Under the pieces are notes generated by a model. It was given only the letters and a program-made list of their open reading frames with translations. It had not been told where the DNA came from and did not search any database. Made by a program: the position numbers and the translations under genes. Below are positions 1 to 64,000 of a stretch of 64,000 nt of DNA, in pieces. The stretch is from Ectopseudomonas mendocina (GTDB lineage: Bacteria > Pseudomonadota > Gammaproteobacteria > Pseudomonadales > Pseudomonadaceae), in NCBI RefSeq assembly GCF_008041835.1, contig NZ_VRYE01000025.1, positions 1 through 64,000 on the forward strand. Direction: 5' to 3'. Every line of letters starts with the position of its first letter. The first letter of the stretch is position 1.

Positions 1-141
1 GTGAAGATGCCGAAGGAATGTGACTTGTTTGTCCTTCGGTGAAACTTGAACCGCATGGCGACGTTGCGCCCGCATTCCGTTCAAAATGCGTGAACAGAGG
101 CTGAATCCGTTCGGATTCAGGAAAGTCAGGGCAACAACCGG
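1..141. other. Intergenic DNA with small hairpins
   Basis: No gene is supported here. Three short inverted repeats are visible: 10-17 with 32-39 (CCGAAGGA/TCCTTCGG), 71-76 with 85-90 (CGCATT/AATGCG), and 101-109 with 112-120 (CTGAATCCG/CGGATTCAG, two-base loop). None is followed by a T-run, so they are not good terminators. They look like intergenic repeat debris. Confidence 0.4.
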
Positions 142-315
142 TTAAACACGCTTAAATAGTGGGCAATTCACGTTGTCTTTGTCGCGCTCTGTCCATTTAT
201 GAATGCAAGTCCGACAGGCTGCTAGGTAGCGGTGAGCACGCAGGTAATACCAGAGCCGTTGCTCGGCATCAGTCATCTCATGGCGAAGGCGTTTGGCGTG
301 GTCGAGTAAGGTCAT
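142..315 (-). pseudogene. N-terminal remnant of a DUF559 endonuclease-domain gene
   Basis: The first about 30 residues from the ATG at 315 (MTLLDHAKRLRHEMTDAEQR and then LWYYLRAHRYL) match the start of DUF559 (Vsr/restriction-like endonuclease fold) proteins. These are normally about 120 residues and continue with a conserved FRRQ-type segment. Here the match stops after the RAHRYL segment and about 27 unrelated residues follow before the stop. The nuclease core is missing, so this is a deletion remnant. The region upstream of the ATG lies in a CCCTCTCCC repeat element. DUF559 genes often occur as isolated mobile genes next to such repeats. Confidence 0.6.
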
Positions 316-337
316 GGTTCCTCCTTGAACCTTTTTG

Positions 338-451
338 CCCTCTCCCCCAGCCCCTCTCCCGCAAGCGGGAGAGGGGAGAAGTTCAACGCGCGACCGAAGC
401 TGTTCACGATCAGCCCCCTCTCCCATTCATGGGAGAGGGTTGGGGAGAGGG
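338..451. repeat. CCCTCTCCC palindromic element, copy 1
   Basis: The element starts with CCCTCTCCCCCAG and ends with its near reverse complement, TTGGGGAGAGGG. Inside lie a perfect 12-bp hairpin (351-362 with 365-376) and a 9-bp hairpin (416-424 with 431-439). Related sequence recurs at 11058-11090 and 34112-34168. It sits just past the end of the alpha-2-macroglobulin gene and could act as a transcript end or an mRNA-stabilising structure. Confidence 0.7.
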
Positions 452-457
452 TCGCTT

Positions 458-3400
458 TTAGCGCCCCCTAACGACCAGACTCTCCGGCGCACTGCCCAGT
501 GCCTGCCAGCTCGGCCGGTACATCGACTCCACCTGCGGTGGCGGCACGCGGTAGCTGCCCGGGGTCACGGCGCGGGCCAGGTACAGCAGGTGCGTGGTGT
601 CGTAGCCATCCACGTCCACGGCCGCGACATAGCGGTCGCCACGGTACTCCTGGTGCTTGATCCGCGCGTTCTGCATCGACTGGCGCCATTCCTTGACGTT
701 GCTGCCTGCGTCATCGAGGCTCGCCGCGCTCTGCGCCAGGTTCTGGTTCTCCAGCTCCAGGCCAGCCGGCAGCAGGTCCACCACCAGCGCATCCGGTACG
801 CGCTGCTTGGCCCGCACAGCCAGGTGCACCAGCACCAGCTCACCGCTGTCCAGACGCTGTAGATCGAGCGGACGGCCGTCCATGCCAAGGTACTCGCGCT
901 CGATGCTGAGGTTCTCGCCACCGGCGCGTGGCGCCTGGCTCGGATAACCGGACAGGGTCAGCTGCTGATACAGCTTGGTGCTGCCGGCATTGCTCACGCT
1001 CAGCGGTTCGGCCAGTTCGCCACGCTCCAGCTTGATACCGGGCTGCTGGTTGCTCAGCTCGAACTGGAAGGTGCCGCTGGTAAGCGCAGCGCTCCAGGTC
1101 TGCTCCGGCTTGCCGAGAATGCCGCGACCGGCGAGGAACAGCGAATTGCGCTCCTGGGTCGACAGCCAGCGCTGGCCGGCCAGCTCATCGGCCAGGTTGA
1201 ACAGACGCTGCTCGCGCTGGCCAGCCGCCAGGTCGTGCTCCTCCAGCAGGGCGAGGATCAGCGCCTGGTCGCGCAGCGGGCTGCCGTAATCGGCCATCCA
1301 GCGCTCGCCATCGCGCTGCTGGACCAGCCCCTGATTCAACGCCTGCTCGGCACGCGGCGCATCGCCCATCAGCTTCAGCGCCGCTGCCAGTTGCACCAGC
1401 GGCAGGCCGGAACGCGCATCGCTGCGGCGGTCGAACAGACTGCGCAGCGCACCCAGCGGCGCCTGTTGGCTGCGCGCCAGCACGTAGCCGGCGTATGCCT
1501 GCACGGCGAAGCGGGTGTGGGCGAAGTCCTGGCTGTAGCTGGCCTCGATCAGGCTGCTCTGCTGCAGGTAGCGCAGCAGGCGATCACTGGCCTTCTTCAG
1601 TGCTTCCGGCGGTACGCCGAAGCCCTGCTCGCGAGCACGCAGAAGGAAATCGGTGACGTAGGCGGTGAGCCAGTATTCCTCTTCGCTCTCGGCACTCCAC
1701 AGGCCGAAGCCGCCGCTATGCCGCTGCATACCAAGCAGACGCTCGATACCCAGCTCGATGCTCTTGCGTCGCTGCTCGTCAGGTTCACCCTCAAGGCCAA
1801 GGCGCTTGAGACTCGCGGCATCGGCGTAGAGCGGCGGATACAGGCCACTGGTGGTCTGCTCCAGACAGCCGTAGGGGTAGGCCTTGAGGGCACGGATCTG
1901 TTCACCGAGGTTCAGCGGCGGTCGGCTCGACAGCGCCAACACGGCCTCCAGCCCGGCAGGTTCGAACTGGTTCAAGGTGCCGGCCGGCAGGGTCCAGGGC
2001 TCGCCCTCCCCCAGTACCGCACGGAAGTGCTGCAGCTGCGCCGGATAGGCCGGACGGATGCCCAGCGTCCACTCGCGACTGAAGTCACCCAGCGTCTCGT
2101 TCGGCAGCGCCAGCCCCTGCACCTCGACGTGGATGCGGCCCTGCCCCAGGCCACCTTCGGCGCGCACCGGAATCCGCAGTGTGGTGCGCTCACCATCCTT
2201 CAGGCTGATCGGCGATTCACCCTTACCGAGCAGGCGCAGTTGGCCTTCCACGCCCAGTTGCACGTCGAGCTTCTGCTCGCTGCCGGACAGGTTGGTCAGA
2301 TCCAGCGCCAGAGTAGTTTCGTCACCGCCGGCGAGAAAGCGCGGCATCGACAGCTCAGCGATCAGCGGCGCGGCCACCACCGTCTTGGCCTCGGCCATGC
2401 CAAAGCGCTCGTCGCTCCAGGCCTGGGCCATCAGACGCAGTTCACCGTTGAAGTCGGGAATGTCCAGGCTGACTTCGCCTTCACCCTTGTCGTTCAACTT
2501 CAGTGCATCGCTCTGCAGCGCGACGATCAGCACGCTGGTATCCGGGCGCTTGCCACCGGCGGCGAGGCCGGCGTCACCGCCGAAGGCCAGGCTGGCAACA
2601 CGCCCCTGCGCTTCGATCAGCTGACCGTAGATATCCAGCTGGTCAGCGCCATAGGCCTTGCGCCCGAAGAAGTTGGCGAAAGGATCGGGCGTGGCGTAGC
2701 TGGTGATGTTGAGGATGCCCACGTCCACCGCGGCGACCAGCACATGGACCTTGTCGGGGATGCTGCCGTCGGCGTTGCGCGCGCTGACCTTGACCTTCAG
2801 CGGTTGCTTGGGCCGCATCTTCTCGGGCGCTTCCAAGCTCAGCGCCAGCTTGCGCGGAGCGCGCTCCAGTGGCAGGTGCAGCAGGCCGACGGCACGCTTC
2901 GGCGTGACCTGCGCCTTGCGCTCGCCAGGGCGAATCACCAGAGCACTGAGGTAGAGGTCGTGGCGTGCCCATTTCTCGTCGATGGGCAGTTCGAAGGTCT
3001 TGCCTTCAGCCGGCACGCTGATCTCCTGCCACCACAGCGGACCGTCGCTGGACTCGACCAGCAGGTAGCCGTTGCCGGCAGCCGGTGGGGTGACGGTGAT
3101 CTTGGCGACATCGCCCGCGGTGTAGGCAGGCTTGTCCAGCGCCAGCTTGACCTGGTCCGGGCGCACCGCGCCGCCATCGGCGTTGTCCTGCCAGCGGTAG
3201 CCGGCCCAGAAGCGCAGGCTGCTGACCAGGCCGGTCTGGTTGTCCACCACCTCGACCCGATAAGGGCCCCACTCCACCGGGAAGCTGACCTTGGCGGTGC
3301 CGCCCGCGGCAACCTTCAGCGGTTCGTCGCTCAAGGTAAGGAACTTCTCGTTGTAGTTGTGACGCCAGCCTTCACCGTCGGAGAAGCTCCAGAAATAGTC

Positions 3401-5356
3401 GCGGCGTTCGCGCACCAGGCGCACCTTGAGGTTGTCGGCTGCCAGTTTGTTGCCGGCGGCGTCGGCCACCAGGATTTCGAATTCGGCCAGGCTGTCGGCG
3501 TCGACTTCCTCACCGTCGAACAGCCCCCGCACACCCGGCAGGCGCTCGGCTGGCCATACCGGCTGAATGATGCTGCGGGTAATCGGGCGACCACCGGACT
3601 CCTGCAGGCTGGCCTGGAGGATCAGACGCAGCGGCGACTTGGCGTCACCCCAGCGGTTTTCCGGGCGCAGCACGGCGCGGCCCTGGTCGTCGAGATTGAC
3701 CTCGTCGAGCTCTTGGTCCTGGCTCAGATCGGCCTCGGTGATATCGCCGAACTGGTAACCCGGCAGGCTCGCCACCGCTTCACGCAGTGGACGCACATAG
3801 AGCTGGCCGGTCAGACGATTGCCAGCGGCCGGCGCACCATAGAGGTAGCGTCCGGTCACCGCGAACTCGGCGCTGTCGCCCGGCGCGTAGGGCTGGTCCT
3901 GGCCTTTGAGCTCCAGGGCCATGCGCTCGGGCAGGAAGTCCTCGACGAGGAATTCGTAGAGCTGCGGGTTGCCGTCGCCGAGGTCGAGCAGCAGTTGCCA
4001 GCGGCCGGTCGGGGCCTCTTCGGCGAGCGGCAGTTGGTACTGATAGAGACCATCATCGCCGGCATTCCAGACGAACTTGCGGCTTATCTGCTCGTCCGGA
4101 CGGCGCACCTCGACGCTGACCGGCTGGGCCTTGACCGGGCTGCCGTCGGCATCGCGCAGCAAGCCGTTGAGCAATACGGTCTCGCCGGGGCGATACAGAT
4201 CGCGCGGACCGAACACGAAGAACTGCAGGGCGTGCGCTTTCGGGCCGGTGATGTCGAACTCGGCCAGGTCCAGCGCCGGGCTGTTCAGGCGCAGCAGGCT
4301 GGTCTGCTCGTCCTGCTTGGCCACCAGCACCTGGGCCTTGGCCGGCAGCGGCAGTTGCGCATGGCCGGCCGAATCGGTCTTGCCTTCGGCCAGCAGCACG
4401 CCATCACCATCAAGCAGCTCGAGCTGCACACCGGACTGCGCCTTGCCGCCCTCCAGCGCCTGGGTGAAGACGTCGAGACGGTCGCGATAGCGATGCGCGG
4501 ACAGGCCAATATCGCTCAGGGAAAACAGCGTGGCCGGCTGCGAATAGCTGTAGCTGCCGGCTTCGCGCATCACCGCCAGGTAAACGCCGGGCTGCTTGAA
4601 CGGCTCCAGGCCGGCGATAGGCAGCAGCAGGGTTTCACGGGTGTTGCGCGCAGGGTTCAGGTCGAAGCGACCGCCATAGACCAGCTCGGCCATCGGCAGC
4701 AGCTCGCGCGCCTCCCAGGTATCCAGGTTGCTGGCCCGGCCCCAGCGCGAGAGGAAGTTCGGCAGCGCCTCGGGCTTGATGCGGAAGAACTCGACGTTGA
4801 CCTTGTCGACGTTCAGCGCGATCACCGGCAGGCCTTCGGCCAGGCGGGTCGGCAGCAGCGAGCCACGGCTGGCGAAACCGACGCTGGCCTGCAGGTCGCG
4901 GGTCTCGAAGCGGCTGACATGCTCGGCGGCGAGCTTGCCGCCATTGATCGACTTGAGGCCAGCATCGATGGTCAGCACCAGTTTGCGCTGCGGCTCGAGG
5001 TGGCGCAGGCGCAGCTCGCTGAGGTTGTCGGTCAGTTCCCAGGAGCCATCGACCTTGCCCGAGACGCTGTCGACCAGATGCAGGCGTTCGGCGAAGGGCT
5101 GGTCGGGGTCCAGCGGAATGGAGAAGGTCACCGACAGCGCGCTGGCGCCGTCGAGCTGCACCTCGGAGACGTCGACCACCTCCAGCTCGCGCCCGGCGTA
5201 GCGCTTGGCCAGCGCCTCGCGGTCGACCGCTGGCTTCGGTGCCTGTGGCTGCTGCGCAGCAGGGGTAGCCGGGGTCACCGTGGCAGGGGGCTGGGAGGAA
5301 TCACAGGCGCTGAGCAGGGTCAGCACCAAGGCCAGAAGCAGTCCTTTGTTCGGCAT
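458..5356 (-). CDS. Alpha-2-macroglobulin family lipoprotein (YfhM-like)
   Basis: This 1632-residue protein starts with a lipoprotein signal peptide ending in a lipobox (LLSAC), so the mature protein should be anchored in the periplasm. It carries the thioester motif CLEQ with Cys at about residue 1164, preceded by YPYG. This is the hallmark of thioester-containing bacterial alpha-2-macroglobulins (E. coli YfhM type, about 1650 residues). The bait region, MG domains and C-terminal thioester-domain repeats fit that length. In this family the protein traps proteases that breach the outer membrane, often alongside the peptidoglycan synthase PbpC. PbpC is not visible here because the window ends beyond a repeat and a DUF559 remnant. 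A GGAG lies just upstream of the ATG. Long open frames on the opposite strand are shadows. Confidence 0.93.
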   Translation of the reverse strand: MPNKGLLLALVLTLLSACDSSQPPATVTPATPAAQQPQAPKPAVDREALAKRYAGRELEVVDVSEVQLDGASALSVTFSIPLDPDQPFAERLHLVDSVSGKVDGSWELTDNLSELRLRHLEPQRKLVLTIDAGLKSINGGKLAAEHVSRFETRDLQASVGFASRGSLLPTRLAEGLPVIALNVDKVNVEFFRIKPEALPNFLSRWGRASNLDTWEARELLPMAELVYGGRFDLNPARNTRETLLLPIAGLEPFKQPGVYLAVMREAGSYSYSQPATLFSLSDIGLSAHRYRDRLDVFTQALEGGKAQSGVQLELLDGDGVLLAEGKTDSAGHAQLPLPAKAQVLVAKQDEQTSLLRLNSPALDLAEFDITGPKAHALQFFVFGPRDLYRPGETVLLNGLLRDADGSPVKAQPVSVEVRRPDEQISRKFVWNAGDDGLYQYQLPLAEEAPTGRWQLLLDLGDGNPQLYEFLVEDFLPERMALELKGQDQPYAPGDSAEFAVTGRYLYGAPAAGNRLTGQLYVRPLREAVASLPGYQFGDITEADLSQDQELDEVNLDDQGRAVLRPENRWGDAKSPLRLILQASLQESGGRPITRSIIQPVWPAERLPGVRGLFDGEEVDADSLAEFEILVADAAGNKLAADNLKVRLVRERRDYFWSFSDGEGWRHNYNEKFLTLSDEPLKVAAGGTAKVSFPVEWGPYRVEVVDNQTGLVSSLRFWAGYRWQDNADGGAVRPDQVKLALDKPAYTAGDVAKITVTPPAAGNGYLLVESSDGPLWWQEISVPAEGKTFELPIDEKWARHDLYLSALVIRPGERKAQVTPKRAVGLLHLPLERAPRKLALSLEAPEKMRPKQPLKVKVSARNADGSIPDKVHVLVAAVDVGILNITSYATPDPFANFFGRKAYGADQLDIYGQLIEAQGRVASLAFGGDAGLAAGGKRPDTSVLIVALQSDALKLNDKGEGEVSLDIPDFNGELRLMAQAWSDERFGMAEAKTVVAAPLIAELSMPRFLAGGDETTLALDLTNLSGSEQKLDVQLGVEGQLRLLGKGESPISLKDGERTTLRIPVRAEGGLGQGRIHVEVQGLALPNETLGDFSREWTLGIRPAYPAQLQHFRAVLGEGEPWTLPAGTLNQFEPAGLEAVLALSSRPPLNLGEQIRALKAYPYGCLEQTTSGLYPPLYADAASLKRLGLEGEPDEQRRKSIELGIERLLGMQRHSGGFGLWSAESEEEYWLTAYVTDFLLRAREQGFGVPPEALKKASDRLLRYLQQSSLIEASYSQDFAHTRFAVQAYAGYVLARSQQAPLGALRSLFDRRSDARSGLPLVQLAAALKLMGDAPRAEQALNQGLVQQRDGERWMADYGSPLRDQALILALLEEHDLAAGQREQRLFNLADELAGQRWLSTQERNSLFLAGRGILGKPEQTWSAALTSGTFQFELSNQQPGIKLERGELAEPLSVSNAGSTKLYQQLTLSGYPSQAPRAGGENLSIEREYLGMDGRPLDLQRLDSGELVLVHLAVRAKQRVPDALVVDLLPAGLELENQNLAQSAASLDDAGSNVKEWRQSMQNARIKHQEYRGDRYVAAVDVDGYDTTHLLYLARAVTPGSYRVPPPQVESMYRPSWQALGSAPESLVVRGR

Positions 5357-5468
5357 TGCGGGCTCCGGAGAGTGGGGGCGCGAAGGCAGATACTATAGTT
5401 GAGCGGCCAATGCGCCGACGAGGCGAGGCGAGAAAATCCGCCAAGCTGCGCACACTCCGCAGGGCGCC

Positions 5469-5474
5469 TATAAT
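5469..5474 (+). promoter_or_regulatory. Possible -10 box for the MATE gene
   Basis: A perfect TATAAT lies 28 bases before the MATE start codon. The expected -35 region, 17 bases upstream, is weak. The gap also holds TATAGT on the other strand near 5390, which could serve the divergent macroglobulin gene. Confidence 0.4.
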
Positions 5475-5501
5475 CGGCGCTTTGCCGGAACCCCACGCCC
5501 C

Positions 5502-6875
5502 ATGTACGCCCTGTTCGAAGCCTGGCGCCACACCCCAACCCAGCGCAAGGTCTGGGCGCTGGCGGCGCCGATGATTCTCTCCAATTTGTCGGTGCCGATG
5601 GTCGCGCTGGTCGATACCGCCGTGGTCGGCCATCTGCCACATGCCCACCAGCTCGCTGCGGTGGCAGTCGGCGGCAGCCTGTATACCCTGCTGACCTGGG
5701 CCATGGGCTTTCTGCGCATGGGCAGCACCGGTTTCGCCGCTCAGGCAGCAGGGCGCGAGGATGGCGGCGCGTTGCGCCAGGTGCTGGTGCAGGGGCTCGG
5801 TCTGGGCGTATTGCTGGCCCTGCTCCTCGGTTTGCTGGCCTTGCCCTTCAGCAGCGCGGCGCTGAGCCTGATGCAGCCATCGGCAGAACTGGACCAATTG
5901 GCGCGCCAGTACTTTCAGATTCGCCTGTTCGGCCTGCCCGCCAGCCTGGCGACCTACGCACTGATCGGCTGGCTGCTGGGCACGCAAAGCGCGCGCGGTC
6001 CGTTGGCCATTCTGCTTACCGCCAACCTGATCAACGTGTCGCTGGATCTGCTGTTCGTGCTCGGCCTCGAATGGGGTGTGGCCGGCGCGGCCTGGGCCTC
6101 GGTGATCGCCGAGTGGAGTGGCGCCCTGCTCGGTCTGTGGCTGGCCCGTGGCGCTCTGCAGCACTATCCCGGGCAACTCGAGCGCAGCGCGCTGAAACGC
6201 TGGCGCAACTGGCGACCGCTGCTGGCAGTCAACCGCGACATCTTCATCCGCACCCTGGCGCTGCAACTGGTGTTCTTCCTGATCACCGTGCAAGGCACAC
6301 GTCTGGGCGATGCCACGGTGGCGGCCAATGCCCTGCTGCTCAATGGCCTGACCCTGACCGCTTACGCCCTGGACGGCCTCGCGCATGCCGTCGAAGCCCT
6401 GTGCGGCCATGCCCTTGGCGCGCGAGATCGCGATGCGCTACGTCGCTCGCTATTGGTGGCCGGCACTTGGTCGCTGCTGGCCAGCGCCGGCTTCGCCCTG
6501 TTCTTCCTGTTCGGCGGGCACTGGTTCGTCGGCATGCTCACCGATATTGCCGAAGTCCGCGAACTGGCGCTGACCTTCCTGCCCTACCTGGCCGTGCTGC
6601 CGCTGCTAGCGGTGTGGAGCTACCTGCTCGACGGCCTGTTCATCGGCGCCACGCGCGCCCGCGAGATGCGCGACGCCATGCTCATCGCGCTGGCCCTGGC
6701 GTTGCCGCTGGCCTGGTGGCTGCAAAGCCTGGGCAACCACGGGCTGTGGTTGACATTTCTGGCCTTCATGGGGCTGCGCAGCATCATACTGGGTGGCTAT
6801 ACTTGGCACTTGAGTCGCCGCGACCAATGGTTCCCCCCACTGCCAGCAGGAGAGACCGCCCATGCTCAGCGCTGA
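5502..6875 (+). CDS. MATE family efflux transporter (DinF subfamily)
   Basis: This 457-residue integral membrane protein has about 12 hydrophobic segments. Its N-terminus (LAAPMILSNLSVPMVALVDTA) is typical of DinF-type MATE exporters, which extrude cationic or toxic compounds in exchange for Na+ or H+. A second internally similar half begins near residue 240 (NRDIFIRTLALQLVF). Its last 14 bases overlap the start of the following GGDEF gene, suggesting translational coupling. The substrate cannot be read from the sequence. The assigned ATG has only a weak ribosome site. Confidence 0.9.
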   Translation: MYALFEAWRHTPTQRKVWALAAPMILSNLSVPMVALVDTAVVGHLPHAHQLAAVAVGGSLYTLLTWAMGFLRMGSTGFAAQAAGREDGGALRQVLVQGLGLGVLLALLLGLLALPFSSAALSLMQPSAELDQLARQYFQIRLFGLPASLATYALIGWLLGTQSARGPLAILLTANLINVSLDLLFVLGLEWGVAGAAWASVIAEWSGALLGLWLARGALQHYPGQLERSALKRWRNWRPLLAVNRDIFIRTLALQLVFFLITVQGTRLGDATVAANALLLNGLTLTAYALDGLAHAVEALCGHALGARDRDALRRSLLVAGTWSLLASAGFALFFLFGGHWFVGMLTDIAEVRELALTFLPYLAVLPLLAVWSYLLDGLFIGATRAREMRDAMLIALALALPLAWWLQSLGNHGLWLTFLAFMGLRSIILGGYTWHLSRRDQWFPPLPAGETAHAQR

Positions 6876-7899
6876 GCTGCCGCACAACGAAGTACAACGT
6901 CAACAGGCCCTGGAGCGCCAGGACCTGCTCGACACCCCGGCCGATCCCTACCTGGACACCCTGACCCGTATCACCCGTGAGCTGTTCGCGGTGAAGACGG
7001 TGCTGATCAACCTGATCGACAACGACCGGCAGTGGTTCATGAGCCGCCAGGGCCTGGAACTCGCCGAGACCCCAAGGTACATTTCCTTCTGCGCCCACAC
7101 CATCCTGCAAGACGACGCCCTGGTGATCGAGGATACCCACCTGGACTTTCGCTTCGCCGACAATCCGTTGGTGCTGCAATCGCCCTTTATCCGCTTCTAC
7201 GCCGGCCAGCCACTGCATGACGAAAACGGCCAGACCCTCGGCACCCTGTGCCTGATCGACCCACAGCCGCGCGGCTTAGATGCCCGCGAGCGGCGCCAGC
7301 TGCGCGACATGGCACAACTGGTGGAGGGCTATCTGCGCCTGCGCCACAGCTCGCGCCAGGCCGAACAGCTGCGCGCAGCACTGAGTCGCGCGCAGCGCAA
7401 GGCCATGCTCGACGCGCTGACCCAGCTGTGGAATCGCGCCGGCCTGCTGCACTTTCTGCCCCAGCAGCAGGCCGCGGCCGAACGCGCCGGCCTGCGCCTG
7501 GGCCTGCTGTTCTGCGACCTCGACCACTTCAAGCAGGTCAACGACCGCCATGGCCACGCCGCCGGCGATCAGGTGCTATGGCAGAGCGCGCGACGCCTGA
7601 GCGCGGTGGTGCGCCCGCAGGACGTGGTCGCCCGCAACGGCGGCGAAGAGTTCGTGATTCTCGCCCTGGTGCACGACAGCACCGAACTGCTGCAGATCGC
7701 CGAACGCATTCGCCTGGCCATCGCCGAACCGGCCATGGAGCTGGACGGCACCCAGTTGAGCCAGACCGCCAGCCTCGGCTGCGCCCTGCTGGCGCCCGGC
7801 GAAACCGCCGCCGACGGCCTGAAACGGGCCGACCAGGCGCTGTACCGGGCCAAGCGCGGCGGTCGCAATCGCTGCGAATTCGCCGCAACCGATCAATAA
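6862..7899 (+). CDS. GAF-domain diguanylate cyclase
   Basis: The 345-residue soluble protein has an N-terminal GAF domain (about residues 20-155, containing the FCAHTIL and DNPLV segments) and a C-terminal GGDEF domain (about 175-340). The active-site signature is NGGEEF, compatible with cyclic di-GMP synthesis. The RPQD tetrapeptide at the usual distance upstream is an inhibitory I-site, so product feedback is expected. There is no signal peptide or membrane span, so the GAF domain should sense a cytoplasmic ligand. A GGAGAG ribosome site lies 14 bases before the ATG, inside the overlapping MATE gene. Confidence 0.92.
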   Translation: MLSAELPHNEVQRQQALERQDLLDTPADPYLDTLTRITRELFAVKTVLINLIDNDRQWFMSRQGLELAETPRYISFCAHTILQDDALVIEDTHLDFRFADNPLVLQSPFIRFYAGQPLHDENGQTLGTLCLIDPQPRGLDARERRQLRDMAQLVEGYLRLRHSSRQAEQLRAALSRAQRKAMLDALTQLWNRAGLLHFLPQQQAAAERAGLRLGLLFCDLDHFKQVNDRHGHAAGDQVLWQSARRLSAVVRPQDVVARNGGEEFVILALVHDSTELLQIAERIRLAIAEPAMELDGTQLSQTASLGCALLAPGETAADGLKRADQALYRAKRGGRNRCEFAATDQ

Positions 7900-7916
7900 C
7901 CCGCCGGGAGCACTCG

Positions 7917-8259
7917 ATGGCCGCCGCACTCGGCGCCTACCTGCATTTTCTAGCGATCTTCGCCCTGTTCGCCCTGCTTAGCGTCGAGCACGTGCTGTTC
8001 AAGGCGCCGCCTACTACATGGGCAACAGCCTGTTCCATGCGAAGTTAGCAGCCTGTTCATCCTGGTTGGCCTGCTGTCGATCGTGTCCACGGTGGTGTTC
8101 ATCAAATGGCGTAAAACCCTGAAGGCAGGCCAGGTGCCCGCGCCCAGCGCTCGGCAGGTACGCCTGGTGACCTGGAGCATTCGCCTCGAGCTGCTGCAGT
8201 TGCTGGCGATACCGCTGCTGGCGACGCTGATGGCGCGCGGTCATGGCGTCATAGGCTGA
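7917..8259 (+). pseudogene. Broken DUF2214 membrane protein gene
   Basis: The start encodes MAAALGAYLHFLAIFALFAL followed by LSVEHVLFKA, the typical N-terminus of DUF2214 proteins (about 150 residues, four membrane spans). The match then jumps in another frame to AAYYMGNSLFHAK, so the middle segment is missing. A further +1 shift near 8046 is needed to reach the C-terminal half (LFILVGLLSIVST through LLATLMARGHGVIG, stop at 8257-8259). The open frame from the ATG ends after only 43 residues. An internal deletion of about 100 bp plus a frameshift explains all three pieces. Function of the family is unknown. Confidence 0.75.
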
Positions 8260-8297
8260 AAAGCATCGCCGCTAAAGCGCCGCCCACAGAGCAGCAC

Positions 8298-8320
8298 CGT
8301 AGCCCGGATGCAATCCGGGA
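8298..8320. repeat. CCCGGATGCAATCCGGG hairpin repeat, copy 1
   Basis: GTAGCCCGGATGCAATCCGGGA contains the inverted repeat CCCGGAT/ATCCGGG. A second copy with an extra inverted half lies at 34173-34222. It sits downstream of speA, which reads leftwards toward it. Confidence 0.6.
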
Positions 8321-8368
8321 ACGATGTCCGACATTGCGCCAGCCCCGGAGAGCATCAGGGCAGGCGGC

Positions 8369-10282
8369 TTACGACGCCAGGTAGGACGAACGGGTCAGGC
8401 CCAGACGCAGAGCGTCGAGGAACTGGGTACGCTCACGGGCGCTGATCTTGGCGCTGGCCACCTTGTCGCGGTAGTGGGTCATCAGCTCCTCGGGCGACAG
8501 GTGCACATAGCGCAGCATGTCCTCGATGGTGTCGTGGGTCTCGATACCGGCATGCACCACGCTGCCATCGGCGCCCTGGTAGATGTTCACCGAGTCGGTG
8601 TCGCCGAACAGGTTGTGCATGTCGCCAAGGATTTCCTGATAGGCGCCGACCAGGAAGATGCCCAGCACGTAATCCTCGCCCTCACGCAGTTCATGCACCG
8701 GCAGGCTGGTCTCGATGGACTGCTCGTCGACGTACTGACGGATCTTGCCGTCGGAGTCGCAGGTCAGGTCCTGCAGCACGGCGCGGCGCAGCGGCTCTTC
8801 GTCCAGGCGCGACAGCGGCAGGATCGGCAGGATCTGGCCGATGGCCCAGGTGTCCGGCAGGCTCTGGAATACCGAGAAGTTGCAGATGTACTTGTCGGCC
8901 AGCTTGTCGTTGAGCTCGTCGAGCACCGCGCGGTGCGAGCGCTGACGCGCCTTGAGCTGGTTGTGCAGGCGACGGCAGATGGCGAAGTAACACTGCTCGG
9001 CCAGCGCCTTCTGCGCCAGGCTGAGCTTGCCGGCCGAATACTGCGCAGCCACTTCCTCGATGTAGTGGGTGGCGCGCCAGTAGGTCTCGGCGACCATTTC
9101 CGGGTCGCTGTCTTCCAAGAGTTCGATCAGCACCTGCAACACTTCCGGCTGCTCGACGCTGGCATCGATCTCCGGCACCTTGTCGTTGTGGCGCTCGACG
9201 TCGGTGACCTGCACCAGCAGCACGGCATGGTGCGCGGTCATCGCCCGGCCGCTCTCGGAGAAGATGTGCGGATGGGGGATTTCCTGGCGGTCGCAGAATT
9301 CCTTGAGCATGTCGACCACGGCATCGGCGTAGTCCTGCATGTCGTAGTTGATCGAGCTGGCATTGCGCGAATGGGTACCGTCGTAGTCCACACCGAGACC
9401 GCCGCCGACGTCGATGTGGTCAACCGGCAGCCCCATGGCGCGCAATTCGCCGTAATAGCGGATGGCCTCGCGGAAGCCCTTGCGGTAGTCGGCGATGTTG
9501 GCGATCTGCGAGCCCATGTGAAAGTGCAGCAGGCGGATGCCCTGATCCAGCCCGGCAGCGCGGAAGCGCTCGACCACCGAGAGAATCTGCGCGGCGGACA
9601 GACCGAACTTGGACTTCTCGCCACCGGTGTCGGCCCACTTGGAGGATGCCAGCGAGGACAGCCGTACGCGCAGGCCGATCTGCGGCGCGACCTTGAGGTC
9701 AGCGGCCTCCTCGATCACCAGGGCGACTTCCGACTCTTTCTCGATGACGATGAACACGTTATGGCCGAGCTTCTGCCCCATCAGCGCCAGGCGGATGAAC
9801 TCGCGGTCCTTGTAACCGTTGCAGACGATGGTGCCGCCCTTCGGCGCCAGCGCCAGCACGGCCAACAGCTCGGGCTTGGAGCCGGCCTCGAGGCCGATGG
9901 AGACGTTCTGCGTGGCGATGATGTTCTCGATCACCGCCTCCTGCTGGTTGACCTTGATCGGGTACAGCGCGGTGTAGCGGTTCTGGTATTCCAGGCGCTC
10001 GATGCTGGCGTCGAAGGCACCGGTCAGGCGGCGCACGCGGTCCTGCAGAATGTCCGGGAAACGCACCAGCAGCGGCAGCGACAGGCCGCTCTGACGCAGC
10101 TCGTCGACCTGCTGATAAAGATCGATGGGCTGGCTGTCTGGCCCATTGGGACGCACTTCGATACGTCCGGCATCGTTGATCGAAAAGTAACCGGCGCCCC
10201 AATGGCGAATGCCATAGACACTACGGCTATCGGCTACGGTCCATTGGCTGCCGTCGTCTTTGCGGGTGCGTCGTGCGGACAT
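8369..10282 (-). CDS. speA: Biosynthetic arginine decarboxylase
   Basis: This 637-residue PLP enzyme converts arginine to agmatine, the first step of the arginine route to putrescine and spermidine. Visible family features are the PLP-lysine region (YPIKVNQ, about residue 110), HFHMGSQ in the barrel domain, the glycine-rich phosphate-binding segment [13 protein letters not shown], and the SESGRA motif. The length equals that of Pseudomonas SpeA. It is followed downstream by a short repeat. In P. aeruginosa speA lies next to the yciH homologue, as here. Confidence 0.97.
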
Positions 10283-10402
10283 CTAAGTCTCCCTGGAAAT
10301 GGGTTTGCGCAACCGAAGGTCGCGTCAGAAATTAAAGGCGATAGATGACGGTTGCTCGGCGGTCGACCACCAAAGCCTGCCGAAAGTTTAGAAAAAGCGG
10401 GC

Positions 10403-10774
10403 TCAGCCGCCGGACTTCTTCGCGGTAAAACCGCGCTTGCTCAGTTCGGCCAACAACAGATCGACGTGATCACCCTGAATCTCGATCACCCCGTCCTTGA
10501 GTGCGCCGCCGGTGCCGCAGCGTTTCTTCAAGGCGCTGGCCAGCTCCTTGAGCGGCTCCTCGGCCAAAGGCACGCCGCTCACCGTGGTGACGGTCTTGCC
10601 GCCTCGCCCCTTGGTTTCACGACGTACGCGGGCGATGCCATCGCCCTCGGGAATGCGCGTCTGTTTGCAGATGCAGGCATCCACCGGCTGGTTGCAGTCC
10701 GGGCAATGGCGACCGCCATCGGTGGAGTAGACGAGACCGCTCAGGGCGGAGAATGAAGAGGCTTTCTTGACCAC
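10403..10774 (-). CDS. yciH: YciH/SUI1-family translation initiation protein
   Basis: I place the start at the GTG at 10774, giving 123 residues beginning VKKASSFSALSGLVYS, the usual start and length in Pseudomonas. An AGGAC ribosome site precedes it. Longer in-frame starts add an implausible tail. The N-terminus has a zinc-ribbon-like CPDCNQPVDACICK, and the C-terminal half is the SUI1/eIF1 fold (GKTVTTVSGVP, KRCGTGGALKDG). E. coli YciH affects start-codon fidelity and stress-time translation. The exact role in Pseudomonas is not established. Confidence 0.9.
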   Translation of the reverse strand: MVKKASSFSALSGLVYSTDGGRHCPDCNQPVDACICKQTRIPEGDGIARVRRETKGRGGKTVTTVSGVPLAEEPLKELASALKKRCGTGGALKDGVIEIQGDHVDLLLAELSKRGFTAKKSGG

Positions 10775-10970
10775 CGGCTTGTCCTCGTAGGGGTCAGGAT
10801 AGGCGAAGCCCTTCTGCGCAAGGGGCAGCGCAAGCGGACAAACGTCCGCCGAAAAGGCCGCGCAGTGTAACGGCAAAGGCCGGGCTTGCTAAGACCAAAT
10901 TTGCGTCATTGTGCGGCACTTTGGCGACGCCGTTCACCATCACGCACGGAGTGCTCGGAATCCGCGACGC

Positions 10971-11040
10971 CGTAGGGTGCGCCGTGCGCACCAAGGGCCC
11001 GCATCCGGGGTAAAGGCGGTGCGCACAGCGCACCCTTCGC
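10971..11040. repeat. GTAGGGTGCGC inverted repeat
   Basis: The arms GGGTGCGC and GCGCACCC bound a 65-bp palindromic element in the gap between yciH and the Nudix gene. Its left end, CGTAGGGTG, is shared with the element at 27119. Such GTAGGGTG-type repeats are common in Pseudomonas intergenic DNA. Confidence 0.5.
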
Positions 11041-11057
11041 GCAGGAGCTAACACAAC

Positions 11058-11090
11058 CACCCTCTCCCGCCCTTCGGGCCCCCTCTCCCA
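11058..11090. repeat. CCCTCTCCC palindromic element, copy 2 (short)
   Basis: This is a reduced copy of the element at 338-451, with two CCCTCTCCC units around a small GCCC/GGGC hairpin. It lies just past the end of the Nudix gene. Confidence 0.5.
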
Positions 11091-11118
11091 TAAATTCAGC
11101 TAGCCGCAGGCGGCCTGT

Positions 11119-11655
11119 TTATGGCCTGTTTATGTAGCGCTCCAGCGCCGCCAGCGAGTCGGGGCAATAGGGCAGACGATGGGTTTCTTCCAGCGCCTGC
11201 TCAACGCTGATAAAGCGCGCTTCCAGTACTTCTTCCGGCTGCAACACCAGCGGCGCATCGGATACCGCCGAATAGGCCATGCACCACAGGCGGCTTTCCG
11301 GAGCGTCATAGAGAAAGTGCGCATGCTCGACCAGGTCGGCATCGACGATGCCCAGTTCCTCGGCCAACTCTCGCTCGGCTGAGAGGCGGTAGTCCTCGCC
11401 TTCGAGCACCATGCCGCCGGCCGCCACGTCCCAGTAACCGGGATACAGCGCCTTGCTCAGGGTGCGCCGATGCACGCACAGCAGACCGGCCGTGTTGAAC
11501 AGGAGAATGTAGGTGCCGCGCCCAATCAGCCGGCGCTCGCGCAGCTCGGCGCGGGAGACGCCGCCCAATGGCCGATCGTTCTCGTCGACCCAGGCGACCC
11601 GCTCCTGATCCGAAGCGGCTCGATGCGCCGCCTCGGTCGCCGAGATCGCTTCCAT
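11119..11655 (-). CDS. Nudix hydrolase (YfcD-like)
   Basis: The 178-residue protein contains a complete Nudix box: a glycine, five residues, E, seven residues, then RELAEELGI, around residues 75-97. The box binds Mg2+ and positions a nucleoside-diphosphate-linked substrate for hydrolysis. The overall layout (WVDENDRPLG near the N-terminus, then a YPGYWD segment) matches YfcD-type Nudix enzymes, whose substrate is unknown. The ATG at 11655 overlaps the stop of the upstream DUF2333 gene by one base (TGATG), so the two are translationally coupled. An upstream in-frame extension is rejected as overlap. Confidence 0.9.
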   Translation of the reverse strand: MEAISATEAAHRAASDQERVAWVDENDRPLGGVSRAELRERRLIGRGTYILLFNTAGLLCVHRRTLSKALYPGYWDVAAGGMVLEGEDYRLSAERELAEELGIVDADLVEHAHFLYDAPESRLWCMAYSAVSDAPLVLQPEEVLEARFISVEQALEETHRLPYCPDSLAALERYINRP

Positions 11656-12716
11656 CAACCCTGGCTCAGCAGCTGGCGCAGGTCGATCAGGCCGGCGTTG
11701 GCGCGGGAGATGTAGTTGGCCATCACCAGGGAGTGGTTGGCGAGAATGCCGTAGCCACTGCCGTTGAGGATCATCGGGCTCCACAACGTCGCTTGTGCTG
11801 CCTCCAGCTCACGGATGATCTGGCGCACGCTGACGGTGGCGTTCTTCTTCGCCAGCACGTCGGCAAAATCCACCTCGATCGCGCGCAGCAGGTGAGCCAG
11901 CGCCCAGGCCTGGCCACGCGCTTCGTAGAACACGTTGTCGATCTGCAGCCAGGGCGTCTCGTATACGCCGCCCTGGCCAACCAGACCGGACTCTTCGGCA
12001 TCATTGCCGACCTGCAGAGCTTCGCTCAGACGCACCTGGCCAACGCTGGCAGACAGACGCTGCGACAGCGAGCCCAGGCGCGTACCGGCATCCCCCAGCC
12101 AGTTGTTGAGGTTGTCGGCACGCGCATAGAACTGCGCGTTTCTCTGCGCCGGGTCGGCCAGACGAGCGAGGTAGCGGTCCAGCGACTTGATGCCCTCGCG
12201 ATACTCGGACTCGGACGCCGGCAACGCCCAGCTCTTGTTGTCGAAGTGAAAACGCGGCTCGGCCTTGGCCAGGTCGGGGTCCTCGGTGGACTGCGACTGC
12301 GAACGGGCGAAGTCCTTGCGCAGCGCGCGGGAGAAATCCCGTACCTGCACCAGCACGCCGTATTCCCAGCTCGGCATGTTGTCCAGCCACAGGCCGGGCG
12401 GCGCCAGGTCGTTGGAAATGTAACCACCAGGCTTGTCGAGCAGCGTGCTGGCGACCTGCTTGAGGGTTTCCACCGAGGTGTAACCGGTGACCATCTGCCG
12501 TTGCGCCTGCTGCGCCGAATTCTGCGCATGCTGCTGGACCTGGAAGGCAGACGGTTCCTGACTCCAGTACCAGCCGACCACCAGCGCGATCAGCAGATAG
12601 ACACCGATCAGGCCGCCCAGAGCTCGGGTAATCAGGCTGCCGCCACTGCGACCGCCCCCTGAGGTCTTGGCGGCGCCGTCTGGCGAGTTCGTCGCACGAT
12701 TCTTCCAATCCAGCAT
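11655..12716 (-). CDS. DUF2333 family membrane-anchored protein
   Basis: This 353-residue protein of unknown function begins with a short basic cytoplasmic segment, then one membrane helix (about residues 33-50, LGGLIGVYLLIALVVGW). A large, mostly helical periplasmic part follows. That is the standard DUF2333 layout in gammaproteobacteria. The start at 12716 has an AAGGAC ribosome site. In P. aeruginosa the same gene also lies between the Nudix gene and the GcbA-type cyclase. Confidence 0.88.
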   Translation of the reverse strand: MLDWKNRATNSPDGAAKTSGGGRSGGSLITRALGGLIGVYLLIALVVGWYWSQEPSAFQVQQHAQNSAQQAQRQMVTGYTSVETLKQVASTLLDKPGGYISNDLAPPGLWLDNMPSWEYGVLVQVRDFSRALRKDFARSQSQSTEDPDLAKAEPRFHFDNKSWALPASESEYREGIKSLDRYLARLADPAQRNAQFYARADNLNNWLGDAGTRLGSLSQRLSASVGQVRLSEALQVGNDAEESGLVGQGGVYETPWLQIDNVFYEARGQAWALAHLLRAIEVDFADVLAKKNATVSVRQIIRELEAAQATLWSPMILNGSGYGILANHSLVMANYISRANAGLIDLRQLLSQG

Positions 12717-12973
12717 GGCAGTGTCCTTTTCAAGCGAATTCGAGTGTTCGACCACAACCCGACCAACGGGTTGCGACCTGCTACGCACTATAAGGCAAGC
12801 CCACAGCAAAACGCAGGGCAGAGGGGCAAACTTACCGCTGGTACGGGAAAACTACGACTCTGTCGCTAATCCGACAGAAAAACCGCTGTCAATTGATCGA
12901 CGGCAATGCCAGCGCCTCCAGCAACTGATAGCATCAAGCCACCACTGACTTAACCACCTATAGAAGTCGGCCC

Positions 12974-14593
12974 ATGACCGAGCACCCGGATCCCAGTCGA
13001 GATCGCCTCAAGCATCACTTCGCCCAGCGCGTGATTCACCAGGCGCGCCAGGTGCTGGAAGTCTGGCAGCGCCTGCAACGCAGCGAATGGAACGATGCCG
13101 GCATGGCCGAGCTGACCGAGGCCAACCTGCGCCTGCTGCGCTGTGCCGAGCGCTTCGAGCAGATCGAGCACGCACAACTGGCGCAAAACATCGGTGCCAG
13201 CCTGGATGAGGTGGTGGAAAACCGTGGCCGCCTCAACAGTAGCCTGATCGCTCGGCTCAACCAGGCCATGCAACGCCTCTCACGCACAGGCCTGCGCCAC
13301 AGCGATGCCTTCGAGCAGACCTTCCTGCCACCACTGCGCAAACCGATCTACATCGCCCTGCAGGACGCCCAGCGCGCCGAGCGCCTGGCCCAGCAACTGC
13401 AGTTCTTCGGTCTGTCGGCCCACGCTCTGAACGATGAAAACGCCTTCCGCGCTGCCATCAGTGAACGTCACCCCGCCGCCATCGTCATGGACGTCGACTT
13501 CGCCGGCACCGGCGCCGGCCTCGAACAGGCCAATTCGCTGCAGGAAGGCCTCGAGCAAAAGATCCCGCTGCTGTTCTTCAGCCATAACGAAACCGACACC
13601 CCGACACGCCTGGCAGCGGTACGCGCGGGTGGCCAGGAGTTCTTCACCGGCTCGCTGGATGCCTCGAGCCTGCTCGAACGCATCGAAGTGCTCACCCACG
13701 TCTCGCAGTACGACCCGTACAAGGTGCTGATCGTCGACGACTCAAAGGCCCAGGCGACCCATACCGAGCGCGTGCTCAACAGCGCCGGCATTCTCACCCA
13801 CACCCTGACCGAGCCGATTCAGGCGATGGACGCGCTGGCCGAATTCCAGCCAGACCTGATCATCCTCGACATGTACATGCCCGAGTGCAACGGCACCGAA
13901 CTGGCCAAGGTGATCCGCCACAACGACCGTTACGTCAGCGTTCCGATCATCTATCTGTCGGCCGAGGACGACCTGGACAAGCAGCTCGACGCCATGAGCG
14001 AGGGCGGCGACGACTTCCTCACCAAACCGATCAAGCCGCGCCATCTGATCGCCACGGTGCGTAACCGCGCGGCCCGCGCCCGCAACCTCAAGGCGCGCAT
14101 GGTGCGTGACAGCCTGACCGGCCTGTACAACCACACCCATACCCTGCAACTGCTCGAAGATGCCTGCTTCCGCGCTCGCCGTGACGGGCAGCCATTGGCC
14201 TTCGCCATGCTCGATATCGATCACTTCAAGAAGGTCAACGACACTTATGGCCACCCCATGGGCGACCGGGTGATCAAGAGCCTGGCGCTGTTTCTCAAGC
14301 AGCGCCTGCGCAAGACTGACCATATCGGCCGTTACGGCGGCGAAGAATTCGCCGTGGTGCTGCCCGATACCGACGAGCAGTCGGCGCTCAAGGTGCTGGA
14401 AGAGATTCGCCAGCGCTTCGCCGAAATCAACTACCCGGCGCAGCCGCAGGACCTGTCCTGCACCTTCAGTTGCGGCATCGCCATGCTGCAACCGGGCCTG
14501 GATGGCAATGCCCTGTCCAAGCGCGCCGACGAAGCACTGTACAAGGCCAAGCACGGTGGTCGTAACCGGGTGGAGCTGTACAGCAGCGAATGA
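12974..14593 (+). CDS. gcbA: Two-receiver diguanylate cyclase (GcbA type)
   Basis: The 539-residue response regulator has a helical N-terminal region (1-115), a first receiver domain (about 119-240), a second receiver (about 252-375) and a GGDEF domain (about 385-535). The second receiver is intact: VDDS acidic pair, phospho-acceptor in LDMYMP, and the lysine in TKPIKP. The first looks degenerate, as the conserved lysine position reads FTGSLD. The cyclase site is YGGEEF and an RKTD I-site lies just upstream. In P. aeruginosa the syntenic GcbA promotes the early steps of attachment. No partner kinase is adjacent. Confidence 0.9.
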   Translation: MTEHPDPSRDRLKHHFAQRVIHQARQVLEVWQRLQRSEWNDAGMAELTEANLRLLRCAERFEQIEHAQLAQNIGASLDEVVENRGRLNSSLIARLNQAMQRLSRTGLRHSDAFEQTFLPPLRKPIYIALQDAQRAERLAQQLQFFGLSAHALNDENAFRAAISERHPAAIVMDVDFAGTGAGLEQANSLQEGLEQKIPLLFFSHNETDTPTRLAAVRAGGQEFFTGSLDASSLLERIEVLTHVSQYDPYKVLIVDDSKAQATHTERVLNSAGILTHTLTEPIQAMDALAEFQPDLIILDMYMPECNGTELAKVIRHNDRYVSVPIIYLSAEDDLDKQLDAMSEGGDDFLTKPIKPRHLIATVRNRAARARNLKARMVRDSLTGLYNHTHTLQLLEDACFRARRDGQPLAFAMLDIDHFKKVNDTYGHPMGDRVIKSLALFLKQRLRKTDHIGRYGGEEFAVVLPDTDEQSALKVLEEIRQRFAEINYPAQPQDLSCTFSCGIAMLQPGLDGNALSKRADEALYKAKHGGRNRVELYSSE

Positions 14594-14689
14594 CTCGCCG
14601 CAGAACGTGACGCAGCTCACAGCGTCATCAGCCTGTAACCAAACCGCAATAAGCTCGCGGGCATCGTTCAGTTGTCGATCGAGCCTGCC

Positions 14690-16654
14690 ATGCGCCTCAA
14701 GCTGCTTACCAACCTCAATACCCTGTTGCTGGTCACCGTCTGCGTCGCGCTGGCGGCCACGCTCTGGTGGTCGCAGCGCGCCTTGCAACAGCCCATGCAA
14801 CTGATGGCGCGCTACCTGACGCTGTCCCAGCAGTTCCAGGGCCAGGTGGCCGACAACATTCAGGCCTATCTGGCCAGTGGCAACGCGGTGCAACACAGCA
14901 GTGCGACCCAGGCCATCGACACCTTCGAGCAAGACCTCGCGCAACTCCCACCGCAACTGATCGTCGAACTGCGCCCAAGCCTCGAGCAACTGCGCGACTT
15001 CAGCGCCAATCAGCTGCTGGCGGCCGGCAAACTGGCCGGCGACCCGCAAGGGCTGCTGCTGCAGGCCGAACGCGAGATGCTCGCCACGCTGGAACAACTG
15101 AGCCAGTACGTCGCAGATGCCAGCAGCCCCGCCGCCGGTGACTACCGCAAACCACTGCAGGAAGCCGGTTCGCGCCTGCTGAGGCTGGCCCACGCCCGCG
15201 AGCGCTTCATCGGCCAGGGTCGTAGTGAGCTACTCGGCGATGTCGAACGCGAACTCAAGGCTCTTGCTCAGCTGGCAGAGGCGCTGGATAAGTTGCCGCT
15301 ACTCGGCGTACAGCAGGCCGACAGCTCTGCCAGCGTCGGTTTCGCCGCACTGCTAGGTCTGGATGAGGCACAGCAGGAGCAACAGACGCAGGACCGTGGC
15401 ATCGAGCTGAAGCGTGAGTTGAATGCCCTGGTACGTCGCTACCCCGGTGAACTGCAGCACACCCGTGAGCTGGTCGAGCAACGTCAGCAACTGGCCGTAA
15501 CCACCACCGAACGCGTGACCCAGGTGCAACAGGCACTGGCGGCACTGGAGCCGCTGGTGCAAAACGAATATGACCGCATCCAGGGTGAGGTACGCCTGCT
15601 CCAGGGCCTGATGATTGGCCTGATCCTGCTGATCGCCCTGCTCATCGACCGTATCCAGCGCCGCCTGTCGCAGGTGCTGGGCCATCTGGTTCCCGCCCTG
15701 TCGCGCTGGGCCAGCGGCGACTTCGCCACGACGATCACGATCGATTCGCGCACCCGCGAATTGCGTGACATCGAGGATTCACTCAACCACCTGCGCCGCT
15801 ACCTGGTGGAGCTGGTCGCCAGCATCCGCCATCACGCCGAACAGGTTGCCGACTCCAGCCACACGCTGGCCGACCTCACGGGAGGTCTGCACGCTGGCGC
15901 CGAACGCCAGGCCGGCGATACGGCACTGATCCGCGATGCGTTGGGCGAGCTGGAAGCAACCATCGGCCAGGTCGCCGAGGATGCCAGCCAGACCGCCGAC
16001 GCCAGCCGCGACGCCGACCGCGCCTTGGTCCAGGGCCAACAGGTCATCGGCCAGAGCCTGGAAGGGCTGCATGCCCTGGTCACCGAGGTGCAGGGCAACG
16101 CCCAGGCCATCGAGCGCCTGGCCGACGAGACTGCCACCATCGGCAGCGTGCTCACGGTGATTCGCGGCATTGCCGAACAGACCAACCTGCTCGCCCTCAA
16201 CGCCGCCATCGAGGCCGCGCGCGCCGGCGAGGCCGGCCGCGGTTTCGCCGTGGTCGCCGACGAGGTGCGCTCACTGTCACAGCGCACCGGCAGCGCCACC
16301 GCGGAAATCCAGGATGTAATCGGCCGCTTGCAACAGGCTGCGCACCAGTCGCTACAGGCCATGCGTGCGCAGGTCGAACACGCCGAAGCGACTGCGGGCA
16401 AGGCCGAAGCGGCCGATGGCGCGCTGGACGAGATCGTCAGCGCCATCCGCACCATCGCCAGCATGGCCGAGCGCATCGCCGAGGCCACCGCGCAGCAGAG
16501 CGATGCGGTCAGCGAGATTCGCGAACACGGCGAACGCATCCACCAACTGGGCGACGACAACCTCGGACTGATCGCCAACGGACGCAGCGAGAGTGAACGC
16601 CTGCTGCACCTGGGTGGCCAGTTGCACAGCGCCGTACAGGCGTTTCGCGTCTAA
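14690..16654 (+). CDS. ctpL: Methyl-accepting chemotaxis protein (CtpL type)
   Basis: The 654-residue chemoreceptor has an N-terminal membrane helix (about 9-30) and a long helical periplasmic region of about 270 residues, consistent with an HBM-type ligand domain. A second helix ([13 protein letters not shown], about 312) and a HAMP linker follow, then a signalling domain with the canonical hairpin tip ([19 protein letters not shown]). There is no C-terminal CheR-tethering pentapeptide. By position it corresponds to P. aeruginosa CtpL, implicated in phosphate taxis and aromatic amine responses; whether ligand specificity is conserved is unknown. I chose the ATG at 14690; a TTG 18 bases upstream is possible. 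Confidence 0.88.
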
Positions 16655-16822
16655 GCGCCTGCGACACGGCAGCGCAGGCTTGATCTGCACGGGAACTCGG
16701 CAAGGCCGGCCTCCTCCAAGGTTCAGCTCATCCCCGGCATTCGACGCCCCGGCGCGGCGACGACGATACGGCTGAGCGCTTTCCGGTATCATGCCGCCAC
16801 CTTTCGCCGAGATGTTCACCCA

Positions 16823-18688
16823 ATGTCACTGCGTCGACTGCTGCTTCCCCTGCTTCTGCTCTGCCTGAGCCTGCCCGCCAGCGCCAATCTGTTCGATCAG
16901 CGTCCGGCTGCGTCGCCACTTGGTGCACCGCTGAACAACAGCAGCGATTTCCTGCCAGTACGCGAAGCCTTCAAGCTGAGCCTGGTCAGCAGCGATACAC
17001 AGGCCGTGACGCTGCGTTTCGTTGCCGCCGAGGGTTACTACCTCTACCGCCACCGCTTCAACTTCAGCGTCGAGCCGGCCGATCTGGCCCTCGGCGAGGC
17101 CGAGCTGCCCGCTGGCCAGGCCAAGCACGACGAGTTCTTCGGCGATGTCGAGGTTTACTACGGCGTGCTGGATATCCGCCTGCCGCTGGACAACCCGGAC
17201 GAGCGCCCGCTGCGCCTGCAGGTCGGCTATCAGGGCTGCGCCGACAAGGGCCTGTGCTATCCGCCGGAGACCGAGTTCATCGAGATCGGTGATATGCCGG
17301 CCGCCAGCGGCGGCAATGCAGCGCCAGTCGCGGCAGACTGGAACTGGAAAGAATTGGCGCTGTTCTTCCTCGGCGGCCTGGCATTGACCTTCACGCCCTG
17401 CGTGCTGCCGATGCTGCCGATCCTCTCCGGCGTGGTACTGCGCGGCCAGTTGGGCGGCCTGCGCAGCCTGACTCTGTCACTGGCTTATGTCCTGCCGATG
17501 GCCGCCTGCTTCGCCATTCTCGGCACGCTGATGGGCCTGTTCGGCGCGGGCCTCAATCTGCAGGCTCGCCTGCAATCGGCTTGGGTATTGGTGCCTTTCG
17601 CCGCCTTCTTCGCCTTCTTCGCGCTGGCCATGTTCGGCCTGTTCGAGCTGCGCCTGCCACGTTTCATCAGTGAACCGCTGGATCGCCTGGCAGGCAAAAC
17701 CCATGGCGGCTCGCATGTGAATGCAGCCCTGCTCGGCGTGCTGTCCAGCCTGCTGGTCAGCCCCTGCGTCTCGGCGCCGCTGGTCGGTGCCCTGCTCTAT
17801 ATCAGCGCCAGCGGCGATGCCTTGGGCGGCGGCCTGAAACTGCTTGCCCTGGGCCTCGGCATGGGTACGCCGCTGGTGCTGTTCGCCGTGGGCGGTGGTG
17901 CACTGCTGCCGAAAACCGGCACCTGGGTGGTCACGGTGCGCAATGCCTTCGGTGTGCTGCTGCTGGCCGTTTCGGTGTGGCTGCTCGAACGCGTGCTGCC
18001 GGGCAGTCTGAGTCTGGCCCTGTGGGGCCTGCTGGCCGGCGGCGTGGCGGTGTTTCTCGGCGCCCTGGAATTCGGCCCCAAGACGCACCGGCAGAAGCTC
18101 AGCCAGATCGTCGGGCTGGCCCTGCTGGTCTATGCCCTGGCCGCCTGGGTCGGCGCCTTGCAGGGCGCGTCCGATCCGCTCAAACCACTCGGCCAGTTGC
18201 AGGCCGGCGCCAGCCAGAGCAGCGCCAAGAGCGGTGCCTGGCAAACCCTGAGCAGCCCAACCGAGCTGGACGCGGCCCTGGCCGAGGCCAAAGCCGCCGG
18301 CCAGCCGCTGCTGCTGGACTGGTACGCCGACTGGTGCATCAGTTGCAAGGTCATCGAGCGCGAGGTGTTCGGCAATGCCGAAGTGGGCAGCAAACTGGCT
18401 GGCTGGCGCCTGATCCGCTTCGATATAACCGAAAGCAACGCCGCCCAGCGCGCCCTGCTGGACCGCTACCAACTGTTCGGTCCGCCGGCCATCCAACTGT
18501 TCGCCGGCAATGGTGACGAATGGCTCGATCTGCGTGTTGTAGGTGAGGTAGACGCCGCCACCTTCGCCACCCGCCTGGATCAGGCAAGTAGCCGCCTAGG
18601 AAACGCTGAAAAAGCCCCAAACCGTCACTCCCGCGAAGGCGGGAGTCCAGGTACTGCGGGGTCTGGATTCCCGCCTTCGCGGGAATGA
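16823..18688 (+). CDS. dsbD: Thiol:disulfide interchange protein DsbD (DipZ)
   Basis: The 621-residue inner-membrane protein carries electrons from cytoplasmic thioredoxin to periplasmic DsbC/DsbG and cytochrome c maturation. A signal peptide (to about residue 22) leads into the alpha domain, with redox cysteines in GCADKGLC. The eight-span beta domain has its cysteines in FTPCVLPM and VSPCVSAP. The C-terminal thioredoxin-like gamma domain has WCISC. The normal ending is near LDQASSRL. The last about 25 residues (NRHSREGGSPG through SGFPPSRE) are translated from an intergenic palindrome that also supplies the stop codon. Confidence 0.95.
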   Translation: MSLRRLLLPLLLLCLSLPASANLFDQRPAASPLGAPLNNSSDFLPVREAFKLSLVSSDTQAVTLRFVAAEGYYLYRHRFNFSVEPADLALGEAELPAGQAKHDEFFGDVEVYYGVLDIRLPLDNPDERPLRLQVGYQGCADKGLCYPPETEFIEIGDMPAASGGNAAPVAADWNWKELALFFLGGLALTFTPCVLPMLPILSGVVLRGQLGGLRSLTLSLAYVLPMAACFAILGTLMGLFGAGLNLQARLQSAWVLVPFAAFFAFFALAMFGLFELRLPRFISEPLDRLAGKTHGGSHVNAALLGVLSSLLVSPCVSAPLVGALLYISASGDALGGGLKLLALGLGMGTPLVLFAVGGGALLPKTGTWVVTVRNAFGVLLLAVSVWLLERVLPGSLSLALWGLLAGGVAVFLGALEFGPKTHRQKLSQIVGLALLVYALAAWVGALQGASDPLKPLGQLQAGASQSSAKSGAWQTLSSPTELDAALAEAKAAGQPLLLDWYADWCISCKVIEREVFGNAEVGSKLAGWRLIRFDITESNAAQRALLDRYQLFGPPAIQLFAGNGDEWLDLRVVGEVDAATFATRLDQASSRLGNAEKAPNRHSREGGSPGTAGSGFPPSRE

Positions 18689-18690
18689 CG
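18623..18690. repeat. Long palindromic element, copy 1 (overlaps dsbD end)
   Basis: The 28-base arms 18623-18650 and 18663-18690 match at 26 of 28 positions when folded (CGTCACTCCCGCGAAGG against its complement), with a 12-base loop. The same element recurs at 33990-34100 after urtA. Here the left arm lies in frame with dsbD and the right arm provides its TGA. Confidence 0.9.
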
Positions 18691-18770
18691 ACTATTTCTG
18701 ACCATCCCCAGGTAGCTGAATGCCGCCAAGACGATCATCGCTAGCGCCTGGCAACGACCAAAACCAACGC

Positions 18771-18776
18771 TATAGT
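18771..18776 (+). promoter_or_regulatory. Possible -10 box for aroQ-accBC
   Basis: TATAGT lies about 100 bases before aroQ, in the 188-base gap after dsbD. No convincing -35 hexamer is seen at 17 bases upstream, so this is tentative. Confidence 0.25.
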
Positions 18777-18876
18777 CATATTTCTGCCGCAAACGCCGGC
18801 CATCGTGTCGACTATTGCCGACATCGGGCCAGCTACGGCATAGTCCTGCGCAGCCCGAACAACAAGGAACGCGACC

Positions 18877-19323
18877 ATGGCCACCCTACTGGTGCTGCAC
18901 GGCCCCAACCTCAACCTGCTGGGCACCCGCGAGCCCGACAAATATGGCGCCACCACCCTGGCCGAGATCAATCAGGATCTGGAACAGCGCGCCCGTGAAG
19001 CAGGTCATCATCTGCTGTACCTGCAGAGCAATGCCGAGTACGAACTGATCGACCGCATTCACGCCGCAAAGGCTGAAGGTGTCGACTTTATCCTGATCAA
19101 TCCCGCCGCCTTTACCCATACCAGCGTCGCATTACGTGACGCGTTGCTGGCGGTGAGCATCCCATTCATCGAAGTGCACCTGTCCAACGTGCACAAGCGT
19201 GAACCTTTCCGCCATCACTCCTACTTTTCCGACGTTGCCGTAGGGGTGATCTGCGGCCTTGGCGCCAGCGGTTACCGACTGGCCCTGGAAGCGGCACTCG
19301 AACAACTGGCCGGGCGCGCCTGA
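18877..19323 (+). CDS. aroQ: 3-dehydroquinate dehydratase, type II
   Basis: The 148-residue enzyme dehydrates 3-dehydroquinate to 3-dehydroshikimate in the shikimate pathway. The N-terminal HGPNLNLLG motif and the active-site lid with Tyr (EPDKYG) identify the dodecameric type II family, as do NPAAFTHTS and the catalytic histidine in EVHLSN. An AAGGA ribosome site lies 8 bases before the ATG. It leads the conserved aroQ-accB-accC cluster, with 50 bases to accB. Confidence 0.97.
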
Positions 19324-19373
19324 CGCGACGCTCGGTAGACAAGTCCTACCTCACCTCTGGGAGTTGAACCTTC

Positions 19374-19817
19374 ATGGATATCCGTAAAGTCAAGAAACTG
19401 ATCGAGCTGCTGGAAGAGTCCGGTATCGACGAGCTGGAGATCAAAGAGGGCGAAGAGTCCGTACGCATCAGCCGTCACAGCAAGCAGCCGGTCTACGCCC
19501 CGGCACCCGCTCCGGCCGCCGCGCCTGTAGCTGCTGCCGCTCCGAGCGCTGACGCTGCCCCGGCCGCCGCACCGAAGCTGAACGGCACCGTGGCTCGCTC
19601 GCCGATGGTCGGCACCTTCTACCGCGCCGCCTCGCCGACCTCGCCCAACTTCGTCGAAGTCGGTCAGACCGTGAAGAAAGGCGACATCCTGTGCATCGTC
19701 GAAGCCATGAAGATGATGAACCACATCGAGGCCGAAGCCAGCGGCGTGATCGAGTCCATCCTGGTGGAAAACGGCCAGCCGGTTGAGTACGACCAGCCCC
19801 TGTTCACCATCGTTTGA
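19374..19817 (+). CDS. accB: Biotin carboxyl carrier protein of acetyl-CoA carboxylase
   Basis: The 147-residue AccB carries biotin between the carboxylase AccC and the transferase AccAD for malonyl-CoA synthesis. The biotinylated lysine sits in the canonical EAMKMMN motif (about residue 112). An Ala/Pro-rich flexible linker (about 42-68) joins the N-terminal region to the biotinyl domain. Its stop is 17 bases before accC, and the pair is almost certainly one operon. Confidence 0.98.
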
Positions 19818-19834
19818 TGCGCGGGGAGCCTGCA

Positions 19835-21190
19835 ATGCAGAAGCTGGAAAAAGTCCTGATCGCCAACCGTGGCGAAATCGCCCTGCGCATTCTGCGCGCC
19901 TGCAAGGAACTGGGCATCAAGACGGTGGCCGTTCACTCCACCGCCGACCGTGAGCTGATGCACCTGGGCCTGGCCGACGAGTCCGTCTGCATTGGTCCGG
20001 CGCCTGGTTCGCAGTCCTACCTGAACATCCCGGCAATCATCAGTGCTGCCGAACTGACCGGCGCCACCGGCATTCACCCGGGTTACGGCTTCCTCGCGGA
20101 AAACGCCGACTTCGCCGAACAAGTAGAGAACTCCGGTTTCGCCTTCATCGGCCCGACCGCCAGCGTGATCCGCCTGATGGGCGATAAGGTGTCGGCCAAG
20201 AACGCCATGATCAAGTCCGGCGTACCGGTGGTACCGGGCTCCGACGGCCCGCTACCGGAAGACGAGGAAGAAGCCCTGCGCATCGCCCGTGAAGTCGGCT
20301 ACCCGGTGATCATCAAGGCCGCTGGCGGCGGCGGTGGTCGCGGCATGCGCGTGGTGCACAAGGAAGAAGACCTGATCAAGTCGGCCAAGCTGACCCGCAC
20401 CGAAGCCGGTGCCGCGTTCGGCAACCCGATGGTCTATCTGGAAAAGTTCCTCGGCAACCCGCGTCACGTGGAAGTCCAGGTACTGTCCGATGGTCAGGGC
20501 AACGCCATTCACCTGTATGACCGCGACTGCTCGCTGCAGCGTCGCCACCAGAAGGTGATCGAAGAGGCTCCGGCCCCACTGATCGACGAAAAAGCCCGCG
20601 CCGAAGTGCTCAAGCGTTGCGTCGATGCCTGCATCGAGATCGGCTACCGTGGCGCCGGTACCTTCGAGTTTCTCTACGAAGATGGTCGTTTCTACTTCAT
20701 CGAAATGAACACCCGTGTTCAGGTGGAGCACCCGGTTACCGAGATGGTCACTGGCATCGACATCGTCAAGGAAATGCTCAGCATCGCCGCAGGCAACAAG
20801 CTGTCCATCAAGCAGGAAGACGTGAAGATCCTCGGCCACTCCGTGGAGTGCCGGATCAACGCTGAAGACCCGGACAACTTCATGCCCAGCCCAGGCAAGG
20901 TCAAGCACTTCCATGCGCCGGGCGGCAATGGCGTTCGCGTCGACTCGCACCTGTACAGCGGTTACAGCGTACCGCCGCACTACGACTCGCTGATCGGCAA
21001 GCTGATCACCTTCGGCAAGGACCGTGACGAAGCCATGGCGCGCATGCGCAATGCCCTGGACGAGATCGTGGTCGACGGCATCAAGACCAACGTGCCACTG
21101 CACCGCGACCTGGTGCGCGACAAGGGTTTCGTCAAAGGTGGCGTGAACATCCACTACCTGGAAAAGAAACTGGGTATGGACAAGCACTAA
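19835..21190 (+). CDS. accC: Biotin carboxylase subunit of acetyl-CoA carboxylase
   Basis: The 451-residue ATP-grasp enzyme carboxylates AccB-bound biotin using ATP and bicarbonate. Visible landmarks are [10 protein letters not shown] at the N-terminus, the glycine-rich ATP loop ([11 protein letters not shown]), the HPGYGFL motif, and [14 protein letters not shown] in the active site. I use the ATG at 19835, which has a GGGGAG ribosome site and gives the usual length. A TTG at 19814 would overlap accB. A heptanucleotide array begins immediately after the stop codon. Confidence 0.98.
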
Positions 21191-21260
21191 GCTTCAGGCT
21201 TCAGGCTTCAGGCTTCAGGCTTCAGGCTTCAGGCTTCAGGCTTCAGGCTTCAGGCTTCAG
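21191..21260. repeat. GCTTCAG tandem repeat, 10 perfect copies
   Basis: Ten uninterrupted copies of the 7-base unit GCTTCAG start directly after the accC stop codon and end with a partial GCTTGCC. They sit between that stop and the terminator at 21288. A pure array of this kind is prone to slippage, so copy number should vary between strains. Confidence 0.97.
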
Positions 21261-21287
21261 GCTTGCCAGATTATGATGTACCACCTC

Positions 21288-21318
21288 GGAGCGGCCTCGG
21301 CCGCTCCTTTCTTTTTCC
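21288..21318 (+). terminator. Rho-independent terminator after accC
   Basis: A perfect 9-bp stem (GGAGCGGCC with GGCCGCTCC) with a tiny loop is followed by TTTCTTTTT. It should end the aroQ-accB-accC transcript before prmA. Confidence 0.85.
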
Positions 21319-21366
21319 TGCGGCCTGCAGCCTGACGCCTGCAGCCGCTCCCGAAGGGAGCCCGCC

Positions 21367-22245
21367 ATGCCCTGGTTACAAGTCCGTCTCGCCATCACTC
21401 CCGAACAGGCGGAAACCTACGAGGACGCCCTGCTGGAAGTAGGCGCCGTATCGGTGACCTTCATGGACGCCGAGGATCAGCCGATCTTCGAGCCGGACCT
21501 GGGCACCACCCCACTGTGGTCGCACACCCATCTGCTGGCCCTGTTCGAAGCCGACACCGACGAGACCGCACTGATCGCCCATCTGCAACTGCTGTGTGGC
21601 GGCTCGCTGCCGGAGCATCATGTCGAGCGCATCGAGGATCAGGACTGGGAGCGCAGCTGGATGGACAACTTCCAGCCGATGCGCTTCGGCCGGCGCCTGT
21701 GGATCGTGCCGAGCTGGCATGCCGCACCGGAGCCGGACGCCGTGAACCTGCTGCTCGATCCGGGCCTGGCCTTCGGCACCGGCACCCACCCGACCACCGC
21801 GCTGTGCCTGGAATGGCTCGACGGCCAGGAGCTGCAGGGCTGCAACGTGCTCGACTTCGGCTGCGGCTCGGGCATCCTCGCCATCGCCGCCCTGCTGCTC
21901 GGCGCGCCGCAGGCGGTGGGCACCGATATCGACCCACAAGCCCTGGAAGCCTCGCGCGACAATGCTTCGCGCAATGGCATCGACCCGGCACGCTTCCCGG
22001 TCTACCTGCCAGCCGATCTGCCGCAGCAGCCGGCGGACGTGGTCGTCGCCAACATCCTCGCCGGCCCGCTGGTTTCCCTGGCACCTCAGATCACTGCGCT
22101 GGTCAAAGGCGGTGGACGCCTGGCGCTGTCGGGCATCCTCGCCGAACAGGCTGAGGAAGTCCGCGCTGCCTATGCCGGCGCCTTCGACCTCGACCCGACC
22201 GCCAGCAAGGACGGCTGGGTACGCATCAGCGGCATCAAGCGCTAG
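21367..22245 (+). CDS. prmA: Ribosomal protein L11 methyltransferase
   Basis: The 292-residue SAM-dependent enzyme trimethylates residues of ribosomal protein L11. The N-terminal substrate-recognition domain (about 1-90, starting PWLQVRL) is followed by a methyltransferase domain. That domain holds the SAM loop [15 protein letters not shown] (about 161-175), preceded by [10 protein letters not shown], and a catalytic [10 protein letters not shown] motif. Length and order match the family. An AAGGGAG site precedes the ATG. Confidence 0.97.
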
Positions 22246-22384
22246 GCACGCGGCAAGGCTGAAGGCCGCAACATGCAAGCGAGCCCGGATGAAGGCCGGG
22301 CTGCTTTGCCCTTACTTGCAGCTTGTGGCTTGCAGCCTGAAGCCGCTCCTTTAGACTAGCTGCTTGGATTTTCCGGACCCGCGC

Positions 22385-23650
22385 ATGAGCGAAAGCCACG
22401 TCACCCAGTGCCCCCATTGCCGTACCAGCTTCCGTGTCAGCCAGGCACAGCTGGCTGCTGCCCATGGCGTCGTGCGCTGTGGGGCCTGCCTGCACGTGTT
22501 CAACGCCGCCGAACAGCTGTTCGGCCCCACCACGACAAGCGCAGCAGTCAAAGCACCCAGCGCGGCGGCGCAACAGTTTCACGCCGGCACCGGCAGCAAG
22601 CCAGCAGCCAAGAAAGCGGTCGACGATACGCTGTGGATTCATGACGACCTGGACCTCGATAGCCTCGATCTCGATGAGGAACTGGCCAGACTGGAAGAGC
22701 AGGAACAGCAGCTGTCGCAGCAGTTTCTTGCCCTGGAACGGGCGCCGCGCCCAGCCGAACGCTTCGAGGACAGTGGCGTAGACGACCCCAAGGACATCCA
22801 CGATGAATCCTGGACTGAAGCCCTGCTGCGTGACGAGCCGGTAAAACCTGAGCGCGCACGCTTCGAGCTGCAGGAAACTGACGCACAACCGCCAGCGGCG
22901 GCTGCAGCGGAACGTAGAATGGCCGAGCCTGCGCCACCCACCACAACGCACAAACAGCCCGTTGTCGAGCTCCTAGAGGAAGCCGACGAACCGCGCCTGG
23001 GTAGCCTCGATGACGAACCGCTGGAGCAGGCGCAGACGGACGAAGTTCCGCACAGCGAACGCGAAGAGCCCAAGCTCACGCGCAACGAGCCGGGCCTGCG
23101 CGAAGAGCGCTTGTTCGACCTGGACGACGAACCCCTGCAACTCGACTGGCAGCAGCCACAAGGCACCGCCTGGGGGCGCGTGTTCGGCTGGAGCCTGCTC
23201 AACCTGCTGGCGGCAGCCGGCCTGCTGGCGCAATACGCCACCTACAACTTCGATGAACTGGCGCGTCAGGAGCGTTATCGCCCCTGGTTCGAACAGCTGT
23301 GTCCGAACATCGGCTGCACATTGCCATCGAAAGTCGATATCGGCCAGATTCGCAGCAGCAACCTGGTGGTGCGCAGCCACCCGGAGTTCTCCGGCGCGCT
23401 GATCGTCGACGCCATCCTCTACAACCGCGCACCCTTCGCCCAGCCCTTCCCGCTGCTGGAAATGCGCTTCGCCGATCTGGGCGGCCAGCTGGTCGCCAGC
23501 CGCCGCTTCAAACCCAGCGAATACCTCGCTGGCGAGCTGGCCGGGCAGAGCGAAATGCCGCCGCAAACGCCCATCCATATCTCGCTGGACATCCTCGACC
23601 CGGGCACCCGCGCGGTGAACTACAGCCTGAGCTTCCACTCACCCGAGTAG
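22385..23650 (+). CDS. Zinc-ribbon DUF3426 membrane protein
   Basis: The 421-residue protein begins with an MJ0042-type zinc ribbon (CPHC, then CGAC, within the first 38 residues). A long acidic, low-complexity linker rich in E and D runs to about residue 255. One membrane helix follows (about 263-283, LLNLLAAAGLLAQYA), then a C-terminal DUF3426 domain. The zinc end should be cytoplasmic and the DUF3426 domain periplasmic. Function is unknown. The position between prmA and dusB-fis is conserved in Pseudomonas. I chose the ATG at 22385 so that the protein starts just before the zinc ribbon. Confidence 0.85.
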   Translation: MSESHVTQCPHCRTSFRVSQAQLAAAHGVVRCGACLHVFNAAEQLFGPTTTSAAVKAPSAAAQQFHAGTGSKPAAKKAVDDTLWIHDDLDLDSLDLDEELARLEEQEQQLSQQFLALERAPRPAERFEDSGVDDPKDIHDESWTEALLRDEPVKPERARFELQETDAQPPAAAAAERRMAEPAPPTTTHKQPVVELLEEADEPRLGSLDDEPLEQAQTDEVPHSEREEPKLTRNEPGLREERLFDLDDEPLQLDWQQPQGTAWGRVFGWSLLNLLAAAGLLAQYATYNFDELARQERYRPWFEQLCPNIGCTLPSKVDIGQIRSSNLVVRSHPEFSGALIVDAILYNRAPFAQPFPLLEMRFADLGGQLVASRRFKPSEYLAGELAGQSEMPPQTPIHISLDILDPGTRAVNYSLSFHSPE

Positions 23651-23880
23651 TCTGAAGACGGCGCGACCCGTGGTCGCAGGCCTTCCTTACTAACTCCTGG
23701 CGATAAGCCCATAGCTGTTCAGAATTTGTTCAAAACGACCTTTATCCGGTCATCCAGAGCGGGTATCATGCCCACCCTTTCGCGAGCACCGACCCACCAT
23801 CGTTTCCCCTGAGGACACAGTGGAGGCCAGGTGTTGATCGCCCTTTGTCTCAACTGCGCACCAACAAGCAGGGACGCCCC

Positions 23881-24879
23881 ATGTCGGCCCCACGTATTGG
23901 CCCTTACACATTGCCCAATCGGTTGATCCTGGCTCCCATGGCCGGCGTCACCGATCGCCCGTTCCGCCAGCTGTGCCGCCGTCTCGGTGCCGGCCTGGTG
24001 GTGTCGGAGATGGTCACCAGCGATGTGCGCTTGTGGAATAGCCGCAAGTCCAGCCTGCGTTTGCTGCACGCCGGTGATCCCGAGCCGCGCTCGGTGCAGA
24101 TCGCCGGTGGCGACCCGCAGATGATGGCCGACGCAGCACGCAAGAACGTCGAGTTAGGCGCGCAGATCATCGACATCAACATGGGCTGCCCAGCCAAGAA
24201 GGTCTGCAACAAGGCCGCCGGCTCCGCCCTGCTGCGTGACGAGCCGCTGGTACGGGAAATCCTCGCTGCCGTGGTCGGTGCGGTGGACGTGCCGGTGACC
24301 CTGAAGATTCGTACCGGCTGGGACCGCCAGAACAAGAACGGCATTACCGTGGCGAAAATCGCCGAAGATGCCGGCATTGCTGCACTGTCCGTACACGGCC
24401 GCACCCGCGCCGACCTTTATACCGGCGAAGCCGAGTACGACACCATCGCCGCCATCAAGCAGGCGATATCGATTCCGGTGTTCGCCAATGGCGACATCGA
24501 CTCTCCACAGAAGGCCAAGGCCGTGCTCGACGCCACTGGCGCCGACGCCTTGCTGATTGGTCGCGCCGCCCAAGGGCGGCCATGGATCTTCCGTGAAATC
24601 GAGCACTACCTGCGTACCGGCGAGAGCCTGCCGGCACCGAGCCTGCTCGAAGTGGAACGCATTCTGCTAGAGCACCTGGCTGCACTGCACGCCTTTTATG
24701 GCGAATTGATGGGCACGCGTATCGCCCGCAAGCATGTCGGCTGGTATCTGGCAACCCTGCCGGGCGCCAGGGAGTTTCGCACCCAGTTCAACCGTCTGGA
24801 CAGCACGGACACACAGTGCGCCCACGTTCGCGCGTTCTTCCGCGAACGGCACAACGATGAAAACGAGGTGGCCGCATGA
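23881..24879 (+). CDS. dusB: tRNA-dihydrouridine synthase B
   Basis: The 332-residue FMN enzyme reduces uridine in the tRNA D-loop. Signatures are [13 protein letters not shown] at the N-terminus, the catalytic cysteine region [18 protein letters not shown] (about 97-114), the VHGRTR motif and [10 protein letters not shown]. The ATG at 23881 gives the typical DusB length. The last bases overlap the fis start codon (ATGA), the classic dusB-fis operon of gammaproteobacteria, where expression of fis depends on this coupling. Confidence 0.97.
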
Positions 24880-25196
24880 CGTTGATGACAGAGACCCTAG
24901 TGAGTGGAATTGCACCCGTGAGTGACAACACCAGCCTTAAACAGCACCTGAACACGCCAAGCGAAGAGGGTCAGACCCTGCGCGGCGCCGTGGAGAAGGC
25001 GCTGCACAACTACTTCGCCCATCTCGAGGGTGCTGACGTCACCGACGTGTACAACCTGGTGCTCACCGAAGTCGAAGCGCCACTGCTGGAAACCGTCATG
25101 AATTACGTGAAAGGTAACCAGACCAAGGCCTCCGAGCTGCTCGGCCTGAACCGTGGCACGCTGCGCAAGAAGCTCAAGCAGTACGACCTGCTGTAA
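24876..25196 (+). CDS. fis: Nucleoid protein Fis
   Basis: The 106-residue DNA-bending regulator ends in the highly conserved helix-turn-helix ([20 protein letters not shown]). Its N-terminus ([11 protein letters not shown]) is the longer Pseudomonas form. Fis shapes the nucleoid and activates rRNA and other growth-phase promoters. The start overlaps the dusB stop by four bases. A terminator follows within 15 bases. Confidence 0.97.
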
Positions 25197-25210
25197 CCCG
25201 AACTCCCGAA

Positions 25211-25239
25211 AAGGGCGGCCCGCATGAGCCGCCTTTTTT
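25211..25239 (+). terminator. Rho-independent terminator after fis
   Basis: GGCGGC (25214-25219) pairs with GCCGCC (25228-25233), followed by six T. The A-run on the left makes it partly bidirectional. Confidence 0.85.
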
Positions 25240-25269
25240 GCTGATATCCCCGCTCTGATGGATAGTGAA

Positions 25270-26877
25270 ATGACCGACCAGACCACCCTTCTGCCCGTCC
25301 GCCGCGCGCTGATCAGCGTTTCCGACAAGACCGGTGTCCTCGACTTCGCCCGCGAGCTGGCCGCCCTCGGTGTCGAGATCCTCTCCACCGGCGGCACCTA
25401 CAAGCTGCTCAAGGACAACGGCGTGGCCGCAGTGGAAGTCGCTGACTACACCGGTTTCCCGGAAATGATGGACGGCCGCGTGAAGACCCTGCACCCGAAG
25501 ATCCACGGCGGCATCCTCGGCCGTCGCGCCTTGGACGGCGCGGTGATGGAACAGCACGGCATCAAGCCGATCGACCTGGTCGCGGTCAACCTCTATCCCT
25601 TCGAAGCCACCGTGGCCAAGCCCGATTGCGACCTGGCCGACGCCATCGAGAACATCGACATCGGCGGCCCGACCATGGTCCGCAGCGCGGCGAAGAACCA
25701 TAAGGACGTCGCCATCGTGGTCAACACCGGCGACTACGCCGGCATCGTCGCCTCCCTCAAGGCCGGCGGCCTGAGCTACGCCCAGCGTTTCGACCTGGCG
25801 CTGAAGGCCTTCGAACACACCGCTGCCTACGACGGCATGATCGCCAACTACCTGGGCACCATCGACCAGGCCCGTGACACCCTGTCCACCGAAGGTCGCG
25901 GCGCCTTCCCGCGCACCTTCAACAGCCAGTTCGTCAAGGCACAGGAAATGCGCTACGGCGAGAACCCGCACCAGAGCGCGGCGTTCTACGTCGAGGCGAA
26001 GAAGGGCGAAGCCAGCGTCTCCACCGCCGTGCAACTGCAAGGCAAGGAACTGTCGTTCAACAACGTGGCCGACACCGACGCCGCGCTGGAATGCGTGAAG
26101 AGCTTCGTCAAGCCGGCCTGCGTCATCGTCAAGCACGCCAACCCCTGCGGCGTCGCCGTTGTACCGGAAGACGAGGGCGGCATTCGCAAGGCCTACGACC
26201 TGGCCTACGCCACCGACACCGAATCGGCCTTCGGCGGCATCATCGCCTTCAACCGCGAGCTGGATGGCGAAACCGCCAAGGCCATCGTCGAGCGTCAGTT
26301 CGTCGAAGTGATCATCGCCCCGAAAATCAGCGCCGCCGCCCGTGAAGTGGTGGCCGCCAAGGCTAACGTGCGCCTGCTCGAATGCGGCGAATGGCCGGCC
26401 GAGCGCGCTGCTGGTTGGGACTTCAAGCGCGTCAATGGTGGTCTGCTGGTGCAGAGCCGCGACATCGGCATGATCGCAGCCTCCGACCTGAAGATCGTCA
26501 CCCAGCGCGCGCCGAGCGAGCAGGAAATCCACGACCTGATCTTCGCCTGGAAAGTGGCCAAGTTCGTCAAATCCAACGCCATCGTCTACGCCAAGAACCG
26601 TCAGACCGTGGGCGTCGGCGCCGGCCAGATGAGCCGCGTCAACTCCGCGCGCATCGCCGCGATCAAGGCCGAGCATGCCGGCCTGCCGGTGCAGGGCGCG
26701 GTGATGGCGTCGGACGCCTTCTTCCCGTTCCGCGACGGCATCGACAACGCGGCCAAGGCCGGTATCACCGCGGTGATCCAGCCAGGTGGCTCGATGCGCG
26801 ACAACGAAGTGATCGCCGCCGCCGATGAGGCCGGCATTGCCATGGTCTTCACTGGCATGCGCCATTTTAGGCACTAA
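25270..26877 (+). CDS. purH: Bifunctional AICAR formyltransferase/IMP cyclohydrolase
   Basis: The 535-residue enzyme catalyses the last two steps of purine synthesis, AICAR to FAICAR to IMP. The N-terminal MGS-like cyclohydrolase domain (about 1-195) has SVSDKTG and STGGT. The C-terminal transformylase domain has the catalytic KHANPCG and SDAFFPF motifs. I choose the ATG at 25270, which gives the standard Pseudomonas start MTDQTT; an ATG 12 bases upstream is also in frame. purD follows after a repeat-filled gap. Confidence 0.97.
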
Positions 26878-27012
26878 AACCGGCCGCACTCGGGCAGGCA
26901 TCTACGGCGTTGCAGCTAGCTCCGATAATGCTCATTGCCACCAGGCAACTCCGCTTATCGAAACCAGCTGCGCCTTGCATCTACCAGCCCGATTGCGACC
27001 TCGTAATTTGAT

Positions 27013-27114
27013 GATCGTGCCCACGCTCCGCGTGGGTATGCAGCCTGGGACGCTCTGCGTCCCTCGGACGCAGAGCGTCCGTGAGGCGTTCCCACGCAGA
27101 GCATGGGAACGATC
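27013..27114. repeat. CCCACGC-type 100-bp palindromic element, copy 1
   Basis: It starts GATCGTGCCCACGCTCCGCG and ends GCATGGGAACGATC, so its ends are inverted. An inner GACGCTCTGCGTC/GACGCAGAGCGTC palindrome sits in the middle. Two further copies lie at 37756-37856 and 40874-40976. It carries no coding capacity. Confidence 0.9.
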
Positions 27115-27118
27115 GATT

Positions 27119-27150
27119 CGTAGGGTGGATAACGCTTCGCTTATCCACCG
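27119..27150. repeat. GTGGATAA hairpin repeat
   Basis: GGTGGATAA (27124-27132) and TTATCCACC (27141-27149) form a perfect 9-bp stem around CGCTTCGC. The leading CGTAGGGTG is shared with the repeat at 10971. Confidence 0.7.
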
Positions 27151-27186
27151 AACGGGCCAGCGGCCCGCCTCCACTGGGAGAGAGAC

Positions 27187-28491
27187 ATGAACGTACTGAT
27201 CATCGGCAGCGGCGGTCGCGAACACGCCCTGGCCTGGAAAGTGGCGCAGGATCCGCGCGTCGAGAAAGTTTTCGTTGCCCCGGGCAACGCCGGCACTGCC
27301 GTGGAAGCCAAGTGCGAGAACGTCGCCATCGACGTACTGGCCATCGAGCAACTGGCCGATTTCGCCGAGCAGAACGTGCAACTGACCATCGTCGGCCCGG
27401 AAGCGCCGCTGGTCAAAGGCGTGGTCGACCTGTTCCGCTCGCGTGGCCTGGACATCTTCGGCCCCACCGCCGCTGCCGCCCAGCTGGAAGGCTCCAAGGC
27501 CTTCACCAAGGATTTCCTGGCACGCCACAAGATCCCCACCGCCGACTACCGGAACTTCACCGAGATCGAGCCGGCGCTGGCCTACCTGCGCGCCCATGCC
27601 TTGAAAAGCGGGGGCGCTCCGATCGTGATCAAGGCCGACGGCCTGGCCGCGGGCAAAGGCGTGATCGTCGCCATGACCCTGCAGGAAGCCGAAGACGCCG
27701 TGCGCGACATGCTCGCCGGCAACGCCTTCGGTGAGGCCGGTTCGCGCGTGGTGATCGAGGAATTCCTCGACGGCGAGGAAGCCAGCTTTATCGTCATGGT
27801 CGACGGCGAGAACGTGCTGCCGATGGCCACCAGCCAGGACCACAAGCGCGTCGGCGACGCCGATACCGGCCCCAACACCGGCGGCATGGGCGCCTACTCG
27901 CCGGCACCGGTGGTCACCGCCGAAGTACACAAGCGCGTGATGGACGAGGTGATCTACCCCACCGTGCGCGGCATGGCCAGCGAAGGCAACGTCTACACCG
28001 GCTTCCTCTATGCCGGCCTGATGATCGACAAGGCCGGCAAGCCCAAGGTCATCGAATTCAACTGTCGCTTCGGCGACCCGGAAACCCAGCCGATCATGTG
28101 CCGCCTGGAAAGCTCCCTGGTGCTGCTGGTAGAAGCTGCGCTGGCCAAGGCGCTGGACAAGGTCGAAGCGACCTGGGACCCGCGTCCGACCGTGGGCGTG
28201 GTGCTGGCGGCTGGCGGCTACCCGGGCGACTACGCCAAGGGCGACGTGATCGAAGGCCTGGATGAAGCCGCCAAGCTCGATGGGAAGGTGTTCCACGCCG
28301 GTACCGCACTGAAGGACGGCCAGATCGTCACCGCCGGCGGCCGCGTACTGTGCGCCACCGCCATTGGCCGCACTGTCGCCGAAGCCCAGCAGCAAGCCTA
28401 TCGCCTGGCCGAGAAGATTCGCTGGAACGGTATGTTCCACCGCAACGACATCGGCTACCGCGCCATCGCCCGCGAGCGCGGCGAAGGCTGA
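27187..28491 (+). CDS. purD: Phosphoribosylamine-glycine ligase (GAR synthetase)
   Basis: The 434-residue ATP-grasp ligase joins phosphoribosylamine and glycine in purine synthesis. It begins MNVLIIGSGGREHAL. The ATP-grasp loop is KADGLAAGKGV (about 144-154), with GPNTGGMGAYSP and the metal-binding EFNCRFGDPE further on. The stop codon lies inside the first unit of a GCTGAG array, so slippage there could change the C-terminal tail. Confidence 0.97.
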   Translation: MNVLIIGSGGREHALAWKVAQDPRVEKVFVAPGNAGTAVEAKCENVAIDVLAIEQLADFAEQNVQLTIVGPEAPLVKGVVDLFRSRGLDIFGPTAAAAQLEGSKAFTKDFLARHKIPTADYRNFTEIEPALAYLRAHALKSGGAPIVIKADGLAAGKGVIVAMTLQEAEDAVRDMLAGNAFGEAGSRVVIEEFLDGEEASFIVMVDGENVLPMATSQDHKRVGDADTGPNTGGMGAYSPAPVVTAEVHKRVMDEVIYPTVRGMASEGNVYTGFLYAGLMIDKAGKPKVIEFNCRFGDPETQPIMCRLESSLVLLVEAALAKALDKVEATWDPRPTVGVVLAAGGYPGDYAKGDVIEGLDEAAKLDGKVFHAGTALKDGQIVTAGGRVLCATAIGRTVAEAQQQAYRLAEKIRWNGMFHRNDIGYRAIARERGEG

Positions 28492-28492
28492 A

Positions 28493-28516
28493 GCTGAGGC
28501 TGAGGCTGAGGCTGAG
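28493..28516. repeat. GCTGAG hexamer array at the purD stop
   Basis: Four perfect GCTGAG copies are preceded by a variant GCTGAA (28487-28492) that contains the purD TGA, and followed by GCGGCTCAG. If the stop were lost, the array would encode an Ala-Glu repeat. Confidence 0.85.
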
Positions 28517-28524
28517 GCGGCTCA

Positions 28525-28573
28525 GGGAATACGGCGCGACAGGCCATAAAAAGCCCCGCCGCGCCGTATTCCC
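28525..28573. repeat. 14-bp perfect inverted repeat between purD and retS
   Basis: 28525-28538 (GGGAATACGGCGCG) pairs perfectly with 28560-28573. The loop contains AAAAAGCCCCGC, giving GCGGGGCTTTTT on the minus strand. It may terminate transcription or protect an mRNA end. Confidence 0.7.
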
Positions 28574-28590
28574 CCGAACAAATGCCTGGC

Positions 28591-28596
28591 TATAAT
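28591..28596 (+). promoter_or_regulatory. Possible -10 box for retS
   Basis: A perfect TATAAT lies 29 bases before the GTG start of retS, just after the inverted repeat. The -35 region is not convincing. Confidence 0.4.
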
Positions 28597-28624
28597 CCGG
28601 CCACTCATTTAGAAGGATTTTCCC

Positions 28625-31411
28625 GTGCGCCGGCTCAGGACTGCCATCGGACTACTCGCCAGCTTGCTGTTGCTCGGCCTTGCCCTGACAGCCAGTGCGA
28701 ACTCAGCCCCGACAATCGCGCATGGCTGGTCCTATCTGGTCGACGCCAGCGCCCGCCTGGGCCTCGAAGAAGTACGCGCCCAGCGCCAGCAGTTCAAGCC
28801 GCTGAGCAAACAGTCCTTCACCTTCCCACCCAGTGACCACGCCGTCTGGCTTCGCGCCGAACTGGCGCCACAGCAGCAACCTGCCTGGCTGTGGATCTTC
28901 TCGCCACGGGTGCAGTACCTCGATTACTACCTGCTGAAAGACGGCCAACTGGAGCAGAACCTGCACACCGGCGAAGCCATGCCGCTGGACTCGCGACCGC
29001 TACCGTCGCGTTTCTACCTGATGCCCCTGCCGAATGACGGCCAGGCCCGCGTCGCCTATGTTCGCCTGACCTCCAACCATCCGCTGATGACCTGGTTCAA
29101 GGTCATGGACCAGGCCGAGCTGGTCAGCCTGGAAAAGCCCGCCTACCTTTACGGCATGCTCTTCGGCGCGCTGTTGCTGCTTACCCTGTACAACCTCATC
29201 CGCTTCATCTACAGCCGCAGCGCCAGTGGCCTGTGGCTGGCCGGGGTGAACATCGGCCTGGCCGTGTGCGCGTCGGCCAACCTCGGCATCTTCGCCCAGT
29301 GGTTACCCAGCCTGGGTTACAACCAGTCCCTGATCGCCGACCTCTCGGCCCTGTTCGCCGCGTTCAGCGCGCTGGCTTTCGGCCTCGGTTTCATGCACGG
29401 CACACCGGTGCAGCACAGCCCACTCAATCGCCTGCTGCAGGGCAATGCCCTGCTGATTCTGGTCTACGCCCTGTGCATCACCGTCACCGGTCTGCTCTGG
29501 TACAGCTCGCTGGTCTACCTGCTGGTGGCCCTGAGCGCGATCAACCTGCTGCTGGTGAGTGCGCTGCACTGGCGCTCGGGCTATCAGCCGGCGCGCCTGA
29601 TCACCGTCGGCATGGTGGTGTTCAACCTCGGCTTCGGCTTCTTCGTACCCGTGCTGCTCGGTTTCGATCAGCTCAATCCAGGCTGGCTGGTACTCGGTGT
29701 GTTCAGTGTCGCGACCCTGGCCGGTCTGATCCTCAGCGTGTCATTGACCGAACGCCAACGGCAGATCCACAACGACACCCTGCAGGAGAGCACCGCCCTG
29801 GCGGCCAGCAGCGCCGAGCTGCGGGCCAAGGCCGAGTTCCTGGCCAAGATCAGCCACGAAATCCGCACCCCGATGAACGGTGTGCTGGGCATGACCGAAC
29901 TGCTGCTGGGCACGCCGCTGTCGGCCAAGCAGCGCGACTACGTGCAGACCATCCACAGCTCGGGCAACGAGCTGCTCACCCTAATCAACGAAATCCTCGA
30001 CATCTCCAAGCTGGAATCCGGGCAGATCGAACTGGACGATGTGCAGTTCGACCTCGGTGCGCTGATCGAGGACTGTCTCGACATCTTCCGCGCCAAGGCC
30101 GAGCAGCAGCGCGTGGAGCTGATCAGTTTCATCCAGCCACAGGTGCCGCGCGTCATCAGCGGTGACCCCACGCGCCTGCGCCAGGCACTGCTGAGCCTGC
30201 TGGACAACGCCTTCAAGCAGACTGACGAGGGCGAGATTCTGCTGGTCGCCGCACTGGACAACAGCGATGGCCAGAAGCGCCTGCGCATTGCCGTGCAGGA
30301 CAGCGGCACGCCGTTACAGGCCGAGGAGCGAAAGGCGCTGCTCAACGTCGAACTGCAGAGTCGCGACTTCCTTTCCGCCACCCGTCTGGGCGGGCGCCTG
30401 GGCCTGATCATTGCGCGCCAGCTGGTGCGTCTGATGGGCGGCGAGTTCGGCATTCAGGGCAGTGGCCGTCAGGGCACCACCCTGTGGCTGACCCTGCCAC
30501 TGGACGCCACCCGCCTGGAGCAGCCGGAACCCGATCTGGACAGCCCGCTACAGGGCGCACGCCTGCTGGTGGTGGACGACAACGACACCTGCCGCAAGGT
30601 CCTGATGCAGCAATGCAATGCCTGGGGCATGCAGGTCAGCACCGTAGCGTCCGGCAAGGAAGCGCTGGCGCTGCTGCGCACCAAGGCACACATGCGCGAA
30701 TACTTCGACGCGGTGCTGCTCGACCAGGACATGCCCGGCATGAGCGGCATGCAACTGGCAGCGAAGATCAAGGAAGACCCTAGCCTCAATCACGACATTC
30801 TGATCATCATGCTCACTGGCATCAGCCATGCGCCGAGCAAGGTGATCGCCCGTAACGCCGGGATCAAGCGCATCCTGGCCAAGCCGGTGGCCGGCTACAC
30901 GCTCAAGACCACCCTGGCCGACGAACTGGCGCAGCGCCCCAACGATGCGCCGGCGCAGGCCGCACCGACGCCGGTGAGCATGCCCCTGAACGTGCCGAGC
31001 AACTTCCGCATCCTGGTCGCCGAGGACAACAGCATCTCCACCAAGGTGATTCGCGGCATGCTCGGCAAGCTCAACCTCAAGCCGGACACCGCCAGCAACG
31101 GCGAGGAAGCCCTCAGCGCGATCAAGGCGCAGCCCTATGACCTGGTGCTGATGGATTGCGAAATGCCGGTGCTCGATGGTTTTTCCGCTACCGAACAACT
31201 GCGTGCCTGGGAAAAGAGCCAGAAGCGCCCGCGTACACCGGTGGTGGCGCTGACCGCGCACATCCTCAGCGAACACAAGGAGCGCGCCCGTGCCGTCGGC
31301 ATGGACGGACATATGTCCAAGCCGGTGGAGCTGTCACAATTGCGCGAGCTGATCGAGCACTGGATCGCCGAACGCGAGTTGCGCCGCCAGCGTGATGCGC
31401 TACCGCATTGA
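28625..31411 (+). CDS. retS: Hybrid sensor kinase RetS
   Basis: The 928-residue protein has a signal peptide, a periplasmic 7TMR-DISMED2 domain (about 28-165) and seven membrane helices (about 178-385). A histidine kinase core follows with His411 in [10 protein letters not shown], and then two receiver domains with phospho-acceptors Asp700 (LLDQDMPG) and Asp844 (LMDCEMPV). In P. aeruginosa RetS binds the kinase GacS and blocks GacA-RsmY/Z signalling, favouring acute-infection traits over biofilm. The ATPase domain has an altered G1 box (DSGTP). The GTG start has an AAGGA site. Location after purD matches P. aeruginosa. Confidence 0.95.
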
Positions 31412-31455
31412 TCCGTCTTCCTTAATGTCTCCTGTCTTTCTGCGAGCCTGCCGCC

Positions 31456-32052
31456 ATGGCGTCTGAGTTGTTCAGCCTGTACCTGAAGATGCTGGTGCTC
31501 TACAGCCCCTTTTTCGTCCTGTCCTGCTTTATCGGCCTGAGCCGCGGCTACACCCTCCGGGAGCGCAAGCGTCTGGCCTGGAAGGTGGCGCTGGCGACGC
31601 TGATCGCCAGCGTGCTGCTGTACCTGTTCGGCAAACACATCTTCACCCTGTTCGGCATCACCATCGACGCCTTCCGTATCGGCGCAGGCAGCGTGCTGTT
31701 CATCTCCGCCCTGGGCATGGCCCAGGGCAAATCGGCTGTGCAGAGCGATAACGTGCAGCAGGACGTGACCATCGTCCCGCTGACCATCCCCATCACCGTC
31801 GGCCCTGGCACCATCGGCGCCCTGTTACTGATGGGCGCCAGCCAGCCGCACTGGGACGACAAGCTGGTGGCCGTGGCGGCGATCTTCCTCGCCAGCCTCA
31901 CCGTGGGCGTGGTGCTGTACCTGTCCAACCAGTTCGAACGCCTGCTTGGCGACCAGGGTCTGCAGATCGTCAGCCGCCTGATGGGGCTGTTCGTTTGCGC
32001 CCTGGCGGCGCAGATCATCTTCACCGGGGTGAAGAACTACCTGGTGCCCTGA
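31456..32052 (+). CDS. MarC family integral membrane protein
   Basis: The 198-residue protein has six predicted membrane helices and the family motifs PFFVLSCFIGLSRG near the N-terminus and PLTIPITVGPGTIG in the middle. MarC/UPF0056 proteins were once thought to confer drug resistance; that role was withdrawn and the function remains unknown. It lies 44 bases after retS and could be cotranscribed, as in P. aeruginosa. Confidence 0.9.
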   Translation: MASELFSLYLKMLVLYSPFFVLSCFIGLSRGYTLRERKRLAWKVALATLIASVLLYLFGKHIFTLFGITIDAFRIGAGSVLFISALGMAQGKSAVQSDNVQQDVTIVPLTIPITVGPGTIGALLLMGASQPHWDDKLVAVAAIFLASLTVGVVLYLSNQFERLLGDQGLQIVSRLMGLFVCALAAQIIFTGVKNYLVP

Positions 32053-32331
32053 AACCCCGATACCTGACGAACGCCTGCACCAACGCCCAGGGCAGGCTGT
32101 TCGCAGCAATCGCGTCTATCACTCCCCAGCCACAACTCTCAATCCGCAAACGAGCGGCGACGCGCCCTGCATCGCCTGCAACGCGAAGATTTTCTCCAGG
32201 CGCACTTGCGCCGCGCCTGGCAGGGTCGCCTGCGAATATTCGCCCGGCTCGACGCGCTCGAACTCGAAGCGGTGCGCCGCCCCTGCCAGCGCCCCACGGA
32301 TGAACACCCGCCTGCACCGCAGGCGCTGACT

Positions 32332-32348
32332 CGCACCTGGATGGTGCA
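32332..32348. promoter_or_regulatory. NtrC-binding site (predicted)
   Basis: CGCACC-TGGAT-GGTGCA matches the NtrC consensus TGCACC-N5-GGTGCA at 11 of 12 dyad positions. It sits about 190 bases upstream of the sigma-54 -24 element for urtA, a usual enhancer distance. Confidence 0.75.
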
Positions 32349-32539
32349 CAAGACGAGGCATCGGCGTTGCCGCTTCAGCCCCGACGCAACCGGTCACGGC
32401 CAATCACCGGCAATCACGAAAAGCCCCGCGTACCCCCCGAAATCCACGCGCAGGCGCGTATTGCGGGGCGGCTGCACCGCGTCCAGAGGCAGCGTATCGA
32501 GCTGAGCGGCGCCGGTGATCCTGACTCATCGTACGGAAG

Positions 32540-32555
32540 AGGCACAGCAATTGCT
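32540..32555 (+). promoter_or_regulatory. Sigma-54 promoter of the urt operon (predicted)
   Basis: AGGCACAGCAATTGCT fits the -24/-12 consensus GGCAC-N5-TTGC(A/T), with exactly ten bases between the invariant GG (32541-32542) and GC. The transcript would begin near 32567 and leave a leader of about 155 bases before urtA. Confidence 0.75.
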
Positions 32556-32723
32556 GAAGGGCCTTATAGAGGTCAGCAACGCAGGTGCATTTGCTCGACT
32601 TGCACAGGCGACACGGCGCTTGCCGGCGCGTAGAGCCGATGCTGGAGCAGCCAGGCCATGACCTTCACGTATGACCAATAACAACGCTGTCCACTTACTC
32701 AAGATGAGAATGGAGAACGCACC

Positions 32724-33989
32724 ATGCAACGTCGCAGCCTGATCAAGGCCTTTACCCTTTCCGCCTCCATCGCCGCCATGGGCCTGAGCTGGTCCATCCA
32801 GGCCGCCGAGACCATCAAGGTCGGCATCCTGCACTCGCTGTCCGGCACCATGGCCATCTCGGAAACCTCGCTGAAAGACATGGCGCTGATGACCATCGAC
32901 GAGATCAACGCCAAGGGCGGCGTACTCGGCAAGCAACTGGAGCCGGTGGTGGTCGACCCGGCGTCGAACTGGCCGCTGTTCGCCGAGCGTGGCCGCCAGT
33001 TGCTGACCCAGGACAAGGTCGCGGTGACCTTCGGCTGCTGGACCTCGGTATCGCGCAAATCCGTGCTGCCGGTCTATGAAGAGCTCAACGGCCTGCTGTT
33101 CTACCCGGTGCAGTACGAAGGCGAAGAAATGTCGCCGAACGTCTTCTACACCGGCGCAGCACCAAACCAGCAGGCCATCCCGGCGGTAGAATACCTGCTC
33201 AGCGAAGATGGCGGCGCCGCCAAGCGCTTCTTCCTGCTCGGCACCGACTACGTCTACCCGCGCACCACCAACAAGATCCTGCGCGCCTTCCTCAACAGCA
33301 AGGGCATCGCCGACAAGGACATCGAAGAGGTCTACACCCCCTTCGGCCATAGCGACTATCAAACCATCGTCGCCAACATCAAGAAGTTCTCCGCAGGCGG
33401 CAAGACGGCTGTGGTCTCCACCGTGAACGGCGACTCCAACGTGCCGTTCTACAAGGAGCTGGCCAACCAGGGCCTGGAAGCCACCGAAGTGCCGGTGGTG
33501 GCCTTCTCCGTGGGTGAAGAAGAACTGCGCGGCATCGACACCAAGCCGCTGGTCGGCCACCTGGCGGCCTGGAACTACTTCCAGTCCGTGGAGAACCCGG
33601 TCAACGAGAAGTTCGTCGCCGACTGGAAGGCCTATGCCAAGGCCAAGAAGCTGCCCAACGCCGACACCGTGGTGACCAACGACCCGATGGAAGCCACCTA
33701 TGTGGGCATCCACATGTGGGCGCAGGCGGTCGAGAAAGCCGGTACCACCGACGTCGACAAGGTGCGTGAAGCCATGGCCGGCCAGACCTTCGCCGCGCCG
33801 AGCGGCTTCACCCTGAAGATGGACGAGAAGAACCACCACCTGCACAAGCCGGTAATGATCGGCGAGATCCAGGAAGACGGTCAGTTCTCCGTGGTCTGGG
33901 AAACCGAAAGCCCGATCCGCGCCCAGCCGTGGAGCCCGTACATCGAAGGCAACGACAAGAAAGCCGATACCCCGGTGAAGTCGAACTAA
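32724..33989 (+). CDS. urtA: Urea ABC transporter substrate-binding protein
   Basis: The 421-residue periplasmic protein starts with a twin-arginine-like signal (MQRRSLIKAF) cut after about residue 27. It continues with IKVGILHSLSGTMAISE, typical of urea/short-chain amide binding proteins. It captures urea for the UrtBCDE importer. Motifs such as GCWTSVSRKS, YVYPRTTN and NDPMEATY are conserved in UrtA. A GGAGAA ribosome site precedes the ATG. It is the first gene of the urea block, behind the predicted sigma-54 promoter. Confidence 0.96.
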   Translation: MQRRSLIKAFTLSASIAAMGLSWSIQAAETIKVGILHSLSGTMAISETSLKDMALMTIDEINAKGGVLGKQLEPVVVDPASNWPLFAERGRQLLTQDKVAVTFGCWTSVSRKSVLPVYEELNGLLFYPVQYEGEEMSPNVFYTGAAPNQQAIPAVEYLLSEDGGAAKRFFLLGTDYVYPRTTNKILRAFLNSKGIADKDIEEVYTPFGHSDYQTIVANIKKFSAGGKTAVVSTVNGDSNVPFYKELANQGLEATEVPVVAFSVGEEELRGIDTKPLVGHLAAWNYFQSVENPVNEKFVADWKAYAKAKKLPNADTVVTNDPMEATYVGIHMWAQAVEKAGTTDVDKVREAMAGQTFAAPSGFTLKMDEKNHHLHKPVMIGEIQEDGQFSVVWETESPIRAQPWSPYIEGNDKKADTPVKSN

Positions 33990-34100
33990 GGATGCCCTGA
34001 AAGAACTGTTTATCGTCACTCCCGCGCAGGCGGGAGCCCAGGCGTTTCGTGGCCCCTGGATTCCCGCCTGCGCGGGAATGACGGTAATTTCAGAGCATCC
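33990..34100. repeat. Long palindromic element, copy 2 (after urtA)
   Basis: The inner arms 34014-34041 and 34056-34083 are nearly perfect complements of each other and match the element at the end of dsbD. The outer ends GGATGCCCTGAAA (33990-34002) and TTTCAGAGCATCC (34088-34100) pair at 12 of 13 positions, giving a MITE-like 111-bp unit directly after the urtA stop. Confidence 0.9.
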
Positions 34101-34111
34101 ATAAGGCAAAA

Positions 34112-34168
34112 GCCCCTCTCCCCCAGCCCCTTCTCCCATTCAGGGCGCAGGGGCAGTGGGAGAGGGCA
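34112..34168. repeat. CCCTCTCCC palindromic element, copy 3
   Basis: GCCCCTCTCCCCCAG at the left and GGGAGAGGGC at the right repeat the ends of the 338-451 element, with a shorter middle. Confidence 0.7.
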
Positions 34169-34172
34169 GCCC

Positions 34173-34222
34173 TAACCCGGATGCAATCCGGGAAGCTCGC
34201 CCCGGACGTCATCCGGGCTACG
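34173..34222. repeat. CCCGGATGCAATCCGGG repeat, copy 2
   Basis: TAACCCGGATGCAATCCGGGA is followed by CCCGGACGTCATCCGGGCTACG, an inverted partner. It ends about 15 bases before urtB and is the third repeat family packed into this one gap. Confidence 0.7.
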
Positions 34223-34236
34223 CCAAGGACACCCTT

Positions 34237-35805
34237 ATGCCCACTGCCCTTACCCGAATTTTCCTGAGCCTGCTGCTGTTGCTGCCACTGACGGCGCAGG
34301 CTGGCGAGGCCGACAATTTCGTCGCTGCCAACGCCAGCAAACAGGCCAAACTGCTGCAGGACTGGGCCGCCACGCCCAACACCGAACGCATGCCACTGCT
34401 GCAAGCCCTGCAGCAGGGCCGCGTCGGCAGCGATGCCGACAAACGTGCCTTCATCGAACAGGACGGCACCTGGCAGGCCGCCGATGGCGACGCAGAAGCC
34501 AATGGCACGCCACGCAAACTGCGCCTGAACAACCGCCTACGCGGCCTGGTCACCTTCGCCGTGGCCAGCCATCAGTTGCTCGATGACGATGCCGCCGTGC
34601 GCCTCGCTGCGGCCAAGCAACTGCAACGCAACACGCCGCCGACACTGCTGCCGCTGCTGGAAAACCGCCTGAGCATGGAAGCCGACGAGAACGTGCGTGA
34701 CGCCATCACCCTGGCCCTGGCCAACCTGCAACTGGAGGCCAGCGACCCGGCCGTGCGCCTGGCGGCCGTGGAGCGCCTGGGCAAGACCGGCGACCCGCTG
34801 GCGCGCACCCGCCTGCAAAGCCTGCTCGATGGCGCGGAAAGCGATAGCGCCGTGCGCGCCGCTGCCGAGCAGAGCCTGGCCCAGGTGAAGAACAAACTGC
34901 TGATCGGCGAACTGCTCGGCCAGGCCTTCAGCGGCCTGTCGCTGGGCTCGATACTGCTGCTCGCAGCGCTGGGCCTGGCCATTACCTTCGGCCTGCTCGG
35001 GGTGATCAACATGGCCCACGGCGAGATGCTGATGCTGGGCGCCTACACCACCTACGTGGTGCAGCTGAGCTTCCAGCGCCTGGCGCCCGAATACCTCACG
35101 CTCTACCCACTGGCTGCGTTGCCGATCGCCTTTGTGGTCACCGCCTGCATCGGCATGGCGCTGGAGCGCACGGTGATCCGCCACCTCTACGGTCGCCCTT
35201 TGGAAACCCTGCTGGCCACCTGGGGTATCAGCCTGATCCTGATCCAGCTGGTGCGCGTCACCTTCGGTGCGCAGAACGTCGAAGTGGCCAACCCGGCCTG
35301 GCTGTCTGGCGGCATGCAGGTGCTGCCCAACCTGGTACTGCCCTACAACCGCATCGTCATTATCGGCTTCGCCTTGTTCGTCGTGGTCCTGACCTGGCTG
35401 CTGCTGAACAAGACACGCCTGGGCCTGAACGTGCGTGCAGTGACCCAGAACCGCAACATGGCCGCCTGCTGCGGCGTGCCCACCGGGCGCGTGGACATGC
35501 TGGCCTTCGGTCTCGGCTCAGGCATCGCCGGCCTCGGCGGCGTAGCCCTGAGCCAGATCGGCAACGTCGGCCCGGACCTCGGTCAGAGCTACATCATCGA
35601 CTCCTTCCTGGTGGTGGTACTCGGCGGCGTCGGGCAACTGGCCGGTAGCGTGCTGGCCGCCTTCGGCCTGGGCGTAGTGAACAAATTCCTCGAACCGCAG
35701 ATCGGTGCCGTGCTCGGCAAGATCCTCATCCTCGCGCTGATCATTCTGTTTATCCAGAAACGCCCGCAAGGCCTCTTCGCTCTCAAAGGACGGGTGATCG
35801 ACTGA
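34237..35805 (+). CDS. urtB: Urea ABC transporter permease UrtB
   Basis: The 522-residue permease has a cleavable signal peptide, a periplasmic alpha-helical extension of about 200 residues (the long UrtB form of proteobacteria) and a LivH-type membrane domain (about 225-520) with NMAHGEMLMLGAYTT. It forms the channel with UrtC. I use the ATG at 34237 with its AAGGAC site; in-frame sequence upstream is repeat DNA. The stop overlaps the urtC start (TGATG). Confidence 0.95.
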   Translation: MPTALTRIFLSLLLLLPLTAQAGEADNFVAANASKQAKLLQDWAATPNTERMPLLQALQQGRVGSDADKRAFIEQDGTWQAADGDAEANGTPRKLRLNNRLRGLVTFAVASHQLLDDDAAVRLAAAKQLQRNTPPTLLPLLENRLSMEADENVRDAITLALANLQLEASDPAVRLAAVERLGKTGDPLARTRLQSLLDGAESDSAVRAAAEQSLAQVKNKLLIGELLGQAFSGLSLGSILLLAALGLAITFGLLGVINMAHGEMLMLGAYTTYVVQLSFQRLAPEYLTLYPLAALPIAFVVTACIGMALERTVIRHLYGRPLETLLATWGISLILIQLVRVTFGAQNVEVANPAWLSGGMQVLPNLVLPYNRIVIIGFALFVVVLTWLLLNKTRLGLNVRAVTQNRNMAACCGVPTGRVDMLAFGLGSGIAGLGGVALSQIGNVGPDLGQSYIIDSFLVVVLGGVGQLAGSVLAAFGLGVVNKFLEPQIGAVLGKILILALIILFIQKRPQGLFALKGRVID

Positions 35806-36896
35806 TGACCATGCCACTCAATCAAACGCTGCTGGCCCGCGCCAGCGCCAAACTCGGCCCGCAGGTATCCATCGCCATCGGCCTGGTGGTGCTGGCGATC
35901 CTGCTGGCCATGCCGTTGCTGCACCTGCTGCCGGCCGACCATGCCCTGCACGTCTCGGCCTATTCGCTGACCCTGGTGGGCAAGATCCTCTGCTACGCCA
36001 TCGTCGCACTGGCGCTGGATCTGGTCTGGGGCTACGCCGGCATGCTGTCGCTGGGCCACGGCCTGTTCTTCGCCCTCGGCGGCTACGCCATGGGCATGTA
36101 TCTGATGCGCCAGTCGGCGGGTGACGGGCTGCCGGCCTTTATGAGCTTCCTGGCCTGGAACGAGCTGCCCTGGTACTGGTACGGCACCTCCAGCTTCCTC
36201 TGGGCCATGTGCCTGGTGGTGCTGGCGCCCGGCCTGCTGGCGCTGGTGTTCGGCTTCTTCGCCTTCCGCTCGCGGATCAAGGGCGTGTACTTCTCGATCA
36301 TGACCCAGGCGCTGACCTTCGCCGGCATGCTGCTGTTCTTTCGTAACGAAACCGGCTTCGGCGGCAACAACGGCTTTACCGGCTTCACCCGCATCCTCGG
36401 CTTCGACATCACCGCGCAGAGCACCCGCGCCGCGCTGTTCTTCGCCACCGTGGTGTTGCTGGTGGGCAGCCTGTACCTGGGCTTTCGCCTGGCACGCAGC
36501 AAGTTCGGCCGGGTGCTTACCGCCCTGCGTGACGCCGAGAACCGCCTGATGTTCTGCGGCTACGACCCACGCGGCTACAAGCTGTTTATCTGGGTGCTCT
36601 CCGCCGTGTTATGCGGCCTGGCCGGCGCGCTGTACGTGCCGCAGGTGGGCATCATCAACCCCAGCGAGATGGCGCCGACCCAGTCCATCGAGGCCGCCGT
36701 CTGGGTCGCCCTGGGCGGTCGCGGCACGCTGATCGGCCCGCTGCTCGGCGCCGGCCTGGTCAACGGCATGAAGAGCTGGTTCACCGTGGCCTTCCCGGAA
36801 TACTGGCTGTTCGCCCTGGGCGCGCTGTTTATCGTCGTCACCCTCTTTCTACCCAAGGGAGTGATCGGCCTGCTGAAGAAGGAGAAGGATCAATGA
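35805..36896 (+). CDS. urtC: Urea ABC transporter permease UrtC
   Basis: The 363-residue LivM-type permease has about nine membrane spans and the conserved segments LDLVWGYAGMLSLGHG and LSAVLCGLAGALYVPQ. It pairs with UrtB. Its start overlaps the urtB stop and its own stop overlaps the urtD ATG (ATGA), so urtBCD are tightly coupled. Confidence 0.96.
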   Translation: MTMPLNQTLLARASAKLGPQVSIAIGLVVLAILLAMPLLHLLPADHALHVSAYSLTLVGKILCYAIVALALDLVWGYAGMLSLGHGLFFALGGYAMGMYLMRQSAGDGLPAFMSFLAWNELPWYWYGTSSFLWAMCLVVLAPGLLALVFGFFAFRSRIKGVYFSIMTQALTFAGMLLFFRNETGFGGNNGFTGFTRILGFDITAQSTRAALFFATVVLLVGSLYLGFRLARSKFGRVLTALRDAENRLMFCGYDPRGYKLFIWVLSAVLCGLAGALYVPQVGIINPSEMAPTQSIEAAVWVALGGRGTLIGPLLGAGLVNGMKSWFTVAFPEYWLFALGALFIVVTLFLPKGVIGLLKKEKDQ

Positions 36897-37735
36897 GAGC
36901 CACTCCCCTGCCCGAGACCATGCTCGAAGCCACCTTCGACCCTACCGGCCTGGCGTTGGACACCGGCAAGACCGTCGGCAAGGGCGTCAACGTCCGCCAC
37001 GGCACCATCCTCACGCTGGAAGACATCAACGTCAGCTTCGATGGCTTCAAGGCACTGACCAACCTGACCCTGTACATCGGCGTCGGTGAGCTGCGCTGCA
37101 TCATCGGCCCGAATGGCGCCGGCAAGACCACCATGATGGACGTGATCACCGGCAAGACCCGCCCGGACAACGGCGTGGCCTACTTCGGCGAGCAGTACGA
37201 CCTGACCGCCATGAGCGAAGTGCAGATCGCCCAGGCCGGCATTGGCCGCAAGTTCCAGAAACCCACCGTGTTCGAAGCGCTGACGGTGTTCGAAAACCTA
37301 GAGCTGGCGCAGAAGACCAACAAGTCGGTATGGGCCAGCCTGCGCGCCAGACTCAGTGGCGAGCAGAAGGATCGTATCGAGGAAGTGCTGAGCACCATTC
37401 GCCTGGAAGCCTCGCGCAACCGCCCGGCTGGCCTGCTCTCCCACGGTCAGAAACAGTTCCTCGAGATCGGCATGCTACTGATGCAGGAGCCGCACCTGCT
37501 ACTGCTCGATGAACCGGTAGCTGGCATGACCGATGCCGAGACTGAGTTCACCGCCGAACTGTTCAAATCGCTGGCACGCAAGCACTCGCTGATGGTGGTG
37601 GAGCACGACATGGGCTTCGTCGGCTCAATCGCTGACCACGTCACCGTGCTGCACCAAGGCAGCGTGCTGGCCGAAGGCTCGCTGGAACAGGTACAGAACG
37701 ACGAGCGGGTGATCGAGGTTTATCTGGGGCGCTGA
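36893..37735 (+). CDS. urtD: Urea ABC transporter ATPase UrtD
   Basis: The 280-residue LivG-type ATPase has Walker A GPNGAGKT, the ABC signature LSHGQKQ and Walker B LLLLDEP, followed by the H-loop in EHDMGF. An N-terminal extension of about 35 residues precedes the ABC fold. I place the start at 36893, overlapping the urtC stop; longer frames run inside urtC. A repeat element separates it from urtE. Confidence 0.96.
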   Translation: MRATPLPETMLEATFDPTGLALDTGKTVGKGVNVRHGTILTLEDINVSFDGFKALTNLTLYIGVGELRCIIGPNGAGKTTMMDVITGKTRPDNGVAYFGEQYDLTAMSEVQIAQAGIGRKFQKPTVFEALTVFENLELAQKTNKSVWASLRARLSGEQKDRIEEVLSTIRLEASRNRPAGLLSHGQKQFLEIGMLLMQEPHLLLLDEPVAGMTDAETEFTAELFKSLARKHSLMVVEHDMGFVGSIADHVTVLHQGSVLAEGSLEQVQNDERVIEVYLGR

Positions 37736-37755
37736 CAACCGTGCGCACCGCATTC

Positions 37756-37856
37756 GATGGTTCCCACGCTCCGCGTGGGAACCCCTCCAGGAACGCTCTG
37801 CGTTCCAGCGACGCGGAGCGTCGTCAGCTACATGTCCACGCAGAGCGTGGGCACGA
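37756..37856. repeat. CCCACGC-type palindromic element, copy 2 (urtD-urtE gap)
   Basis: It begins GATGGTTCCCACGCTCCGCG and ends GCGTGGGCACGA, with inverted ends and the inner GCGTTCC/GACGC palindrome of the family. It fills almost the whole urtD-urtE gap and runs to within about 10 bases of the urtE start codon. Confidence 0.9.
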
Positions 37857-37866
37857 GAGGTACGCC

Positions 37867-38565
37867 ATGCTGCAAGTCCAACAACTCCACCAGTATTACG
37901 GCGGCAGCCACATCCTTCGTGGCCTGTCGTTCGACGTGAAGGTCGGCGAAGTCACCTGCCTGCTCGGCCGCAACGGCGTGGGCAAGACCACCCTGCTCAA
38001 GTGCCTGATGGGCCTGATCCCGGCCAAGGACGGCAGCGTGCAATGGGAAGGCAAGGCCATCACCGGCTTCAAACCACACCAGCGCGTACACGCCGGCATC
38101 GCCTACGTGCCGCAGGGCCGCGAAATCTTCGGCCGCCTGACGGTGGAAGAGAACCTGCTGATGGGCCTGTCGCGCTTTCCCGGCAGCCAGGCCAAGGCCG
38201 TCCCGGAGTTCATCTACGAGCTGTTCCCGGTGTTGCGCGAAATGAAGCATCGCCGTGGCGGCGATCTGTCCGGTGGCCAGCAGCAACAGCTGGCCATCGG
38301 CCGCGCCCTCGCCAGCCAGCCGCGCCTGCTGATCCTCGACGAACCCACCGAAGGTATCCAGCCCTCGGTGATCAAGGAGATCGGCGTAGTGATCAAGAAG
38401 CTCGCCGCTCGCGGCGACATGGCCATCCTGCTGGTGGAGCAGTTCTACGACTTCGCCGCCGAACTGGCCGACCAGTATCTGGTGATGAGCCGTGGTGAGA
38501 TCGTCCAGCAGGGCCGTGGCGAGAACATGGAAGCCGAAGGCGTGCGCGGGCTTGTAGCCATCTGA
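37867..38565 (+). CDS. urtE: Urea ABC transporter ATPase UrtE
   Basis: The 232-residue LivF-type ATPase has GRNGVGKT (Walker A), LSGGQQQ (signature) and LLILDEP (Walker B), with the family segment YVPQGREIFGRLTVEEN. I choose the ATG at 37867 because the usual N-terminus (MLQVQQLHQYYGG) begins there. The in-frame extension upstream is translated repeat. The ribosome site GAGAGG lies at the repeat boundary. Confidence 0.95.
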   Translation: MLQVQQLHQYYGGSHILRGLSFDVKVGEVTCLLGRNGVGKTTLLKCLMGLIPAKDGSVQWEGKAITGFKPHQRVHAGIAYVPQGREIFGRLTVEENLLMGLSRFPGSQAKAVPEFIYELFPVLREMKHRRGGDLSGGQQQQLAIGRALASQPRLLILDEPTEGIQPSVIKEIGVVIKKLAARGDMAILLVEQFYDFAAELADQYLVMSRGEIVQQGRGENMEAEGVRGLVAI

Positions 38566-38652
38566 TGCACGGCCGCTGGCGGGAGGGGCTTTAGCCGCAA
38601 CGACTCCTGTCATGGCCATTACTGCGGGCCACCACGCACCGAGTTGGTTCGA

Positions 38653-38667
38653 GGCACGCCTCTTGCT
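38653..38667 (+). promoter_or_regulatory. Sigma-54 promoter of ureD (predicted)
   Basis: GGCACG-CCTC-TTGCT is a full match to the sigma-54 consensus, with correct spacing between GG (38653-38654) and GC (38665-38666). The start would be near 38678, 31 bases before ureD. An imperfect NtrC-like GCACC-N5-GGTTC (38636-38650) abuts it. Confidence 0.8.
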
Positions 38668-38708
38668 TGCCCACTCGGTCAACTGTCCTGCGAAAGCGCT
38701 GCCCTGAT

Positions 38709-39545
38709 ATGAATCTGCCTGCCGCCCTGTTCACGCCACGCTGGCCTGCCGAGCTGGAGCTGGCCTATGCGCGCCACGGCGAACGCACCACGCCGGTGCG
38801 CAGACGCCACCTCGGCCCACTTAGAGTGCAGAAGCACCTGTATGCCGAAGGGCCGGAGGTGTGCCAGCACATCATCGTCCATCCGCCCGGCGGCATCGCC
38901 GGTGGCGATACGCTGGACATCTCGGCCCATGCCGGCGAGAACACCTGGGTGCAGCTCACCAGCCCCGGCGCCGCCAAGTGGTACAGCGCCGCCGGTGTCG
39001 CCCGCCAGGATCTGCGTCTGCGCGTCGAGGCCGGCGCCACCCTGGAATGGCTGCCGCAGGAAACCATCCTCTATGCCGGCGCCCAGGCTGAGTTGAATAC
39101 GCAGATCGAGCTGCACGGTGACGCACGCCTGTTCTATTGGGACATCATCGCCCTTGGCCGCCCCGCCGCCGACGAGCGTTTTGCCAGCGGCCACTTTCAG
39201 GCCGCGCTGGATATCCGCCGTGACGGCAAGTTGCTCTGGCACGAGCGCCAGCGCGTGAGCGGTGGCGACGGCCTGCTCGACTCGCCCATCGGCCTGAACG
39301 GCCAGCCGGTGTTCGCCACCCTGCTGGTCAGCGGCGAAGTGGACAGCGAACTGCTGGAACGCTGCCGTGAATTGAAGATCGACGGCGTGCGCGGTGATCT
39401 CAGCCAGCTGGCGGGCCTGCTGATCGCCCGCTGCCTGGCCAGTGAAGCACTCAAGGCGCGTGCCTGGCTGATTGAACTCTGGCGCCTGCTACGCCCGGCG
39501 CTGCTAGGACGGGAAGCGGTGCCACCGCGAATCTGGAGCACATGA
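38709..39545 (+). CDS. ureD: Urease accessory protein UreD
   Basis: The 278-residue chaperone binds apo-urease and recruits UreF and UreG for nickel insertion. Family motifs are [25 protein letters not shown] and the [12 protein letters not shown] segment. The ATG at 38709 fits the family start (NLPAALF). It begins a second transcription unit of the urea block and is separated from ureA by a REP element. Confidence 0.95.
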
Positions 39546-39558
39546 GCACAACGAACAT

Positions 39559-39617
39559 GTAGGAACCGGCTTGCCGGCGATCCGCAGAAGCCTGATCGCC
39601 GGCCAGCCGGCTCCTAC
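39559..39617. repeat. REP element between ureD and ureA
   Basis: GTAGGAACCGGCTTGCCGGC is followed by its inverted partner GCCGGCCAGCCGGCTCCTAC. This is the familiar Pseudomonas REP consensus (GTAGGAGC-GGCTTGCC) arranged as a head-to-head pair. Confidence 0.9.
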
Positions 39618-39729
39618 GAATTGCAGTACAGCCGCGCCAGAGTGGAACAGCGCACGCCGCGTTCTACCCAGCGACCGAAGCACCGTTGCGGACAAGGCAC
39701 GGCCTTGCCGCTCCAAGACTGGAGCCGTT

Positions 39730-40032
39730 ATGGATTTGTCACCAAGAGAAAAAGACAAGCTGCTGATCTTCACCGCCGGCCTGGTGGCCGGACGCCGCCT
39801 GGCGCGTGGCGTGAAGCTGAACTACCCGGAAGCCATGGCCTATATCTCCGCCGCCCTGCTCGAAGGCGCGCGCGACGGCCAGACGGTCGCCGAGCTGATG
39901 CACTTCGGCACCACCTTGCTGAGCCGCGAGCAGGTGATGGAGGGCGTACCGGAGATGATCCCGGAGATCCAGATCGAAGCCACCTTCCCTGACGGCACCA
40001 AGTTGGTGACCGTCCATCAGCCGATTGCGTAA
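39730..40032 (+). CDS. ureA: Urease gamma subunit
   Basis: The 100-residue structural subunit starts [17 protein letters not shown] and contains [11 protein letters not shown] and the conserved VTVHQPI ending. It forms the (UreABC)3 complex. The longer frame upstream is REP-derived and not part of the protein. The next gene, an acetyltransferase, begins three bases after its stop. Confidence 0.98.
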
Positions 40033-40035
40033 CTC

Positions 40036-40536
40036 ATGAGCTATTCGATCGTTGATGCGAGCGAAGCTGATCTGCCGGGCATCCTCGCCATCTACAACGA
40101 CGCGGTGCAGCACACCACAGCGATCTGGAACGAGACGCTGGTGGATCTGGCCAACCGCCGTGCCTGGCTGGCCGAGCGCACGGCAGCGGGTTTTCCCGTG
40201 CTGGTCGCCCATAACGCCGCCGGCGAGGTAGTCGGCTACGCCAGCTACGGTACCTGGCGCAGCATCGAAGGTTTTCGCCACACCGTCGAGCACTCGGTCT
40301 ATGTGCGCGGCGACCAACGCGGCAAGGGCCTCGGCCCGCTGCTGATGCAGGCGCTGATCGAGCACGCCCGCGCCGCCAATCTGCACGTCATGGTCGCCGC
40401 CATCGAGTCGGAAAATGCCGCCTCGATTCGCCTGCACCAGCGCCTCGGCTTCGTCACCACCGGGCAGATGCCCCAGGTCGGGCGCAAGTTCGGGCGCTGG
40501 CTGGATCTGACTTTCATGCAACTGATTCTGGAGTGA
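40036..40536 (+). CDS. GNAT acetyltransferase (phosphinothricin/methionine-sulfone type)
   Basis: The 166-residue protein has the Pat/MddA family layout: [20 protein letters not shown] at the start and the acetyl-CoA loop QRGKGLG (about 95-101). Relatives N-acetylate phosphinothricin, methionine sulfoximine or methionine sulfone. It sits between ureA and ureB with gaps of only 3 and 7 bases. P. aeruginosa has the same insertion, so it is an old resident of the urease operon. Any link to nitrogen metabolism is inference. Confidence 0.92.
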
Positions 40537-40543
40537 ACAGCCC

Positions 40544-40849
40544 ATGATTCCCGGCGAATACCAGATTGCCGATGGCGAGATCGAGCTCAATGCCGGTCGC
40601 CGCACCCTGACCCTGTCCGTGGCCAACAGCGGCGACCGACCGATCCAGGTCGGCTCGCACTACCACTTTTTCGAGACCAACGATGCGCTGCTGTTCGACC
40701 GCGCCAGCACCCGTGGCATGCGCCTGAATATCCCGGCCGGCACCGCCGTGCGCTTCGAGCCCGGACAGAGTCGTGAGGTGGAACTGGTCGAGCTGGCCGG
40801 CGCGCGTCGGGTGTTCGGCTTCGCCGGGCGGGTGATGGGCGATCTATAG
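40544..40849 (+). CDS. ureB: Urease beta subunit
   Basis: The 101-residue structural subunit begins [16 protein letters not shown] and carries the conserved [12 protein letters not shown] and RFEPG segments. It assembles with UreA and UreC. It follows the acetyltransferase by seven bases. Confidence 0.98.
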
Positions 40850-40873
40850 CCCTGCGCACCCTACGAGGACGCT

Positions 40874-40976
40874 GATGGTTCCCACGCTCTGCGTGGGAAC
40901 CCATAGCGGGACGCTCCGCGTCCCTGCGACGCAGAGCGTCGCCAACTGCATATCCACGCAGAGCGTGGGCACGATC
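40874..40976. repeat. CCCACGC-type palindromic element, copy 3 (ureB-ureC gap)
   Basis: GATGGTTCCCACGCTCTGCG at the left and GCGTGGGCACGATC at the right repeat copies 1 and 2. An ATG inside it is in frame with ureC, which would create a false 41-residue N-terminal extension beginning [10 protein letters not shown]. Confidence 0.92.
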
Positions 40977-40997
40977 AAACGAATACAGGAAGTGCCG

Positions 40998-42698
<1,701 letters not shown>

Positions 42699-42720
42699 AA
42701 TAACTGGCCGAGACAACCAT

Positions 42721-42737
42721 GGCGGGTTTCACCCGCC
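42721..42737. repeat. GGCGGGT hairpin after ureC
   Basis: GGCGGGT-TTC-ACCCGCC is a perfect 7-bp stem 22 bases past the ureC stop. There is no T-run, so it is more likely a repeat or an mRNA 3' structure than a true terminator. Confidence 0.45.
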
Positions 42738-42761
42738 CTAGTCTTGGAGCCGACAGAGCGA

Positions 42762-43028
42762 CTAGCGCAGCTGGCTGTCCTTGCTGCCGCGCCGGTTGTA
42801 GCCGGTAAAGGCGGCGCTCTCCCGGTCGTGTTCGGCCTGGCAGTTGACGCACAGGCGCACGCCGGGAATGGCCTGGCGACGCGCCTCGGGAATGACAGCA
42901 TCGCACTCTTCGCAATGCCGCAGGCTCTCGCCTTTCGGCAACTGGCTACGGGCACGCGCAATGGCGTCCTCGATGCTGCTGTCGATCTGTTCCTGCACCG
43001 CGTCGTCGCTTGCCCAACCGCTTGCCAT
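42762..43028 (-). CDS. DksA/TraR-type C4 zinc-finger protein
   Basis: The 88-residue protein has four zinc cysteines in CEEC and CVNC around the family segment IPEARRQAIPGVRLC. It is much shorter than DksA (about 150) and resembles TraR-size members, which act at the RNA polymerase secondary channel. The ribosome site AGGAGG is ideal. Its target is unknown. Confidence 0.88.
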   Translation of the reverse strand: MASGWASDDAVQEQIDSSIEDAIARARSQLPKGESLRHCEECDAVIPEARRQAIPGVRLCVNCQAEHDRESAAFTGYNRRGSKDSQLR

Positions 43029-43097
43029 GCTCGACCTCCTCGCTCTGTCCGGACAGATATGCGCCCGGAGAATGCGAAATGCAAGTACAGCCTGTCG

Positions 43098-43970
43098 TTA
43101 CTCACGCACGTCCATGAACTCCCTGGCCCAGACGATGTAGTCCTCGGGCATGGTGTACTTGTGGGTCAGCTCGGTGGCGTTGAGGTCGCACGGCTGGGCG
43201 CCGCGCTGCTCGCGCAGACAGTCGTAGGTGGCCTTGATCGCGGCGAAGTAGGCGGCATGGCCGTTGACCACGATGCGCACACCCAGGCGGGCCAGACGCT
43301 GGTTGTCGCGCAACTCGGGGTTGCCGTAGGTGACCAGCATCAGCGGCACCTTGAGGCCTGCGGATATCTGCTCCAGGTGGGCGAAATCCTTGACCCCGAC
43401 CAGGCAGATGCCATCAGCGCCGGCGGCCTCGTAGGCGCGCGTACGGCGGATCACTTCGTCCACCTCCAGTACGCCGGCATGAGTACGGGCGATGATCGCC
43501 AGCTCAGGATCGACGCGTGCTTCCAGCGCAGCGAGGATCTTGCCGACACCTTCCTCGATGGAGATCAGATCGGTGGACTTGCGGCCGAACTGGGCCGGCA
43601 GCAGGGTGTCTTCGATGGTCAGCGCGGCGACACCGGCGCGTTCCAGTTCGACCACGGTGCGCATCACGTTGAGCGCATTGCCATAGCCGTGGTCGGCGTC
43701 AGCGATCACCGGCAAACGCGCCACCCGGCCGATGCGCGCGGCTTGCTCGACGAACTCGCTGAGGGTGATCAGGGCGAAGTCCGGCGCGCCGAGCACCTGA
43801 AGGGAGGCGACGGAGCCGCCAAGGATACCGACCTCGAAGTCGAGATCGGCGGCGATGCGGGCGGACATGGGATCGAAGACCGACGCGGTGTGATAGCAGC
43901 GGTCGGAAGCCAGCAGGGCACGAAAGGCACTGCGCAGCTCATGGTGGGATGCACGTTGCAGGATGGGCAT
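43098..43970 (-). CDS. Oxaloacetate decarboxylase (ICL/PEPM family)
   Basis: The 290-residue barrel enzyme belongs to the isocitrate lyase/PEP mutase superfamily. It is close to the P. aeruginosa oxaloacetate decarboxylase at the same position relative to urease (PA4872). Visible motifs are [14 protein letters not shown], the metal-site [17 protein letters not shown] and [11 protein letters not shown] choose the second ATG (43970, [13 protein letters not shown]), since the first adds only MEYAP. Confidence 0.9.
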
Positions 43971-44099
43971 GGGGGCGTATTCCAAAGTCGGTTGAATCGC
44001 TTTTTTCTCGTTTTAGTCATGGCGTAGACGTGACGAATGCTAGCGCAAGGCACTTGCTGCCAGCTTTCAGTCGGTACGCCCTGGCGGATAGCCAGCAAT

Positions 44100-45101
44100 T
44101 TACCGGCCAGCCAGCTCCGCCGGCAGCGCCGGGAAGAAGCCGCCACCGCTCAGCAGGCCGTAGGCCATCCAGGCGGCGACCGCCAGATAGAACAGGCGCG
44201 GCAGCCAGGTCGCCAGCGACTGCTGCTGCGAGGCCAGCTGTTGTGCCTGCAGGCGGGCGAAGCGCAACAGTGCTTCACCTGGTCGACCGGTCGCTTCAGC
44301 GGTATTGAGCACACCGATGAACATCGCCTTGCCGGGAAAGCTCAGCCCATCGAAGGCCCAAGCCAGTGACTGCCCAGCCGTGATTCGCGGCGCCAGGCTG
44401 GCGAAATCCCGCCGCAAGCGCGCATTGCTTATGGCACTGCAGGCACGCGGCAGGGCGTCGAGTACCGGCATGCCGGCCTCCAGCAACAACCCGAGACTGT
44501 CGCAAAAATTACGCAAATCCGCCCGTCGCTGCCGGCTGCCGAATAACGGCAGGGCCAACAACAGATCGTCGAGCAAGCCGGGGGCCTCGCTCCGGCGCTG
44601 CTGGCAACGGCGCCATAGCGCGCTCACCGCCCATAACAGCCCAGACAGCCACAGCAGCGGCAACAGCACGGCGAGCAGATAGCCGAACCCACTCAGGCCA
44701 CCCGCCACCAGGGCAGGCAAGGGTTTGACCACCAGCGCCAGCAGCAGCACGCCCGCCGGCAGCAGCAAGCGTGATCTCAGCTCAGTCACATGACGCGCCT
44801 GCTCGTCGTAGCGCTGCGCCAGTTGCCGATAGATGTGCGTCAGCGCGCCGGCCCCCTGCGCGGCATGCACCAGGCCGCTTTCCAGCGGCGTGAAGACGCC
44901 ACTCAACTGGCCGGAACTCGCCAGATCGCGACCGTTACCTACCATCTGGCGCAAGCGCTTGAGCGCGGCCTCATGGCGTGCACCGAGCGTCAGGCTGGCC
45001 AACGAGCGATCGATGGGCACACCCGCCTGTTCCATCGCCCCAAGATGGGCGAACAGATCAGCGCGACTGCGCAGATCGAGCGTAAGGTGAAGACGCGCCA
45101 T
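44100..45101 (-). CDS. Orphan GspF/PilC-type membrane protein
   Basis: The 333-residue protein shows two type II secretion F domains. The first is about residues 14-130 (LGAMEQAGVPIDRSL, followed by membrane segments) and the second about 195-315 (FCDSLGLLLEAGMPVLDAL). The C-terminal helix ends near 325. GspF and PilC are about 400 residues, so this is a short form. No secretin, ATPase or pseudopilin gene lies nearby. Its role is unknown; it may work with a distant type II or type IV pilus system. Confidence 0.8.
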   Translation of the reverse strand: MARLHLTLDLRSRADLFAHLGAMEQAGVPIDRSLASLTLGARHEAALKRLRQMVGNGRDLASSGQLSGVFTPLESGLVHAAQGAGALTHIYRQLAQRYDEQARHVTELRSRLLLPAGVLLLALVVKPLPALVAGGLSGFGYLLAVLLPLLWLSGLLWAVSALWRRCQQRRSEAPGLLDDLLLALPLFGSRQRRADLRNFCDSLGLLLEAGMPVLDALPRACSAISNARLRRDFASLAPRITAGQSLAWAFDGLSFPGKAMFIGVLNTAEATGRPGEALLRFARLQAQQLASQQQSLATWLPRLFYLAVAAWMAYGLLSGGGFFPALPAELAGR

Positions 45102-45155
45102 GATCGGACTCGGTGAATGGCCAGCGCTCAGGGTAACCAGTCGTCGCGCCAGCCG

Positions 45156-45914
45156 CTACGCCTCCATGGGCGGCATCGCAGCATGCGGTAGCCAGCGCTT
45201 GAGGATGGCGGCCAGGCTGCCGTCCTCGTGCATCTGCTGCAGGGCACGCTGCCAGCGCATCACCCGCACCACCGAGGTTTGCGGGGAAAAGGCGATGTAG
45301 TAGGCCGAACGCATGAACGGCACATGCGCCGTGACATCCTGTGGTTTGAGCTCGGCGGTAGCCAGCTCGCCAGCCAGGGTCAGATCCTCGATGGCGATCA
45401 ACTTGACCCGACCATGCCTGAGCATGGTCACCATCTGCTTCGAGCTGGACACGCCATAGAGGTTGCTGAACCCCTGCGCACTCAGGGTCTCGTAGGTGTA
45501 CCACTGCTTGGGCAGCGCCAGGGGCCCACTGGCGGCGGCCTGCTGCAGGGTATCGATGACCAGGTGACGGGACTTCAACGAATAGAAGCTGGTGGTACCG
45601 ACCACGATGGGGCCGACCCAGTGGAATCTATCCTCACGCACGGGCGTGCGCACGGTGGAAAACAGAGCCGTGTCGGCGGCCTGCTGAGCCAGATGGAAGG
45701 CCCGCGTCCAGGGCAGCACTTCGATCTTCCCGCTGTCGCCGGTTCGAGCCAGCAGAGCCCTGACCACCTCGACGGAAAAACCACTGGGTTCACCGTCGCG
45801 GATGAAGCTCATCGGCGGGGCTTCCTCGGTGAGCAGGCGCAGCTCAGCCGCTACCGGCGCGCACAGCGCCAGCAACGCGAAGCACAACCATCGACGCAGG
45901 TGCCTGGCCATCAT
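45156..45914 (-). CDS. Periplasmic SBP_bac_3-type binding protein, paralogue A
   Basis: The 252-residue protein has a signal peptide (cut near AAE, residue 23) and the family-3 solute-binding fold (LRLLTEEAPPMSFIRDGEPS, then VEVVRALLARTG). The double ATG at 45914 follows an AGAGGAAAC site. It is a clear paralogue of the next gene upstream: both share the ALF(F/S)TVRT and WVGPIV segments. No permease or ATPase gene is adjacent, so transport is not shown. The ligand is probably a small organic acid or amino acid, but that is a guess. Confidence 0.85.
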   Translation of the reverse strand: MMARHLRRWLCFALLALCAPVAAELRLLTEEAPPMSFIRDGEPSGFSVEVVRALLARTGDSGKIEVLPWTRAFHLAQQAADTALFSTVRTPVREDRFHWVGPIVVGTTSFYSLKSRHLVIDTLQQAAASGPLALPKQWYTYETLSAQGFSNLYGVSSSKQMVTMLRHGRVKLIAIEDLTLAGELATAELKPQDVTAHVPFMRSAYYIAFSPQTSVVRVMRWQRALQQMHEDGSLAAILKRWLPHAAMPPMEA

Positions 45915-45964
45915 GTTTCCTCTCGTGTGCAGCCCGGCAAGCCGGGTAATGCCCTGCAGCCACC

Positions 45965-46738
45965 TCACTCCGACCGCAACTGATCGGTCAACGCCCGTGC
46001 GTCGGCCTCCGGCAACCAGCGTCGATAGACACGTGCCAGGCTGCCATCATCACGCATCGCCTGCAGCGCACGCTGCCAGCGGGCGACACGCGCCTTATCG
46101 GTCTGCCGGGAAAAGGCAATATAGGAGTTATTGCTCATCAGGTCGAACTGCGCCTGCAGTTGTCCGGCATGCATGCCCTGCTCGGCGAGCATGTCGTCGA
46201 GGGTCAGGGTATTAGCCAGCAGCAACTTGACGCGACCATGACGAAACATGCGCAGCATGTCCTGCGGCGTCGACACGCCATAGAGGTTTTGCAGATTCTG
46301 CTCGCGCAACAGTTCATAGCTGTACCACTGCCTGGGGACAGCAAGCGTGCCGAGTTGGCGCACATCATCGAGGGTGTCGACCCGCAGCCCGGCATCCTTG
46401 AGCGTGTAAAAACGCGTATGACCGCGCACGATCGGCCCCACCCACTGAAACTCGGCCTCGCGCTGCGCCGTGCGCACGGTGAAGAACAGCGCGCTATTGG
46501 CCTGCTGACGAACCTGATGATAGCCACGCGTCCAGGGCACCAGCTCGATCCGTGCCGGCTCGCCAGTACGACGTATCAGCTCTTCGACAACGGCCACCGC
46601 CATGCCACTCGGCTTGCCGTCCTCGAGGTAGCTGAACGGTCGATAGTCCTCGGTATACAGCCGCAACTCGGCAGCCAGCGCATGGGCGCAGGCACTGCAG
46701 AGCAGCAACAGGGCTGCGAGCGGATACTTCAGGCTCAT
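45965..46738 (-). CDS. Periplasmic SBP_bac_3-type binding protein, paralogue B
   Basis: The 257-residue protein has a signal peptide cut after about residue 23 (ALAAE) and the same fold as its downstream neighbour, 50 bases away, indicating tandem duplication. LRLYTEDYRPFSYLEDGKPSG and FTVRTAQRE are diagnostic segments. As with paralogue A, no ABC partner is nearby. Such stand-alone binding proteins can feed chemoreceptors or sensor kinases, or have unknown roles. Confidence 0.85.
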   Translation of the reverse strand: MSLKYPLAALLLLCSACAHALAAELRLYTEDYRPFSYLEDGKPSGMAVAVVEELIRRTGEPARIELVPWTRGYHQVRQQANSALFFTVRTAQREAEFQWVGPIVRGHTRFYTLKDAGLRVDTLDDVRQLGTLAVPRQWYSYELLREQNLQNLYGVSTPQDMLRMFRHGRVKLLLANTLTLDDMLAEQGMHAGQLQAQFDLMSNNSYIAFSRQTDKARVARWQRALQAMRDDGSLARVYRRWLPEADARALTDQLRSE

Positions 46739-47004
46739 TGCAGATCACCGTCCGCGATGCACCCTACGACGAATTCAGGGTGACCAGGCCTGCCATCATA
46801 AACGCCCGGGCGATCCATCACCAAGGCCGCCTGCTGAACCCTGCGCGGCCATCATCCGCAGCTCCGCATCCCTGCCTTACTGCGCCACCCAGCCTGTCTG
46901 CACGCTGTCGGCTCATACTTTTTCACATTCAAAACCGACGGTCGGGCTAGCCCTGGCGCGCCGGGCAGGCGATCATCGGCCTTCCTACGCAGACTCCAGT
47001 TACC

Positions 47005-47733
47005 ATGACCGCCACGACTGACAGCCGTACCCCGACGCACAAGCCCCGCCCACTGATCGACCTGGCCATCAGCATCCTGATCCCCTCGTTCATTCTCATG
47101 AAACTCAGTGGCGAGCAGCGCCTCGGCGCCGATGGTGCGCTGATTCTGGCCCTGGCCTTCCCGCTGGGCTGGGGCGCGTTCGAACTGATCAAGTACCGCA
47201 AATTCAATTTCATCGCCCTGCTCGGCCTGATCAGCGTCGCGCTGACCGGCGGTATCGGCCTGCTCAAGCTCGATACCCAGTGGCTGGCGGTCAAGGAAGC
47301 GCTGATTCCCGGGCTGATCGGCATCGCCGTACTGGTCTCCACCCGCACCCGCTACCCGCTGATTCGTACGCTGCTGTTCAACAAGACCGTGCTCAATATC
47401 GACAAGATCCATGAGCGCCTGGAACAGGGCGGTCATGTCGAGCACTTCGAAACGCGCCTGCTGCGCGCCACCTACTGGCTCAGTGGCACCTTCTTCTTCT
47501 CCTCGCTGATGAACTATGTGCTGGCTAAGTGGATCGTGGTCAGCCCGGCCGGTACCGAGGCCTTCAATGACGAGCTGGGGCGCATGACCCTGCTCAGCTA
47601 CCCGATGATCGCCATTCCCTCGATGATCATGCTGATGGCCATCTTCTACTACCTGTGGAAGACCATCCACGGCCTGACCGGGCTGAGCCTGGAAGAGATC
47701 ATGGCCAACAGCGGCCAGGAATCGCAGTCCTGA
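47005..47733 (+). CDS. VC0807-family integral membrane protein
   Basis: The 242-residue protein has about five or six hydrophobic helices and the N-terminal segment LIDLAISILIPSFILMKLSG typical of VC0807-type conserved proteins. Function is unknown. The C-terminus is a short polar tail. It is followed 34 bases later by the yqaA-like gene, and the two may be cotranscribed. The 266-base gap upstream holds nothing I recognise. Confidence 0.75.
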   Translation: MTATTDSRTPTHKPRPLIDLAISILIPSFILMKLSGEQRLGADGALILALAFPLGWGAFELIKYRKFNFIALLGLISVALTGGIGLLKLDTQWLAVKEALIPGLIGIAVLVSTRTRYPLIRTLLFNKTVLNIDKIHERLEQGGHVEHFETRLLRATYWLSGTFFFSSLMNYVLAKWIVVSPAGTEAFNDELGRMTLLSYPMIAIPSMIMLMAIFYYLWKTIHGLTGLSLEEIMANSGQESQS

Positions 47734-47767
47734 TCCCCGCCGGCCCAACGGCCGGCGTGCTGCCGTC

Positions 47768-48205
47768 ATGCTGAGTCTGTCCGCCTATCCGGCGCTGTTT
47801 CTCTCCGCTCTGGGCGCGGCAACGTTGTTGCCGCTGCAGTCTGAAGCGCTACTGGTCGCCCTGCTCCTGGCCGGCCAGCATCCGCTCTGGGCCTTGCTAC
47901 TGGTCGCCACGCTGGGCAACGTGCTGGGCTCCTGGATCAACTGGCTGCTGGGCCGCTCCCTCGAGCGCTATCGTGAGCGACGCTGGTTCCCGGTCAGCCC
48001 GGCGCGGTTGGAGCAGGCGCAAGCCTGGTATGCACGCTATGGGCGCTGGTCATTGCTGCTCAGCTGGATGCCGGTAATCGGCGATCCATTGACGCTGGTG
48101 GCGGGGGTAATGCGTGAGCGCCTGTGGGTATTTCTGCTCATCGTCACCCTGGCCAAAACCGGCCGCTACGCGGTACTGGCGGCGCTGACGCTGAGCTGGA
48201 CATGA
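47768..48205 (+). CDS. YqaA family membrane protein (DedA-like)
   Basis: The 145-residue protein has four membrane segments. The GNVLGSWINWLLGR and SWMPVIGDPLTLVAGVMR motifs mark the YqaA branch of the SNARE-associated/DedA superfamily. DedA-type proteins are linked to lipid-carrier transport and membrane homeostasis; no specific role is known for YqaA. Confidence 0.88.
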   Translation: MLSLSAYPALFLSALGAATLLPLQSEALLVALLLAGQHPLWALLLVATLGNVLGSWINWLLGRSLERYRERRWFPVSPARLEQAQAWYARYGRWSLLLSWMPVIGDPLTLVAGVMRERLWVFLLIVTLAKTGRYAVLAALTLSWT

Positions 48206-48418
48206 GCACTGGGGGGGACAATTGTTGACACAACTCCGGCAAGCCGCAAAAGGTCTGGCAGTTGAGTACAAACGGCGCCTCGCAGATACTGCGCAGCGCG
48301 CCGCGCGGGCACGATCCACCAACGGCCATTGCCAAACGGTCTCAAGGCCGATGAATAGCGGCCTCGGATGGAGGCATGCGGCCCCGCTACCTCGGGGCCT
48401 AGCGAGCGAGGAATTGCA

Positions 48419-49393
48419 GTGTCTGTCGTAGAAGCCAAACCCAAACTGAAACGCAGCGACCTGATCTGGACGCTGATCGGACTCGGTGCCGTGGTCTTCT
48501 CTGGCTTTCTGCTCTACCGCGAACTGCGCACTATTTCCCTCGACGAAATCAAGGGCAGCCTCGAAGCGATCTCCCACATGAACTGGCTGCTCGCCGCTGC
48601 CGCGACACTCGGCGCTTACTGGGCGCTGGCCTGGTACGACCGCATTGCCGTCGCCCACCTGGGCAAGAAGATTCCCTGGCGCTTCATCACCCTCTGTTCC
48701 TTCACCACCTATGCCCTGGCCCACAATATCGGCGCCTCGGTGTTTTCCGGGGCGGTGGTGCGTTACCGCGCCTATCGCAGCAAGGGGCTGACGCCACAGG
48801 AAATCGGCATCCTCATCGTCTTCTGCTCCTTCACCTTCGCCCTTGGCACACTGCTGGCCAGCGGCTGTGTGCTGATCGCCCAACCGGATCTGATCCACCG
48901 CGTCGTCGACGTCACTCCGCTGGTGTCCATCGCCATCGGCGGCGTCCTGCTCGGCCTGGTCGGCCTCTACGTGCTCGGTTCCTGGCGCCAGTTCAAGCCC
49001 TGGACCCTGGGCAAGCTGCATGTGGAATATCCACGCCTGCCCATCGTCAGCCGTCAGTTGCTGGCCGGCCCGCTGGAGCTGTTGTGCGCAGCGGCAATCA
49101 TCTACTTCGCCCTGCCGGCCGATAACCATCCCGGCTATCTGGTGGTACTCGGCGTGTTCCTCGCCTCTTTCTCGCTGGCGCTGCTGTCCCATGCACCAGG
49201 CGGCCTGGGCGTGCTGGAGGTGACCTTCCTCGCCGCCCTGCCGGAAATCCCCGCCGCCGATGTACTGGCCGCGCTGATCGTATTCCGCATGTTCTACCTG
49301 CTGCTGCCCTTCGCCCTGTCGCTGTTGGTGGTGCTGGGCTTCGAGTGGAGCCAGTGGAAGGAAAAGCAACTGGGCAACAACCTGCCGTCCTGA
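48419..49393 (+). CDS. YbhN/UPF0104-type membrane protein (LPG synthase TM domain)
   Basis: The 324-residue protein is almost entirely membrane segments (about eight), with NIGASVFSGAVVRYRAYR and SHAPGGLGVLEVTFL. These are signatures of the lysylphosphatidylglycerol-synthase transmembrane family without the catalytic domain. It may flip or bind a lipid, but the function is unproven. I choose the GTG at 48419, preceded by AGGAA. An earlier in-frame ATG at 48368 lacks a ribosome site. Confidence 0.85.
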   Translation: MSVVEAKPKLKRSDLIWTLIGLGAVVFSGFLLYRELRTISLDEIKGSLEAISHMNWLLAAAATLGAYWALAWYDRIAVAHLGKKIPWRFITLCSFTTYALAHNIGASVFSGAVVRYRAYRSKGLTPQEIGILIVFCSFTFALGTLLASGCVLIAQPDLIHRVVDVTPLVSIAIGGVLLGLVGLYVLGSWRQFKPWTLGKLHVEYPRLPIVSRQLLAGPLELLCAAAIIYFALPADNHPGYLVVLGVFLASFSLALLSHAPGGLGVLEVTFLAALPEIPAADVLAALIVFRMFYLLLPFALSLLVVLGFEWSQWKEKQLGNNLPS

Positions 49394-49457
49394 CGGCTCG
49401 CCGCCACCGCTTTGCTGACATAGAATGCGCGGCCATTTTGCGGCCCTGCGTTCTGTC

Positions 49458-50723
49458 ATGTCCTTCAGCACTCCCGCCCGCGCCTGCGGCATCGACTTCG
49501 GCACCTCCAACTCCACCGTCGGCTGGCTACGTCCCGGCCAGGACAGCCTGCTGCCCCTGGAAGACGGCAAGATCACCCTGCCCTCGGTGATTTTCTTCAA
49601 CACCGAAGAGCGTCGCCCGGTCTATGGCCGTCTGGCCCTGCACGAATACCTGGAAGGCTACGAAGGCCGGCTGATGCGCTCGCTGAAGAGCCTGCTCGGC
49701 TCCAAGCTGCTGAAGAGCGAAACCACCGTGCTGGGCAGTGCCCTGCCGTTCAAGGATCTGCTCGGGTTCTTTATCGGCGAGCTGAAAAAGCGCGCCGAGA
49801 CCCAGGCCGAACGGGCCTTCGAGGAAGTGGTGCTGGGCCGCCCGGTATTCTTCGTCGATGACGACCCAGCGGCCGACCAGGAAGCGCAGAACACCCTGGT
49901 GGCCGTGGCGCACAAGCTCGGCTTCAAGGACGTGTCGTTCCAGTACGAGCCCATTGCCGCGGCCTTCGACTACGAGTCGAACCTGAACCGCGAGGAGCTG
50001 GTGCTGATCGTCGACATCGGCGGCGGCACCTCGGACTTCTCTCTGGTGCGTCTGGCCCCTGAGCGCCATCATCTAGCCGAGCGCCAGGGCGACATCCTCG
50101 CCACCGGCGGCGTGCACATCGGCGGTACCGACTTCGACAAACAGCTGTCGCTGGCCGGGGTGATGCCGCTGTTCGGCTATGGCAGCCGGATGAAAAGCGA
50201 CGCCTTCATGCCCACCAGCTACCACCTCAACCTGGCCACCTGGCACACCATCAATGCGCTGTACGCGCAGAAGACCCAGCTCGCCCTGCAGAACATGCGC
50301 TACGACATCGTCGACGCCACCGGCATCGACCGCCTGTTCGGCCTGATCGAACAGCGCGCCGGGCACTGGCTGGCGATGCAGGTGGAAGACAGCAAGATCG
50401 CCCTCAGCGAACAGGACGCACGCCCCATCGACCTGTCGCGCGTCGAGCCGGGCCTGGTCGCCGAGCTGACCCGCCCCTTGTTCGAGAACGCCATCGATCC
50501 GCTGCTTGAACGCATCCGCGCCAGCCTTACGCAGTTGCTCAGCGATGCCGGCATCAGCGCCGATCAGGTCGACACGCTGTTCTTCACCGGTGGCTCCAGC
50601 GGCGTGCCGGCGCTGCGCCAGAGCGTGGCGGCGATGCTGCCGAATGCGCGCAGCGTGGAAGGCAACACCTTTGGCAGCATTGGTAGTGGCCTGGCCATCG
50701 AAGCCAAGAAACGCTACGGGTGA
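49458..50723 (+). CDS. Short Hsp70-family chaperone (YegD-like)
   Basis: The 421-residue protein is an actin-fold ATPase with GIDFGTSNSTVG (phosphate 1), DIGGGTSDFS (phosphate 2) and TGGSSGVPAL (adenosine). It ends without the Hsp70 substrate-binding domain, as in E. coli YegD. Client and partner proteins are unknown. The ATG at 49458 fits the conserved N-terminus; an upstream ATG adds 11 odd residues. Confidence 0.9.
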   Translation: MSFSTPARACGIDFGTSNSTVGWLRPGQDSLLPLEDGKITLPSVIFFNTEERRPVYGRLALHEYLEGYEGRLMRSLKSLLGSKLLKSETTVLGSALPFKDLLGFFIGELKKRAETQAERAFEEVVLGRPVFFVDDDPAADQEAQNTLVAVAHKLGFKDVSFQYEPIAAAFDYESNLNREELVLIVDIGGGTSDFSLVRLAPERHHLAERQGDILATGGVHIGGTDFDKQLSLAGVMPLFGYGSRMKSDAFMPTSYHLNLATWHTINALYAQKTQLALQNMRYDIVDATGIDRLFGLIEQRAGHWLAMQVEDSKIALSEQDARPIDLSRVEPGLVAELTRPLFENAIDPLLERIRASLTQLLSDAGISADQVDTLFFTGGSSGVPALRQSVAAMLPNARSVEGNTFGSIGSGLAIEAKKRYG

Positions 50724-50754
50724 CGGTCTGCTGCGCGTCGGCCCTGCTGCGTTA

Positions 50755-50812
50755 AAAACAGGCTCGAAATGCTCATGTACAAAAGTACACTCCGCTTTCT
50801 CGCCTGTTTTTG
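50755..50812. repeat. AAAAACAGGC/GCCTGTTTTT repeat element
   Basis: The perfect 10-bp outer arms (50755-50764 and 50803-50812) enclose a TGTAC-AAAA-GTACA hairpin. This resembles a common Pseudomonas intergenic repeat. With its T-run it may also terminate transcription after the yegD-like gene. Confidence 0.75.
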
Positions 50813-50894
50813 CCTTGTAGGACTCTAGCTCGCAAGACCTCCACATACGCAGGCTTTGCTTAGAGCTCACTTTTTAATTTTGAGGAACCGCACG

Positions 50895-51425
50895 ATGAAA
50901 GCCCAGCTGGAAGAACTGATCGCCAAGATAAGCTCCGGCTGTCTGCCCGAGGACGAGATTGCGCGCATCGCTGACGAGGCCGCACAGGCCTATGCCGACC
51001 CGGCTGCCTTCCTCGCCGCCAACCCGGACGTCAACTACGACGACGAATTCCCCATCCCGCTGGGCGAGTGGGTGGTGGTCGGCAGCCTGCCGGAGACCGT
51101 GCTGTTCCAGGCCGACAGCTATGAAGAGCTGTTCCAGCGCATCACCGAATCCTTCGGCCCGCAGGTGCAGTTCGTGCTCAAGGCCAAGCAACTGGCCAAG
51201 ACCGAGCCGCTGAAAGCACTCAACCGCATCCAGGTACAACTCTCGGCGTTGTCGCCAGAGACCGGCGGTTACGTGCTGGTGGACTTCAGCGAGCCGCTGG
51301 ACGACGAACTGCAGGCCGTACTGGTGTACGCCAGCGACCTGCCACGGGTACTGGAGCTGGCGGTGGAGGTGGGCATCTACGCCGCACCAGCGCTGCAAGC
51401 CCTGCAAGAACAGGCGCAAGACTGA
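50895..51425 (+). CDS. Conserved hypothetical protein
   Basis: The 176-residue soluble protein is acidic, with no signal peptide, membrane span or motif I recognise. The start MKAQLEELIAKISSG has a GAGGAA ribosome site seven bases upstream. The middle reads FPIPLGEWVVVGSLPETVLF and the C-terminal half is helical. It is a single gene between a repeat element and the convergent AEC transporter gene. I cannot assign a function. Confidence 0.75.
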   Translation: MKAQLEELIAKISSGCLPEDEIARIADEAAQAYADPAAFLAANPDVNYDDEFPIPLGEWVVVGSLPETVLFQADSYEELFQRITESFGPQVQFVLKAKQLAKTEPLKALNRIQVQLSALSPETGGYVLVDFSEPLDDELQAVLVYASDLPRVLELAVEVGIYAAPALQALQEQAQD

Positions 51426-51461
51426 GCCACCAACGCGCACGGTTCGATACACCGGCCAGGC

Positions 51462-52361
51462 TCAGAATCCCACCAGCAGCATCCACCCCGGCAAGGTCAT
51501 CGCCGCCAGCAGCGTGGACAGGGAAATCGCCGCGCTGACGCTGCGGCTATCCTCAGCGGTGCGGGCGAAGGCCATTACATTGACCCCGCTGGGGCAGGCC
51601 GCGAGCAATACCAGCACACTGCGCGCGGTGTCGTTGAGGCCGGGGAGCAGGCCGCTGAGCCACCAGACCAGCGCCGGGAACACCAGTAGTTTGACCAGCG
51701 CCACGCCCCAGGCCTCGCCCGTTGGGCGCAGGCGATAGCGCGACAAGCTGGCGCCGAGCACGATCAGCGCGCAGGGCAAGGCGGCCTGCCCCAGCCAGGT
51801 GACTGCACGCCACAGGCTTTCCGGCACCTGCAGTCCGGACAGGTTGAGCAGTGCCCCCAATCCCAGACCGATGATCATCGGGTTGGCCAGGTTCTTCAGA
51901 AGTGCGCGGCCGTTGACGCGCTCCTGGCTGCCAAAGGCAGCGTAAAAGCTGTGCAGGGAAAACAGCGTGAGGCTGTGAAACACCAGGATGGCGAAGACGT
52001 AGAGCAGGCCGTCATTACCCATCAGACTGGCGATCAGCGGGATGCCGACCAGCACGTTGTTGGAGAATGCCGCCACCAATCCCAGCGGCGTCGCCGTACC
52101 GCGCCGCCAATGCGCCAGCACGTTGACCACGACGAACACCAGCAGTACCGGCAGGTAGTACGCCAGCAGCAACACAGGCGACAGGCCCTCGGCGAGCGAT
52201 GCCTTGGCGATGCCGGCGAACAGCAGCGTCGGCATGAACAGCTTGAAGGTGATGTTGGCCAGACCGGCCGCCGACTCGGTGGTGAGCCACTGGCGCCAAC
52301 CCAATACATAGCCAAGAACGATCAAAGCGAAGATCGGCAGAATTGCCTGTGCCGCGAGCAT
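51462..52361 (-). CDS. AEC family transporter
   Basis: The 299-residue protein has about ten membrane helices in two similar halves and the FSNNVLVGIPL motif of the auxin efflux carrier family. Bacterial members include malonate/malate and sodium-linked carriers; the substrate cannot be predicted here. I choose the ATG at 52361, where the first helix (AILPIFALIVLGYVLGW) begins. The longer frame upstream is basic and cysteine-rich and is not typical. Confidence 0.85.
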   Translation of the reverse strand: MLAAQAILPIFALIVLGYVLGWRQWLTTESAAGLANITFKLFMPTLLFAGIAKASLAEGLSPVLLLAYYLPVLLVFVVVNVLAHWRRGTATPLGLVAAFSNNVLVGIPLIASLMGNDGLLYVFAILVFHSLTLFSLHSFYAAFGSQERVNGRALLKNLANPMIIGLGLGALLNLSGLQVPESLWRAVTWLGQAALPCALIVLGASLSRYRLRPTGEAWGVALVKLLVFPALVWWLSGLLPGLNDTARSVLVLLAACPSGVNVMAFARTAEDSRSVSAAISLSTLLAAMTLPGWMLLVGF

Positions 52362-52634
52362 TGCTGAGCCTGCCTCCAGGGAACTGCAAAAGAGGACGGA
52401 TCGAGCACGACCCGCGAGGGGCGCCAAGCATACGCGTGCCCGGCATCCAGCGCGATGCTTTGCCAAACATTCGCCGCCACGCTTAACACCCGGCCACAAG
52501 CCACGAGATAGAGCACTTCGATCAAGTATTGAGAGCATCGATGTTCACTATCAGGTCAGTCAAGTTCCTATCTGCACTCATGTCCTCAAGAATTGACTCC
52601 GAAGCCACTTATTACTCCCTACGGAGACATCGAC

Positions 52635-53066
52635 ATGAAAGCTCAACTGACCCTCGCCACTCTGGCCCTTAGTCTGATCACCACCAGCGTATTCGCCGCT
52701 CCGAGCAGCGCGCCCTTCCCTCTGGTGGGTGAAGCCAAGGACAGCCAGGTCCAACAACAACCCGTCGCACCGCTGGCCGAAGATGGTTACGACCGTACTC
52801 CCGGCAGCCAGCGCATTCAGCTGGTAGAAGGTGGATATGAACGTACCCCTGGCGCCCAGCGCATCCAGCTGGCTGAAGACGGCTCTGACCGCACTCCCGG
52901 CAGCCAGCGTATCCAGCTGGTAGAAGGCGGATATGAGCGTACCCCTGGTGCCCAGCGCGTTCAGCTGGCCGAAGGTGGTTACGAACGTACTCCTGGCGCA
53001 CAGCGTGTACAGCTGGCCGAAGGCGGCTCTGATCGCCTGATCGAACAACGTGGACGCACTGCATAA
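52635..53066 (+). CDS. Secreted 16-residue repeat protein
   Basis: The 143-residue protein has a clear signal peptide (cut near AFAAP, about 21). A short linker precedes five tandem 16-residue repeats of the form LAE(D/G)G-Y-(D/E)RTPG(S/A)QR(I/V)Q and a final partial unit ending GGSDRLIEQRGRTA. The first four copies alternate in two types, so the ancestral unit may have been a 32-residue pair. Relatives in Pseudomonas are sometimes labelled phage infection proteins, but I know of no proven role. A good terminator follows. A GGAGA ribosome site supports the ATG. Confidence 0.85.
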   Translation: MKAQLTLATLALSLITTSVFAAPSSAPFPLVGEAKDSQVQQQPVAPLAEDGYDRTPGSQRIQLVEGGYERTPGAQRIQLAEDGSDRTPGSQRIQLVEGGYERTPGAQRVQLAEGGYERTPGAQRVQLAEGGSDRLIEQRGRTA

Positions 53067-53084
53067 GTGCTATCGCAACACCCC

Positions 53085-53110
53085 AAGCCCGGCACAGGCC
53101 GGGCTTTTTC
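53085..53110 (+). terminator. Rho-independent terminator
   Basis: AAGCCCGGC pairs perfectly with GCCGGGCTT around ACAG, followed by a T-run. It closes the repeat-protein gene; the desaturase gene ends about 45 bases further, reading toward it. Confidence 0.9.
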
Positions 53111-53153
53111 ATGCCTGCGATTTATAGGCGAGCGCGCACTGGCACGCAGCGAG

Positions 53154-54236
53154 TCATGCCATCCCTGCAGAGGGCAAGCGGTAGATCCAGATACGTCGAA
53201 GCACAGTCGCAAACTGCCCCCACAAGGTGCCGCAGTTGTAATGCTGGCCATAACGCTCGGCGATCAGGCGCACCTCACGTGCCAGTTCGGCATAGCGCCG
53301 CGCCGGCAGATCCGGGAACAGGTGATGCTCGATCTGATGACTGAGGTTGCCGGTCAGGATATGCAGCAGCGGCCCACCGGACAGATTGCTCGAGCCGCGC
53401 AGTTGGCGCAGATACCAGTGCCCGCGCGTCTCCCCTTGCAATATTTCTGGCGCAAAGACCGCCGCCTTCTCGGTGAAATGACCGCAGAAGATCACCAGAA
53501 AGGTCCATAGATTGCGCAGCAGATTGGCCACCAGATTGCCGGTCAGTACGGCCAGTGCATTGGCGCCGAGCAGCAGGGCCAGCAGCGGAAACGCCAGATA
53601 GTCCTTGCCCCACTGCCGCGCCAGCTTGGCACCGAACTGACGTGCCAGCGGACGCACCTCCTCCTTGCTGATGCGGCCTTTCACCAGCTTGTCCAGGCGC
53701 AGGTGCTGGATCGCCACCGCGTACTGGAACAGCAGCGCCTGGATCGTCACCCACAGGGGCTGCCAACGGTAGAAAGGCTTCCAACGCTGCTCCGGGAACA
53801 GGCGCACCACGCCGTAGCCGACGTCATCGTCCATGCCCAGCACGTTGGTGTAGGTGTGATGCACGTGGTTATGGGTGTGCCGCCAGAAGTCAGCGGGGCC
53901 GACGATGTCCCATTCATACTGACGCCCGGCGAATTCCGGGTCGTTCATCCAGTCGTACTGGCCGTGCATCACGTTGTGGCCCAGCTCCATGTTCTCGAGG
54001 ATCTTGCCCAGGCCCAGCAAGAATGTGCCGAGCAGCCAGGTCGGCGGGAACCAACCGAACATCAGCAGCGCGCGGCCGCTCCAACAGCACAGGCGCACGG
54101 CACTGCGCACTCGGCGGATATAACGCGCGTCGTGTTCACCCAGGTCAGCCAGCGTACGCTGGCGCAGGGCGTCCAGCTCCTGGCCGAAGGCCTCCAGCTC
54201 GGCAGGGTTCAGCTCTCGATCAAGGCGGACAGTCAC
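53154..54236 (-). CDS. desB: Acyl-CoA delta-9 fatty acid desaturase
   Basis: The 360-residue membrane di-iron enzyme has the three histidine boxes HNVMH, HNHVHH and HQIEHH plus hydrophobic spans. It inserts double bonds into saturated acyl chains. In P. aeruginosa this gene is cotranscribed with the reductase next door and repressed by DesT. The GTG at 54236 overlaps the reductase stop by four bases (GTGA), so the two are coupled. Confidence 0.92.
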   Translation of the reverse strand: MTVRLDRELNPAELEAFGQELDALRQRTLADLGEHDARYIRRVRSAVRLCCWSGRALLMFGWFPPTWLLGTFLLGLGKILENMELGHNVMHGQYDWMNDPEFAGRQYEWDIVGPADFWRHTHNHVHHTYTNVLGMDDDVGYGVVRLFPEQRWKPFYRWQPLWVTIQALLFQYAVAIQHLRLDKLVKGRISKEEVRPLARQFGAKLARQWGKDYLAFPLLALLLGANALAVLTGNLVANLLRNLWTFLVIFCGHFTEKAAVFAPEILQGETRGHWYLRQLRGSSNLSGGPLLHILTGNLSHQIEHHLFPDLPARRYAELAREVRLIAERYGQHYNCGTLWGQFATVLRRIWIYRLPSAGMA

Positions 54237-55318
54237 AGGTCGATCTCCACATCCCCATGCGGGGCACTGACACACAAACGAATGGGTTGGTTGGGCTCGG
54301 CGAACAACGCGCCACTGCGCAGATCACGCACCGTACCGGCCAGCAGCAGGCAGGTGCAGCTGGTGCAGATGCCCTGGCGACAGCCATGAGCCGGACGCAA
54401 CCCGGCCGCCTCGGCTTGCTCCAGCAGACTGGCGGTGCTGCTGCCCGAGACCTGCTGCTGGCTGCGGGCAAAGCTCAGGCGGATCGCCCTCGCCTGCGCG
54501 TCGGCCAATACCGGCAACGGGCTGAAACTTTCCGATTGCAGGCTGCCTCCGCGTCCGGCGTCATGCAACCCGCCACAGGCCTGCTCGACGAACCCACGCG
54601 GGCCACAGACCCGCACATGCTCACCCGGCAATGCGGCCAGCCGCTCGGCCGACAGCCGCTCGCCCTCACCACTGAAAGCCCACTGCACCTGGAAGTTGGC
54701 ATGCCGTGCCGCCAGTGCCTGCAGCTCTTCAGCAAAGGCCTGCTGGCCGCGATGCCGCACCTGATGCAGCAGTGTCACCGGCGCAGAAAAGCCTCGCGCC
54801 AGCGCCTCACGCAATAACCCGAGCAACGGCGTGATGCCGCTGCCGGCCGCCAGCAACAGCACCGCGCGCGGCTCTTGCGGCCAGGCGAAGTCACCAAAGG
54901 CCTGGCCCAGTTCGATGAGTTGCCCCACGGCCAGATTATCGAGCAGCAGATTGGATAACCGCCCACCGGGTTGACGCTTGATCGCGACCTCGATACGCCC
55001 GTCGGCCGCCACCGAGGTCAGGCTGTAACTGCGCCCGTGACGCACCCCGTCCTGCTGCAGATACAGCTGAACATGCTGCCCGGCACGCCAGCCGCGCGCG
55101 TTGCCGTTGCAACGCAGTTGTATCGCCAGCATGTCGTCGGCCACCCAGCGGCGTGACTCGACCCGCGCATAAACACGATTGAGGCGCAGCGCCGGGTGCA
55201 ACAGGCGCAGGCAGAGATCGACATCCGCCTCGCGCAACCAGCCGCCCGCACAGAGCCGGCGCAGCGGCTGCAGAGCAGGCGACAAGCGCCGCGCCAATGA
55301 CAGGGGAATCAGGGGCAT
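54233..55318 (-). CDS. desC: Ferredoxin reductase for the desaturase
   Basis: The 361-residue oxidoreductase has an FAD domain (GRSYSLTS, about 94-101), an NAD domain (LAAGSGITPLLGL) and a C-terminal plant-type 2Fe-2S domain with cysteines in CRQGICTSCTC and a fourth near RLCVS. It should pass electrons from NAD(P)H to the desaturase encoded next to it. It is first in the operon behind the DesT operators. Confidence 0.92.
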   Translation of the reverse strand: MPLIPLSLARRLSPALQPLRRLCAGGWLREADVDLCLRLLHPALRLNRVYARVESRRWVADDMLAIQLRCNGNARGWRAGQHVQLYLQQDGVRHGRSYSLTSVAADGRIEVAIKRQPGGRLSNLLLDNLAVGQLIELGQAFGDFAWPQEPRAVLLLAAGSGITPLLGLLREALARGFSAPVTLLHQVRHRGQQAFAEELQALAARHANFQVQWAFSGEGERLSAERLAALPGEHVRVCGPRGFVEQACGGLHDAGRGGSLQSESFSPLPVLADAQARAIRLSFARSQQQVSGSSTASLLEQAEAAGLRPAHGCRQGICTSCTCLLLAGTVRDLRSGALFAEPNQPIRLCVSAPHGDVEIDL

Positions 55319-55331
55319 CCGTAATTATCCA

Positions 55332-55347
55332 GTGAACACTTGTTCAC
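55332..55347. promoter_or_regulatory. DesT operator 1 (predicted)
   Basis: GTGAACA-CT-TGTTCAC is a perfect 7+7 dyad 14 bases upstream of the reductase start, in the divergent gap with the regulator. It resembles the DesT-type TGAAC dyads of P. aeruginosa. Confidence 0.8.
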
Positions 55348-55373
55348 AAGACTGGCAGAAAGCCCATATTTCA

Positions 55374-55389
55374 GTCAACACTTGTACAC
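55374..55389. promoter_or_regulatory. DesT operator 2 (predicted)
   Basis: GTCAACA-CT-TGTACAC is a second copy of the dyad with one change in each half, 42 bases from the first, close to four helical turns. Confidence 0.7.
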
Positions 55390-55450
55390 AGACTGCTGTC
55401 ACCGCGGTTCGACGCTGCCGCCCTGCTTTGCTAGAGTGCGGCATCCCTCA

Positions 55451-56101
55451 ATGATCCGATTCCGCATGACGCCACGCGCCGAACAAAAGCAGCAGACCCG
55501 CCAGTCCCTGATGGACGCCGCCCTCACGCTAATGGAAAGCGGGCGCGGCTTTGGCAGCCTGAGCCTGCGCGAAGTGACGCGCGTCGCCGGTATCGTGCCC
55601 ACCGGTTTCTATCGGCACTTCGCCGACATGGACGAACTCGGCCTGGCACTGGTGGCGGAAGTCGGTGAGACCTTTCGCGCGGCGATCCGCCAGGTACGCC
55701 GCCATGAATTCGAGATGCGCGGCATGATCGATGCCTCGGTGCGCATCTTCCTCGCTGAAGTGGCGGCCAACCACGCTCAGTTCCTATTTCTCGCCCGCGA
55801 GCAGTACGGCGGCTCACAACCTGTGCGCCAGGCCATTGCCGCCCTGCGCGAACGCATCACCAGCGACCTGGCCGCCGATCTCAAGCTGATGAACCGCATG
55901 CCGCACCTCGACGATGCAGCGCTCGACGTGGTCTCGGATCTGGTGGTCAAAACCGTCTTCGCCACCTTGCCCGAGCTGATCGATCCGCCCGCCGAAACCC
56001 TGCCCGCGCACCTCACCGCAGAGGCCAAGGTCATCCAGCAACTACGCTTCATCATGGTCGGTGGCAAGCATTGGCTGGGGCTGGGCAAGCCTTCAGACTA
56101 G
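55451..56101 (+). CDS. desT: TetR-family regulator DesT
   Basis: The 216-residue regulator has an N-terminal helix-turn-helix (LREVTRVAGIVPTGFYRHF, about 37-55) and a ligand domain. In P. aeruginosa DesT senses the ratio of saturated to unsaturated acyl-CoA and represses the desaturase-reductase operon. The divergent layout and two operators support the same job here. The start may be 55451 or the ATG 15 bases later; neither has a strong ribosome site. Confidence 0.9.
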   Translation: MIRFRMTPRAEQKQQTRQSLMDAALTLMESGRGFGSLSLREVTRVAGIVPTGFYRHFADMDELGLALVAEVGETFRAAIRQVRRHEFEMRGMIDASVRIFLAEVAANHAQFLFLAREQYGGSQPVRQAIAALRERITSDLAADLKLMNRMPHLDDAALDVVSDLVVKTVFATLPELIDPPAETLPAHLTAEAKVIQQLRFIMVGGKHWLGLGKPSD

Positions 56102-56165
56102 CGCGCACCAAAATCGCTCACCCCTAACAAAAACGCACCAAATCAAACCTGACCGCCTCGCCTAG

Positions 56166-56174
56166 TTATCCACA
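56166..56174 (+). promoter_or_regulatory. DnaA-box match (TTATCCACA)
   Basis: A perfect 9-base DnaA-box consensus lies in the desT-ureE gap, 40 bases upstream of the sigma-54 element. Three other perfect matches lie within the next 5.7 kb. Confidence 0.4.
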
Positions 56175-56213
56175 ACAGGCTTGAACGCCCCGCCCTGCGC
56201 CACTCTTCAGCCT

Positions 56214-56229
56214 TGGCAAGGCACTTGCA
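56214..56229 (+). promoter_or_regulatory. Sigma-54 promoter of ureEFG (predicted)
   Basis: TGGCAAG-GCAC-TTGCA matches the -24/-12 consensus with one mismatch, and GG (56215-56216) and GC (56227-56228) are correctly spaced. The start would be near 56240, 25 bases before ureE. Confidence 0.75.
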
Positions 56230-56264
56230 CTATTTCCGGGCACATTGCCCCGGAATAGATACGC

Positions 56265-56765
56265 ATGCTGGTGATCCACTCCCGAATCGCGCCGCAGAGC
56301 GCCTGCGACGCCGAACTGGAACTGACCTTCGAAGCCCGCAGCAAGAGCCGCCTGCGCTGCTTCACCACTGACGGTGAAGAGGTCGGCCTGTTTCTCGAAC
56401 GCGGCCAGCCGGCACTGGCCGATGGCGAGTGCCTGCTGGCCAAGGATGGCCGCATCGTGTGCGTGCGCGCCAAGGCCGAGCCGCTGCTGCATGTGACCTG
56501 CGCCAGCCCCTTCGAGCTGATGCGCGCCGCCTATCACCTGGGCAACCGCCATGTCGCCCTGCAACTGGGCGATGGCTGGCTGCGCCTGCCGGATGACTAC
56601 GTACTCAAGGCCATGCTGGAGCAGCTCGGCGCCACGGTCGAAGCCATCGAAGCGCCCTACCAGCCCGAACAGGGCGCCTATGGCGGCGGTCACCATCACT
56701 CCCATCATGGCGACGAGGAATTCAACTACGGCCCGCGCCTGCACCAGTTCGGGGTGCGCAAGTGA
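56265..56765 (+). CDS. ureE: Urease accessory protein UreE (nickel carrier)
   Basis: The 166-residue metallochaperone delivers nickel to the UreDFG complex. It has the N-terminal peptide-binding domain and the conserved GNRH metal site in the middle, with a histidine-rich tail (GGHHHSHHGDE, about 141-151) that can bind extra nickel. It is separated from the structural urease genes by about 13.5 kb and starts its own unit. Confidence 0.97.
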   Translation: MLVIHSRIAPQSACDAELELTFEARSKSRLRCFTTDGEEVGLFLERGQPALADGECLLAKDGRIVCVRAKAEPLLHVTCASPFELMRAAYHLGNRHVALQLGDGWLRLPDDYVLKAMLEQLGATVEAIEAPYQPEQGAYGGGHHHSHHGDEEFNYGPRLHQFGVRK

Positions 56766-56832
56766 GCCCGAGCCTATCGCGTCAGGCAGGGTGTCGCGGG
56801 GCGGCCCAAGCCGTGCGCAGCGGGGCAAAATC

Positions 56833-57507
56833 ATGAAACCCGCCTGGGCTCTTTTACGCCTGGCCAGCCCACAGTTGCCCATTGGCGGCTACAGCTACTC
56901 GCAAGGCCTGGAATGGGCTATCGACAGCACTCTGGTCAGCGATGCCGTGAGCGCCGAGCGCTGGCTGGCCGATCAGCTCTTGCTCAATCTCGCGCGCTTC
57001 GAAGCGCCGCTGCTGCTGGCCCACTGCCGCGCAGCCGCACAGGCTGACTGGGCACAGCTTCAGCTACTGGCCGAACAACACCGCGCCAGCCGCGAAACCC
57101 GCGAACTGGCCCTGGAAAGCCGGCAGATGGGTTATTCGCTGCGGCAACTGCTCGAAGGCCTGCCCGAGCTGGACGAGGCCGCGCGTGACCTGCTCGCAAC
57201 CCAGGAGGAGCCCGGCTTGGCTCTGGCCTGGGCACTGGCGGCACGCGCCTGGCAGATCGCCCCGGACGATGCCCTGGCCGCCTGGCTCTGGGGCTGGCTG
57301 GAGAACCAGCTCGCCGTGCTGATGAAGGTGCTGCCGCTTGGCCAGCAGGCCGCCCAGCGCCTGACCAGCCGCCTGCTGCCGCAGCTCGAGGCGGCCCAGC
57401 AACAAGCCGCCAGCCTTTCCCCCGAACACTGGGGCAGCGCCGCCTTCGGCCTGGCCCTGGCGAGCATGGCGCACGAGCGCCAGTACTCGCGTCTTTTCCG
57501 CTCCTGA
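56833..57507 (+). CDS. ureF: Urease accessory protein UreF
   Basis: The 224-residue helical protein couples UreD-urease to the GTPase UreG. It begins [20 protein letters not shown] and has the conserved [10 protein letters not shown] segment. The ATG at 56833 gives the family length. It lies 67 bases after ureE and 16 before ureG. Confidence 0.95.
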
Positions 57508-57523
57508 CGAGGAACAACACCCC

Positions 57524-58138
<615 letters not shown>

Positions 58139-58160
58139 TTCCACCTTCAAGGAGATCCCT

Positions 58161-58733
58161 ATGAACCTGCGCAAGACCCTTTCCGCCATCGCCCTGCTCT
58201 GCACCCCGGCACTGGCCTTCGCCCACCCTGGGCATGGTGATTCCGGCCTGATGGCCGGCCTGGCCCACCCGGTGTTTGGCCTGGATCACCTGCTGGCGAT
58301 GTTCGCCGTTGGCCTGTGGGCCGCCCAACAGAGCGGCGCGGCGCGCTGGGCGCTGCCGCTGACTTTCGTCGGCAGCATGCTGGTCGGCGGCCTGCTCGGC
58401 TTCTCCGGCGTGGAAATCCCACTGATGGAAACCGGCATCGCCGGCTCGGTACTGGCGTTCGGCTTGCTGGTAGTGGTCGCCGCACGCCTGCCGATGGCGG
58501 TATCCGTAGCCCTGACCGCCTTCTTCGCCCTCACCCACGGTGTCGCTCACGGTCTGGAGTTGCCGGAACTGGCCAGCCCCTTCGGCTACGCCATCGGCTT
58601 CATCGTCGCCACTGCCGCACTGCATGCCATTGGCTTTGCATTGGTGCGTTTTCTGCCCCAGGCCGCAGCACCCTTGGTACGTATCGCGGGTGGCGCCTCG
58701 GCAGCAACGGGTGCCTGGTTGCTGCTCAGCTGA
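58161..58733 (+). CDS. ureJ: HupE/UreJ family nickel permease
   Basis: The 190-residue protein has a signal sequence or first helix, then the HupE signature HPVFGLDHLLAMFAVGLWAA and about six spans. The histidine-rich HPGHGD near the N-terminus can bind nickel. It lies 22 bases after ureG with an AAGGAGA ribosome site, so it is probably the last gene of the ureEFG unit and supplies Ni2+. Confidence 0.92.
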   Translation: MNLRKTLSAIALLCTPALAFAHPGHGDSGLMAGLAHPVFGLDHLLAMFAVGLWAAQQSGAARWALPLTFVGSMLVGGLLGFSGVEIPLMETGIAGSVLAFGLLVVVAARLPMAVSVALTAFFALTHGVAHGLELPELASPFGYAIGFIVATAALHAIGFALVRFLPQAAAPLVRIAGGASAATGAWLLLS

Positions 58734-59340
58734 GCATCCGCTGCAGGCAGGGTGTACACGCACCCTGCCTGTTGGCGTCCAGAGCCGACGTGACGGGCGC
58801 TAGCGTGATTGCTCACCAGCTTATCCACAGCTTTCTTCACATACCCAGGGGATAATTGTTCGGCCTGCCTGCCAAGGTACAAAAAAGACTGGACAACGGT
58901 GTTTCCAGCATCCGCTGAACAGCACTGATCAAAGCTTGGCCAATACGCTGAGAGCCAGTCATATCGGGCCATACAGCAACAATTACAACAGTTACCCACA
59001 GCATCACCCACAGCAATCGTGGAAAACCAAAAGGCACGCTTCGAGCTTTCCCAAAAACTGTCAAGTCCTTGTGTGAAAAGGAAAAACAACGCTGTTCAAT
59101 TCTTCACCAACAGGCTGTAAACAAGGTATTTCAGGCATCGCAGGCAAACGCCACCAGCTTATCCACAGAAATGCCCACAGCCTTCGTGGAAAACTTTATT
59201 GCCGTTGTCCGGATGGTGCACAAACACACAAGGCCCTTGCATCGATACAGGCACCAACGCGACGCTAGCGACTGCAGCCGGAGTCGCTTTCAGTGGTCTT
59301 GCAGGCGCATCACGCCGCCAAGTTCATCCAGGGATGTTTC
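58734..59340. other. 607-base gap rich in DnaA-box motifs
   Basis: No gene is supported. The gap is more AT-rich than its neighbours. It holds perfect TTATCCACA at 58821-58829 and 59159-59167, a one-mismatch copy (TTACCCACA) at 58992-59000, and several CCCACAG and GGATAA or CGTGGAAAAC motifs in partly inverted order. A similar arrangement occurs at 61845-62075. The segments look like diverged copies of one intergenic element. Confidence 0.6.
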
Positions 59341-59955
59341 ATGTTCAGTTTCTTCCTCGCCGCCATGCTCCTTGGCTTCGTCTTCAACGCGACGCCCGGC
59401 GCCGTATTCAGTGAAACCCTGCGCCGAGGCCTGCGCGACGGCTACAAGCCGGCGCTGATGGTGCAGATCGGCTCGCTGGTGGGCGATGCCACCTGGGCCG
59501 CCGTGGGCCTGACCGGCCTGGCACTGCTGCTCGACAGCGCACAGATCCGCTACCCGTTGACCCTGGCCAGTGCGCTGTATCTGGCCTGGCTCGGTTATCA
59601 GTCATTGCGCGACGCTCATCGCCCGCCGCTGCCCAGCGACGACAGTCAGGGCGCCGCTGGTGGTGCCTTCGCCGCAGGCGCTGCGCTGTCGCTGACCAAC
59701 CCGCAAAACATCGTTTACTGGGCGGCCATGGGCGGCGCGATGGCGGCCATCGGCGTCGCTCAGCCAACGCCAGCTCACCTGGCGGTGTTCTTCGCCGGCT
59801 TCATGGTCTCGTCGCTGCTCTGGTGCTTCATCTGCGCCGGCCTGGTGGACTGGTTTCGCCGCGCGGCCTCGCTGCTCTGGCACCGCCTGACCTACGCAGC
59901 CTGCGGCGTGGTGCTGCTGGGGCTGGCCGGCATGAGCGCACTGGAGCTGGTCTGA
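59341..59955 (+). CDS. LysE/RhtB family exporter
   Basis: The 204-residue protein has six membrane helices with the family start FNATPGAVFSETLRRGLR and SLTNPQNIVYWAAMGG in the middle. LysE/RhtB proteins export amino acids or related compounds; the substrate is not predictable. An AGGGA ribosome site precedes the ATG. The 607-base gap upstream suggests its own promoter. Confidence 0.88.
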   Translation: MFSFFLAAMLLGFVFNATPGAVFSETLRRGLRDGYKPALMVQIGSLVGDATWAAVGLTGLALLLDSAQIRYPLTLASALYLAWLGYQSLRDAHRPPLPSDDSQGAAGGAFAAGAALSLTNPQNIVYWAAMGGAMAAIGVAQPTPAHLAVFFAGFMVSSLLWCFICAGLVDWFRRAASLLWHRLTYAACGVVLLGLAGMSALELV

Positions 59956-60054
59956 TCGACTCGCGGCTATCGCCACCATCGAAATAATCTAAGGGCGCAG
60001 CATCCCAGGCAGGACTAGGCTCAAGCACATATCCCTGCGTCAGGAAGCCGCGCC

Positions 60055-60132
60055 ATGCACCTCAACGACCTGCTCAAGCAACTGCTCGCCAGTTACGCCT
60101 GCGCCACCTGCGGCATCGATACGCGCCACTGA
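60055..60132 (+). CDS. Possible 25-residue small protein with a CXXC
   Basis: The short frame [20 protein letters not shown], followed by IDTRH, has an AGGAAG ribosome site eight bases before the ATG and a leucine-rich helix then CATC. It precedes the LOG gene by 59 bases. It could be a real small protein, a leader peptide or chance. I do not recognise it. Confidence 0.35.
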
Positions 60133-60191
60133 CCCTTGGTGGCTGGGCGACGGCTGGTTACCCTTGGCGCCTTCAGCCAAGGAGCCTGCTC

Positions 60192-60779
60192 ATGTCCCTG
60201 CGTAGCGTCTGCGTCTTCTGTGGTGCCAGCCCTGGTGCCAGTCCCATCTACCGCGAAGCGGCCGAAGCCCTCGGTCAGCACCTGGCCAAGCGCGGCATGC
60301 GCCTGATCTATGGCGGCGGCGCCGTCGGCCTGATGGGCGTGGTCGCCGATGCCGCGCTGAATGCCGGCGGCGAGGTCATCGGGATCATCCCGCAGAGCCT
60401 CGAGCGTGCCGAGATCGGCCACCGCGGCCTGACCTGCCTGGAAGTGGTGGGTGGCATGCACGCACGCAAGGCGCGCATGGCCGAACTGGCCGATGCCTTC
60501 ATCGCCCTGCCCGGCGGCCTCGGCACCCTGGAAGAGCTGTTCGAGGTCTGGACCTGGGGCCAGCTCGGCTACCACGCCAAGCCACTGGGGCTGCTGGAGG
60601 TAAATGGCTTCTACAGCAAGCTGGGGGATTTTCTCGATCACCTGGTCGCCGAGCGCTTCGTGCGCCCGCAGCACCGCGAGATGCTGCAGATTGCCGGTAC
60701 CCCCCAAGACCTGATCGATGCGCTGGTCGAATGGCGCCCGAGCGCGGCGCCGAAGTGGGTAGATCGCGAGCCCGTCTGA
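60192..60779 (+). CDS. LOG family protein (TIGR00730)
   Basis: The 195-residue Rossmann protein carries the lysine-decarboxylase-like signature [12 protein letters not shown] (about 107-118) and the glycine loop GGGAVGLMG. Plant and bacterial relatives are cytokinin-activating phosphoribohydrolases acting on nucleoside 5'-monophosphates. Many bacterial members probably act in nucleotide salvage. In P. aeruginosa the homologue (PA4923) also lies near azurin. Confidence 0.92.
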
Positions 60780-60843
60780 ACCTGTACGCAGACATGTAAC
60801 ACAATGCTACGCTCTGCGGCTTCTCTCTCACGGAAGCCGCAAC

Positions 60844-61779
60844 ATGGCCGGAAGCAGCCTGCTCGTCCTGATCGACGACATCAGCACGGTACTCGACGAC
60901 GTCGCCACCATGACCAAGATCGCCGCGCGCAAGACGGCCGGCGTACTGGGCGATGACCTCGCGCTCAACGCCCAGCAGGTCACAGGCGTGCGCGCAGATC
61001 GCGAGCTGCCGGTGGTCTGGGCCGTGGCCAAAGGTTCGCTGGTGAACAAGACGATCCTGGTGCCGGCCGCGCTGCTGATCAGCACCGTGGCGCCCTGGCT
61101 GGTGGTGCCGCTGCTGATGCTTGGCGGTCTGTTTCTCTGCTATGAAGGCGCGGAAAAGCTGCTGCACAAGTTGCTGCATCGGCATGAGCCCGTGGAGCAG
61201 CAGGCGCGCCTGGAGGCGATTGCCGACCCTGCGATCGACCTGGTGGCATTCGAGCGCGACAAGATTCGCGGTGCGGTGCGCACCGACTTCGTGCTGTCGG
61301 CCGAGATCATCGCCATCACCCTCGGCACCGTCGCCACCGCCAGTTTTCTCAATCAGGTGCTGGTGCTCAGCGGCATCGCCCTGGTAATGACCGTCGGCGT
61401 CTATGGGCTGGTCGCCGGCATCGTCAAACTGGACGATGCCGGGCTCTATCTTAGCCAGCGCGCCAGCGCCTTCGCCCAGGCCTGTGGGCGCGGCATCCTG
61501 CGCCTGGCCCCCTGGCTGATGAAGGCGCTTTCGGTTGTGGGCACCGCAGCCATGTTCATGGTCGGCGGCGGTATCCTCAGCCACGGCCTGCCGCCGGTGG
61601 AAAGCGCCGTGCACCTGGCTGCCGAATGGGTGGCCGAGGATGCAGGCGCCCTGCTTTCGGCCCTGGTGCCGACACTGCTCAACGCCCTGTTCGGCATCAT
61701 CGCCGGATTGCTCAGCGTACCGCTGGTCAGCGCGGCGAGTGGCCTGTGGCGGGCGCTGCGCAAAACGCCGGGGCGTTAG
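60844..61779 (+). CDS. DUF808 family membrane protein (YedI-like)
   Basis: The 311-residue protein starts [20 protein letters not shown] and has the conserved [20 protein letters not shown]-like segment (here [16 protein letters not shown]), then several membrane helices. It is full length for the family. Function is unknown. Confidence 0.88.
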
Positions 61780-62165
61780 CCGCTCACTTTCTCAGCAGTT
61801 GCCTGCGCCCCTTGCGGGGCGCTGCCCGAAGCGACTTGCCCCAGGCTTATCCACAGCTTGCTCCACCGCTTTCGGGGATAACCTCTCAGCCTCCTATGCA
61901 GCGTCGGGCAGAGCATTGCCTGCTCACTCAAGCAATTCATTACAAAGCATTTTCTCGCAACGCCACGAACATCTGGACAAAAGCTGCACAGCGCCTCGCC
62001 AAGCCCGCATGGCAGAGCCTCTGGCGGATCTTGCAGAGCTTCCCCACAGAACTATCCACAGCTTTTCTGGATAACCGCCGTGGCGTTCGGTCGCCCCCAT
62101 GAGCAGCGGTAGCTGTGCGAACCTTCACTGGACCTGACCGGAAACTCAGAATCTGGAGACTTCAC
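61780..62165. other. 386-base gap before azurin with DnaA-box motifs
   Basis: No gene is supported. Perfect TTATCCACA lies at 61847-61855 and CTATCCACAG near 62052, each followed by GGATAAC (61875 and 62068), forming loose inverted repeats. The two sets bracket about 200 bases, like the arrangement at 58818-59030. I see no clear ANR-type TTGAT-N4-ATCAA site, although azurin is often ANR-controlled. GGAG at 62155 is the azurin ribosome site. Confidence 0.55.
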
Positions 62166-62618
62166 ATGATGTTGCGTAACGCTGCTCTAATCGCTCTGCT
62201 CGGCCTGGCCAGCACCCCGCTCCTTGCTGCCGAATGCTCGGTGGATGTCGAATCGACCGACCAGATGACCTTCAACACCCAGGCCATCTCCGTCAGCAAG
62301 AGCTGCAAGACCTTCACCGTCAACCTCAAGCACACCGGCTCGTTGCCCAAGACCGCCATGGGCCACAACTGGGTACTGAGCAAGACCGCCGACATGCCCG
62401 GCGTGGCCACCGACGGCATTCCCGCCGGCCCGGAGGCCAGCTACGTAAAAGCCGGTGACGAGCGCGTGATCGCCTACACCGACCTGATCGGCGGCGGCGA
62501 AAGCACCTCGGTCACCTTCGACGTCAGCAAGCTGGCGGCGGGCGAAGACTACAGCTTCTTCTGCTCCTTCCCCGGCCACTACTCGCTGATGAAAGGCAGC
62601 CTGACCCTGGTCGACTAA
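62166..62618 (+). CDS. azu: Azurin (blue copper protein)
   Basis: The 150-residue precursor has a signal peptide cut after about residue 22 (LAAECSVD), leaving a 128-residue mature azurin. Copper ligands are visible: His in MGHNW, then Cys, His and Met in [14 protein letters not shown]. It shuttles electrons in the periplasm, for example around nitrite reductase and oxidative-stress pathways. Two adjacent ATGs are possible; the first is used. Confidence 0.98.
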
Positions 62619-62668
62619 ACGATCTGCGATGATCGTGGGAGAGGCGCCATGACGCTCTCCCACGCCTC

Positions 62669-63562
62669 CTACCCCAACGGCAGCACCGTGACCTGCACGT
62701 CCGGATCGTGACTGCCGCCCCCCAGGATCACCCCCCGCAGCGGCGACACATCGGAGAAATCCCGGCCCCAGGCCAGGGTGATGTGCTCCAGCGCCGGCCG
62801 TACGTTGTTGGTCGGGTCGAAATCCACCCAGCCCTGACGCGGGCAGTACAGCGAGATCCAGGCATGCGAGGCATCGGCGCCGATCAGCCGTGGTTGGCCG
62901 GGTGGCGGCTGGGTCAGCAGGTAGCCGCTGACATAGCGGGCCGCCAGGCCGCGCGAACGCAGGCAGGCAAGCATCAGATGGGCGAAGTCCTGGCAGACGC
63001 CGCGTTTTTCTTCCAGCACCTGCAGCAGTGGCGTGGCCACCTGAGTGGCGCCGGCATCGAAACTGAATTCCTCGAAAATCTTCTGCATCAGTGCCTGGCC
63101 GGCCTGCAGCAACGGGCGCCCAGAGGTGAAGCAGTCGTCAGCGAAGTCGGCGAAGACCTGCTTGAGGCGTACATAGGGTGACTCGAAGCGGTAACGTGCC
63201 GCTTCCAGCAATGCCGGCTCCATCGGCTTGCCGCTATAGCTGAGCGCCGCGCAGGCCGCCTCCCAATTCGGCGAATCGTCGAGGTCGAGCGCAGGGCGCG
63301 CCAGCACCTCGACACGCAGCCGCGCACTGACACTGAGTTGCTCATGCGGACGCTCGAACACCAGGCGCGTCAGCGGGTTGCCGAACACGTCCAGACCGTC
63401 ACGGCGCAGGCAGGGCTGTGGATCGATGCGCAGTTCCTGTTCGTGGCAGCGCTGCCAGGGGCATTCGCGCGGCCACAGGTGCGCCAGTTGCTGGGCCAGG
63501 GAAACCGGCGCCGAATAGCGATAGTGAGTGTCGTGCAGAACTTGATAAAAGGCGCTGCTCAT
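62669..63562 (-). CDS. Transglutaminase-like protease family protein
   Basis: The 297-residue soluble protein has an N-terminal beta region (FYQVLHDTHYRYSAPVSLAQ) and a transglutaminase-like core with catalytic Cys in RGVCQDFAH, His in ADASHAW and Asp in DFDPTN. Such genes are typically clustered with circularly permuted ATP-grasp and alpha-E genes, and the alpha-E gene is present directly upstream with an ATGA overlap. The biochemical role of this cluster is not settled; peptide or amide chemistry is likely. Confidence 0.93.
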   Translation of the reverse strand: MSSAFYQVLHDTHYRYSAPVSLAQQLAHLWPRECPWQRCHEQELRIDPQPCLRRDGLDVFGNPLTRLVFERPHEQLSVSARLRVEVLARPALDLDDSPNWEAACAALSYSGKPMEPALLEAARYRFESPYVRLKQVFADFADDCFTSGRPLLQAGQALMQKIFEEFSFDAGATQVATPLLQVLEEKRGVCQDFAHLMLACLRSRGLAARYVSGYLLTQPPPGQPRLIGADASHAWISLYCPRQGWVDFDPTNNVRPALEHITLAWGRDFSDVSPLRGVILGGGSHDPDVQVTVLPLG

Positions 63563-64000
63563 GAGGATTGCGTCCGGTGGCTGACATCGACATGAGCGAA
63601 GAAACGCAGCCCAAGATGATCGGATACCGCGCCGGCGGCCTCGCTGATGGCCACCAGCAGATCGGCCAGGCCTTCGAGCACCGCGCGGGTGCTGCCGGGG
63701 CCGAACAGCGGGTTTTCCAGACTGGCGAGGCTGAACGCGGCAAGCTGCTCCTCCAGATACGCCAGGTAGCGCTCGGCCGGCAGCTCGAAGCGCTCATTGA
63801 GCCCTTCCAGCGAACGCAGCAGGGTGCGCATCTGGAAGATCACGGCATGCGGGTTCTGCTCGTCCAGCAGCAGCAGGTCGAGCACCGGGATCAACTGCGC
63901 CGAAGCCAGGTAGCGGGTGCGGTAGGTGATGCTGCTGTTGCCCAGTTCCAGCAGCCACTCCAGCGCCGACTGATCGGTAGCCGAGCCGCTGCGCAGGAAG
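63559..64000 (-). CDS. Alpha-E domain protein, C-terminal part
   Basis: The 147 visible codons encode the C-terminal half of an alpha-E (DUF403) helical protein. Segments such as LGNSSITYRTRYL and QNPHAVIFQMRTLL are typical. The gene runs off the window, so the N-terminal part is missing only because of the edge. Its stop overlaps the transglutaminase start by four bases. A permuted ATP-grasp gene is expected further upstream, outside the window. Confidence 0.88.
   Translation of the reverse strand, partial: FLRSGSATDQSALEWLLELGNSSITYRTRYLASAQLIPVLDLLLLDEQNPHAVIFQMRTLLRSLEGLNERFELPAERYLAYLEEQLAAFSLASLENPLFGPGSTRAVLEGLADLLVAISEAAGAVSDHLGLRFFAHVDVSHRTQSS

Follow-up and report, generated by a model that had tools for sequence, protein, structure and literature searches.

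Our comparative analysis of a 64,000-nucleotide stretch of Ectopseudomonas mendocina DNA (hereafter the window, meaning this whole stretch) revealed that the space in front of the urea importer gene urtA is filled by the remnant of a dead gene for a GntR/FCD regulator. A sigma-54 promoter sequence and, upstream of it, an NtrC-type dyad lie within the former codons of this gene and stayed intact in the window while the remainder decayed. Taken as a whole, the account in which NtrC and sigma-54 control urtABCDE from elements kept in a dead gntR is probably correct. Three lines of evidence support the original prediction that urtA is served by a sigma-54 promoter and an NtrC site upstream of it: conservation in the genus, the rare codons kept at the promoter in intact gntR genes, and survival of the elements amid decay. 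The further claim of that prediction that the promoter accounts for the long gap before urtA was wrong, as the gap is what a deletion left of gntR, which corrects the view of the marC-urtA gap as ordinary intergenic promoter DNA.

The dyad CGCACCTGGATGGTGCA, read as CGCACC-TGGAT-GGTGCA, matches 11 of the 12 dyad positions of the NtrC consensus TGCACC-N5-GGTGCA, just as had been described. The sigma-54 16-mer AGGCACAGCAATTGCT lies 5' of urtA and contains the -24/-12 consensus core GGCAC-N5-TTGC as GGCACAGCAATTGC at 32541-32554, with the exact GG-N10-GC spacing that the original prediction had reported. By our count 191 bases separate the dyad from the 16-mer, in agreement with the roughly 190 proposed, and the sigma-54 site falls at -184 relative to urtA, within the gene remnant. 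NtrC enhancers are usually paired; a single dyad was found at the urtA locus, in enhancer range. The positions of these elements and of the surrounding genes are collected in the table.

Features of the marC-urtA region and the urt operon (window positions)
Feature	Position	Strand	Basis and remarks
MarC-like (NAAT family) membrane protein gene	31456..32052	+	NCBIfam TIGR00427, 117.1 bits (cut-off 99.2); left neighbour of the gap
GntR/FCD regulator gene remnant	32158..32671	+	tblastn; internal deletions; in-frame TGA at 32503-32505
NtrC-type dyad	32332..32348	+	codons for RTWMV-H of the dead gene; motif match and decay comparison
Sigma-54 promoter AGGCACAGCAATTGCT	32540..32555	+	codons for EAQQLL of the dead gene; motif, decay and codon comparison
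Predicted transcription start (A)	32566	+	12 bases past the C of TTGC; from the -24/-12 geometry
Predicted urtA leader, 158 nt	32566..32723	+	predicted; no difference from G291 in 32517-32723
urtA	32724..33989	+	TIGR03407, 602.3 bits (cut-off 492.75)
urtB, urtC, urtD, urtE	34156..38565	+	TIGR03409, TIGR03408, TIGR03411, TIGR03410, all above cut-off; some ORF starts probably too early

Singly, both motifs are within what chance would give over 64 kb. With at most one mismatch, the dyad occurred once in the window (0.51 expected; at least one in 42 of 100 shuffles) and the sigma-54 core twice (1.25 expected; at least two in 36 of 100 shuffles). Since a coincidence of motifs is possible from the letters alone, comparison with relatives was needed. 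Over the whole genome (4.79 Mb in 248 contigs), 51 sigma-54 cores were counted against 32 for a reversed-pattern control, and the dyad with at most one mismatch was present at 25 places against 3 for its control. The urtA locus is the only place genome-wide where dyad and core lie within 1 kb of each other, the next pair being 4.1 kb apart; about 0.13 dyad-core pairs within 500 bp were expected by chance.

The nitrogen-control machinery is encoded in the window genome, where profiles for NtrC (TIGR01818, 792.3 bits) and RpoN (TIGR02395, 518.3 bits) were matched above cut-off, as they were in both genomes of the species. A perfect TGCACC-N5-GGTGCA, located about 1.3 kb upstream of ntrC in the same genome, fits the consensus, and a loose sigma-54 scan beside that dyad gave no match. 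Scanning of 32040-32760 detected neither a sigma-70-like promoter nor a terminator-like site.

The identity of the gap was established by tblastn of the intact GntR/FCD proteins of two relatives (L084 and L085) against the whole window, which returned matches only at 32158-32583 and 32573-32671 (E at most 1e-3), with best E values of 4.7e-29 and 2.2e-26. Residues 1-52 of the protein were unmatched in the window, and the alignment, which is gapped, begins at residue 53. The translated pieces of the remnant matched no Pfam family; in G012 the gene is whole, and its protein carries both the GntR (winged-helix) and the FCD Pfam domains, an intact frame that the remnant in the window does not have. 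In the relatives with intact gntR that were examined, the gene adjoins urtA downstream of urea carboxylase or allophanate hydrolase genes, and both elements form part of its codons, in frame and within the FCD part.

The same junction and the same decay are common to the window genome (G000), the second genome of the species (G291), G100 and G306, the latter two having been found through a 21-base pattern present in 29 of 398 genomes of the genus; these four dead-gene genomes count as one common decay event. Allophanate hydrolase was above cut-off in none of the four and in all five genomes with intact gntR. Urea carboxylase was below cut-off in G000, G291 and G100, and in G306 it gave a partial match over 770 positions (1262.6 bits, under the cut-off of 1303.85); it was above cut-off in eight of nine other genomes, the exception (G066) belonging to another family.

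The death of gntR provided a comparison of the two elements with the gene body around them. Columns unanimous in the intact relatives L081, L084, L085 and L121 were taken as conserved, and changes on the dead-gene lineage were counted. The gene body had changed at 62 of 276 such columns (21/133 before the dyad and 41/143 between the elements), as against 0 of 31 in the elements themselves (dyad 0/15, sigma-54 16-mer 0/16; p 6e-4). Only 2 of 48 columns had changed from just upstream of the sigma-54 site to +20. The elements are not alone in changing little: in the leader near urtA 2 of 51 columns had changed, which shows that part of the region is also constrained for other reasons. At the 3' end of the gene 5 of 47 columns had changed, and in the opening 30 bases of urtA 0 of 28. 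The sigma-54 16-mer is invariant across the four dead-gene genomes, in which the dyad varies at three columns, two of them in the spacer. The G291 dyad has two changed spacer bases and unchanged arms, in L213 the spacer gained a stop codon while both arms remained unchanged, and in L212 one arm base differs. In the reference gene the start of the dyad lies 248 bases from the GG (82 codons and 2 bases, from codon numbers); in the window this distance has fallen to 209, with both ends kept. Compared with G291, the window shows 21 differences across 32053-32516 and is identical over 32517-32723 (p 3.7e-4, an optimistic value, as the 32516/32517 boundary was chosen after viewing the differences).

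Comparison of 72 gntR genes, 37 adjoining urtA and 35 without urtA beside them, linked the sigma-54 site to the presence of urtA. Duplicate loci L045-L048 were left out of these counts, which likewise do not include the G099 C108 match and nine lower-ranked matches. The exact core is present, in frame, in 28 of the 37 adjacent genes and in none of the 35 non-adjacent ones, seven of which score 8/9. The pattern requires three changes on the 72-gene tree and two on the 37-gene tree. A Fisher test of adjacent against non-adjacent genes was set aside as proof, given that the genes are related and the independent changes few. As an observation in its own right, gntR adjoins urtA without an exact core in the scanned stretch at nine of the 37 loci (L040, L041, L043, L065, L066, L068, L082, L086 and L089). 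No substitute with intact GG and GC and at least eight matches was found in the stretch scanned; L043, L065 and L089 carry an 8/9 core from which one G of the GG is missing.

Codon usage in intact gntR pointed to the same site. When codons of the 37 adjacent genes were ranked for conserved rarity, codons 213, 207, 208 and 205 were among the top seven of 190, whereas in the 35 non-adjacent genes they took ranks 122, 10, 61 and 93, respectively. All four of these top-ranked codons belong to the sigma-54 site or to the start predicted from it, and GCA at codon 205 was used in 34 of 37 adjacent genes as against none of the 35 non-adjacent ones. In the clade of 34 members to which all the sites belong, codons 203-208 underwent 1 to 3 changes each, where the mean was 3.8 for all codons and 5.0 for non-preferred ones; codons such as 25 and 199 are equally constant there. 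Such change counts moderately support a constraint that would act on the sigma-54 site. Windows of synonymous conservation were high at the site and equal or higher near codons 21-29 and 219-227. Separately, codon 173 of the adjacent genes is a rare AGG arginine codon in 21 of 37, an outlier without a known element; together with codon 139, which ranks high in both gene sets, it indicates that not every codon outlier is regulatory.

Two further codon arguments were rejected. In a 29-member group only codons 203, 205 and 208 of 47 non-preferred codons were without third-base change, 205 and 208 lying within the sigma-54 site and 203 just upstream of it. A split with support 0.75 separates this group from the others of the 37 genes, but the group forms no clade in the wider tree and is nearly defined by having the site; the test is hence partly circular, and it was set aside with its hypergeometric value unused. 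The codon signal is weaker in the unselected 34-member clade and over the full set of 37 genes than in this group. ATA at codon 213, the predicted start, could not be taken as fixed: it occurs in 23 of 37 genes and is rare elsewhere, but underwent seven changes on the tree.

The sigma-54 site before urtA is not confined to the loci with gntR. Among named Pseudomonas urtA loci (the best 80 of at least 593), 73 of 80 have an exact core within 260 bases upstream of urtA and 79 of 80 have at least 8/9 core matches (six at 8/9, none in L197), whereas at the 8/9 threshold a control inside urtA gave 0 of 80 and a control far upstream 1 of 80. In these best 80 of at least 593 loci the median position of the site is -78, near urtA, unlike the window, in which it lies at -184 in a gene remnant; in the gntR-urtA group it is found at about -170 to -220. 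Of the UrtA matches listed, from which records very near the window's genome may be absent, the closest named records were P. sediminis (99%) and P. khazarica and P. composti (98%), and each of their urtA loci has an exact sigma-54 site at -187.

The dyad follows the core in the gntR-urtA group, with at least 10 of 12 positions in 22 of the 28 exact-core genes and in none of the nine adjacent genes without the exact core; 4 of the 35 non-adjacent genes reach this level. Only 6 to 9 positions are matched in 15 of the 37 adjacent genes, and six exact-core genes (L042, L060-L063 and L044) have dyads of 7 to 9. Four genes carry a perfect dyad in which TGC (Cys) replaces CGC (Arg), which takes three changes by parsimony. 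Because mutations from CGC to TGC are common, these perfect dyads are suggestive only. Elsewhere in the genus, in a scan of the 40-200 bases preceding the sigma-54 site, the top dyad scored at least 10 at 18 of 79 loci, which are related to one another (from the best 80 of at least 593); a control placed inside urtA reached this score at 1 of 79. Of the 18 dyads, 17 lay 69 to 113 bases before the site. The dyad is a probable NtrC site, less certain than the promoter, and of the two elements the sigma-54 sequence has the stronger support.

The mechanism suggested by these observations is as follows. Under nitrogen limitation, phosphorylated NtrC would bind the dyad and loop from there to the sigma-54 RNA polymerase at the downstream element, so that transcription would begin near the predicted A and run through the leader into urtABCDE. 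Both elements presumably arose in an ancestor inside the coding sequence of gntR, which had the urea carboxylase/allophanate hydrolase genes on one side and urtA on the other. A deletion common to the window genome and three others would then have removed the neighbouring pathway genes together with the first part of gntR; what remained of the gene decayed, and both elements stayed, presumably through selection for their regulatory role. As in other intragenic sigma-54 promoters, the upstream gene houses the element, in its coding sequence in 28 of 37 relatives and in its remnant in the window. Conservation of the element goes beyond what the protein needs, judging from the rare codons, the change counts and the dead-gene comparison. 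A broader interpretation, which we put forward tentatively and consider possible rather than probable, is that the codons of an adjacent regulator gene had come to carry a complete enhancer and promoter for nitrogen control, in places at the cost of the protein, and that after the pathway was lost the gene was no longer needed while its DNA persisted to control the operon that follows, and so turned from coding into cis-regulatory sequence.

Other explanations of these data were weighed. Both sites might be accidents of gntR codons (EAQQLL and RTWMV) that persist through the recency of the gene loss, with urtA driven from elsewhere. This would agree with the in-frame position of both sites within the FCD part, with the chance-level motif counts in the window and with the few independent site changes on the tree. 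It leaves unexplained that rare codons are kept at the site in adjacent and not in non-adjacent genes, that all 35 gntR relatives away from urtA are without the exact core, that 22% of conserved gene-body columns changed as against none of the 31 in the elements, and that the site is near-universal among named urtA loci (the best 80 of at least 593); we consider such an accident quite improbable.

It is rather unlikely, though the strongest of the alternatives, that the promoter is real and the dyad is no enhancer, NtrC or another activator binding elsewhere. The retention of dyad scores of at least 10/12 by 22 of 28 exact-core genes (four of them perfect) and by none of the nine without the core, as well as the survival of the dyad arms in the dead gene, with one base differing in one of four genomes, argue against this, while the six exact-core genes with poor dyads and the position of the genus-wide dyads, 69 to 113 rather than 209 bases before the site in 17 of 18 (scan of 40-200 bases, best 80 of at least 593 loci), argue in its favour. 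Transcription of urtA by read-through or from a sigma-70 promoter, with the sigma-54 site only auxiliary, appears improbable, as the scan used gave no sigma-70-like site in 32040-32760 and the left neighbour is an unrelated marC-like gene; on the other side stand the nine gntR-urtA genomes without an exact core and the induction of urtA in an rpoN mutant of P. putida (PMC7801951).

Beyond the marC-urtA gap, several other features of the urease/urt region were recorded. A second exact sigma-54 core, GGCACGCCTCTTGC at 38653-38666, ends 43 bases before the likely start of ureD (38709). It was present at five of the eight loci in which ureD was found, i.e., the window, G291, G012, G306 and G284, and absent in L237, L241 and L242; ureD was not found in the 10 other stretches compared. 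This core may provide the urease genes with a nitrogen promoter of their own. The Rfam family 5_ureB_sRNA was matched (128.2 bits) at 41147-41430 on the minus strand, antisense in the urease alpha subunit gene, and the match may reflect only conserved coding sequence. Copies of a dispersed imperfect repeat with internal inverted symmetry (27013-27079, 37756-37856 and 40874-40974) lie close to junctions between genes, among them urtD-urtE and the presumed ureB-ureC. In the urease cluster, an ORF at 40036-40536, acetyltransferase-like by its sequence, separates the presumed ureA from the presumed ureB.

Published work already covers the induction of Pseudomonas urt genes in nitrogen limitation (PMC7801951) and sigma-54 promoters inside genes (PMC4591121). 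As far as the searched literature shows, with few subscription journals covered, two things are new: that a regulator gene of this group contains a promoter with its enhancer, and that both outlived the gene; in that search no report was recognised on a promoter kept in a dead bacterial gene, nor on this locus. The urt operon of P. putida (PP_4841-4844) has the same target genes as the window, is induced in nitrogen limitation and is assigned NtrB/NtrC as putative regulator in PMC7801951, which cites earlier work on the induction of P. putida urea transporter genes by NtrC. According to Table 2 of that paper, urtA of P. putida KT2440 was induced 12.7-fold in the wild type and 11.12-fold in the rpoN mutant under nitrogen limitation, and PP_2686 to PP_2688, also attributed to NtrB/NtrC, were induced in the same mutant, which argues against strict RpoN dependence of urtA in P. 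putida. A further point against the account given here is that the passage on NtrC control of urt genes in a comparative study (PMC5343134) names Alteromonadales, Oceanospirillales, Rhizobiales and Rhodobacterales, and Pseudomonas is not named in it.

A neighbourhood with the same gene set, atzF-uca-gntR-urtABCDE-ure, was described in the related organism Ectopseudomonas guguanensis G3; unlike that locus, the window is without uca and atzF and its gntR is a remnant. The text of that paper (PMC13296017) contains no mention of NtrC, and no promoter in gntR is named in its passages on the locus. The closest likeness in kind is offered by the intragenic sigma-54 promoters of E. coli (nagB, rlmD, yqeC), which, according to PMC4591121, lie within an upstream gene, drive the downstream gene through an unusually long leader and are conserved. 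Their host genes are present and the confirmed leaders measure 360-760 nt, whereas in the window the host is dead and the predicted leader has 158 nt. The same source names codon constraint as a possible confounder of conservation at intragenic sigma-54 sites, and the functional share of such sites has been hard to judge because a conserved protein could explain the conserved DNA. With gntR dead in the window this confounder is removed: in four genomes the constraint of the protein is gone while the promoter and, nearly so, the dyad are intact, which helps to separate the two explanations.
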